Virus record (IMG/VR): IMGVR_UViG_3300008261_003018
Location: 1 to 32,388 of that record
From: a virus
Length of the DNA stretch: 32,388 bases
Strand: one strand, 5' to 3'
Positions within the stretch are counted from its first letter, which is position 1, and the number at the start of each line of letters is the position of its first letter. Under the pieces are notes generated by a model that was not told where the DNA came from, made no database searches, and was given only the letters and a program-made list of their open reading frames with translations. Both the position numbers and the translations under genes were made by a program. Shown here in pieces: positions 1 to 32,388 of the stretch.

Positions 1-1
1 A

Positions 2-373
2 GTTTGGTGTAAAGGTAAATCTGACAATCCAAATTTCAACAAGAAAAAGTGGTTTGATATCAATGACATTATTTTAAATAAATATATTACTATTCGGGAC
101 TTATTTAATGGGGCACATTACAATTTTACCGTACAACAATACACTGGCTTCAAAGATAAAAATGGTCGAGAAATTTACGAAGGCGATATACTACAGTACA
201 CAGCACCTAAGTTCCAAACTTTTAAAGCGAAGGACACAACAGAATCTGGATTGGTAATTTTTGATCGCGCGGTTTTTTGGTGCAATTATCCGCTATATGA
301 GGTTGTTTCTCCAGACTGGAATTGTATAATTATTGGTAATATTTATGAATACGAGGGGCCAATTAATGGTTAA
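2..373 (+). CDS. YopX-family phage protein, C-terminal part (5' end outside window)
   Basis: The reading frame is open from base 2 to the TAA at 371-373 (123 codons visible), so the N-terminus lies upstream of the window. The segment QYTGFKDKNGREIYEGDIL is the hallmark of the YopX family: a YTGLKDKNG core, then an (I/V)YEGDI strand. It continues into a small beta-rich region and ends GNIYEYEGPING, where the GNIYE motif is also typical of the family. YopX proteins are widespread in phages and Gram-positive prophages; their function is not established. The stop codon overlaps the start of the next gene by 8 nt, and that gene's Shine-Dalgarno (GAGGGG, 353-358) lies inside this coding sequence. 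The family call is firm; the role is unknown. Confidence 0.85.
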   Translation, partial: VWCKGKSDNPNFNKKKWFDINDIILNKYITIRDLFNGAHYNFTVQQYTGFKDKNGREIYEGDILQYTAPKFQTFKAKDTTESGLVIFDRAVFWCNYPLYEVVSPDWNCIIIGNIYEYEGPING

Positions 374-914
374 AGGTGTAAAAGGTTTTCAAAAAGGACA
401 CAAGCATAGCCTAGAAACTAAAATAAAAATAGGGAATGCCAATAGAAACCAAATATATTTCAACTGTGAATATTGCGGTAAAGAATCAAGCGATAGACCA
501 TCGCATTATGCAAGAAAAAAAAGACACTTTTGCTCTATAGACTGTTATTCAAAATTCAGAATTGAATTGCTACCTTTTAATGAACAACACGCTTATAAGG
601 GTGTTAGAAAAGAGGGTGAATCTAAACAAGTGTATCATCGCAATTATTGTAAAAACAATCCTGAAAACATGGCACATTTAAAAGCAAGGAGATATGCAAG
701 GGAAAGAAATGCAAAAGGGACTCATTCATTACAGCAATGGAAAGAATTAAAAATTAAACATAATAGTAAATGTGCTATTTGCGGATTAGAAAAATCTTTA
801 ACAAAAGACCATATTATTCCCCTTTCTAAAGGAGGGTCTGATTATATTGAAAATATTCAGCCTTTATGTAGAAACTGTAATTCTAAAAAATATAATAAAA
901 TCCCAAACTACTAA
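366..914 (+). CDS. HNH endonuclease, probable free-standing homing endonuclease
   Basis: This 182-residue protein has two metal-binding modules. Near the N-terminus, C34-x2-C37 and C56-x3-C60 form a zinc finger following a NUMOD3-like stretch (GHKHSLETKIKIG, 11-23). At the C-terminus lies a canonical HNH/ββα-metal nuclease: C136-x2-C139, then DHIIPLSKGGSD (148-159, with the catalytic D-H pair), then N163 and C168-x2-C171. I chose ATG 366 because GAGGGG at 353-358 sits about 7 nt upstream; a longer in-frame reading reaches back to 333 but has no good ribosome site. Such enzymes nick or cut DNA and spread by copying themselves into uncut alleles. The gene is rich in AAA and ATA codons and contains no GGCCCG hexamer, unlike many neighbours, consistent with recent arrival. 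Confidence 0.85.
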   Translation: MVKGVKGFQKGHKHSLETKIKIGNANRNQIYFNCEYCGKESSDRPSHYARKKRHFCSIDCYSKFRIELLPFNEQHAYKGVRKEGESKQVYHRNYCKNNPENMAHLKARRYARERNAKGTHSLQQWKELKIKHNSKCAICGLEKSLTKDHIIPLSKGGSDYIENIQPLCRNCNSKKYNKIPNY

Positions 915-915
915 A

Positions 916-937
916 GTTGACACTAGAGAGTGTTAGC
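916..937 (+). promoter_or_regulatory. RNA hairpin covering the ribosome site of the 939 gene
   Basis: Bases 916-924 (GTTGACACT) pair with 929-937 (AGTGTTAGC) around an AGAG tetraloop. This gives nine pairs, two of them G-U. It begins one base after the HNH stop codon and ends one base before ATG 939. The only plausible Shine-Dalgarno (AGAGAG, 925-930) is inside it. It may dampen translation of the small gene or mark the edge of the HNH insertion. This is read by eye and no folding energy was computed. Confidence 0.4.
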
Positions 938-938
938 A

Positions 939-1139
939 ATGAAAGCTACAATGTACACTGATTATAAATTGAAAAAGCTGTCAGAAATTACCGATTGCGA
1001 TCATAAAAACGCCCAATTTTATGGGGATTATTCCTTAGTGGGATATTATTATTGCACATCTTGCAAGTCAAAATTTTGCCCACAAGAATTTCAAGTAGAA
1101 CATTTAGGATGGTATAAATATGCAGAATCAAATGAATAA
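939..1139 (+). CDS. Small protein with a CxxC pair, unknown function
   Basis: The product is 66 residues from ATG 939; a GTG at 930 in the same frame would add three residues. AGAGAG at 925-930 is at suitable distance from 939. The sequence has a single CTSCKSKFC stretch, giving C-x2-C-x4-C, with an earlier DCDH, so a small zinc-binding knuckle is possible (C/H ligands near residues 20-22 and around 44-51). The remainder is aromatic-rich (YYYC, GWYKY). I do not recognise a family. Its 3' end overlaps the next small gene by 20 nt in another frame, as is common for tightly packed phage early genes. Confidence 0.55.
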   Translation: MKATMYTDYKLKKLSEITDCDHKNAQFYGDYSLVGYYYCTSCKSKFCPQEFQVEHLGWYKYAESNE

Positions 1140-1296
1140 ACCTTATTTATTAATAGCGGGATGGTATCATTATCCATCATCAAGAACAGGAGATTGGAGA
1201 GGCACTTATTCAACCTACGAAGAAGCAGAAGCGGCTTTAAAAAATATCAAATATGACTGGTATGAAATCGTTGATCTTAGATTGTGGACAGAATGA
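1120..1296 (+). CDS. 58-residue hypothetical protein
   Basis: The open frame from ATG 1120 to TGA 1294-1296 encodes 58 residues beginning MQNQMNKPYLLIAGW; a second ATG at 1132 would give 54. A weak ribosome site (GGAT, about 1108-1111) favours the upstream start. The protein has a hydrophobic start, then WYHYPSSRTGDWRGTYSTYE and an alpha-helical EEAEAALKNI segment, ending in DLRLWTE. This layout (strand, loop, helix, strand) resembles the small single-domain beta-alpha-beta proteins common in phages, in which a query-like residue is followed by a 'YxTYEEAEAA' helix. No function can be assigned. It fills what would otherwise be an intergenic gap of about 200 nt. Confidence 0.6.
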   Translation: MQNQMNKPYLLIAGWYHYPSSRTGDWRGTYSTYEEAEAALKNIKYDWYEIVDLRLWTE

Positions 1297-1347
1297 AACC
1301 CCGCTTAATTAGCTTAGAACTATAACGCATAAAAGGATAAGAAATTA

Positions 1348-1560
1348 ATGAATAAATATAAATACAGACTTTCATATACTGAGCAATATGCCTTAGATCA
1401 TTTCACTATAGATAGCTATGATTACGATCAAGAATTCGATACACTAGAAAACGCTTTGGCAAAATATGAATATCTTAAAGCTAAAAACATGGCTTTAAAT
1501 TGGCCTTATAGTAATTTTAAACTTATCAAGTACAAGGATATAGATCTATGCAAAGCTTAA
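1348..1560 (+). CDS. 70-residue hypothetical protein
   Basis: The start at ATG 1348 is supported by AAGGATAAG at about 1333-1341. The protein is acidic and aromatic: MNKYKYRLSYTEQY, then DSYDYDQEFDTLENALAKYEYLKAK, then a short strand FKLIKYKDID. The pattern of strand, then 'F-D-T-L-E-N-A-L-A-K-Y' helix, then strand is similar in layout to the preceding 58-residue protein (TYEEAEAALKN), so the two may be distant relatives of one small phage fold. It overlaps the next gene by 13 nt. No known family recognised. Confidence 0.6.
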   Translation: MNKYKYRLSYTEQYALDHFTIDSYDYDQEFDTLENALAKYEYLKAKNMALNWPYSNFKLIKYKDIDLCKA

Positions 1561-1874
1561 AACAAACAAAACCAACCAATTGTGGTCAGACAGTAGTAGC
1601 GATGCTATTTGATATTACTATCGAAGCGGCAGAAAAGCTGGTGGGGCACGATGGCATAACAACCGAAACCGAAATAGTTTCGCTTCTGACAAAGCACGGT
1701 CTTTTGCCCTATAAAAAAGGTAATAGGGCAGTTTGGTTGCAACTTCACAAAAATCCTAGAAATTCTAAACAAAAGCACTGGACATTGAAGGTCGATAGTG
1801 ATATAATAGATCCGTCCGGGCGAAAAGCCGAGGACTTGTGGCCCGTTGAAAAATTCTGGTTTTTAAACTATTGA
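1548..1874 (+). CDS. C39-like papain-fold cysteine peptidase domain protein
   Basis: The 108-residue protein carries the C39 peptidase signature in order. Q6 precedes the nucleophile motif TNCGQTVVAM (C12), followed by an alpha-rich middle and a KHWTLKVD strand with H77. IIDPSG then supplies D88 as the third catalytic residue. The spacing Q-x5-C, then about 65 residues to H, then 11 to D fits the peptidase C39-like family, usually about 110-140 residues. C39 enzymes cleave double-glycine leaders when fused to ABC exporters, but free-standing copies occur in phages and their substrates are unknown. The start overlaps the preceding gene by 13 nt and no transporter is nearby. Peptidase activity is inferred from the preserved triad only. 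Confidence 0.7.
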   Translation: MQSLKQTKPTNCGQTVVAMLFDITIEAAEKLVGHDGITTETEIVSLLTKHGLLPYKKGNRAVWLQLHKNPRNSKQKHWTLKVDSDIIDPSGRKAEDLWPVEKFWFLNY

Positions 1875-1880
1875 GGTAAA

Positions 1881-2579
1881 ATGATTATTCACACATTAAA
1901 TGGAAGCTTTGACTTGGATGATACTGATAATTGTCAAAGCGTAGAACTACGACATAATAGCATATGGGAACCTCATTTGCTTAAAGTTCTAGATAGGAAT
2001 ATTATTCCGGGCACTACTGTTGTAGATGCGGGATGCAACTTCGGGACTATATCTATACCTATGGCCCGAAGACTTGGCCCGAAAGGAACAGTATACTCCT
2101 TCGATATTAGCTTATACATGATAAATAAATTCATTAATAATATCAAGCTTAATAACAATCTTGCATATATAAACATTTTTAATGTTGCATTGTCCGATAA
2201 ATGCGGAGAAGAAGTATACTTTAACGATGTTCAGTTTACAGACAAAGAGCAAGTAAACTATGGAGATATAAGAATAAACAGTAAAGACAACTGCTCCGGC
2301 CAAATGATCAACACAAGAACCATCGATAGCTATGCTTTAGATAATGTAAGTTTTATTAAGGTTGACTGCCAAGGATATGATCTAAAAGTTTTAAGGGGTG
2401 CAGTTAATACTATAACTAAATATAGGCCCGTTGTAGTTTTCGAATGGGAATCGCACATGGCCGAGCCGCACGGAGACACTTTTCAAGACACTATTGATTT
2501 TTTCTCTTCTATAGATTATAAAGTAGAAAGAATAGCTAAGGATGACTGGATAGCAAAATGCACACACCCGAAAATTTAA
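1881..2579 (+). CDS. FkbM-family SAM-dependent methyltransferase
   Basis: This 232-residue protein has the class I methyltransferase glycine motif VVDAGCNFGT (47-56), an acidic residue ending the second strand (YSFD), and the FkbM-specific segment FIKVDCQGYDLKVLRGA toward the C-terminus, then VVVFEWE. FkbM enzymes O-methylate sugars or polyketides, and in phages they commonly accompany glycosyltransferases, where they cap glycans. That fits here: the next gene is a glycosyltransferase-like protein whose start lies 22 nt inside this gene. GAGGTAAA just before ATG 1881 is the likely ribosome site. The full domain is present; the acceptor is unknown. Confidence 0.85.
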   Translation: MIIHTLNGSFDLDDTDNCQSVELRHNSIWEPHLLKVLDRNIIPGTTVVDAGCNFGTISIPMARRLGPKGTVYSFDISLYMINKFINNIKLNNNLAYINIFNVALSDKCGEEVYFNDVQFTDKEQVNYGDIRINSKDNCSGQMINTRTIDSYALDNVSFIKVDCQGYDLKVLRGAVNTITKYRPVVVFEWESHMAEPHGDTFQDTIDFFSSIDYKVERIAKDDWIAKCTHPKI

Positions 2580-3448
2580 AGTTTCCTAACGAATACTTTG
2601 GAAACATCAGAGATGAATTGTATTTGTCGCAAGTAGAAGTCGGTCAAAGGATAGCTAAAAATAAAAATATTCTTTTCTGTGCTACATGCAAGGACGTTGC
2701 AAAAACAATAAAAAGGATGCTAGATATTGTAGATTATACGGGATCTTTATTTAAATCATACGATATATTTTTGTATGAAAATAATAGTTCTGATGGAACT
2801 CCTGAAATAATAAGATCAATAAATAACCCGCGAGTTATTTTACAAAGCGAGCATGTAGAAAATGCATCGTATGAACGTAATGGTGTTTCTCTAAGTCGTA
2901 GATGTAATCTTATATCTGCCGCTAGAAATAAATACATTCAATTTATAAATGATAACGCAGGAAAGTATGACTATATTTTTGTTTTCGATGCTGATATAGT
3001 AGGTGGATGGTCTTACGAAGGCGTATTATCATCCCTTTCATTTATTGAACATAGTCCAGAGATAGCCGCTATGACTTCATATTGCGTAATAGCTTCTCCT
3101 GACTGTAAAGACTTGGAAGAAGTCAATAAAGATTATTGGATAATGTTCGATAGCTTTGCCTTTCGTAGATTTGAAGACGATAAACCTGACTATATGGAGT
3201 TTTCAAACATAAAATATTCTATAAACGATCCGGTAGTAATTGTTGGTTCTAATTTTAATGGACTAGCTATATACAAGCCCGAATGCTTTATAGATAATTT
3301 TTACCCTATGAATAATGATGTTCCCGATGAATTAGCAGTATGCGAACACGTAGGCTTTCATAGAAACATATACAAAAAAACAGGTAAATATATTGTTCTA
3401 AACCCAGCCATGATAACATCAATTTCTAAACATAAATACTGTAAGTAA
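2558..3448 (+). CDS. Glycosyltransferase, GT69/CAP59-like GT-A fold
   Basis: The 296-residue product resembles fungal CAP59/alpha-1,3-mannosyltransferase (GT69)-type enzymes more than ordinary GT2 proteins. It has YENNSSDGT (from Y73), a following RR/R-N stretch (SAARNKY), and FDADIVGG with the metal-binding D144-x-D146. A late segment, VGSNFNGLAIYKP, probably lines the acceptor site, and ECH-like residues (CEHVGFHRN) follow. It would transfer a sugar from a nucleotide donor. The gene overlaps the FkbM methyltransferase by 22 nt, so the two are probably translated together and act on the same glycan. The GT-A call is firm; the GT69 subfamily is from motif memory. Confidence 0.75.
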   Translation: MHTPENLKFPNEYFGNIRDELYLSQVEVGQRIAKNKNILFCATCKDVAKTIKRMLDIVDYTGSLFKSYDIFLYENNSSDGTPEIIRSINNPRVILQSEHVENASYERNGVSLSRRCNLISAARNKYIQFINDNAGKYDYIFVFDADIVGGWSYEGVLSSLSFIEHSPEIAAMTSYCVIASPDCKDLEEVNKDYWIMFDSFAFRRFEDDKPDYMEFSNIKYSINDPVVIVGSNFNGLAIYKPECFIDNFYPMNNDVPDELAVCEHVGFHRNIYKKTGKYIVLNPAMITSISKHKYCK

Positions 3449-3449
3449 A

Positions 3450-3878
3450 ATGAAAACTCATAAAACAACATTTACTGTTTATCCCGAAGATTGTAACTAC
3501 ATGAAGGTGAATGATGGCAGTCCCATGGTTCACGGCGGTACTATGCTATTAAAAATGGATCGGGCAGCAGCAGAATTAGCCCGCCAGTATTTATATGGTA
3601 CAGAATGCGACTCCGCTTTAACAGTTGGCGTAGATGAAGTCAAATTTTTGCACGGAGCAAAGCTTGGTGACTATATAATAATAACAGTTGCCCCGAGCGA
3701 GTTTGGTAAAAAAAGAATGTCGTTTTTAGTTGAATGCCAAGTAGAACTTTGGGGCGGCGAGAGAAAACTAGTTGCATCGGGAGTTTTTAGTTTTTGCTCT
3801 TTTAAGAATGGAAAATCTCATCCTCATAATATTACTATGAATAACAATTCTAATAAAAATAAGGTATATGACATATGA
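3450..3878 (+). CDS. Hotdog-fold acyl-CoA thioesterase-like protein
   Basis: The 142-residue length matches single-hotdog thioesterases. FTVYPEDCNYMKVNDGSPM leads into HGGTMLLKMDRAAAELARQY (28-47), the long central hotdog helix with its GG and an acidic D37. It continues with VDEVKFLHGAKLGDYIIIT, the family's 'V-x-F-x-x-P-x-x-x-G-D' strand. The C-terminal strands end in ASGVFSFCSF, then an asparagine-rich tail. Family members (YciA/BACH-type, 4-hydroxybenzoyl-CoA type) hydrolyse acyl-CoA. Such a gene is unusual in a phage. It follows the glycosyltransferase by 1 nt and overlaps the SLOG gene by 4 nt. It might act in acylating glycans or altering host lipid metabolism; this is inference only. 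Confidence 0.75.
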   Translation: MKTHKTTFTVYPEDCNYMKVNDGSPMVHGGTMLLKMDRAAAELARQYLYGTECDSALTVGVDEVKFLHGAKLGDYIIITVAPSEFGKKRMSFLVECQVELWGGERKLVASGVFSFCSFKNGKSHPHNITMNNNSNKNKVYDI

Positions 3879-4342
3879 TTATTGCTGGAACAGGACATAG
3901 ACCATGCTACTGCCCATGTCTTTATGATGCCAAGCATCCTTGGCTTGTAGAAAAGAAAAAACAGTTACGGGACTCTTTAGTTGCTTACGGGCCTTCGCTT
4001 GTTATTACGGGCATGGCTATCGGTTGGGATACTTGGTTAGCACAAGAGGCTCTATTTTTAGATATACCTATTGCGTGCTATATTCCTTTTCCGGGACAAC
4101 AGAATAAATGGCCGAAAGAATCCCGTATGGAATACGATCATATTGTTTCGCGGGCTAAAATAGTAAAAAACATTAGCGACTCGTACTCCAAAAATGCATT
4201 TTTTAAACGTGATGAAGCAATGATTGATGATTGCACTCAGGTATTTGCACTCTGGAATAGCGAAGAAGTTAAATCGGGCGGGACTTATCATACTGTTCAA
4301 TACGCTTTATCTAAGGGTAAACCTATTACAAATTTTTGGTGA
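3875..4342 (+). CDS. SLOG-family Rossmann protein (YpsA/DUF1273-like)
   Basis: This 155-residue protein starts MIIAGTGHRP, the diagnostic N-terminal strand-loop of the TGHRP branch of the SLOG superfamily (DUF1273/YpsA-like). It continues with VITGMAIGWDTWLAQEAL, the 'GMA-x-G-x-D-x-x-A' nucleotide-binding turn, and PIACYIPFPGQQ. The C-terminal SGGTYHTVQYALSKGKPI corresponds to the last strand-helix with a conserved GGT. SLOG proteins bind nucleotides or ADP-ribose-like ligands, and several act as sensors or effectors in conflict systems. Phage copies are common, but their role is unproven. It overlaps the thioesterase by 4 nt (ATGA). Confidence 0.8.
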   Translation: MIIAGTGHRPCYCPCLYDAKHPWLVEKKKQLRDSLVAYGPSLVITGMAIGWDTWLAQEALFLDIPIACYIPFPGQQNKWPKESRMEYDHIVSRAKIVKNISDSYSKNAFFKRDEAMIDDCTQVFALWNSEEVKSGGTYHTVQYALSKGKPITNFW

Positions 4343-4344
4343 TT

Positions 4345-4692
4345 ATGAGAACTAAATTGATTATGCATCAGTCTACTTTACGGTACTTACTAAGTAAAAT
4401 GGAAAAATATGATGTTTGCACTTACATGAAAGGAAACAAGGTTTCTCTTTATGGCTACGAAATAGTGATAGATAATTTTCTTTGCTCCGAAACAATCAAT
4501 GAACCGGATGGATATATTTTCCCTAAAGAAAGGTTTGTAACTTACGAACCTTCTGATAGAGAATGGTGCGAGCCACTTGGAATCGGAAGAATGGGCAGGA
4601 GTTTTAAGCTTGGGGATATATTTATTGTAGACACCAGTACCGGATATATGGATTTATTTTCTTTGGAACAAGAGATTGTGGAAAGTTTTTAA
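4345..4692 (+). CDS. Hypothetical protein, unknown function
   Basis: The frame extends upstream through GTG and TTG codons, but ATG 4345 (two bases after the preceding TGA) is the simplest start, giving 115 residues. GGTGA at 4338-4342 is only a weak ribosome site, so translational coupling to the SLOG gene is likely. The protein is predicted alpha/beta without a signal or membrane segment. Visible stretches include LRYLLSKMEKYDVCTYM, RFVTYEPSDREWCEPLG and FKLGDIFIVDTSTG. I recognise no family. Confidence 0.6.
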   Translation: MRTKLIMHQSTLRYLLSKMEKYDVCTYMKGNKVSLYGYEIVIDNFLCSETINEPDGYIFPKERFVTYEPSDREWCEPLGIGRMGRSFKLGDIFIVDTSTGYMDLFSLEQEIVESF

Positions 4693-4716
4693 TACATTTG
4701 AAGAAAGATTTAAAAA

Positions 4717-4854
4717 ATGATTGCTTGCATATGCGGATTCTCAATAGAATCGATAGTTCTAATGGTTACAATTGCTATCGGCCTTATTATGGATAAGCTA
4801 GTGTGTTTTTGTAATCAATGCCGTGGAGGAATTAAGAGATGTCAAAAAACCTAA
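4717..4854 (+). CDS. 45-residue single-pass membrane peptide with cysteine-rich ends
   Basis: ATG 4717 follows AAGAAAGA (about 4702-4709) and the frame runs to TAA 4852-4854. The peptide has one hydrophobic segment (IVLMVTIAIGLIM, residues 13-25) flanked by cysteines: C4 and C6 before it, and C30, C32, C35 and C42 after it, in a basic tail ending RCQKT. Six cysteines in 45 residues is striking in this AT-rich genome. The tail could bind metal or be lipid-modified. The 3' end overlaps the following glycosyltransferase by 16 nt and contains that gene's GGAGGA ribosome site. Small membrane peptides of this type in phages often modify host envelope functions; no specific role can be given. Confidence 0.6.
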   Translation: MIACICGFSIESIVLMVTIAIGLIMDKLVCFCNQCRGGIKRCQKT

Positions 4855-5558
4855 TTGTTTCAGGGCATGTCCTGACGGGATTATATCCATACGATAAAGA
4901 ATATTCCCGTAGAAATGAATTATATGAGGACTACAAAGAATATGCCGACTTTTTAGGTGCTGATATAGAAATAAAAAAAGATCAATTCTCCAATGATCCT
5001 TTAGATTATCTATGGGAGCACGGAACTTGGCTAAAGCTTGATGTAATAATAGCATTTGCTAATAATAATAAATATGATAAAATGCTATGGATAGATTCTG
5101 ATGTAGTAATAAACAAGGAGCTAGCATATAAAGTAGACCCGCTGGAATTATATGCCAATAATCCCGAACAGCCCGAGATAGCTGTAGTTTATGATGATTT
5201 TTTACCTCTACACTATCATACATTCGATAAATTTAGTCAAAGAAAATATGACTTTTACGAGTTTATGCTTGATGGTGAAGTAAAACTTTATCACAAAATC
5301 AACTCGGCTATGTTCGTAATTAATAAAAAAGCCGCTAAAGTAATACATGAAACCTTGCTTAGTTTGCCTATGAGTATTATTTATGGGTATGAATCATGGT
5401 ACGGGCATTTTCCAAACGATGAATGTATCATTGAAATGGCAATGCCTCACTTGAAACATGAATTTTTCGACAATATTACTGAAAGCAATAGTAGAGAAGT
5501 TAAGGCGTTTACTCATTATTGCGGTATAGACCAAAAACGCACATTATTTTATGAGTAG
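4839..5558 (+). CDS. GT-A-fold glycosyltransferase (GT34/GT8-like)
   Basis: A strong GGAGGA at 4824-4829 sets ATG 4839. The 239-residue protein begins with a beta strand and YPYDKEYSRRNELYEDY. It then has WLKLDVIIAF and YDKMLWIDSDVVINKEL, in which D86-x-D88 is the metal- and nucleotide-sugar-binding DxD. The 'K-x-x-x-x-W-I/L-D-x-D-x-x-I' arrangement recalls GT34 (MNN10/GMA12) galactosyl/mannosyl transferases. Later segments NSAMFVINKKAAKVI and FPNDECIIEMAM fit the acceptor half, where a D/E follows a glycine-rich turn. It is separated from the other GTs by small genes, yet probably contributes to the same glycan chemistry. The sugar specificity cannot be read from sequence. Confidence 0.75.
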   Translation: MSKNLIVSGHVLTGLYPYDKEYSRRNELYEDYKEYADFLGADIEIKKDQFSNDPLDYLWEHGTWLKLDVIIAFANNNKYDKMLWIDSDVVINKELAYKVDPLELYANNPEQPEIAVVYDDFLPLHYHTFDKFSQRKYDFYEFMLDGEVKLYHKINSAMFVINKKAAKVIHETLLSLPMSIIYGYESWYGHFPNDECIIEMAMPHLKHEFFDNITESNSREVKAFTHYCGIDQKRTLFYE

Positions 5559-5561
5559 AAA

Positions 5562-6296
5562 ATGACAAAAAAAGATATTTTATGTAGATTAGATGACTCT
5601 TATAGCGAATCAATGCTCGGTTTTACAGAAGAAGTTGATTATGAGTTTCTTGTTCCTCGCGAATATGAATATGTAACAGCAGAAGAGTTTGATAAAGACG
5701 AAGAAGAGGAAGAAGTTACTGTAGCGTCTCTTTGGGAAAATATACGAAAGAAAAAGCAAAGAGAGGGAAAAAACTACAAGCCTGCTAAGCCCGGCGAAAA
5801 AGATCGGCCCGATCCTAAGGCATGGAAAAAAGCACAGTCAAGAGCAAAAGCGTCAATGATTGAGTTTTTCTTTAGGGATGAGGAAACAGCACTTGATATG
5901 GCTAAAAAGATTGGCTTGAATAGCATCTTTACACACACAACAAAAGACGGTGAGACTTTTTATATTCCCGGAACCTGTATGGAGGATTTAGAGGAATGGT
6001 ACGAAAATGAAGAAGAAATTACCGAAGAACTAAATGAAGAAGCTATGGCCGCTGAATATCAAGGACGAAAAGTTACTTTAAATAAGCCATTTAGAACTTC
6101 GAACGGGCCGAAGAAATTTGCTGTTTATACTAAGAATGAAAGCGGTAATGTTGTCATTGTCCGGTTTGGCGATCCAAATATGAAAATTAAGAAATCTAAT
6201 CCTGAAAGGCGTAAGTCGTTTCGGGCAAGACACAACTGCGATAATCCCGGCCCTAAATGGAAGGCCCGCTATTGGAGTTGCCAGTGGTCTTGGTAA
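5562..6296 (+). CDS. Phage protein with DUF6321-like C-terminal domain, possibly capsid-associated
   Basis: The 244-residue protein has three parts. The N-terminus is strongly acidic (FDKDEEEEEVTVASLWENI). A basic segment reads RKKKQREGKNYKPAKPGEKD and RPDPKAWKKAQ. The C-terminal domain (about 165-244) has GRKVTLNKPFRTSNGPKKFA, VRFGDPNMKIKK, RRKSFRARHNC and the ending RYWSCQWSW. That C-terminal pattern (FGDPNM, FRARHNC, PGPK, YWSCxxW) is one I know from phage proteins annotated as DUF6321 or fused to prohead proteases. No protease residues are obvious here. It is the only hint of virion morphogenesis in the window. A homing endonuclease gene sits directly downstream. Domain recognition is good; the structural role is inference. 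Confidence 0.65.
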   Translation: MTKKDILCRLDDSYSESMLGFTEEVDYEFLVPREYEYVTAEEFDKDEEEEEVTVASLWENIRKKKQREGKNYKPAKPGEKDRPDPKAWKKAQSRAKASMIEFFFRDEETALDMAKKIGLNSIFTHTTKDGETFYIPGTCMEDLEEWYENEEEITEELNEEAMAAEYQGRKVTLNKPFRTSNGPKKFAVYTKNESGNVVIVRFGDPNMKIKKSNPERRKSFRARHNCDNPGPKWKARYWSCQWSW

Positions 6297-6319
6297 CATG
6301 GATAAAAATGTCCACGATT

Positions 6320-6354
6320 TGTTCCTCTATTGAGTATGTATCGATAGAGGAACA
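6320..6354 (+). promoter_or_regulatory. Strong RNA hairpin sequestering the GIY-YIG gene's ribosome-binding site
   Basis: GTTCCTCTAT at 6321-6330 is perfectly complementary to ATAGAGGAAC at 6344-6353. Outer (6320-6354) and inner pairs (6331-6343, a G-U; 6332-6342; 6333-6341) extend it to 14 pairs around a 7-nt loop. The Shine-Dalgarno GAGGAA (6347-6352) of ATG 6357 is entirely in the 3' arm. Hairpins that hide the ribosome site are a known control for T4 homing endonuclease genes such as I-TevI. No T-run follows, so it is not a terminator. Confidence 0.75.
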
Positions 6355-6356
6355 TT

Positions 6357-7217
6357 ATGCAAATTTATATTTATGGTTTATACAAAGAAAATTTTGAATA
6401 CAAAACAAACAAAATAGATGAAGGTTTATTTTATATAGGAATAACAAAAAATATAAAGACTAGAATAAATAGTCATAATGCTAAAAAAAATAACCCTTTA
6501 AAAAAAGCATATATCAACAAATATGGATTTACATTAAAAATATTATATACATGCAGTTCTTACGAAGAAGCTTTAGAGAGAGAAAGTTTTTTAATTAGAT
6601 GGTTTGGCAGAATAATAGATAATACAGGAATATTAACAAATATATTAGTAGAATCAAAAGATATTTGTAATTATAATTTAGGCAAAAAATTTTCCTCAGA
6701 ACATAGCACTAAAATATCAAAAGCTTCTTCAAATCGCAACACCAAATATTGGGAAAATCAAAGAGATTCTAGGCTTAGCATTTCAATAGAAAAAATTAAT
6801 GAAATACTTGAAGAATGGAAAAATTCTAATCCAATAGATAAAAGTATTTGTAAAAAATATAATATCAAGCCAAATTTATTTAACTGGTGGATAAGAAAAT
6901 ATAGAACTGATCTTAGAAATCTACTTGATGAAAATAGAAAAAAGCATATAGAAATTATGATTGCAAATAATATATCTCAAGTAGACTACTCTAAAACTAT
7001 AGGTGTAAATCATAGAACTATATCTTCATGGTATTGTAAATTTATTAGAGATAAAAAGATAATTAAACCTAGAGTATGTGTCAAAAATTTAGAATATAAA
7101 AAAGAAAAATATGCTGAATGGATTAATTCTGGGCTTTCAAAAAGAGAGTTTTGCAAAAGAAATAATATAAACTACAGTTCTTTCAAGGCTTGGAAAAATT
7201 ACTATGAAGGCTATTGA
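6357..7217 (+). CDS. GIY-YIG homing endonuclease with NUMOD3 and repeated helix-turn-helix units
   Basis: The N-terminal nuclease has the strand YIYGLY (3-9), then FYIGIT (25-30), catalytic-type arginine R36 in KTRINSH, and the metal-binding glutamate in YEEALERESFLI (E74 or E76). A NUMOD3 DNA-binding motif follows (GKKFSSEHSTKISKA, 109-123). The rest holds three similar helix-turn-helix-like units at about 161-182 (FNWWIRKY), 208-229 (ISSWYCKF) and 258-283 (FKAWKNYY), each with a tryptophan in the recognition helix. Such proteins cut a specific phage target and spread. The gene stands alone with no intron borders visible. Its composition is even more AT-rich than its neighbours (runs of ATA, AAA, TTA) and it lacks the GGCCCG hexamer, consistent with horizontal arrival. 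Confidence 0.88.
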   Translation: MQIYIYGLYKENFEYKTNKIDEGLFYIGITKNIKTRINSHNAKKNNPLKKAYINKYGFTLKILYTCSSYEEALERESFLIRWFGRIIDNTGILTNILVESKDICNYNLGKKFSSEHSTKISKASSNRNTKYWENQRDSRLSISIEKINEILEEWKNSNPIDKSICKKYNIKPNLFNWWIRKYRTDLRNLLDENRKKHIEIMIANNISQVDYSKTIGVNHRTISSWYCKFIRDKKIIKPRVCVKNLEYKKEKYAEWINSGLSKREFCKRNNINYSSFKAWKNYYEGY

Positions 7218-7235
7218 AAATTTCTCAAAAAACGC

Positions 7236-7263
7236 TTGACAAAACTCTCTCCTGTGCTATAAT
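7236..7263 (+). promoter_or_regulatory. Sigma70-type promoter for the 7281 gene
   Basis: The -35 box is TTGACA (7236-7241) and the -10 box is TATAAT (7258-7263), separated by 16 nt. TG at 7255-7256 makes an extended -10 (TGCTATAAT). Both boxes are perfect consensus. The expected start is near 7270, leaving a leader of about 11 nt that begins with the ribosome site AGGAGAGAG. The context GC-TTGACA and TATAAT-GA is shared with the promoters at 8535 and 11476. Confidence 0.85.
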
Positions 7264-7278
7264 GATGGCAGGAGAGAG
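7245..7278 (+). repeat. Perfect 10-bp inverted repeat centred on the -10 box
   Basis: CTCTCTCCTG (7245-7254) and CAGGAGAGAG (7269-7278) are exact reverse complements with 14 nt between them. The -10 box of the promoter lies in the middle, and the right arm is the ribosome-binding site of ATG 7281. As DNA it could be an operator. As RNA in read-through transcripts from upstream it would form a hairpin hiding the ribosome site, whereas transcripts starting near 7270 would lack the left arm and stay open. Confidence 0.7.
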
Positions 7279-7280
7279 AC

Positions 7281-7682
7281 ATGAAAAAAACAATTGTAGA
7301 CGATAATTTTGAGATTGAGCTATGCGTTACTTCTAAATCTGACGATTATAACGCTAAGACATTACTTGATAAAATTACAGACGCTGTCGGGGATTGTATT
7401 TATGATTACATAAATGAAAAAAAGAGTAGCGATCTTATTGAATTTATAAAATCTATTACTATTAATAAATTTTGTCTCACATTTTCGTACAATAATAAAA
7501 GTTTGCCTAATGTATCTGTATATACAAACTTTGGGATTTTTGATATTAGGTTGACTAAATCCGGGCTTTACAAAGTAATTGATCCAAACGGAAATTATCA
7601 ATACTATAGTAAGGATGGTCTTACTGAAATTTTGAATGAATTATTAATAAAAGGAAAAATTGAAAATGAAACGGAAAATTAA
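7281..7682 (+). CDS. Hypothetical protein, unknown function
   Basis: The start at ATG 7281 is fixed by GGAGAGAG (7271-7278) and the promoter just upstream. The 133-residue protein is soluble, alpha/beta and lysine-rich: an N-terminal strand (FEIELCVTS), a helix (AKTLLDKITDAVGDCIYDYI), then strands KFCLTFSYNN and VSVYTNFGIFDIRLT, ending in a helix (LTEILNELLIKGK). I recognise no family. It is the first gene of a promoter-driven unit (7281-8509) of three unknown proteins, and its 3' end overlaps the next gene by 17 nt. Strong promoters ahead of small unknown genes are typical of phage early host-takeover genes; that role is inference. Confidence 0.65.
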   Translation: MKKTIVDDNFEIELCVTSKSDDYNAKTLLDKITDAVGDCIYDYINEKKSSDLIEFIKSITINKFCLTFSYNNKSLPNVSVYTNFGIFDIRLTKSGLYKVIDPNGNYQYYSKDGLTEILNELLIKGKIENETEN

Positions 7683-8115
7683 AGTTACGATTGATAGATC
7701 TAAGTGGCGAACCGGGAGCTTTTCTGATAAAAAAACGGGAAAAGGTTATACCGAACTTTTAAATAGAGAAGGCTGTATGTGCTGCTTAGGATTTTGTATG
7801 GCTGCATCAAAAGTGGCAAAAAAAGATTTGCTTGAAAAAACTGGCCCCGGCTCCGCAATGAACGGCCTTAAATCTGATGGTGAAAAACTTGAACGCATGT
7901 TACGTTCAAATGGTGTTCGCGATTTGACCTGCTTCGAACCTTCTAGGGATGTATATGAATGTACGGATTTAGCTAATGATGCTATGAAAATAAACGATTC
8001 GCTTGATACAACACCCAAACAAAAAGAAAAAGCTATACTAGAATTATTTAAAGATTCTGTTTTTGATATTGAATTTATAGGAGAGTATCCAAAGAAGGAA
8101 AAACAAAATGATTAA
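7666..8115 (+). CDS. Conserved phage hypothetical protein (LLNREG-CCLGF motif)
   Basis: A TTG at 7660 is in frame, but ATG 7666 is better placed behind AAGGAAAAA (about 7651-7659), giving 149 residues. The N-terminus reads KVTIDRSKWRTG. It then has GYTELLNREGCMCCLGFCMA, a motif I associate with a recurrent family of phage proteins in which LLN, a CCLGF turn and a following Leu/Pro segment are conserved. Four cysteines fall between residues about 36 and 45. The C-terminal half is helical (CTDLANDAMKINDSLDTTPK, then KQKEKAILELFKD). The function of this family is not known to me. Overlaps the previous gene by 17 nt and the next by 8 nt. Confidence 0.65.
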   Translation: MKRKIKVTIDRSKWRTGSFSDKKTGKGYTELLNREGCMCCLGFCMAASKVAKKDLLEKTGPGSAMNGLKSDGEKLERMLRSNGVRDLTCFEPSRDVYECTDLANDAMKINDSLDTTPKQKEKAILELFKDSVFDIEFIGEYPKKEKQND

Positions 8116-8509
8116 TTTTAAAGCTGGTGATAAAGTTTGGGTTTTATGTACTGCTATTGGGGATTCAACTATGGAAAGCGTTCCAGTTGAACATTGCCGT
8201 GCAGAATTTTACGCTTCTGTGGTGGACTGCAAACCTGCCGATCCTGAAATTCGTGTTGTTCGTGTTGGTGATATTGAAAACATAGCAACTGCTTCGGAGA
8301 TAGATGCAAAAACTAAACAATGTATTGTAGACTATTTTATGAAAAAAATAAATGAAATGGCAGAAAAAGGTTATAGTAGATGGTGGACAACAGAATCGCA
8401 TATCATTAATTCTAAACATCTTGAATCAGTCCTTGAATATTTTAAGGAAAATGGCTACACAGTTGAACGGTGCTATGAATCCGCCTACAGAGTTTGTATC
8501 GGTTGGTAA
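8108..8509 (+). CDS. Hypothetical protein with SH3-like N-terminus
   Basis: ATG 8108 follows AAGGAAAA (about 8096-8103). The 133-residue protein opens FKAGDKVWVLC, a typical start of small SH3-like beta barrels. It then has a beta segment RAEFYASVVDC, a charged helix (TASEIDAKTKQCIVDYFMKK) and RWWTTESHIINSKHLESVLE. No catalytic motif stands out. It is the last gene of the small unit driven by the promoter at 7236; a new promoter lies 26 nt after its stop codon. Function unknown. Confidence 0.65.
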   Translation: MINFKAGDKVWVLCTAIGDSTMESVPVEHCRAEFYASVVDCKPADPEIRVVRVGDIENIATASEIDAKTKQCIVDYFMKKINEMAEKGYSRWWTTESHIINSKHLESVLEYFKENGYTVERCYESAYRVCIGW

Positions 8510-8534
8510 TTTGCAAAATTAAATCCGAATTTGC

Positions 8535-8573
8535 TTGACAGCCTGCTTTTTTCTTCTATAATGATTTAGAAGA
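8535..8573 (+). promoter_or_regulatory. Sigma70-type promoter for NAMPT with overlapping inverted repeat
   Basis: TTGACA (8535-8540) and TATAAT (8557-8562) are spaced by 16 nt in the same GC-TTGACA / TATAAT-GA context as the 7236 and 11476 promoters. A perfect 7-bp inverted repeat, TCTTCTA (8552-8558) and TAGAAGA (8567-8573), straddles the -10 box. Its right arm lies at the expected start site, a position suited to an operator. The leader to ATG 8610 is about 40 nt and contains GAGGG (8601-8605). Confidence 0.85.
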
Positions 8574-8609
8574 CATTTTTAACACAGTATTATTTATTTT
8601 GAGGGAAAG

Positions 8610-10091
8610 ATGAAAGTTTTACCAGTTTTATTATCGGACAGTTATAAGCAGTTTCATAACAAGATGTACCCAAAGGGTATGACTAAGCTCTACAGTAACA
8701 TGACTCCTAGAAGCTTTAAGCGTCTAGGCTGTGATAAAGCGGTATGGTTCGGCTTGCAATATTACATTCAAGAATATCTTGTTGGACAATGGCGAACTAA
8801 TTTCTTTAATAAACCACTAGAAGAAGTTTTGGCCGAGTATAAGCGTTTTCACAAACACTTTAGCTTTACCGATGTAGATACTGAACACATTGAAAAGCTG
8901 CATAAGCTTCAATATTTACCAATAGAAATTAAGGCATTGCCCGAGGGTACTCTTGTTCCCGAAAAAGTTCCTTTCTTTACTATTACAAATACTCATCCAG
9001 CCTTTGGTTGGCTTGTCAATTTCCTAGAAACTCAAATGTCAACGGTTATTTGGGATATGACAACAGTAGCAACTATTGCATATAGGTATCGCAAGCTGTT
9101 GGACAAGTGGGCGGAAAAGACCGGAGACCCATCGTTCGTGCAATGGCAGGGGCATGACTTCTGTATGCGTGGCCGAAGCAGTATTGAATCGACATACAAC
9201 CAAGCAGGGCACTTGCTATCGTTTACGGGCACTGATACTATTCCTGCGGTATTGATGTTAGAAGAATATTACGATGCAAATATCGAAACAGAATTAGTGG
9301 GTTCTAGCGTACCGGCGAGTGAACACAGCGTTATGACTAGCTACGGTAAAGAAGATGAAATTAAGGCGTTTGAAAGATTGTTAGATCAATTCCCCGAAGG
9401 AATTATTTCTATTGTCAGTGATAGTTTCGATCTTTGGAAAGTATGTACTGAATACGTGGTTACACTTAAAGACAAGATTATGGCTCGCAATGGCAAGCTG
9501 GTAATTAGACCTGACAGTGGAGATCCTGTAGATATCCTGTGCGGTACTATTGTAGGCCCGATAGATTATAACTTTACAGTAACAAACGCAGAAATCGGTG
9601 TTGTCGAACTTTTATGGAACGTATTCGGCGGAACCGTGAACGAAAAAGGTTATAAGGTACTAGACCCGCACATTGGAGTCATTTATGGCGACAGCATTAC
9701 TCTTGATAGGGCAGAACAAATTTGCCGAAGGCTTGAAGCTAAAGGCTTTGCTAGCACTAATGTAGTTCTTGGAATCGGTAGTTACACATATAACTATAAT
9801 ACTAGAGACTCTTTAGGTATTGCAGTCAAGAGTACATATTGCGAAGTTGTAGAGAATGGATTCGTTGAAAAGCGTGAAATTTTTAAAGATCCTGTAACTG
9901 ATGACGGAACCAAGAAATCGGCTCGTGGGCTATTATGTGTCAAGAGAAACGAAAACGGTGAACTTTACCTAAAGGATAGATGTACTGAGGAAGAAGAGCG
10001 TAACGAATCGTTACTTACTACAGTATTTCATAATGGAAATTACATAGTAGACTCGTTCGCCGCTATCAAGCAAAGATTGCAAGGAGCTTAA
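8610..10091 (+). CDS. nadV: Nicotinamide phosphoribosyltransferase (NAMPT)
   Basis: The enzyme condenses nicotinamide with PRPP to make NMN, the rate-limiting step of NAD salvage. The 493-residue length equals that of the animal and bacterial enzymes. Expected motifs are present. LLSDSYKQFH carries D10/Y12 of the nicotinamide pocket. GTDT carries D209, and ASEHS carries H239, the histidine phosphorylated in catalysis. SDSFDLWKV is also present, and RPDSGDP carries R300 and D302, which hold PRPP. GAGGG at 8601-8605 and a dedicated promoter drive it. Phage NAMPT is known from large phages such as KVP40, where it supports NAD supply and can offset NAD-depleting defences. No NMN adenylyltransferase is seen in the window, so the host or a gene elsewhere must finish the pathway. 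Confidence 0.95.
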   Translation: MKVLPVLLSDSYKQFHNKMYPKGMTKLYSNMTPRSFKRLGCDKAVWFGLQYYIQEYLVGQWRTNFFNKPLEEVLAEYKRFHKHFSFTDVDTEHIEKLHKLQYLPIEIKALPEGTLVPEKVPFFTITNTHPAFGWLVNFLETQMSTVIWDMTTVATIAYRYRKLLDKWAEKTGDPSFVQWQGHDFCMRGRSSIESTYNQAGHLLSFTGTDTIPAVLMLEEYYDANIETELVGSSVPASEHSVMTSYGKEDEIKAFERLLDQFPEGIISIVSDSFDLWKVCTEYVVTLKDKIMARNGKLVIRPDSGDPVDILCGTIVGPIDYNFTVTNAEIGVVELLWNVFGGTVNEKGYKVLDPHIGVIYGDSITLDRAEQICRRLEAKGFASTNVVLGIGSYTYNYNTRDSLGIAVKSTYCEVVENGFVEKREIFKDPVTDDGTKKSARGLLCVKRNENGELYLKDRCTEEEERNESLLTTVFHNGNYIVDSFAAIKQRLQGA

Positions 10092-10460
10092 ATGAAAAAC
10101 CCTAAATCTTACATATTCTTCCAAGACTCAACATTGGTTATGCGGGAAGTACAGCGTAACGGAGAAGCCTCCGAAGAAGTAAAGCTTTTTATCGCTGGCA
10201 TGTGCGTTGCTATTCGCAATATACTGCAAATTAAAAATGTGTTTTTTATAACTTTGTATTGCGATCATTATGATACCACTAACCTAAATTTATCTTATAG
10301 CTATAGTTTTGGAGCAATTGAAGTATTTTTATACAAAAAAGATGTTTCTGAATATTATAAAGATTTAGCAGCGTACTTGATATCAGTATTTGAAAAACAT
10401 TCAGAACCTACAGAAGAACAAAAACTGCAACTCAACAATTTATATAACTCAAATTACTAA
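10092..10460 (+). CDS. Hypothetical protein downstream of NAMPT
   Basis: The gene begins directly after the NAMPT stop codon, with AAGGAGCT (10081-10088) as ribosome site inside the end of NAMPT, so the two are cotranscribed. The 122-residue protein has an N-terminal strand-turn (SYIFFQDSTLVMREVQ), a hydrophobic helix (VKLFIAGMCVAIRNILQI), two strands (NVFFITLYCDHYD and LSYSYSFGAIEVFLY), and a C-terminal helix (YYKDLAAYLISVFEKH). No signal peptide or catalytic signature is evident, and I recognise no family. Confidence 0.65.
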   Translation: MKNPKSYIFFQDSTLVMREVQRNGEASEEVKLFIAGMCVAIRNILQIKNVFFITLYCDHYDTTNLNLSYSYSFGAIEVFLYKKDVSEYYKDLAAYLISVFEKHSEPTEEQKLQLNNLYNSNY

Positions 10461-10469
10461 AGAAACAAA

Positions 10470-11474
10470 ATGACAAAACAATTATTGAAAAATCACGTAG
10501 CTATTCTTCTTGATACATCTGGATCTATGTCTAGCATTATTAAACAGATGCAAAAAGTATTAGAGCAAAGAATAGAATTTCTTCGAAAGAAAAGTCTAGA
10601 ATTTAATCAAGAAACCCGTGTATCAATTTATACATTCAATAATAGGTCGGAGTGTGTTGTATATGACACAGATGTTACACGGCCTATCGATCTAGGAAAT
10701 ATTAGGGCTAGCGGCCAAACTGCATTACTGGACTGTTTAGATCAATCTATTCGCGAGCTAGAACTACTTCCGGAAATTCATGGAGACCATGCGTATATTG
10801 TTTATATTCTGTCGGATGGATATGAAAATGCATCTGTTGTAAATAAGGCAAGTCTTTTGCAAAAACTGAAAAATTTTAAAGATAACTGGACTATCGCAGC
10901 TTACGTTCCAAATATGGATGCCGCTTTATATCTACAAGGATATGGAGTTCCAAAGGGCAATATTGAACGCTGGGATGCCGATAAGACTGGTATTGACGAA
11001 GTTGAAACGACTTTTGACAAGTCTATGACTACATACATGAGTAATCGTCAGTTGGGAATACGATCTTCTCAAACAGTTTTTTCGGGCCTGCAAGACGTTA
11101 ATTCAACCAATGTAACTCAAGTGCTAAACGAAGTCTCTAAGAATTCATTCGAAATTGTTATTAATGAAGATGTTAAGGCATTATGGATTCGCGATATTGT
11201 GGAATCCAAAACCAAAAAGAAATACGTTAAAGGTAATTCATATTACGAATTAGTAAAGAACGAACATGTACAGCCGTCGAAAAACATTATGATCCAGAAT
11301 AAAAAGACCGGCAAGATTTACTCCGGAGCGAATGCAAGGCAGTTGCTTGGATTGCCATCAAATGCCGAAGTAAAATTAAATGTTGGTGATTATGGCGAAT
11401 GGTTGGTTTATATCCAAAGTTCATCACATAACAGAAACGTAATTCCGAAACAGAGAATTTTGGTGTTAAAATAG
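10470..11474 (+). CDS. Von Willebrand factor type A domain protein with intact MIDAS
   Basis: The first two thirds form a VWA domain. NHVAILLDTSGSMSS carries the metal-ion-dependent adhesion site D15-x-S17-x-S19, GQTALLD supplies T84, and VYILSDGYENAS supplies D116. All five MIDAS ligands are present, so divalent-metal-dependent protein binding is likely. The C-terminal part (about 210-334) is separate: an alpha/beta segment SFEIVINEDVKALWIRDIVE, then a basic region ending RNVIPKQRILVLK. It has no signal peptide or membrane segment, so it should act in the cytoplasm. VWA proteins of phages and tellurite-type clusters often scaffold complexes with metallophosphoesterases or ATPases, and a metallophosphoesterase lies two genes downstream. 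Its TAG stop abuts the promoter at 11476. Confidence 0.85.
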   Translation: MTKQLLKNHVAILLDTSGSMSSIIKQMQKVLEQRIEFLRKKSLEFNQETRVSIYTFNNRSECVVYDTDVTRPIDLGNIRASGQTALLDCLDQSIRELELLPEIHGDHAYIVYILSDGYENASVVNKASLLQKLKNFKDNWTIAAYVPNMDAALYLQGYGVPKGNIERWDADKTGIDEVETTFDKSMTTYMSNRQLGIRSSQTVFSGLQDVNSTNVTQVLNEVSKNSFEIVINEDVKALWIRDIVESKTKKKYVKGNSYYELVKNEHVQPSKNIMIQNKKTGKIYSGANARQLLGLPSNAEVKLNVGDYGEWLVYIQSSSHNRNVIPKQRILVLK

Positions 11475-11475
11475 C

Positions 11476-11503
11476 TTGACACGGCTTAAAGCCGTGGTAT
11501 AAT
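11476..11503 (+). promoter_or_regulatory. Sigma70-type promoter for the Thg1-like gene with a palindrome in its spacer
   Basis: TTGACA (11476-11481) and TATAAT (11498-11503), 16 nt apart, with TG (11495-11496) giving an extended -10. An exact palindrome, CACGGCTT-A-AAGCCGTG (11480-11496), occupies the spacer and the last two bases of the -35 box. It has the geometry of a repressor or activator operator. The expected start near 11509-11511 leaves a leader of about 12 nt that begins at the ribosome site GAGG (11510-11513). No T-run follows, so a terminator is unlikely. Confidence 0.85.
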
Positions 11504-11521
11504 GAGAAAGAGGTTAAAATA

Positions 11522-12235
11522 ATGGAAATCGGTGATAGAATGAAAGAATATGAAAAGGCGTATCGCATGGCAATAATGCCAAACTGCCCGATCATGATTC
11601 GCATCGACGGAAAAGCTTTTCATAGTTTTACTTCAAACTTAAAGAAACCTTATGACGAAGGTTTTATGAAGGCTATGGACACTGTGACTTATCAGCTTTG
11701 TATTTTTAGTAATGCAGTTCTTGGGTACACACAGAGCGATGAAATAACTCTCGTGCTATCCAAAGAATCGCCGGAACAAGAATTATTTTTCAGTGGAAAA
11801 ATACAAAAGCTATGCTCTGTTCTTGCATCCTTTGCAACCTATACTTTCAATAACATTTTCAAAAACGAAGGAAAAATGGCACTATTTGACTGCCGTGTGT
11901 TTTCCGTGCCAAATTTATCCGAAGCTACAAACTGTTTGTTATGGCGGGAAATGGATGCAACACGAAACTCAATTCAAATGGCCGCAAGAAATTATTATTC
12001 ACACAAAGAGTGTAATAATAAAAACTTTTCAGACCTTAGTGATATGCTTATAAATATAGGTATTAACTGGAATAATTATCCCGCGAGATTTAAGCGAGGT
12101 AATTATCTAAAAATGTTAAGAGATGATGCCACTGGAAAAAGAACGTATTGCCCGCTAGAAATAAAACAGCTAACACAATACAGTCATGAAGAAAGAATCA
12201 AAATTTTATTTGGAGATTTAGCGAATGTCAGTTAA
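11522..12235 (+). CDS. Thg1-like 3'-5' RNA polymerase (tRNA-His guanylyltransferase family)
   Basis: Thg1 enzymes add nucleotides to RNA 5' ends in the 3'-5' direction; Thg1-like proteins repair truncated tRNA 5' ends. The 237-residue protein has the palm-domain carboxylates in their proper motifs: MIRIDGKAFHSF (D29) and GYTQSDEITLVL (D73, E74). CRVFSVP and DATRNSIQMAARNYYS follow, and NYPARFKRGNYLK matches the late family segment. The eukaryotic HINNLYN motif is absent, as in bacterial, archaeal and viral Thg1-like proteins. It has its own promoter and GAGG ribosome site (11510-11513). No tRNA gene is visible in the window. It overlaps the next gene by 11 nt. The family is certain; the substrate (tRNA-His addition or 5'-end repair) is not. 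Confidence 0.92.
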   Translation: MEIGDRMKEYEKAYRMAIMPNCPIMIRIDGKAFHSFTSNLKKPYDEGFMKAMDTVTYQLCIFSNAVLGYTQSDEITLVLSKESPEQELFFSGKIQKLCSVLASFATYTFNNIFKNEGKMALFDCRVFSVPNLSEATNCLLWREMDATRNSIQMAARNYYSHKECNNKNFSDLSDMLINIGINWNNYPARFKRGNYLKMLRDDATGKRTYCPLEIKQLTQYSHEERIKILFGDLANVS

Positions 12236-12815
12236 TATATTTTTTACTTCCGATTCTCATTATGGGCATTCGAATATAGCAGGCCCGAAAGTAAGTTCAT
12301 GGAGTTCTGGTTATCGTAATTTTGATAGCACTTACGATATGAACGAAGCATTGATTGAATCTTTCAATGAGGCCGGTAGAAATGATATTATCTATCATCT
12401 TGGTGACTGGTCTTTCGGAGGAAAACACAACATTGAAAAGTTCCGCAAGAGCATTCAATGCGAAAATATTTTCCTTGTTACGGGCAACCACGACAAGCAT
12501 GTATACGATCACAGAGATTTGTTTAAATGGATAAAGCCCGTATGGGAAGGTAAGATTCAAGATACATATTTTTATCTTCATCATTACGCACAACGGGTAT
12601 GGAACATGTCTCACAGAGGATCGGTTATGCTTTACGGGCATAGTCACGGAAGTCTTCCGGATGATCCAAACTCATTGTCTATCGATGTTGGTTGGGACAC
12701 CGAACTGTACGGACATAAAAAACATACTCTGTATCATTATGATGAAATTATGTACATCATGAAACAGAAGCAATGGAAACCGGTTGATCACCACAACACT
12801 AATACTACGGAGTAA
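12225..12815 (+). CDS. Calcineurin-like metallophosphoesterase
   Basis: The five metallophosphoesterase motifs occur in order in 196 residues: SDSHYGH (D10, H12), LGDWSFGG (G60-D61), TGNHDKH (N88, H89), HHYAQ (H in the third block), and YGHSHG (H139, H141). A two-metal active site is therefore intact. Family members hydrolyse phosphomonoesters, phosphodiesters or 2',3'-cyclic phosphates; this single-domain type is often annotated simply as phosphoesterase in phages. The start lies 11 nt inside the Thg1-like gene and has no strong ribosome site of its own beyond TTTGGAGA (12209-12216), suggesting coupled translation. The pairing with Thg1-like and kinase genes makes an RNA end substrate attractive, but this is inference. 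Confidence 0.9.
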   Translation: MSVNIFFTSDSHYGHSNIAGPKVSSWSSGYRNFDSTYDMNEALIESFNEAGRNDIIYHLGDWSFGGKHNIEKFRKSIQCENIFLVTGNHDKHVYDHRDLFKWIKPVWEGKIQDTYFYLHHYAQRVWNMSHRGSVMLYGHSHGSLPDDPNSLSIDVGWDTELYGHKKHTLYHYDEIMYIMKQKQWKPVDHHNTNTTE

Positions 12816-12819
12816 GAAA

Positions 12820-12987
12820 ATGGAAAAGTGCTCAAAGTGCAATTATGACGGACATTGGAAAACCCCAAAATCTAAGTATATGATTTGTTACAGATGCGGA
12901 AAACAGTGGATTCCGCAGAAACCAGAAAAAGAAAAGAATGAATATATTAGCGTAATTGAGAAAGTTTATGAAAAAGTGGAATTTTAA
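12820..12987 (+). CDS. 55-residue zinc-ribbon protein
   Basis: The frame is open further upstream, but CGGAGTAAG (12809-12817) places the start at ATG 12820. The product is a minimal zinc ribbon, C4-x2-C7 and C23-x2-C26 (KCSKCNYDGHW, then ICYRCGKQW), followed by a lysine/glutamate-rich helix (KPEKEKNEYISVIEKVYEKV). Such tiny ribbons usually bind nucleic acid or a polymerase partner. It overlaps the next gene by 20 nt. Confidence 0.7.
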   Translation: MEKCSKCNYDGHWKTPKSKYMICYRCGKQWIPQKPEKEKNEYISVIEKVYEKVEF

Positions 12988-13219
12988 ACCTAACCAAATA
13001 ACGGCCATATTAATTGTCTTCGGCGGTATTTTTTTTGTTCTATATGACATGTTTGCCTTTTACTTCTTTACACCAGAAGACACAATAAGTTATGTAGTAA
13101 ATGAATGGGCGTGGGCAAATCCATTGGGGATTTTTATTGCGGGCTGTGTTTTGGGCGGATTAACAGTACACTTTTTATCATGGGCACCATTAGAAAAACA
13201 GGTAAATAAAAATGAGTAA
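12968..13219 (+). CDS. Small two-helix membrane protein
   Basis: ATG 12968 is preferred over an upstream TTG because GAGAAAG lies at 12958-12964. The 83-residue protein has two clear hydrophobic segments: ITAILIVFGGIFFVLYDMF, extended by AFYFF, and after a short acidic loop (TPEDTISYVVNEWAW), PLGIFIAGCVLGGLTVHFL. The C-terminus is LEKQVNKNE. A basic start (MKKWNFK) suggests the N-terminus stays inside, so both ends are cytoplasmic. Composition does not single out a holin, and no lysis enzyme is nearby. It is embedded between the zinc-ribbon and kinase genes with overlaps on both sides. Function unknown. Confidence 0.65.
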   Translation: MKKWNFKPNQITAILIVFGGIFFVLYDMFAFYFFTPEDTISYVVNEWAWANPLGIFIAGCVLGGLTVHFLSWAPLEKQVNKNE

Positions 13220-13667
13220 ATTGACTATAGTTAGAGGTTTGCCGGGTTCCGGAAAAAGCACTTTGGCACAAAAGCTTGCAGAAGCTGACGGAAATACTGT
13301 TGTGCTAGAAGCAGATCAGTTTTTTATGATTGAAGATGAATATAAGTTCACTTTCGACTTTTTGACGGTGGCACATTCTTGGTGCATGGGACAAGCTTTT
13401 TACAATTTGTTTCGCGGTAAAAATGTAATTGTGGCAAACACTTTCGTAGAATATTGGACAATCGACAAGTATATTGAAGCTGCTTTTAAGGCGAAGATTC
13501 CTTGGGAAATTGTTGAACCAAAAACGAAGTGGAAAAATGATGCCGCATTATTGTCAGAAAAGAATGTACATAATGTAAGTCAGGCCGCAATCCAGAAAAT
13601 GCATGATAAGTGGGAAAGCACTAAGGATATAATGGCTAAGCTTACTGCTAAAGGCTGGGTTGTTTAA
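13212..13667 (+). CDS. P-loop kinase of the N4BP2L / T4 polynucleotide-kinase type (AAA_33)
   Basis: The 151-residue protein begins LTIVRGLPGSGKSTLA, with Walker A at residues 9-17, then VVLEADQFFM, where the E/D-A-D replaces the 'S/T-D-D' after strand 2. It then has the AHSWC helix, NVIVANTFVEYW (strand 3), WEIVEPKTKWKNDA and SEKNVHNVSQAAIQKMHDKW. This order matches the N4BP2-like kinase family, whose human member has 5'-polynucleotide kinase activity, and is close to the kinase half of T4 Pnkp. It lacks a fused phosphatase; the metallophosphoesterase two kilobases upstream in the same operon could serve that purpose. Nucleic acid 5'-phosphorylation is the best guess, but small-molecule kinases share the fold. 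Confidence 0.82.
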   Translation: MSKLTIVRGLPGSGKSTLAQKLAEADGNTVVLEADQFFMIEDEYKFTFDFLTVAHSWCMGQAFYNLFRGKNVIVANTFVEYWTIDKYIEAAFKAKIPWEIVEPKTKWKNDAALLSEKNVHNVSQAAIQKMHDKWESTKDIMAKLTAKGWVV

Positions 13668-13834
13668 TGAGTAAGATCGGTATTTTTTTAGCTATATTGC
13701 TTTATCTATTTATTGCAATCGGTAATTTAAAAGATAAAGATTATCCACATGCCATGATGTGGTTATGTTATTGTTTAGCAAACGTGGCTTTGCTATGGTA
13801 TGAATATACAAAAGGTGTTTATGAATTACAATAA
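13667..13834 (+). CDS. 55-residue membrane peptide
   Basis: ATG 13667 overlaps the kinase stop codon (TAATG), and the frame closes with TAA at 13832-13834, inside the SSB gene. The peptide has two hydrophobic segments: IGIFLAILLYLFIAIG at the N-terminus, and MMWLCYCLANVALLWY after the loop NLKDKDYPHA, ending EYTKGVYELQ. It is probably an inner-membrane hairpin. Coupled translation from the kinase is likely because no separate ribosome site is evident. No family recognised. Confidence 0.6.
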   Translation: MSKIGIFLAILLYLFIAIGNLKDKDYPHAMMWLCYCLANVALLWYEYTKGVYELQ

Positions 13835-14129
13835 AGTTTTAATTGGTGGACGTTTAACCAAAGACTGCACTTTAACTACTACCGCCAGCGGAACAAAAGT
13901 ATTAGAATTTTCTATTGCTTCAACCGATAGGTATGGAGATAAAGAAGAAGTTCTGTATATGGACTGTGCTATGTTCGGAGACAGATGCGAAAAGGTTGCT
14001 CAATACTTTGTCAAGGGCAAGCAGATGTTAGTAGACGGAAAGCTAAGGCTGGAAACATGGACTGGTTCGGACGGTGTTAAGCGTTACAAGCATTCAGTTG
14101 TTGTCGATACTTTTAGTTTTGCGGGATAA
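13821..14129 (+). CDS. ssb: Single-stranded DNA-binding protein (OB fold)
   Basis: AAGG at 13811-13814 supports ATG 13821, giving 102 residues; an upstream in-frame start at 13800 is less likely. The SSB pattern is clear: MNYNKVLIGGRLTKDCTL, then VLEFSIASTD, then VLYMDCAMFGDRCEKVAQYF, then KGKQMLVDGKLRLETW and a final strand YKHSVVVDTFSF. It is an OB fold only; the acidic C-terminal tail used by host SSB to recruit partners is missing. It opens the replication module (SSB, helicase, primase, polymerase). A second, shorter SSB-like protein is encoded at 24176. Confidence 0.88.
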   Translation: MNYNKVLIGGRLTKDCTLTTTASGTKVLEFSIASTDRYGDKEEVLYMDCAMFGDRCEKVAQYFVKGKQMLVDGKLRLETWTGSDGVKRYKHSVVVDTFSFAG

Positions 14130-14132
14130 AAC

Positions 14133-14366
14133 ATGAAATACTTATTTTTGCTTATGATTGTTATGTTTTCTTCTTCTGTAGGGTTTTCACAAACAGGAAA
14201 ACAGCCACAAACGAGAAATTCTTACAATTCTCCTTCAAACTTTCAAAGTAGACCGAACATTTTTGGCGGACAAAGATATTATAGTTCTGGCAGGCCGATG
14301 GGTTATTCAAGACCTAATATTTATGGCGGACAGAATTATAACTCTTATAACTCCAAGAAAAAGTAA
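14133..14366 (+). CDS. Small secreted repeat protein with signal peptide
   Basis: The 77-residue protein starts with a textbook signal peptide (MKYLFLLMIVMFSSSVGFSQ: basic n-region, hydrophobic core, probable cleavage after GFS). There is no lipobox cysteine, so it should be released to the periplasm or outside. The mature part is Q/N/S/Y/R-rich and contains an internal repeat, RPNIFGGQRYYSSGRP and RPNIYGGQNYNSYNS. It lies between ssb and the helicase gene, touching the latter by one base. A secreted protein in a replication operon is unexpected. No family recognised; envelope modification or superinfection exclusion are guesses. Confidence 0.7.
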   Translation: MKYLFLLMIVMFSSSVGFSQTGKQPQTRNSYNSPSNFQSRPNIFGGQRYYSSGRPMGYSRPNIYGGQNYNSYNSKKK

Positions 14367-15844
14367 TGAAGAAAAAAATTAATGTTGACTTAAAAGATCT
14401 GGCATATGAAAGAGCATTGCTATCGGCCATATGCCAGAATGGGCTAGAAGTTTTTATAGACGTTGATTATATCACAAGTGAAACTTTTACCGAACCTACA
14501 AATCAGATAGTATTTGATATTGCCAAAAAATGTATTTATGATGGTAGCTCTTTAGATCTATCAACTATTCTAAGCAAAGCCTCTGCTATGGGGCTGAATA
14601 ACTTATTTGACAACAAAGACGAGCTTGAGTATTTGAGATCGTTGTTTAATTTTCCTGTCAATAAGAGCAATATCCAGAACTACGGTTCTAAATTAACTAA
14701 GCTTAAACTACTGCGTGATGCCCGTAAAGAATTCGAAAGGGCAATGGAAAGCCTCTCTCAGTTTACGGGTGAGGAAGATGTTTCAGATATTCTTACGTGT
14801 ATCGAACAACCGGGAAACAGCCTAGCTCAAACAATATATAATAGCGATAATAGTAAGCCCGTAGAGATTGGCGTTAACATGTATGATTATGTAGTAGAAT
14901 TACTAAATAATCCAGCAGGTTTTAACGGAATCAAAACAGGTCTCGAAGAATTCGATAAGGCTATTGGCGGTGGTTTACGCAATGGTTGTGTCGATGTTAT
15001 CGCGGCTCGACCTAAAACCGGAAAAAGTACGTTAGGACTGCAGATAGCAAAAAATCAAGATGTACTATCTATACCTACTTTGATAGTAGACACTGAAATG
15101 GATTCAGCAAGTCAGCAAAATAGATTGCTTGCTAATGTTTCCGGTGTCAGCGTTAATGATATTGCGGCGGGCAATAAAAGCTATGCAGAAAAAATGCTTA
15201 AAACAGCAGAAAAGCTAAAAGATTCCAAGATTGAGCATATTAATGTTTCCGGGCGTTCCTTTGATTCTATACTCTCAATTATGAGACAGTGGATTTATCG
15301 TAAGGTTGGTTTTAATAATGACGGGACTGCAAAACCGTGCCTAATTATTTATGACTACCTAAAACTTACAAGTGGCGATAATATTACCGAGGCTATGAAA
15401 GAATATCAAATCCTCGGGTGCCAAATAACAAATCTACACAACTTTATGGTAAAATATAAAGTACCGTGCTTGGCATTCGTACAGTTGAATAAAGAGGATG
15501 ATATTGCCCAATCAGACCGTATCTTGTGGCTTTGCACAAGCTATACGAAGTTCAAGGACAAGTCGCCGCAAGAACAGGCGGATGATATTGCAAGTGGCGT
15601 TCCGGTGCCGTATAATCGCAAGCTAGAGCCTCAGGTGGCCCGTTATGGCCCAGCTATGGACTTCGGCAACTATATCAACCTTCGAATGGATGGTGAATAT
15701 AGTAGATTAACAGTTGGCCCGACAAGGGATCAATTAGCTCGTGGTGTTAAAGTAGATATTGAAGTTCCGGATATATCAGGTGTAGGTAAAAATGATACAA
15801 CAGAAGAAATATCTGACAGCGACACAAATTCCCGATATTCTTGA
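14366..15844 (+). CDS. dnaB: Replicative DNA helicase, DnaB-like
   Basis: The 492-residue protein has the two DnaB domains. The N-terminal helical domain opens with LAYERALLSAICQN and continues through TILSKASAMGL. The RecA-like C-terminal domain starts GIKTGLEEFDKAIGGGLRNG, followed by Walker A ARPKTGKST (214-222), LIVDTEMD (H1a/E region), CLIIYDYLKLT (Walker B) and KVPCLAFVQLNKE (H3, Q sensor). The extreme C-terminus is acidic (ISDSDTNS). It would unwind the fork as a hexamer with the primase encoded by the overlapping downstream gene. The start overlaps the preceding gene by one base (TAATG). Confidence 0.93.
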   Translation: MKKKINVDLKDLAYERALLSAICQNGLEVFIDVDYITSETFTEPTNQIVFDIAKKCIYDGSSLDLSTILSKASAMGLNNLFDNKDELEYLRSLFNFPVNKSNIQNYGSKLTKLKLLRDARKEFERAMESLSQFTGEEDVSDILTCIEQPGNSLAQTIYNSDNSKPVEIGVNMYDYVVELLNNPAGFNGIKTGLEEFDKAIGGGLRNGCVDVIAARPKTGKSTLGLQIAKNQDVLSIPTLIVDTEMDSASQQNRLLANVSGVSVNDIAAGNKSYAEKMLKTAEKLKDSKIEHINVSGRSFDSILSIMRQWIYRKVGFNNDGTAKPCLIIYDYLKLTSGDNITEAMKEYQILGCQITNLHNFMVKYKVPCLAFVQLNKEDDIAQSDRILWLCTSYTKFKDKSPQEQADDIASGVPVPYNRKLEPQVARYGPAMDFGNYINLRMDGEYSRLTVGPTRDQLARGVKVDIEVPDISGVGKNDTTEEISDSDTNSRYS

Positions 15845-16793
15845 GTCTCTAAAAATAGATTTTAAATATAAGGCCGGTACATATTCTTTTGCATGTCCAG
15901 TACATGATGGAGATAATGCTAGTGCTTGCACTATATTTGAAGGTAGGCATGATATTCCAAACTGGCAATGCTGGACACATCAGTGCCAGAATACATACGG
16001 AAAGGGTTTGTTCGGTTTTATACGTGGTGTTCTTTCGTACCGTAACGGGCAGGAAGTTGATTTTAAAGCTGTCAATGATTTCTTGAAGAATAAGAATCTA
16101 GATTCTTTTATCTCTGTAGAAAAAAAACCAACCAGTCAGCAAAAAATATTAACCAGAACATTATCTATAGGCTCAAATAAAACTACAAAAAATGTAGACC
16201 GAGACTATATTCGTAAAAACCTAACATGCCCATCACCCTATTTTTTAGGCCGAGGATTCTCACCTGAGACGTTGGATTTGTTCGATGTTGGCGATTGCAT
16301 ACAGCCCGGAAGAATGATGCATGAAAGGGCGGTAGTTCCAGTTTATGATGTAGATAATTCTTACGCTGGTTGCTGTGGTAGAACTACAGTAAACAATAAG
16401 GATAAGTGGATTTATTCTTTCAATAAAGGTAATTTTTTATACGGATTGAATATATCGTTAAATTATATACAAAAGTCTGGCTCCGCTATAATTGTCGAAG
16501 GAAATCCTGATCTATGGGAAGTTTTCACACACGGTTTTCGTAACGTTGTGGCTATAATGGGTACAGCGTTCACCGACGAACAGCTTCTGCTTTTAGAACA
16601 GAGCGGTGCTTTAGATTTAGTTATACTTACAGACATGGATTCGGCAGGAAGAAAGTGTGCAGAATCTATTGTAAAAAAATGCGGCAGAAGATTCAATTAT
16701 CACGTACCAGAATACGATGCTAAAGATCCGGGCGAATTGGGTATAGAAATAAAAAACATATTAAATAATTATATTGACTTGGAGAAACTATGA
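15792..16793 (+). CDS. DNA primase, DnaG-type with TOPRIM domain
   Basis: ATG 15792, preceded by AGGTAAAA, begins 53 nt inside the helicase gene in another frame. The 333-residue protein has an N-terminal zinc module of CHC2 type (C35-x2-H38, C60-x4-C65). A middle region follows (NVDRDYIRKNLTCPSPYF, then RGFSPETLDLFDVGDC) that resembles the DnaG/T7-type linker domain. The TOPRIM domain is at the end: IIVEGNPDLWEV (E236) and LVILTDMDSAGRKCAE (D281, D283). It is shorter than bacterial DnaG (about 580 residues) and lacks a helicase-binding domain, matching compact phage primases. The extensive overlap implies translation coupled to the helicase. Confidence 0.92.
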   Translation: MIQQKKYLTATQIPDILESLKIDFKYKAGTYSFACPVHDGDNASACTIFEGRHDIPNWQCWTHQCQNTYGKGLFGFIRGVLSYRNGQEVDFKAVNDFLKNKNLDSFISVEKKPTSQQKILTRTLSIGSNKTTKNVDRDYIRKNLTCPSPYFLGRGFSPETLDLFDVGDCIQPGRMMHERAVVPVYDVDNSYAGCCGRTTVNNKDKWIYSFNKGNFLYGLNISLNYIQKSGSAIIVEGNPDLWEVFTHGFRNVVAIMGTAFTDEQLLLLEQSGALDLVILTDMDSAGRKCAESIVKKCGRRFNYHVPEYDAKDPGELGIEIKNILNNYIDLEKL

Positions 16794-17638
16794 GACAGAA
16801 GGTTTTAGCTTTTTGCGGTAAAAAAGGTAGCGGCAAAAACACATTGGCAAATTTCTTGACGGGCTACCAGTTACGGGCAAATGATATTATCAAGGATTTT
16901 TCTCTTGATGATAAGGGAAGACTGTTTGCCGTATATGATGCAAACGGTAAAGATGCCGAGGGATTGCTAGATTTAAATAGAAATGATTTTGACTTCGGGG
17001 TTTATGCATCACAAAGCATCTGGCCGTTCGTTAAGACGTATGCTTTTGCGAATCCTTTGAAAGATATATGCCATGAGCTTTTTGAGATTCCTAGAGAATT
17101 ACTTCATGGTACTGATGAAGATAAAAATGCCGTTATGGGGCATCTTAGATGGGAAAACATGCCGGGTGTTACATGTCTTCCAGACCGTGAATGGGCCAAG
17201 ATTTTTGACAGTAATTATAATGATCAAAACATACAATATGCTTGTGAGTTATTAAACTTAACATACCGTACCCCCGGCCCGATGACTGTACGTGAATTCC
17301 TACAGTTTATGGGCACGGAAGTTATGCGTAAAATATACGGCCCGGTATGGGTAAACTTACTAAAGAGACAGATTCAGGCTGAGCAATCTATACTATCTAT
17401 TATAACGGATTGTCGTTTTGAAAATGAAATAGATGGATTAAAATCTTTTCCAAGTGAAAGCCATGATGTTAAAATTGTATATCTTACAAGATATATTACC
17501 AATAATGATAAGCACGTTTCTGAAAATCTAGAAGGTTTGAAATATGCCGATTTTGTTTTAGATAATATGAATATGTCTTTAACAGATACATGCGTTGCAC
17601 TTCAAAGGAAAATATCTGATTGGGGGTGGCTTGAATAA
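16790..17638 (+). CDS. Deoxynucleoside monophosphate kinase (T4 gp1-like)
   Basis: The 282-residue protein has an N-terminal P-loop, CGKKGSGKNTLANFL (9-23). A long middle region includes FANPLKDICHELFEIPRELLH, MTVREFLQFMGTEVMRKIYG and WVNLLKRQI. Its conserved ITDCRFENEIDGL corresponds to the base-recognition/Walker B region of phage dNMP kinases such as T4 gp1. The reaction is dNMP + ATP giving dNDP, supplying precursors for phage DNA; these enzymes can also accept modified bases such as hydroxymethyl-dCMP. It overlaps the primase by 4 nt and the nucleotidase by one base. Whether modified nucleotides are used is not evident. Confidence 0.85.
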   Translation: MRQKVLAFCGKKGSGKNTLANFLTGYQLRANDIIKDFSLDDKGRLFAVYDANGKDAEGLLDLNRNDFDFGVYASQSIWPFVKTYAFANPLKDICHELFEIPRELLHGTDEDKNAVMGHLRWENMPGVTCLPDREWAKIFDSNYNDQNIQYACELLNLTYRTPGPMTVREFLQFMGTEVMRKIYGPVWVNLLKRQIQAEQSILSIITDCRFENEIDGLKSFPSESHDVKIVYLTRYITNNDKHVSENLEGLKYADFVLDNMNMSLTDTCVALQRKISDWGWLE

Positions 17639-18177
17639 TGAGTAAACTAATTCTATTAGACCTTGATGGTGTACTAGTCGATTTCGTGTCTGGATGCTTA
17701 AAGGCTCTAGGAAGAAATGAAAAACATGACGATGTTAAATCATGGAATTTTTACAAAGAATGGGGAATTTCTGATAAAGAGTTTTGGGGGAAATGTTCTA
17801 CTCCGGGTTTTTGGTATAATCTAGAATTGTATCCTTGGGCCAAAGAGTTTTATAAGTCTCTCAAAGACTATGGAGATGTCATTATTTCTACGTCTCCAAG
17901 CTCTGACACTTTATGTGTTCAAGAAAAAATTGCTTTTTGCCAAGATAAGCTAGGTATTAAATCTAGAAATATGATGGTTGGTAGCAGAAAAGAATTACTG
18001 GCAAGACCCGGAAGAATTTTAATTGATGATTATGTAGAAAATATCAATAATTTTAATAAAAACGGCGGTACGGGTCTTTTGTTTAAGCAGCCTTGGAATG
18101 ATGGAATAGATCGTAATCAAATATTTGAATTGATAAAAAATCAGCAAGATTTTGCGAGCTATAGAATAATAAATTAA
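17638..18177 (+). CDS. 5'(3')-deoxyribonucleotidase, HAD superfamily (NT5C-like)
   Basis: LILLDLDGVLVDF carries the HAD nucleophile and acid/base aspartates (D8, D10). Downstream come VIISTSPSSDT (motif II Ser/Thr region), GSRKELLARPGRILIDDY (motif III lysine and motif IV aspartates) and NINNFNKNGGTGLLFKQPW. This order and the 179-residue length match NT5C-type 5'(3')-deoxyribonucleotidases found in many phages. It removes phosphate from dNMPs. Placed next to the dNMP kinase, it probably shapes the nucleotide pool, for example by excluding an unwanted nucleotide. Start and previous stop share the TAATG overlap. Confidence 0.88.
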   Translation: MSKLILLDLDGVLVDFVSGCLKALGRNEKHDDVKSWNFYKEWGISDKEFWGKCSTPGFWYNLELYPWAKEFYKSLKDYGDVIISTSPSSDTLCVQEKIAFCQDKLGIKSRNMMVGSRKELLARPGRILIDDYVENINNFNKNGGTGLLFKQPWNDGIDRNQIFELIKNQQDFASYRIIN

Positions 18178-18201
18178 CCTATAAATATTAAAGAGTACAT
18201 T

Positions 18202-19212
18202 ATGGAAATTTCTTTCTTTCGTAGCTCGTCATTTAATCAATATGATTATTGCCAGATGAGTTATTATATAACTTATAACTTGGGGCATCAGCAACCAAGT
18301 CAGAAAAAAGCTAATCTAGGAACTATATCGCACAAGGTTTTTGAAGTTTTAGCTAACTGCAAAAAGACTTTGCAAGATAATCCTAAGAAGAAAAAGTTTG
18401 TTTTTGACGATGAAGAACTTGGCAAATTCGAATTTACATATGATAAATTATATAGCATGGATTATGTTTATGAACTGTTGAATAGATCATATGTTCATTA
18501 TACAACTAATACGCCTCACATTACTTATGAGGAAAAATATGATTTACCATTTTGCGAAAAAATGGTCTTAGCTGGAATTAATCATAATAACGGTCAGTAT
18601 GATCCTCGTAACAGAAACATTATTCAGGCAGAGCCGGGCTTCGATCTAGTTATTGATGAACCTTGGGCGAAAATTGGCAACTACAACCTTCGTATTAAAG
18701 GCACAATCGACTTAGTTACTAAAGTAGATGATGAAACATTAGAAATAATAGATTGGAAAACCGGGCAAAGAAAAGACTGGGCTACAGGCGAAACTAAAGA
18801 TCAAGATAAGCTAGAAAAAGATTTTCAACTCTTATTGTACCACTATGCAGCGGGAAAACTATTCCCTGAGTATAAATATAGATTAATGTCAATATTCTTT
18901 CTACGTGATGGCGGGCCATTTACTTTATGCTTTGAAGAAGATGCTAAAAAATTAGTATTTGAAAAGATGCGTAAAAGAATGAACGAGATTTTAGCTAATA
19001 GAAATCCTAAACCAATTAATCCTTGGAGAAGCGATTTTAGATGCCAAAAACTCTGTCATTACTATAAAACAAACTGGCCGGGAACCGAAACACCTATGTG
19101 TAATTATGTAGATAACTATATTAAGTTATATGGAATAGAAAAAGCATCAAAAGAATTAAAAAATGAGTCATTTACTGTTGGCCATTATGTATCACCGGGG
19201 AGCATCAAATGA
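18202..19212 (+). CDS. Cas4/RecB-type PD-(D/E)XK exonuclease
   Basis: The 336-residue protein contains the RecB-family nuclease core. FRSSSFNQYDYCQMSYYI holds an N-terminal cysteine, GTISHKVFEVL has H44, and KGTIDLVTK has D170. LEIIDWKTGQ has D184-x-K186, and FQLLLYHYAAG is the QxxxY motif. C-terminal cysteines in DFRCQKLCHYYKTNW and later TPMC, with the early cysteine, fit the four-cysteine iron-sulfur cluster of Cas4/AddB proteins. Such nucleases process recombination or replication intermediates in phages. The gene precedes a second PD-(D/E)XK protein (4-nt overlap) and lies within the replication module. The leader from 18178 is 24 nt with AAAGAGTA as ribosome site. Confidence 0.85.
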   Translation: MEISFFRSSSFNQYDYCQMSYYITYNLGHQQPSQKKANLGTISHKVFEVLANCKKTLQDNPKKKKFVFDDEELGKFEFTYDKLYSMDYVYELLNRSYVHYTTNTPHITYEEKYDLPFCEKMVLAGINHNNGQYDPRNRNIIQAEPGFDLVIDEPWAKIGNYNLRIKGTIDLVTKVDDETLEIIDWKTGQRKDWATGETKDQDKLEKDFQLLLYHYAAGKLFPEYKYRLMSIFFLRDGGPFTLCFEEDAKKLVFEKMRKRMNEILANRNPKPINPWRSDFRCQKLCHYYKTNWPGTETPMCNYVDNYIKLYGIEKASKELKNESFTVGHYVSPGSIK

Positions 19213-19721
19213 TAGAAGTAGAAATAACAGACGAAATGTTGAGATTAGCTTGGGCCAAATCTATCGACATGGGTAAAATTAAAAAATCAATAACCGAAGG
19301 GGACGGAAATATTGCGGGTTTTTTGGGGGAATTGGTTGCAAACAAGGTTCTTGGTGGTACAATTCAGAACACCATGGACTATGATATTGTCTTGGATGAC
19401 GGGACTACGATTGACGTAAAAACTAAAAGATGCACATCAGCACCTATGCCTTACTATGAATGTAGTGTAGCGGCATACAATACTGTTCAAAAGTGCGATA
19501 AATATGCTTTCGTAAGAGTTGAGTACGTTAAAACTAAATATACCAGAGCTTGGTTTCTTGGAACTATTGATAAGCACAAATACTTTGAGAAGTCGCGAAA
19601 GCTATATAAGGGCCAAAAAGATGGCACTAACTGGTTTATAGTCAAAAGCGATTGCTATAATTTGAAAATTGAGGATTTAGATGAAAACCGTACAGATGAA
19701 AACTGCTCAAAGCAGGAGTAA
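19209..19721 (+). CDS. PD-(D/E)XK endonuclease-fold protein
   Basis: The 170-residue protein shows a compact restriction-endonuclease-like fold: GFLGELVANKVLGG (E41), YDIVLDDGTTIDVKTKR with D59 and the D69-x-K71 pair, and a further strand CDKYAFVRVEYVK, then AWFLGTIDKHKY. This arrangement fits a family of short phage PD-(D/E)XK proteins related to Holliday-junction or structure-specific nucleases. It follows the Cas4-like exonuclease directly and may act with it in DNA end processing. Its final residues overlap the next gene by 41 nt. Catalytic residues are intact; the substrate is unknown. Confidence 0.8.
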   Translation: MIEVEITDEMLRLAWAKSIDMGKIKKSITEGDGNIAGFLGELVANKVLGGTIQNTMDYDIVLDDGTTIDVKTKRCTSAPMPYYECSVAAYNTVQKCDKYAFVRVEYVKTKYTRAWFLGTIDKHKYFEKSRKLYKGQKDGTNWFIVKSDCYNLKIEDLDENRTDENCSKQE

Positions 19722-20067
19722 TATTAAAAAGTTTTTGAAAATTGTCAAAGAGTATAAGTTAATGTACTCTAATGGCGGTATTTCAACTATAATAAATGAT
19801 TCTAATTCTATAAGCACAATAGGCTTGCTGTATTTTAATGGCGAGCCTGTTTCTTGTGCTATAACTACTAAGCCAAAAGCTATGTTTAACATGTATGATA
19901 TTGCAGCTTACACAAGGCACGATCATAGGAACAAAGGCTTTAGCAAGCAATTATTGAAAAGGGTAGTTGCCAGAGACTTAAAACTAAACATTGAAAAGAA
20001 GTACAAAACTTCTAATAACTATTTTTATTCTAAAATTTTATCTATGGACTTGATTACATATGAATAA
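19681..20067 (+). CDS. GNAT-like acetyltransferase
   Basis: The start may be ATG 19681 (after GAGG at about 19670) or ATG 19696. The 128-residue protein has the central strand MFNMYDIAAYTRHDH and the acetyl-CoA-binding loop HRNKGFSKQLLKRVVARDL (R/Q-x-x-G-x-G/A motif, here R-N-K-G-F-S). An acidic/basic pair and NEYFYSK-like tail (NNYFYSKILSM) follow. The glycine pattern is typical of GNAT N-acetyltransferases, though the domain is short and the N-terminal region is poorly conserved. It sits between nuclease and exonuclease genes, overlapping both (41 and 8 nt). The acceptor is unknown. Confidence 0.65.
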   Translation: MKTVQMKTAQSRSNIKKFLKIVKEYKLMYSNGGISTIINDSNSISTIGLLYFNGEPVSCAITTKPKAMFNMYDIAAYTRHDHRNKGFSKQLLKRVVARDLKLNIEKKYKTSNNYFYSKILSMDLITYE

Positions 20068-20752
20068 AAACCATTTTTGCGTTTTTGACCTTGAAACAGG
20101 AGGCGGTGAAGATGCGGCAAAGTGCCAAGTTACTCAATTATCCGCAATTATTATTAACCCTAGAAGCTTACGGGTTGAAGCAGGTGGTATATTCGATTCG
20201 GAAATATGCCCTATTTTTGATGACGATAAAGCTATCGAAGCGGGTTTGAATCCTGTCCAGCAAGAAGCTTTAGATGTTACTAGAAAAACTAAAGAACAGC
20301 TATTAAAAGCACCGCCCGAAAAAATAGTATGGGAAAAATTTAAGCAGTTTATTAAACGCTTCAACATGAAAAATAGCGTATATACTGCACCAGTTCCAGT
20401 AGGGTATAACATAGTCAATTATGACATGCCAATTATCAATAGACTTTGCTTGAAATACGGCCCGACAGCAAAAGATAAGCAGTCTATTTTTAACCAGCTA
20501 TATAAAATAGATTTACTAGACTATTTTATGATGATGACCGAAAACTCTACCGATGTAACATCACGTAAACTTGTAGACATGATGGGTTTTATGGGAATGC
20601 CCGCACATTTGAAAGAAAATGCACACAATGGCCTGCATGACGTAAAATGCACTGCAAATATTTTTATCAAGCTAATGCATTATCAGCGGGCTATTACTTT
20701 GAAAACAGATTACACAAAGGCTTTTGCCGATAATCCTTTATTTATAGAATAA
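20060..20752 (+). CDS. DnaQ-type 3'-5' exonuclease (DEDDh)
   Basis: The 230-residue protein has all five DEDDh residues: FDLETGG (D10, E12), GYNIVNYDMPI (D122), and HNGLHD (H189 and D194, spaced H-x4-D). It lies immediately upstream of the DnaE-type polymerase, so it is almost certainly the proofreading (epsilon-like) subunit supplied in trans, removing mismatched 3' nucleotides. No beta-clamp motif of QxxLF type is obvious. It overlaps the acetyltransferase gene by 8 nt; the polymerase starts 4 nt after its stop codon. Confidence 0.9.
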   Translation: MNKNHFCVFDLETGGGEDAAKCQVTQLSAIIINPRSLRVEAGGIFDSEICPIFDDDKAIEAGLNPVQQEALDVTRKTKEQLLKAPPEKIVWEKFKQFIKRFNMKNSVYTAPVPVGYNIVNYDMPIINRLCLKYGPTAKDKQSIFNQLYKIDLLDYFMMMTENSTDVTSRKLVDMMGFMGMPAHLKENAHNGLHDVKCTANIFIKLMHYQRAITLKTDYTKAFADNPLFIE

Positions 20753-20756
20753 AAAA

Positions 20757-23700
20757 ATGACAGATTTAGTTCCTTGGGTGCCGTTACACCAACACTCTAA
20801 TTTGAGTCTACTTGATGGGTTTTCAGTTCCTAAAGATATCGCTAAAACGTGTGCAAGTTACGGATATCGGGCCGCAGCTATTACCGATCACCGGAATGTT
20901 GCTGCACACGTAAAATTCTTTAAGGCTTGCCGTGAAGAAGGTATTAAGCCGATACTTGGGTGCGAATTTGACATATCAGACGAAAACTCTACAATAAAAA
21001 CAGCAGCTAATCGTTCTACTAATCACTTAGTAGTTCTATGCAAAAATCTTGACGGTTGGTATGAAATGCTTCGGGCCGTATCAAAAACTTACCATCCCGA
21101 CTCATTTTATTATAAGGCCCGCATATCTTTAGAAGAATGCAAAGAGTTTCTGTCTAGCGGAAACCATGTTGCTATCAGCGGGCACGCCGGAAGTACAATT
21201 TGTGATATACTTTTTACTTCTACATCTGTCTACAGAAGCAAAACAGAGGATCAGGCACGTACATTTTTGCGTGAAGATTGGGAATCAGTTTTAGAAGAGC
21301 ATATAAACAAACACATAGATGTATTCGGGAAGGATAACTTTTTTCTTGAAATTCAATTAATAGATAAAAAGCATTTACCAATGAGCGTTGTAACTGCGGA
21401 GTGTCTGCGTTTTATGTCTAAAAAACTAGGCATAAAAACTGTAGCAACTGCCGATAGTCATTACGTTCGTAAAACAGATGCTATATATCAAAGAATATTG
21501 CTATGCTCAAACTTGGGCCGTACTCTTCCGGGAGTTATGAGAGATATCCAGAACGGAAAAGATGTACCGCTTGGAACATTCTTTGTTTCTGATAATTATC
21601 ATATACCAACATATGATGAAATGAAAGAGTTACATACTCAAGAAGAACTAGAGAATGCAGTGTTGATAGCTGATATGTGTGAAGAATATGACATTCTTTC
21701 CACTCCTAAGCTTCCTAAGTTTAATTGTCCGGATAATTTATCTGAAATTGAATATGTTAAGCAATTATGTCGAGAAGGCTGGAAAAAACTTCCGCAAAAC
21801 AAGCAAAAGAATCAAGTTTATATCGACCGTGTAAAAGAAGAACTCAATGTTATTGAAGAAGCGAATCTTGCTGGGTACTTCCTCATTGTGTGGGATATTA
21901 TTAGATTCTGTAAATCAAAAAATTGGAAAACGGGCGTTGGCAGAGGATCGGCTGCTGGTTGTTTAATATCATATCTTATAGGTATTACAGGCATTGATCC
22001 TATTCCTTATAATTTATTATTCAGTAGATTTTATAATGCCGGGAGAAAAGGAACTCTGCCTGATATTGATCTTGACGTTCCAAGTAGACATAGAGACGAA
22101 ATTATTCAGTACATCAAAGCCAAATATGGAGAAGATAAAGTTTCTCAGATGGCTACATTTTCTTCATTAATGGGTAAGTCCGCACTAAAAGAGGTTCTTC
22201 GTATAGAAGATACAGTGACTCCCGCAGAAGCAAATGAAATAACAGAGTATATTCCAGATAAAGCTGATATTGCTGACGAATTAGAAAATATGGAAGATCC
22301 ATCCATTATTAAATGGGCACTTATTAACCGCGCAAGTAAGTTATCACAATGGTGTACTATTGATGAAAATGATAATCTTTCCGGGCCTTTAGCCGGTTCA
22401 TTTTATCGGGCCATTCAAATTGAGGGTTGCTACAAGTCTCAGGGCAAGCACCCAGCAGGTGTTATAATCTCGTATAGGCCGTTACAAGAGATTTGTCCGG
22501 TCGTTCGTGATAAAGATGGGGCACCAATAGCGGGCCTAGAAATGGGTGATTTGGAGGCGTTAGGGCACGTTAAATTTGATATTCTAGGTGTAGCTATTCT
22601 AGATAAGCTTATGGATATAATTCCTCACTTACCGGAAGGATGCGATATAGAAAACTTAGAAGATAAAGCTACTTGGAAAACTCTTGCAGAAGGTGATGTT
22701 AAAGGGATATTTCAAGTAGAAAAGCAAAAGCGATGGGTAAAAAAACTAAAGCCTGACAGAATTCAGCATATGGCAGCATTAGTTTCAATTATTCGTCCGG
22801 GCGTGGTTGAAGCAATTGAAGATGATAAATCCATGACGCAGCATTATATCGACAGAAAAAATGGAGAAGAAGAAGTCCCTTCAATTAATGAAGTAGCCGA
22901 TAAAATCCTAAAAGATACTTATGGGGTTTTAGTGTATCAAGAAACGGCTATGTTGTTAGCTAGAGACATAGCGGGCTTTACGCTTGATGAAGCAGACGAA
23001 CTCCGAAAAGCAATTGGTAAAAAACGTACTGACGTTATGGCTAAGGTGAAGGAGAAGTTCTTTAAAGGAGCACAAAAAACTTCAGTTGCATCAGAAGATG
23101 TTGTTAAGAAAGTGTTTGACTGGATCGAGAAATCACAGCGTTACAGTTTTAATGCAAGCCATGCGTACTCATACGGTCATAACGCCTATTATTCAGCGTA
23201 TTGCAAGACTCATAATATATTCAAGTTTTATGAGGTTTATTTAAATCACTCTAAAAATAGTCCAGAGCGAATGGATGAAATAAAAGAGCTAGTTAACGAT
23301 GCGAGACAGCATGGAATAAGTGTGACACCGCCATCTTTAAATAACTTATATCAAAATTTTAAGGCGATTCCAGAAAAAGGTATTATAGCCTTTGGGTATG
23401 GTCACGTTAAAAATGTTGGAGAAAAAGAAGCTGCAAAAATAGAAAAGATAAAAGAAAGTCATGATATATCTAAATTTAGTTGGATAGATATATTATGCAC
23501 TTTCAATAAGGTTAATAGCCAGTCCGTTAATGCATTAATAGCAGTTGGAGCATTTAATGGTGACTATAATAAAAATAGTAGAGATAAAATGCTCTACGAA
23601 TACAATACTTTCAAGGATCTGACCGACAAAGAAATATCCTTTATACAGGAAAATATTGATAGAGAGAAAGATTTGTTGTATCATATAAATTTGTTAATAA

Positions 23701-24173
23701 ACAAATATAAGCTAACAAGTAGTAGAATGGTTAAAGTATTAGGAATGAAATCTGCACTTGAAAATCCTATGTATGATATAAATGATTCTGCGGCGATGAT
23801 ATTGCAAAAAGAACGTTTTTATATGGGGCTTCCATTATCATACTTACCAGATGCAAGTGTTGGCGGGCTAATGTCCGACACAACATGCTTAGATATAACT
23901 AGTGGAAATGCTAGGGGCACAGTAAGCCTTATGGTTAATATAACGAATGTTCGTGAACATAAAGTTAAAAACGGTAAAACAGTCGGTAAAATGATGGCGT
24001 TTATAACTGGCGAGGATAATACCGGATGCCTTAAATCTATTGTTGCTTTTCCTAAAGAATATGAAGAGTACAGATCGTTGATTGTTGAGAATAATAATAT
24101 TTTAATTCAAGGTTCGGTAGAATCTAGAAATGATGAATACTCGTTGAATATCAAGAAAATTATACAGGTTTAA
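20757..24173 (+). CDS. dnaE: DNA polymerase III alpha subunit (DnaE type)
   Basis: A full-length C-family polymerase of 1138 residues. The N-terminal PHP domain keeps its metal-ligand motifs (LHQHSNL with H11/H13, ITDHRN, GCEFDI, and DSHY). The palm has GVGRGSAAGCL and the catalytic aspartates D436 and D438 in PDIDLD and D608 in KFDILG, followed by the family's GDVKGIFQVE and IIRPG segments. The HxH-type fingers segment reads FNASHAYSYGHNAYY. The C-terminus ends in an OB domain (about 1045-1137). No clear beta-clamp peptide is visible. It is the phage's own replicative polymerase, immediately downstream of its proofreading exonuclease and close to helicase and primase. The intact PHP ligands suggest intrinsic metal-dependent activity. 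Confidence 0.97.
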   Translation: MTDLVPWVPLHQHSNLSLLDGFSVPKDIAKTCASYGYRAAAITDHRNVAAHVKFFKACREEGIKPILGCEFDISDENSTIKTAANRSTNHLVVLCKNLDGWYEMLRAVSKTYHPDSFYYKARISLEECKEFLSSGNHVAISGHAGSTICDILFTSTSVYRSKTEDQARTFLREDWESVLEEHINKHIDVFGKDNFFLEIQLIDKKHLPMSVVTAECLRFMSKKLGIKTVATADSHYVRKTDAIYQRILLCSNLGRTLPGVMRDIQNGKDVPLGTFFVSDNYHIPTYDEMKELHTQEELENAVLIADMCEEYDILSTPKLPKFNCPDNLSEIEYVKQLCREGWKKLPQNKQKNQVYIDRVKEELNVIEEANLAGYFLIVWDIIRFCKSKNWKTGVGRGSAAGCLISYLIGITGIDPIPYNLLFSRFYNAGRKGTLPDIDLDVPSRHRDEIIQYIKAKYGEDKVSQMATFSSLMGKSALKEVLRIEDTVTPAEANEITEYIPDKADIADELENMEDPSIIKWALINRASKLSQWCTIDENDNLSGPLAGSFYRAIQIEGCYKSQGKHPAGVIISYRPLQEICPVVRDKDGAPIAGLEMGDLEALGHVKFDILGVAILDKLMDIIPHLPEGCDIENLEDKATWKTLAEGDVKGIFQVEKQKRWVKKLKPDRIQHMAALVSIIRPGVVEAIEDDKSMTQHYIDRKNGEEEVPSINEVADKILKDTYGVLVYQETAMLLARDIAGFTLDEADELRKAIGKKRTDVMAKVKEKFFKGAQKTSVASEDVVKKVFDWIEKSQRYSFNASHAYSYGHNAYYSAYCKTHNIFKFYEVYLNHSKNSPERMDEIKELVNDARQHGISVTPPSLNNLYQNFKAIPEKGIIAFGYGHVKNVGEKEAAKIEKIKESHDISKFSWIDILCTFNKVNSQSVNALIAVGAFNGDYNKNSRDKMLYEYNTFKDLTDKEISFIQENIDREKDLLYHINLLINKYKLTSSRMVKVLGMKSALENPMYDINDSAAMILQKERFYMGLPLSYLPDASVGGLMSDTTCLDITSGNARGTVSLMVNITNVREHKVKNGKTVGKMMAFITGEDNTGCLKSIVAFPKEYEEYRSLIVENNNILIQGSVESRNDEYSLNIKKIIQV

Positions 24174-24175
24174 AT

Positions 24176-24466
24176 ATGAACAATTGTTATTTTATAGGTC
24201 AAATAGTTGAAGATTTAGAATTAAATTCTGATAATGGATGTTACGTTTGCGATTTCGTAATTGAAGTAGAAGAAAAATGGACTAACAAATCTAGTAAAAC
24301 GCAAGTTATAAAAACAAAGCTGAATTGCACTGCTTGGGATAAAGGAGCAGAAGCTTTAGTGAATAAATTTCGTAAGAACGATTTAATTTTTGTTGAAGGT
24401 TGTATTCGTCATGACGAAGAAGGCATCGATTATATACGTGTGCAAAACTTTAGAAAGGTTTCTTAA
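24176..24466 (+). CDS. Second SSB-like OB-fold protein
   Basis: The 96-residue protein has an SSB-like strand order: MNNCYFIGQIVEDLEL, CYVCDFVIEVEEKW, KTKLNCTAWDKGAEALVNKF and DLIFVEGCIRHDEEG, ending YIRVQNFRKVS. It matches SSB/PriB-type OB folds and lacks an acidic tail. It begins 2 nt after dnaE and its end overlaps the first gene of the glycan cassette by one base. It differs from the SSB at 13821, so two OB proteins may divide the work or form a heteromer. Confidence 0.78.
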   Translation: MNNCYFIGQIVEDLELNSDNGCYVCDFVIEVEEKWTNKSSKTQVIKTKLNCTAWDKGAEALVNKFRKNDLIFVEGCIRHDEEGIDYIRVQNFRKVS

Positions 24467-26103
24467 TGAGAAAAAAAAGAATTCTAGCGTGTACAGAATT
24501 TAGCGGCTATGCAACCGGTTACGGAGTTTATGGGCGGGAATTATTAAAAAGACTTGCTAAAATATACGATGTTGCCGAGTTAGCTTGCCATATTACACAA
24601 AATGATAAAAGGCTTGAAAATTACCCATGGAAAGTATATGCAAATAAACCAGAAGAAAACACTAAAGAATATGCTGAATATTCATCAAGTAGCTCTTTTG
24701 AATATGGTGAATACTCATTTAACGCTGTTTTGCTTGACTTTCAACCGGACTTTGTTATAGACTTTAGAGACCCATGGGCATTTGAATATCAAAGTAGATC
24801 GCCGTTTCGAGATTTTTATAACTGGATTATTTCTCCTACCGTAGATGCTAAGCCTCAGAATGCAGACTGGATGGAGTTGTACGGAAGTGCAGATGGAGTT
24901 GTAACATACTCTGAGTTCGGTGCTAACACCATACGTTCACAATCTCAAAACATTAATCTGTGCGGAGTCGCAAGTCCAGCGGCTAGTAATTTGTTTTTTC
25001 CTTTTTCTATAGAAGATAAAAATAAGCTAAGGTCGCACAGCGGAATACCATCAGATGTTTTTATACTTGGCACGGTTATGCGTAACCAGCCTAGAAAGTT
25101 ATTTCCAGAGCTATTTAAGCTTTTTAAGAAATTCACACAAGAGAATAACAGGCGGGACATTTACTTATATTGTCATACGTCATTTCCGGATGTAGGATGG
25201 AATATTCCAGAATTACTTATGGATAATGAAATGTCATCTAGGGTTTTGTTTACCTATAAATGCAAAAAATGCAATAATATTAGTGTAGAACATTTTTCTG
25301 ATAGCTTAAAGTATTGCTCTAACTGCGGGAACTTTACTAAAAATATTGCCGGAATCGGAAATAGCTTGACTGAGCAAGAGCTAAATATTGTTTATAACAT
25401 GTTTGATGTATATATTCAATATGCAACTAACGAGGGCTTCGGAATACCTATAGTGGAAGCTTGTAAGGCCGGTGTTCAAGTAATGAATGTAAATTACTCA
25501 TCAATGGAAGATTTTTGCAAAAAGATCGCCACAATTCCAATCGATGTCCTAGAATACACTAAGGAAGCTTCTACGTCGAGACTTTTGGCGGTTCCATCGG
25601 AAAAGTCAGCGATTGATGCATTATCCGACCTTTTTTCATTGGATAGAAACACTTTGTATAAAATGGGTTTATCCTGCCGAGAGTTAGCTGAAAAAGAATA
25701 CTCTTGGGACACTAATGCAGAAGTGTGGATAAATGCTATTGAGTCTATGCCATTGAAGAAAAAATTGTGGACAGATCCTGCGGAAATTCATGCTCCCGCA
25801 AGAATGATTGAAGAAAGTCTATCTGTTCCCGAACAGGTAGAATTCCTTATAAAGTTTGTGCTAAAAAAGCCTGAGTTTATGTATAAATGTCTCTGGCGAA
25901 GACTTATTAAAGATTTAACATATCAAAAAACTTTGCCTAGCACTAGTATTTTATATTTTAGCGAACATTCATTTAAAGACCACATTCATAACAAAAACTT
26001 TACTTTTAAAGATGCATATGAATCAATGTGTCAATTAAGAACATTTTATAATAATTGGGAGAGAAGTAGATATGAAAGTGTTATATCTAGGACATTATGC
26101 TGA
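24466..26103 (+). CDS. GT4-type glycosyltransferase with an inserted zinc ribbon
   Basis: The 545-residue protein is GT-B fold. Its N-terminal half reads KRILACTEFSGYATGYGVYG and FVIDFRDPWAFEY. The C-terminal half has VIFILGTVMRNQPRK-like segments (VFILGTVMRNQPRK), then YATNEGFGIPIVEACKAG with the donor-binding E-x7-E, and SMEDF. Between the two, residues 266-287 hold C266-x2-C269 and C284-x2-C287, an apparent zinc ribbon rarely seen in GT4 enzymes. A C-terminal helical extension of about 100 residues follows. It opens a run of nine glycan genes and overlaps the next GT by 32 nt. Donor and acceptor are unknown. Confidence 0.82.
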   Translation: MRKKRILACTEFSGYATGYGVYGRELLKRLAKIYDVAELACHITQNDKRLENYPWKVYANKPEENTKEYAEYSSSSSFEYGEYSFNAVLLDFQPDFVIDFRDPWAFEYQSRSPFRDFYNWIISPTVDAKPQNADWMELYGSADGVVTYSEFGANTIRSQSQNINLCGVASPAASNLFFPFSIEDKNKLRSHSGIPSDVFILGTVMRNQPRKLFPELFKLFKKFTQENNRRDIYLYCHTSFPDVGWNIPELLMDNEMSSRVLFTYKCKKCNNISVEHFSDSLKYCSNCGNFTKNIAGIGNSLTEQELNIVYNMFDVYIQYATNEGFGIPIVEACKAGVQVMNVNYSSMEDFCKKIATIPIDVLEYTKEASTSRLLAVPSEKSAIDALSDLFSLDRNTLYKMGLSCRELAEKEYSWDTNAEVWINAIESMPLKKKLWTDPAEIHAPARMIEESLSVPEQVEFLIKFVLKKPEFMYKCLWRRLIKDLTYQKTLPSTSILYFSEHSFKDHIHNKNFTFKDAYESMCQLRTFYNNWERSRYESVISRTLC

Positions 26104-27187
26104 TCATACGGGTTGGGGTAATGCAGCACTTGAAAATATCATAGCTATGAATAGGGTTGGCATAGATGTTGTGCCTAGAAGATTATCCTATAAGAATAAT
26201 TATGAAACTATTGATTTACCTCAAGAGGTTTTAGAACTTGAGAAAAAAGATCTGTCGGGAGTTGATACATGCATACAGCATACGCTTCCAACAAATTATT
26301 TTTATTATGCCGGTAAATCTAAAATAAGAAACATTTGCATGTACGAAACAGAAACTTGGGATTTCACTGCTACACAATGGCATAGATATATCAATATGTT
26401 CAAAGAGGGGCTTGTTCCTAACTCTGCGATGATTAATGATTCTTGGTTATCAGGTGTGAATATAAATCTTAATGTAGCTAACCATTGCATAGATGTTGAT
26501 AAATATAAAAACTTTAAGCAAACTAGTTCTGTAAAAGGGCTTGAAGATAAAAACTCTTATAATTTTTGCTATGTTGGAGAACTTACTAAACGTAAAAACG
26601 TTAGAGCTATATTACAGGCTTTTCACAGTGAATTTCAAAACTATGAAAACGTTAACTTGTTCTTAAAATTGAATATGTCCGGAAGAACTGCGGATGAAAC
26701 ATTAAAATTTGCCAACGATTTAAACGACAGTGTTACTGCGGGATTGAAGATAAGAAAGAAGTATAAGTCTCCGTATATATTCTGCGGACATGCCGAACAC
26801 AACGATCTTCTGTCATTTATGAGTCAGTGTCATTGCTTTGTATCGGCAAGTTATGGAGAAGCTTGGTGCATACCGGCGTTAGAATCTATGGCACTGGGCC
26901 TAGATCTTATATTTACAAAAGGTACTGGATTACATGAGTTTGCGTTCGACGATGCAATAGTCGTGAATAGTGTCAATGCTCCGTGTATGGATGCGATAGA
27001 CACTTTGCCTGATCTATATACGTCAGATGACACATGGAAAAGTGTAGACGTTTCCAGTTTAAGAATGGCAATGCGCGGAGCATTTTATAGAAAAGATACT
27101 TTAGATAGGGAAAAGGTAAAAGCTAGAGCTTTTGAATTTAATTATGAAAGAACTGGCAAGCAGATATATGGAGCCTTAAATGCTTAG
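26072..27187 (+). CDS. GT4-family glycosyltransferase
   Basis: The start lies 32 nt inside the previous gene behind GGGAGAGAAG (about 26057-26066). The 371-residue GT-B protein opens VLYLGHYADHTGWGNAALEN. It then has FCYVGELTKRKNVRAILQAF (the donor-domain 'G-x-L-x-x-R-K-x-x' loop), YIFCGHAEHNDLLSFMSQCH and SASYGEAWCIPALESMALG, including the two glutamates of the E-x7-E site. Enzymes of this family retain anomeric configuration and use UDP-, GDP- or ADP-sugars. Proximity to two other GT4 genes suggests sequential steps on one glycan. Specificity is unknown. Confidence 0.85.
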   Translation: MKVLYLGHYADHTGWGNAALENIIAMNRVGIDVVPRRLSYKNNYETIDLPQEVLELEKKDLSGVDTCIQHTLPTNYFYYAGKSKIRNICMYETETWDFTATQWHRYINMFKEGLVPNSAMINDSWLSGVNINLNVANHCIDVDKYKNFKQTSSVKGLEDKNSYNFCYVGELTKRKNVRAILQAFHSEFQNYENVNLFLKLNMSGRTADETLKFANDLNDSVTAGLKIRKKYKSPYIFCGHAEHNDLLSFMSQCHCFVSASYGEAWCIPALESMALGLDLIFTKGTGLHEFAFDDAIVVNSVNAPCMDAIDTLPDLYTSDDTWKSVDVSSLRMAMRGAFYRKDTLDREKVKARAFEFNYERTGKQIYGALNA

Positions 27188-28163
27188 TTATAGAATAAGA
27201 AAAACTTTACGGCAAGTTGATGTAATGAATAATGATTGCACTCTTAATATAGTAGTTATAGGTGCAACACATGAAAGGTACGAACAACAGTTATGTAAGA
27301 CCGGCCACAACTTTTTCTCTGTCAGACATGGCAAAGAATGGGATCTTAATTGCGGAGCAGTTCCAAATAACTATCATATAGTTGATTATATACCAAACAA
27401 TATAATGCCCGACTTAATTATTACCCATGTTTCCGGGGAAAGACTTGATATAGCTCAAGAATACGCCGGATTTTTTGGAGTCAATGTAATACGTCATACG
27501 CACACGCTACCAGAAAATGAGTATGAGCTACAGGTTTTTAGAAGCCAGCACGCAAATATCAATACTTTTATTTCTGGATATAGCAAAGCCGCTTGGAATC
27601 TACAAGATCAAGAAAGTTTAGTTGTAGAGCACGGATTAGATGCCGATATTTTTTGCGACAAGCAAATGGAAAGAGAAAATTCAGTTCTTTCTGTTGTTAA
27701 TTTATGGGCCGATAGAGATTGGGCCTGCGGATGGAATCTTTACAATTCTATTAAGTCCCTTGATACTGGTATAAAATATATTGTTTACGGCAATAACAAA
27801 GGTTTATCTAGGCCCGCAAAAGATTTAGATGAATTAGTTAACGCATATAACAAATCAAGCATATTCTTAAATACGTCTCAATTTTCGCCGGTTCCGATGG
27901 CCATGTTAGAAGCTATGAGTTGCGGCTGTGCTATTGTATCTACGAATAACTGCATGATACCAGAAATTATAAAGCACGGTTATAACGGGTTGCTTGCAAA
28001 TTCGCCCGAAGAATTACATTATCATATCAAAACATTACAAAACAACCCGCAAATGGCCCGCCAGATGGGTTTAAACGCAAGGCAAACGATTATAGAAAAC
28101 TATAATATAAGAAAGTTTTGCAATACTTGGAATGACATTTTTAGAAAGACAATTTTATTATGA
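27180..28163 (+). CDS. GT4-family glycosyltransferase
   Basis: The start, ATG 27180, is supported by TGGAGCC eight bases upstream and overlaps the preceding GT by 8 nt; an in-frame ATG at 27225 (start of MNNDC) is an alternative. The 327-residue protein is shorter than typical GT4 enzymes (about 350-400). Its donor half is classic: FLNTSQFSPVPMAMLEAMSC, CAIVSTNNCMIPEII, GYNGLLANSPEEL and the final helix NNPQMARQMGLNARQTI. The N-terminal half (LNIVVIGATHERYEQQL) is more diverged. It is the third consecutive GT-B gene. Confidence 0.85.
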   Translation: MLSYRIRKTLRQVDVMNNDCTLNIVVIGATHERYEQQLCKTGHNFFSVRHGKEWDLNCGAVPNNYHIVDYIPNNIMPDLIITHVSGERLDIAQEYAGFFGVNVIRHTHTLPENEYELQVFRSQHANINTFISGYSKAAWNLQDQESLVVEHGLDADIFCDKQMERENSVLSVVNLWADRDWACGWNLYNSIKSLDTGIKYIVYGNNKGLSRPAKDLDELVNAYNKSSIFLNTSQFSPVPMAMLEAMSCGCAIVSTNNCMIPEIIKHGYNGLLANSPEELHYHIKTLQNNPQMARQMGLNARQTIIENYNIRKFCNTWNDIFRKTILL

Positions 28164-28576
28164 AAATTTTATTATCAAACAACACCAACAGCCAAGACGG
28201 TAGTTATGAATTTATAAACAACATAACGCATCTAGACCCGATATGTTGCAATGCAGAATCAACATCAATTATAGTTGATAATTTTTTATCTCTACATGAA
28301 TACAGGGGCGTTCAACCTTTACTGGCAAAGATATGTTCTAAATTAAGAATGAACGGGGAAATCTGTGTCATAGATAAAGAACTTGGTCTTTTATCTCATC
28401 TGTTCGCTAGAAACTCAATATCTGTAGAGCAATTCAATGAGATTTTTGATGGCGGGCCTTTAATGTCTTTATTTGATGGTGACTGTATATCACAAATTTT
28501 AGAATCTTTAGGTATAACCATAACTGAAAAATATTTAGTAGGCAACAATTTTGTTATAAAGGGAGTTCGATGTTAA
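28160..28576 (+). CDS. Methyltransferase-like fragment lacking the SAM loop
   Basis: The 138-residue protein resembles the C-terminal half of class I methyltransferases: SIIVDNFLSLHEYRGVQPLL (strand, helix), then LAKICSKLRMNGEICVIDKE, where 'L-x-x-x-G-x-x-x-I-x-D' mirrors the LkpgGxlxixD strand. The N-terminal glycine-rich SAM loop is missing (only KILLSNNTNSQDGS is present), so catalytic activity is doubtful. Proteins like this in large phages may bind acceptors or be decayed enzymes. Its 4-nt overlaps with both neighbours tie it to the glycan operon. The family call is tentative. Confidence 0.5.
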   Translation: MKILLSNNTNSQDGSYEFINNITHLDPICCNAESTSIIVDNFLSLHEYRGVQPLLAKICSKLRMNGEICVIDKELGLLSHLFARNSISVEQFNEIFDGGPLMSLFDGDCISQILESLGITITEKYLVGNNFVIKGVRC

Positions 28577-29313
28577 AATTTGAAGCAAATTGCAACGGGT
28601 GTATTTTTAGTGAAACCTCTAATGGTGTTCAAACAACCTGTCTTTTAGGTAGACTTGACAATATTGAAGATAAAAAACTAGAGGATGGATTTTATACCTT
28701 CAATAAATACTGTAACGCTTTTAGAGATAAAGACTGGCTTGATAAAGTGGACGGAAGCCCTCAAGAAAAAGTCAGAGAGGAAACAAAGGTAAAGCTAGGA
28801 GTTTGCATTAACTTTATAGGCTGTTACGATAACGAAGTTTTTAGGCAGACAGTCCGAAGCTTAAATGGAGCGGGCTATTGCGTAGTTTTAAATGATAGGC
28901 CCGAGCACAATAAAGACCTTTACGATATTGTAAAAGAAGAGTTAAATCTTCATCCGTCTCGAATTAATGTAGTCCAAATTATCGAACAGGACGAGAAGTA
29001 TTATATAGACGAAGCGTTTAATGCTGCGGCTAGAAACGGCTATTTTTGCTACATTAAAGCCGGTACAGTTATGCCGCAAGATTTTTACAACAAACTTAAT
29101 GACGCAGTAAATGTTAAAATGCTTCCGCTTATGATATGCCACGATGAAAATCATATGTTGTTTCAGTCTATGATTTTTAAGTATTTGTGCGGCAATAAGT
29201 CAAGAATTACTAACGATGGTAATGTTGACGAAAGAACCTTTTTAGAAAAAGCAGCAGAAATGAATACAGAAAATAGCTGTATTTTTAATTGGGGAGAAAT
29301 ATTCAATGTTTAA
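28570..29313 (+). CDS. Degenerate GT-A-like protein with N-terminal cysteine cluster
   Basis: The 247-residue protein has an N-terminal module with C8-x2-C11 (NCNGCIF), then C24 and C48, suggesting a zinc or iron-sulfur knuckle. A GT-A-like region follows: VCINFIGCYDNEVFRQTVRS, YCVVLNDRPE, and YYIDEAFNAAARNGYFCYIK, the 'E-A-x-N-x-A-x-x-x-A-x-G-x-Y' helix and strand of GT2 enzymes. At the place of the DxD the sequence is YIKAGTVMPQ, so metal binding there is lost and activity is uncertain. GGGAG precedes ATG 28570. Its position in the glycan operon suggests a binding or structural role. Confidence 0.6.
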   Translation: MLKFEANCNGCIFSETSNGVQTTCLLGRLDNIEDKKLEDGFYTFNKYCNAFRDKDWLDKVDGSPQEKVREETKVKLGVCINFIGCYDNEVFRQTVRSLNGAGYCVVLNDRPEHNKDLYDIVKEELNLHPSRINVVQIIEQDEKYYIDEAFNAAARNGYFCYIKAGTVMPQDFYNKLNDAVNVKMLPLMICHDENHMLFQSMIFKYLCGNKSRITNDGNVDERTFLEKAAEMNTENSCIFNWGEIFNV

Positions 29314-30061
29314 GATAGCAACTATTATTGCTAATTATAATTACGGCGATAAGCTTATACCATGCATAGAAAGTGCTTTAAATTGCATTAAAGATAATAT
29401 TAAGCATAAAATTGTTGTTGTGGACGATGGCTCTAGTGACGATTCCTGTTCTAGAGTTTTAGATAAGTATAAATTTTCTTCTCAATATACCAAGAACGAA
29501 AATAATGTATATTGCTCTGATGAACTCGACTTCATATCTACAAAAAACGGTGGAGCCTCTTACGCAAGAAATCTAGCAATGAAGCATTCTTGGGGATTTG
29601 CGGACTTTTTCCATATATTAGACTCAGATGATAAAATCATGCCAAACAAACTTGTGGCTATGTCTAAAAAAATGGAAGATCAAAATATAGGCGTTGTTTA
29701 TGCTGACTATATAATACAACGTCCTCTGTATAATAAAATAGAGTTTAAATATCCTTACGATCAAAAGTTACTGCAAAGAAATTGTATAGTTCACAGCGGT
29801 TCTTTAATAAGAAAAAGATTTTTAGAATTAGTGCAATTACCTAACGGTGATATATATGATGAGAAACTTCACGGCCCGGCAAGTCAATCTTTTATAGGGT
29901 GTACCGAGGATTATGATTTATGGTTAAGACTAGCTAGAGTCTGTATTATGTGTCATATTCCGGAGCCTCTAACATATGTTAATGAACACGGTAAAAATCA
30001 ATCAATGAAAATGACTGACGAGGTTTATCGTCAGAATATGGAGGTTATGAAAACCAGATGA
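29306..30061 (+). CDS. GT2-family glycosyltransferase
   Basis: The 251-residue protein is a standard GT2 enzyme. KIATIIANYNYGDKLIPCIE gives the first strand, IVVVDDGSSDDS the nucleotide-binding DD, and TKNGGASYARNLAMKHS the ribose/acceptor helix. FFHILDSDDKIMPNKL carries the catalytic metal-binding DSDD. GCTEDYDLWLRLARVC is the ED-x-D-L-W-x-R acceptor motif with the general-base aspartate. All essential residues are intact. GGGGAGAAA upstream of ATG 29306 is the ribosome site. It overlaps its neighbours by 8 and 4 nt. It is the clearest active GT of the cassette. Confidence 0.9.
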   Translation: MFKIATIIANYNYGDKLIPCIESALNCIKDNIKHKIVVVDDGSSDDSCSRVLDKYKFSSQYTKNENNVYCSDELDFISTKNGGASYARNLAMKHSWGFADFFHILDSDDKIMPNKLVAMSKKMEDQNIGVVYADYIIQRPLYNKIEFKYPYDQKLLQRNCIVHSGSLIRKRFLELVQLPNGDIYDEKLHGPASQSFIGCTEDYDLWLRLARVCIMCHIPEPLTYVNEHGKNQSMKMTDEVYRQNMEVMKTR

Positions 30062-30717
30062 ATATAAATTTCCTGTCTTTAGCCGCTAATGTTGGCAAAA
30101 GAATTAAATCAAAAGAGCCTAGAGCGGCATTGTCAGTTAGAGGAATGCCTCTTGTGCTTCGTCAGTACAATACTATAAAAAAAGATACAGATGGAAATTT
30201 TAAACTTTCTGTAGCTGCTGGATACAAGCATAACAAGATAAAGAAAGTTATTAAAAACACTGAAATTGATCTTTATGTTAATCCGAACTATGCTTCTACG
30301 AATCAAGCAGAGTCCATAAGAATGTACTTAGAAAACAATAAAGTTAACAACCTGATGATTATTCACGGTGATTTGTTGTTTTCGACTATAAGATATAACT
30401 ATTCAGAATCTTTTGTTGTTTACGATGTAGATAATAATTTCAGGGACGATGAAGTAGGACTGAATATACAAAATGGATATATTAATAATATGTCCTACGG
30501 ACTAGATACAAAATGGTCGCAGATGTTTTATGTTGCCGGAAAAGAACTTGAACTGCTAAAAAATCTGTGCTCTGATGCTAATTTCAAAAAGTATCTCTTG
30601 ACTTTTGAAGTCATAAACTCCATAATATCTAGCGGTGGGAAATTTAAAGCAGTTCCGCAAGAAGGAGCAATATTCGAGATAGATACAATTAACGACATTA
30701 ATAACTTGGAGCCATAA
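30058..30717 (+). CDS. Nucleotidyltransferase of the sugar/phosphocholine type (GT-A-like)
   Basis: The 219-residue protein follows the NTP_transferase pattern: LSLAANVGKRIKSKEPRAAL (the 'LAAG-x-G-x-R-x-x-x-x-P-K' signature, with N replacing G), VRGMPLVLRQYNTIKKD, NPNYASTNQAESIRM, NLMIIHGDLLFS (GDxxF) and the ending AIFEIDTINDINNL (E-I-D-T-x-x-D). The 'Y-x-S-T-N' plus 'E-I-D-T' combination recalls LicC-like phosphocholine cytidylyltransferases. It would activate a sugar phosphate or phosphocholine for the neighbouring GTs, but the altered first loop may reduce activity. GAGG precedes the start, which shares ATGA with the GT2 gene. Confidence 0.72.
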   Translation: MNINFLSLAANVGKRIKSKEPRAALSVRGMPLVLRQYNTIKKDTDGNFKLSVAAGYKHNKIKKVIKNTEIDLYVNPNYASTNQAESIRMYLENNKVNNLMIIHGDLLFSTIRYNYSESFVVYDVDNNFRDDEVGLNIQNGYINNMSYGLDTKWSQMFYVAGKELELLKNLCSDANFKKYLLTFEVINSIISSGGKFKAVPQEGAIFEIDTINDINNLEP

Positions 30718-31748
30718 TGAAAATACTAATTTCTAACGAAGGTCAAAACGCACATTATTTCGAAAGAATGGCTTGGGCTAACGCATTTAATGCCTCGGGC
30801 ATAGAATCAGTTGTTTATAACTGCAAGACATTAAATGCTTTTGATGTATTCGACAAGTTTAATCCGGATATATATATTGGACAAATTTACAATCTAGATG
30901 AAGCAACATTAAAGTGCATAGCAGAAAGACCTCATCTGAGAGTTGCTCTAAGGGCCGGTGAATATAGAAATGAAAAAGTACATGATAAAGTTTTAAGCAC
31001 AACTGATCATGATCTTAAAATGCTTAATGAGCTTATGAAAAGACACGGCAGGCCCGAGTTTATTTACACACACTACTTTCAAGACGACATCGAAAGCACT
31101 CACCATTTATTTAAAGACAAGCATGGTATCAATCTAGTTGGTGTTCCTCTTTCTGCGGATGTGACTATATACAAAAATGCTCAAGAAAAAGAAGAGTTAA
31201 AATGCGATATAGGATTCGTAGGTGGATATTGGAAATATAAGGCCGAAGTGATTGATCTTTATCTTACTCCGCTTCTAGAGAATTTTAATTACAAAGCCAA
31301 GATATTCGGAAATAGATTGTGGCACCATGTTAATCAATATTGTGGCATGATAGAGGATGAAGATGTTAAGAACCTTTTTGTTTCTTCTAAGATATGTCCA
31401 AATCTAAGCGAGCCTCATTCTCAACAATACGGTATCGATGTAAACGAAAGAATTTTTAAGGTTCTAGCTGTTAGCGGGTTTTGTATAATGGACAACGTAG
31501 CTAGGGCTAAAGAAATTTTTAAAGACGGAGCAGTATTCGTAAACTCTCCGGCAGAATTTAAAAGGGCTGTAGAATATTATGTATCAGATAAATCCGAAAG
31601 CGAAAGAAAAGATATAAGTAGAATCGGTCGTGATATAGTGTTGAGTGATCATACAAACTTTCATCGGGCCGCGACAATGCTAGAAGCATTCGGAGAAAAG
31701 AGCCAAGCAGAAAGGGTAAGAAATGCTTACAATAGTTATATTCAGTAA
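30717..31748 (+). CDS. CgeB-like GT-B glycosyltransferase
   Basis: The 343-residue protein matches the CgeB/spore-maturation glycosyltransferase type. An N-terminal domain begins ILISNEGQNAHYFERMAWAN and contains NPDIYIGQIYNL. The C-terminal domain has CDIGFVGGYWKYKAEVI, the linker segment FGNRLWHHVNQYCG, DVKNLFVSSKICPNL and DVNERIFKVLAVSGFCIMDN ('N-x-R-x-F-x-x-x-A-x-G-x-F'), then the EFKRAVEYYV helix. ATG follows GGAGCCATA and shares TAATG with the nucleotidyltransferase. CgeB-like enzymes glycosylate spore or capsid surfaces and are common in phage glycan clusters. Confidence 0.82.
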   Translation: MKILISNEGQNAHYFERMAWANAFNASGIESVVYNCKTLNAFDVFDKFNPDIYIGQIYNLDEATLKCIAERPHLRVALRAGEYRNEKVHDKVLSTTDHDLKMLNELMKRHGRPEFIYTHYFQDDIESTHHLFKDKHGINLVGVPLSADVTIYKNAQEKEELKCDIGFVGGYWKYKAEVIDLYLTPLLENFNYKAKIFGNRLWHHVNQYCGMIEDEDVKNLFVSSKICPNLSEPHSQQYGIDVNERIFKVLAVSGFCIMDNVARAKEIFKDGAVFVNSPAEFKRAVEYYVSDKSESERKDISRIGRDIVLSDHTNFHRAATMLEAFGEKSQAERVRNAYNSYIQ

Positions 31749-32388
31749 AGATAGACCATTACAACTAGACCTGACATTAAAATCTGTTGAATTAAACCTA
31801 GAAATTCCGCATACATGTTATGTAATATACGATACTTCTAATAGTAGGCAGGAAAATGCATACGATAGATTGATCTGTGAGCATAGAAACTGCACGTTTA
31901 TTCAGGGGCTTAATAACGGCATGTGTTTGGAATTTATACTCCTGAACACTAAAGATCCATTTTTTATGTTTCTTACTGATGATAACATCGTTTACAAGAA
32001 AGTTAAAACTACTGATCAAGATTTGAGACATATTTTTTCTAGAGATATCGCTTCTCTTTCTCTAAGACTCGGACTTAATATAACCAAGAATGATCAAACT
32101 TCCGATAAAAGATATGTTAGGCCCGAAACAGAGTCAGACGGTATACATATAGTATGGAACAGAATGCAAATGACTGCGGGATCATATTGGAACTATCCGC
32201 TATCTCTTGACGGGCATATATTCATGACTTCTATGATTAGACCGATAATATCAGATATATACAGGCAGAACTGTTTATCTCATCCAAATAAAATAGAACA
32301 GATGCTTCAAAGATATTTTTTTGAGGTTCCGTCATATATGGCTTCGGAAACTACAAGTTGTGTTGTGAATAGCCCGAATAATAGGGTG
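31723..32388 (+). CDS. GT-A glycosyltransferase-like protein, truncated by window end
   Basis: AAGGG (about 31712-31716) and ATG 31723 open a frame of 222 codons that stays open to the end of the window. It starts LTIVIFSKDRPLQLDLTLKS, a GT2-like first strand and helix. FFMFLTDDNIVYKK supplies an acidic pair at the metal-binding position, and a GHIFMTS acceptor-side segment follows. The start overlaps the CgeB-like gene by 26 nt. It is probably another transferase extending the cassette beyond the window. Confidence 0.7.
   Translation, partial: MLTIVIFSKDRPLQLDLTLKSVELNLEIPHTCYVIYDTSNSRQENAYDRLICEHRNCTFIQGLNNGMCLEFILLNTKDPFFMFLTDDNIVYKKVKTTDQDLRHIFSRDIASLSLRLGLNITKNDQTSDKRYVRPETESDGIHIVWNRMQMTAGSYWNYPLSLDGHIFMTSMIRPIISDIYRQNCLSHPNKIEQMLQRYFFEVPSYMASETTSCVVNSPNNRV

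Follow-up and report, generated by a model that had tools for sequence, protein, structure and literature searches.

Gene neighbourhoods that bring Thg1 together with RNA end-processing enzymes have been described before. Prokaryotic associations of Thg1 with polynucleotide kinase (PNK), also involving macro and RNA ligase genes, were published by Anantharaman et al. in 2010 (PMC2904730), where it was proposed for bacteria that the kinase provides the 5'-phosphate on which Thg1 acts. In phages, the parts of Iyer et al. 2021 (PMC7824862) considered here describe jumbo-phage repair sets made up of tRNAs, an ATP-grasp RNA ligase, RlaP, a polynucleotide kinase, a calcineurin-like phosphatase and Thg1; according to the same parts, Thg1 is sporadic and calcineurin-like phosphatases occur in few jumbo phages. 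Other relevant systems are the repair of tRNA-Lys by Pnkp and Rnl1 of T4 and, in bacteria, Pnkp (kinase-metallophosphoesterase-ligase) and Pnkp1/Rnl/Hen1.

The locus studied here belongs to a virus fragment of 32,388 bases, the whole of which is hereafter called the window. It resembles the neighbourhoods of 2010 (PMC2904730) in that Thg1 adjoins a P-loop kinase of the PNK family, sometimes with an RNA ligase, and in that the kinase would supply the 5'-phosphate of Thg1. It differs from them in being a phage cluster placed by replication genes, to which a COG4186-type metallophosphoesterase (MPE), a zinc ribbon and small membrane proteins have been added, whereas the ligase and RlaP are distant. 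The block and other genes of its lineage represent the same component families as the jumbo-phage sets, but no ordered block like this one was found in the parts of PMC7824862 considered. The logic of a phage 5' kinase, a 3' phosphatase and a ligase is shared with T4, and the kinase fold matches T4 PNK; yet the kinase stands alone here, an MPE takes the place of the HAD phosphatase, Thg1 is added and the ligase of the relatives corresponds to PF09414/phrog_968, not to Rnl1. Kinase, MPE phosphatase and ligase are likewise shared with the bacterial Pnkp and Pnkp1/Rnl/Hen1 systems, and the kinase matches both Pnkp1 and CthPnkp, but in this case the proteins are separate polypeptides and no Hen1 was seen. 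The MPE, for its part, belongs to a family related in sequence to aq_1665 (1xm7), and is only a candidate member of the Pnkp phosphatases. The preliminary description of this DNA presented the combination as not being a described system. In view of the neighbourhoods of 2010 (PMC2904730) and of the phage sets in the parts of the 2021 article considered (PMC7824862), this was too strong: the components and the repair idea are already published, and the novelty is at most this exact arrangement of the block.

Organization and conservation of the block

The six genes of the block lie on the + strand, and adjacent pairs abut or overlap by 1-17 bases. They encode a Thg1-like protein of the TLP type (predicted 3'-5' RNA polymerase, 237 aa; 11522..12235), a COG4186/phrog_547-type calcineurin-like MPE (196 aa; 12225..12815), a small zinc-ribbon-like protein with a CxxC...CxxC motif (55 aa; 12820..12987), an 82-aa protein with two hydrophobic segments (12971..13219), a PNK-like P-loop kinase of the AAA_33 family (13212..13667) and a hydrophobic peptide (55 aa; 13667..13834). 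Thg1, the MPE and the kinase were recognized with Pfam and PHROGs, the zinc ribbon by its open reading frame (ORF) and motif, and the two hydrophobic products by their ORFs. Relative to three relatives, dN/dS is 0.04-0.21 for each gene that allowed the calculation, and the zinc ribbon and the two membrane ORFs are among these. These values indicate purifying selection and, therefore, that the small ORFs are real genes; the zinc ribbon (0.11-0.15) is also kept in the relatives. The ORFs, the Pfam/PHROGs matches and the dN/dS values thus bear out the six overlapping genes that had been listed from the sequence.

The neighbourhood is conserved in related phages. The full block was found in six other IMG/VR contigs of the same phage lineage (L002-L007), with protein identities of 82-100% for Thg1, MPE and kinase, and a further contig that is cut inside the MPE (L022) carries the part of the block downstream of the cut. 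The collinear block is found within this one close lineage only, where all the surrounding genes are conserved as well. The exact combination of Thg1, MPE and kinase is likewise kept only in this lineage, and looser versions exist in three other loci (L157, L152 and L026, see below).

The block is preceded by a sigma-70-type promoter (TTGACA-N16-TATAAT; 11476..11503, + strand) that perfectly matches the consensus and is kept in the relatives G001-G004. A perfect palindrome, CACGGCTT-A-AAGCCGTG, extends over its spacer; paired changes preserve the pairing in G002 and G003, and the palindrome is imperfect in G001 and G004. L002 has neither the promoter nor a VWA gene, and Thg1 comes immediately after the preceding gene there. 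At the other end, the SSB gene (13824..14129, + strand) overlaps the gene of the hydrophobic peptide and is followed on the same strand by DnaB, primase and other replication genes. No clear terminator was seen in this region, and terminator-like sites are not more frequent than in shuffled sequence. Given the overlap with SSB and the run of replication genes without a clear terminator, the right-hand limit at 13834 is arbitrary, and the transcription unit probably continues past SSB into the replication genes. Of the single-promoter operon first delimited at 11476-13834, there remains a perfect promoter conserved in G001-G004, but neither its right-hand boundary nor the presence of the promoter in L002. 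A gene for NAMPT (NAD salvage; 8610..10091, + strand), with its own promoter at 8535, and a gene of the YpsA-type SLOG family are located upstream of the block.

Predicted proteins and active sites

The window Thg1 is assigned to its family by PF04446 (E = 6.6e-32) and phrog_4717 (3e-77). Its closest solved structure is the TLP of B. thuringiensis (BtTLP, 4kgk), with a profile E-value of 1e-95, whereas the remaining Thg1 structures score between 1e-24 and 1e-30; by this comparison, it is nearer to the TLPs of bacteria than to the Thg1 of eukaryotes or archaea. The metal-binding carboxylates D29, D73 and E74 (D30, D75 and E76 in BtTLP) are present and invariant in the alignment, and K42 is the counterpart of BtTLP K43. 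Enzymes of the BtTLP type repair 5'-truncated tRNAs in vitro (PMC3701042; PMC6471195), and BtTLP can replace yeast Thg1 (PMC6471195).

The MPE matches the Pfam calcineurin-like family (6e-7) and phrog_547 (5e-40). As had been proposed, this phosphoesterase is complete: the metal-site motifs DxH, GDxx, GNHD, H and GHxH are all intact (D10, H12, D61, N88, H89, H120, H139 and H141). Among the matches listed for its predicted model (pLDDT 92), the top one is aq_1665 (1xm7, Z 17.9), and the others include LpxH, the MJ0936 phosphodiesterase, YfcE and, at a lower rank, Rv0805. The Pnkp phosphatase domain is not among these listed matches, but may nevertheless be related. The fold is common to many phosphoesterases, as the matches to LpxH and YfcE illustrate.

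The kinase is related to Pfam AAA_33 (8e-14), phrog_2071 (1e-28) and the polynucleotide kinases of phrog_505 (6e-15). It has a Walker A motif (GSGKST), the catalytic aspartate D35, N76-T77 and H120; the position corresponding to R133, near-invariant in the family, is a lysine in the window. Its predicted model (pLDDT 93) matches 4xrp, 1ly1, 1rrc and 4gp7 with TM values of about 0.7, and resembles Pnkp1 of the Pnkp1/Rnl/Hen1 complex, T4 PNK, the kinase of CthPnkp and tRNA(Sec) kinase, the same families as those retrieved by sequence profiles. tRNA(Sec) kinase fits the fold equally well; linkage to ligases and fusions with them (see below) favour a polynucleotide substrate for the predicted kinase. 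PADLOC assigned no defence family to Thg1, the MPE or the membrane proteins; for the kinase, its only matches were to the AAA portion of a CARF fusion model and, weakly, to mad8.

Neighbourhoods in other phages and in the lineage

Relatives of the kinase and of Thg1 were retrieved from IMG/VR with their flanks, near-duplicates were removed and the density of neighbours at less than 3 kb (near) was compared with that at 3-10 kb (far) in the same loci. The kinase set corresponds to the best 80 matches, so the rates are valid for the nearer part of the kinase family. Among these, 24 of the 69 non-redundant kinase loci have an MPE within 3 kb, compared to a single match at 3-10 kb (binomial p = 1.3e-10), and RNA ligases yield 24 near matches in 21/69 loci versus 8 far ones (p = 3.3e-6). 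A clustering of the kinase neighbours, made without chosen families, ranks the MPE first, followed by two groups of RNA ligases. It also contains a group of four that resembles, by eye, the CCA-adding enzyme.

The kinase is even fused to an Rnl1-type ligase in a single ORF in two loci (L157:11156-12445 and L065:9998-11287). A stretch of 7.3 kb in L157 gathers this fusion, RlaP, an MPE, Thg1 and a PF09414 ligase; L152 carries RlaP-kinase-Thg1 plus an MPE, and L026 shows the order Thg1-Rnl ... kinase-Rnl1 ... MPE. Outside these examples, the isolated phages Schickermooser and Aeromonas 2L372X contain an MPE-Rnl1-kinase run, and the same three genes are close together, with spacers, in PAK_P1, Pyxpy02 and ACP17. 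The kinase-MPE pair is thus a real recurrent unit, which Thg1 joins only sometimes.

The recurrence of Thg1, MPE and kinase in phages, which the preliminary description named as a check, holds for the kinase and the MPE (24/69) but not for Thg1 beside this kinase as a general rule, as the kinase family of the window is near in only 1 of 69 Thg1-anchored loci from other phages. In these 69 loci, an MPE is near in 4 (p = 0.09, not significant) and RNA ligases in 7; when all repair genes are considered, there are 18 near and 8 far matches (4.55 vs 0.97 per 100 kb, p = 1.4e-4). Among 80 bacterial Thg1 loci, the window kinase family is near in one, and five have a different group of P-loop kinases about 0.5 kb upstream, PNK-like by eye, in agreement with PMC2904730. 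In other loci, neither the kinase (p = 0.72) nor Thg1 (p = 0.08) has an excess of small membrane ORFs in its vicinity, so the suggestion that small membrane partners form part of the system finds no recurrent association behind it.

The window, which is a fragment, has no ligase, but a PF09414 RNA ligase is present in the relatives G001, G003 and G004. In G003 (168.8 kb), this gene (PF09414, phrog_968) lies directly between tRNA-Phe/tRNA-Met and the RlaP gene, after which come rIIA and rIIB, and it adjoins tRNAs in G001 and G004 too. The ligase of G003, at 119.4 kb, is not adjacent to the kinase and MPE but some 33 kb away from the block (~152.4 kb). The profile of T4 Rnl1-type ligases (PF09511) has no match in G000-G004, nor in the control, so this result does not speak for the absence of such a ligase. 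An Rfam search returned tRNAs only. The three ligase-bearing contigs have 4-11 tRNA matches over the cut-off; G003 has 11 above the Rfam cut-off and 3 more below it.

A putative role in RNA repair

The healing of RNA ends is supported by the independent neighbourhoods, the two kinase-ligase fusions, the PNK-like fold and the RNA ligase, RlaP and tRNAs of the lineage. The preliminary description had proposed an operon for the repair of 5' ends: the repair of RNA ends is upheld, but not its restriction to 5' ends, as the kinase-MPE pair recurs with ligases and therefore fits better as the half of a cut-and-seal repair that heals both ends. It seems fairly likely that the block supplies the end-healing and 5'-refilling steps of an RNA (mainly tRNA) repair kit with which the phage counters ribonucleases of the host, and the gene run probably mends tRNAs cut by bacterial defences. 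From the enzyme families, we infer the following steps and substrates. A host RNase would cut the RNA and leave a 2',3'-cyclic phosphate and a 5'-OH; the MPE would remove the phosphate on the 3' side and the kinase would phosphorylate the 5'-OH. When nucleotides are missing on the 5' side and the complementary strand is present, Thg1 would activate the 5'-phosphate and add nucleotides in the 3'-to-5' direction. Finally, the RNA ligase and RlaP, both encoded ~33 kb away in G003, would refill and seal the break. Against this repair reading stand the single Thg1-kinase adjacency in 69 loci, the collinearity in one lineage only, the widespread fold of the MPE, the lysine at R133 of the kinase, the location of the ligase and RlaP in relatives rather than in the window, and the dependence of Thg1 on a template. 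Thg1 requires a template strand and, hence, cannot refill a single-stranded anticodon loop.

It is possible, if rather unlikely, that only the kinase and the MPE are a repair pair, and that Thg1, the zinc ribbon and the membrane proteins come from early genes with no link to repair, which merely share the run that precedes the replication module. The strong kinase-MPE linkage, the rarity of the Thg1-kinase association, the non-significant Thg1-MPE one, the lack of enrichment of small membrane ORFs and the collinearity of the whole region in relatives would fit this scenario; against it stand the enrichment of RNA-repair genes around Thg1 elsewhere, the union of the same families with Thg1 in L157 and L152, and the published bacterial Thg1-PNK neighbourhoods (PMC2904730). 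In another reading, all the genes could take part in a complete two-sided repair line, in which the kinase and MPE would heal, Thg1 would refill the 5' side, RlaP would refill the 3' side, the ligase would seal, and the zinc-ribbon and membrane proteins would tether the healing enzymes to the membrane. This seems distinctly unlikely, but, if true, it would provide a natural role for a phage 3'-5' polymerase.

The presence of the MPE and kinase beside RNA ligases in phages that are not related to each other, like the two kinase-ligase fusions, argues against the idea that the MPE, and perhaps the kinase, act on small nucleotides by degrading a host alarm molecule or recycling nucleotides. This is quite improbable, despite the matches of the MPE model to YfcE, the MJ0936 phosphodiesterase and the lower-ranking Rv0805 and LpxH, the NAMPT and YpsA-type SLOG genes upstream and the nucleotide kinase in the replication module. 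As for Thg1, its family name and the ability of BtTLP to substitute for yeast Thg1 (PMC6471195) could suggest that it adds G-1 in the normal maturation of tRNA-His or edits the 5' ends of tRNAs encoded by the phage itself, but the sequence is of the TLP type, nearest to BtTLP, and tRNA-His is not among the 11 tRNAs found by ARAGORN in the G003 stretches examined, making this reading highly improbable. The confident phage tRNAs fold into structures with full seven-pair acceptor stems, so they encode no 5' defect that would require editing, and such a role for Thg1 is not suggested.

Under the preferred repair reading, a TLP next to a kinase potentially able to make its 5'-phosphate, together with a phosphoesterase and the ligase, RlaP and tRNAs of the lineage, would be a compact set with which to address what Thg1-like proteins do naturally in bacteria and phages, and to ask whether phages withstand tRNA-cutting defences better thanks to reverse polymerisation. 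The MPE-Rnl1-kinase trio occurs in cultured coliphages, which makes it experimentally accessible.

Promoter-like sites and the palindrome before the repair-gene block

Three perfect TTGACA-N16-TATAAT sites of the window (at 7236, 8535 and 11476) fall within 4.3 kb and are retained in relatives, and the 168.8-kb relative G003 carries further such sites close to tRNAs. The spacer of the promoter preceding the Thg1-like/MPE/kinase block is spanned by a perfect palindrome, CACGGCTT-A-AAGCCGTG (11480-11496), in which paired changes preserve the pairing in two relatives. This palindrome is a possible operator.

Genes upstream of the block

The NAD-salvage gene NAMPT is uninterrupted in the window (8610-10091). 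In L005 (6094-8580), a contig of the same lineage, it is found in two parts separated by a free ORF of 258 aa, as is also the case in L004 and L006; by eye, this ORF is homing endonuclease-like.

The N-part has a tail starting with Cys after the conserved ASEHSIM, and a Rfam search of L005 found no group I intron. The arrangement looks like a "fractured gene" of the split-intein type, or else like an intron.

A VWA-domain protein of the function-unassigned phrog_26613 is encoded at 10470-11474; the block-bearing contig L002 lacks this gene. Further upstream, a YpsA-type SLOG protein (3875-4339; PF06908, E = 5e-14) has a weak likeness to ShosA (PADLOC).

A tRNA-like gene with an enlarged anticodon region

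Three relatives carry a nearly identical 118-nt tRNA-like gene (L052:10907-11024; G004:C1:23801-23918; G001:C1:67397-67514, minus strand), for which no anticodon was called. Its acceptor and T arms are complete and its anticodon region is enlarged by about 40 bases.
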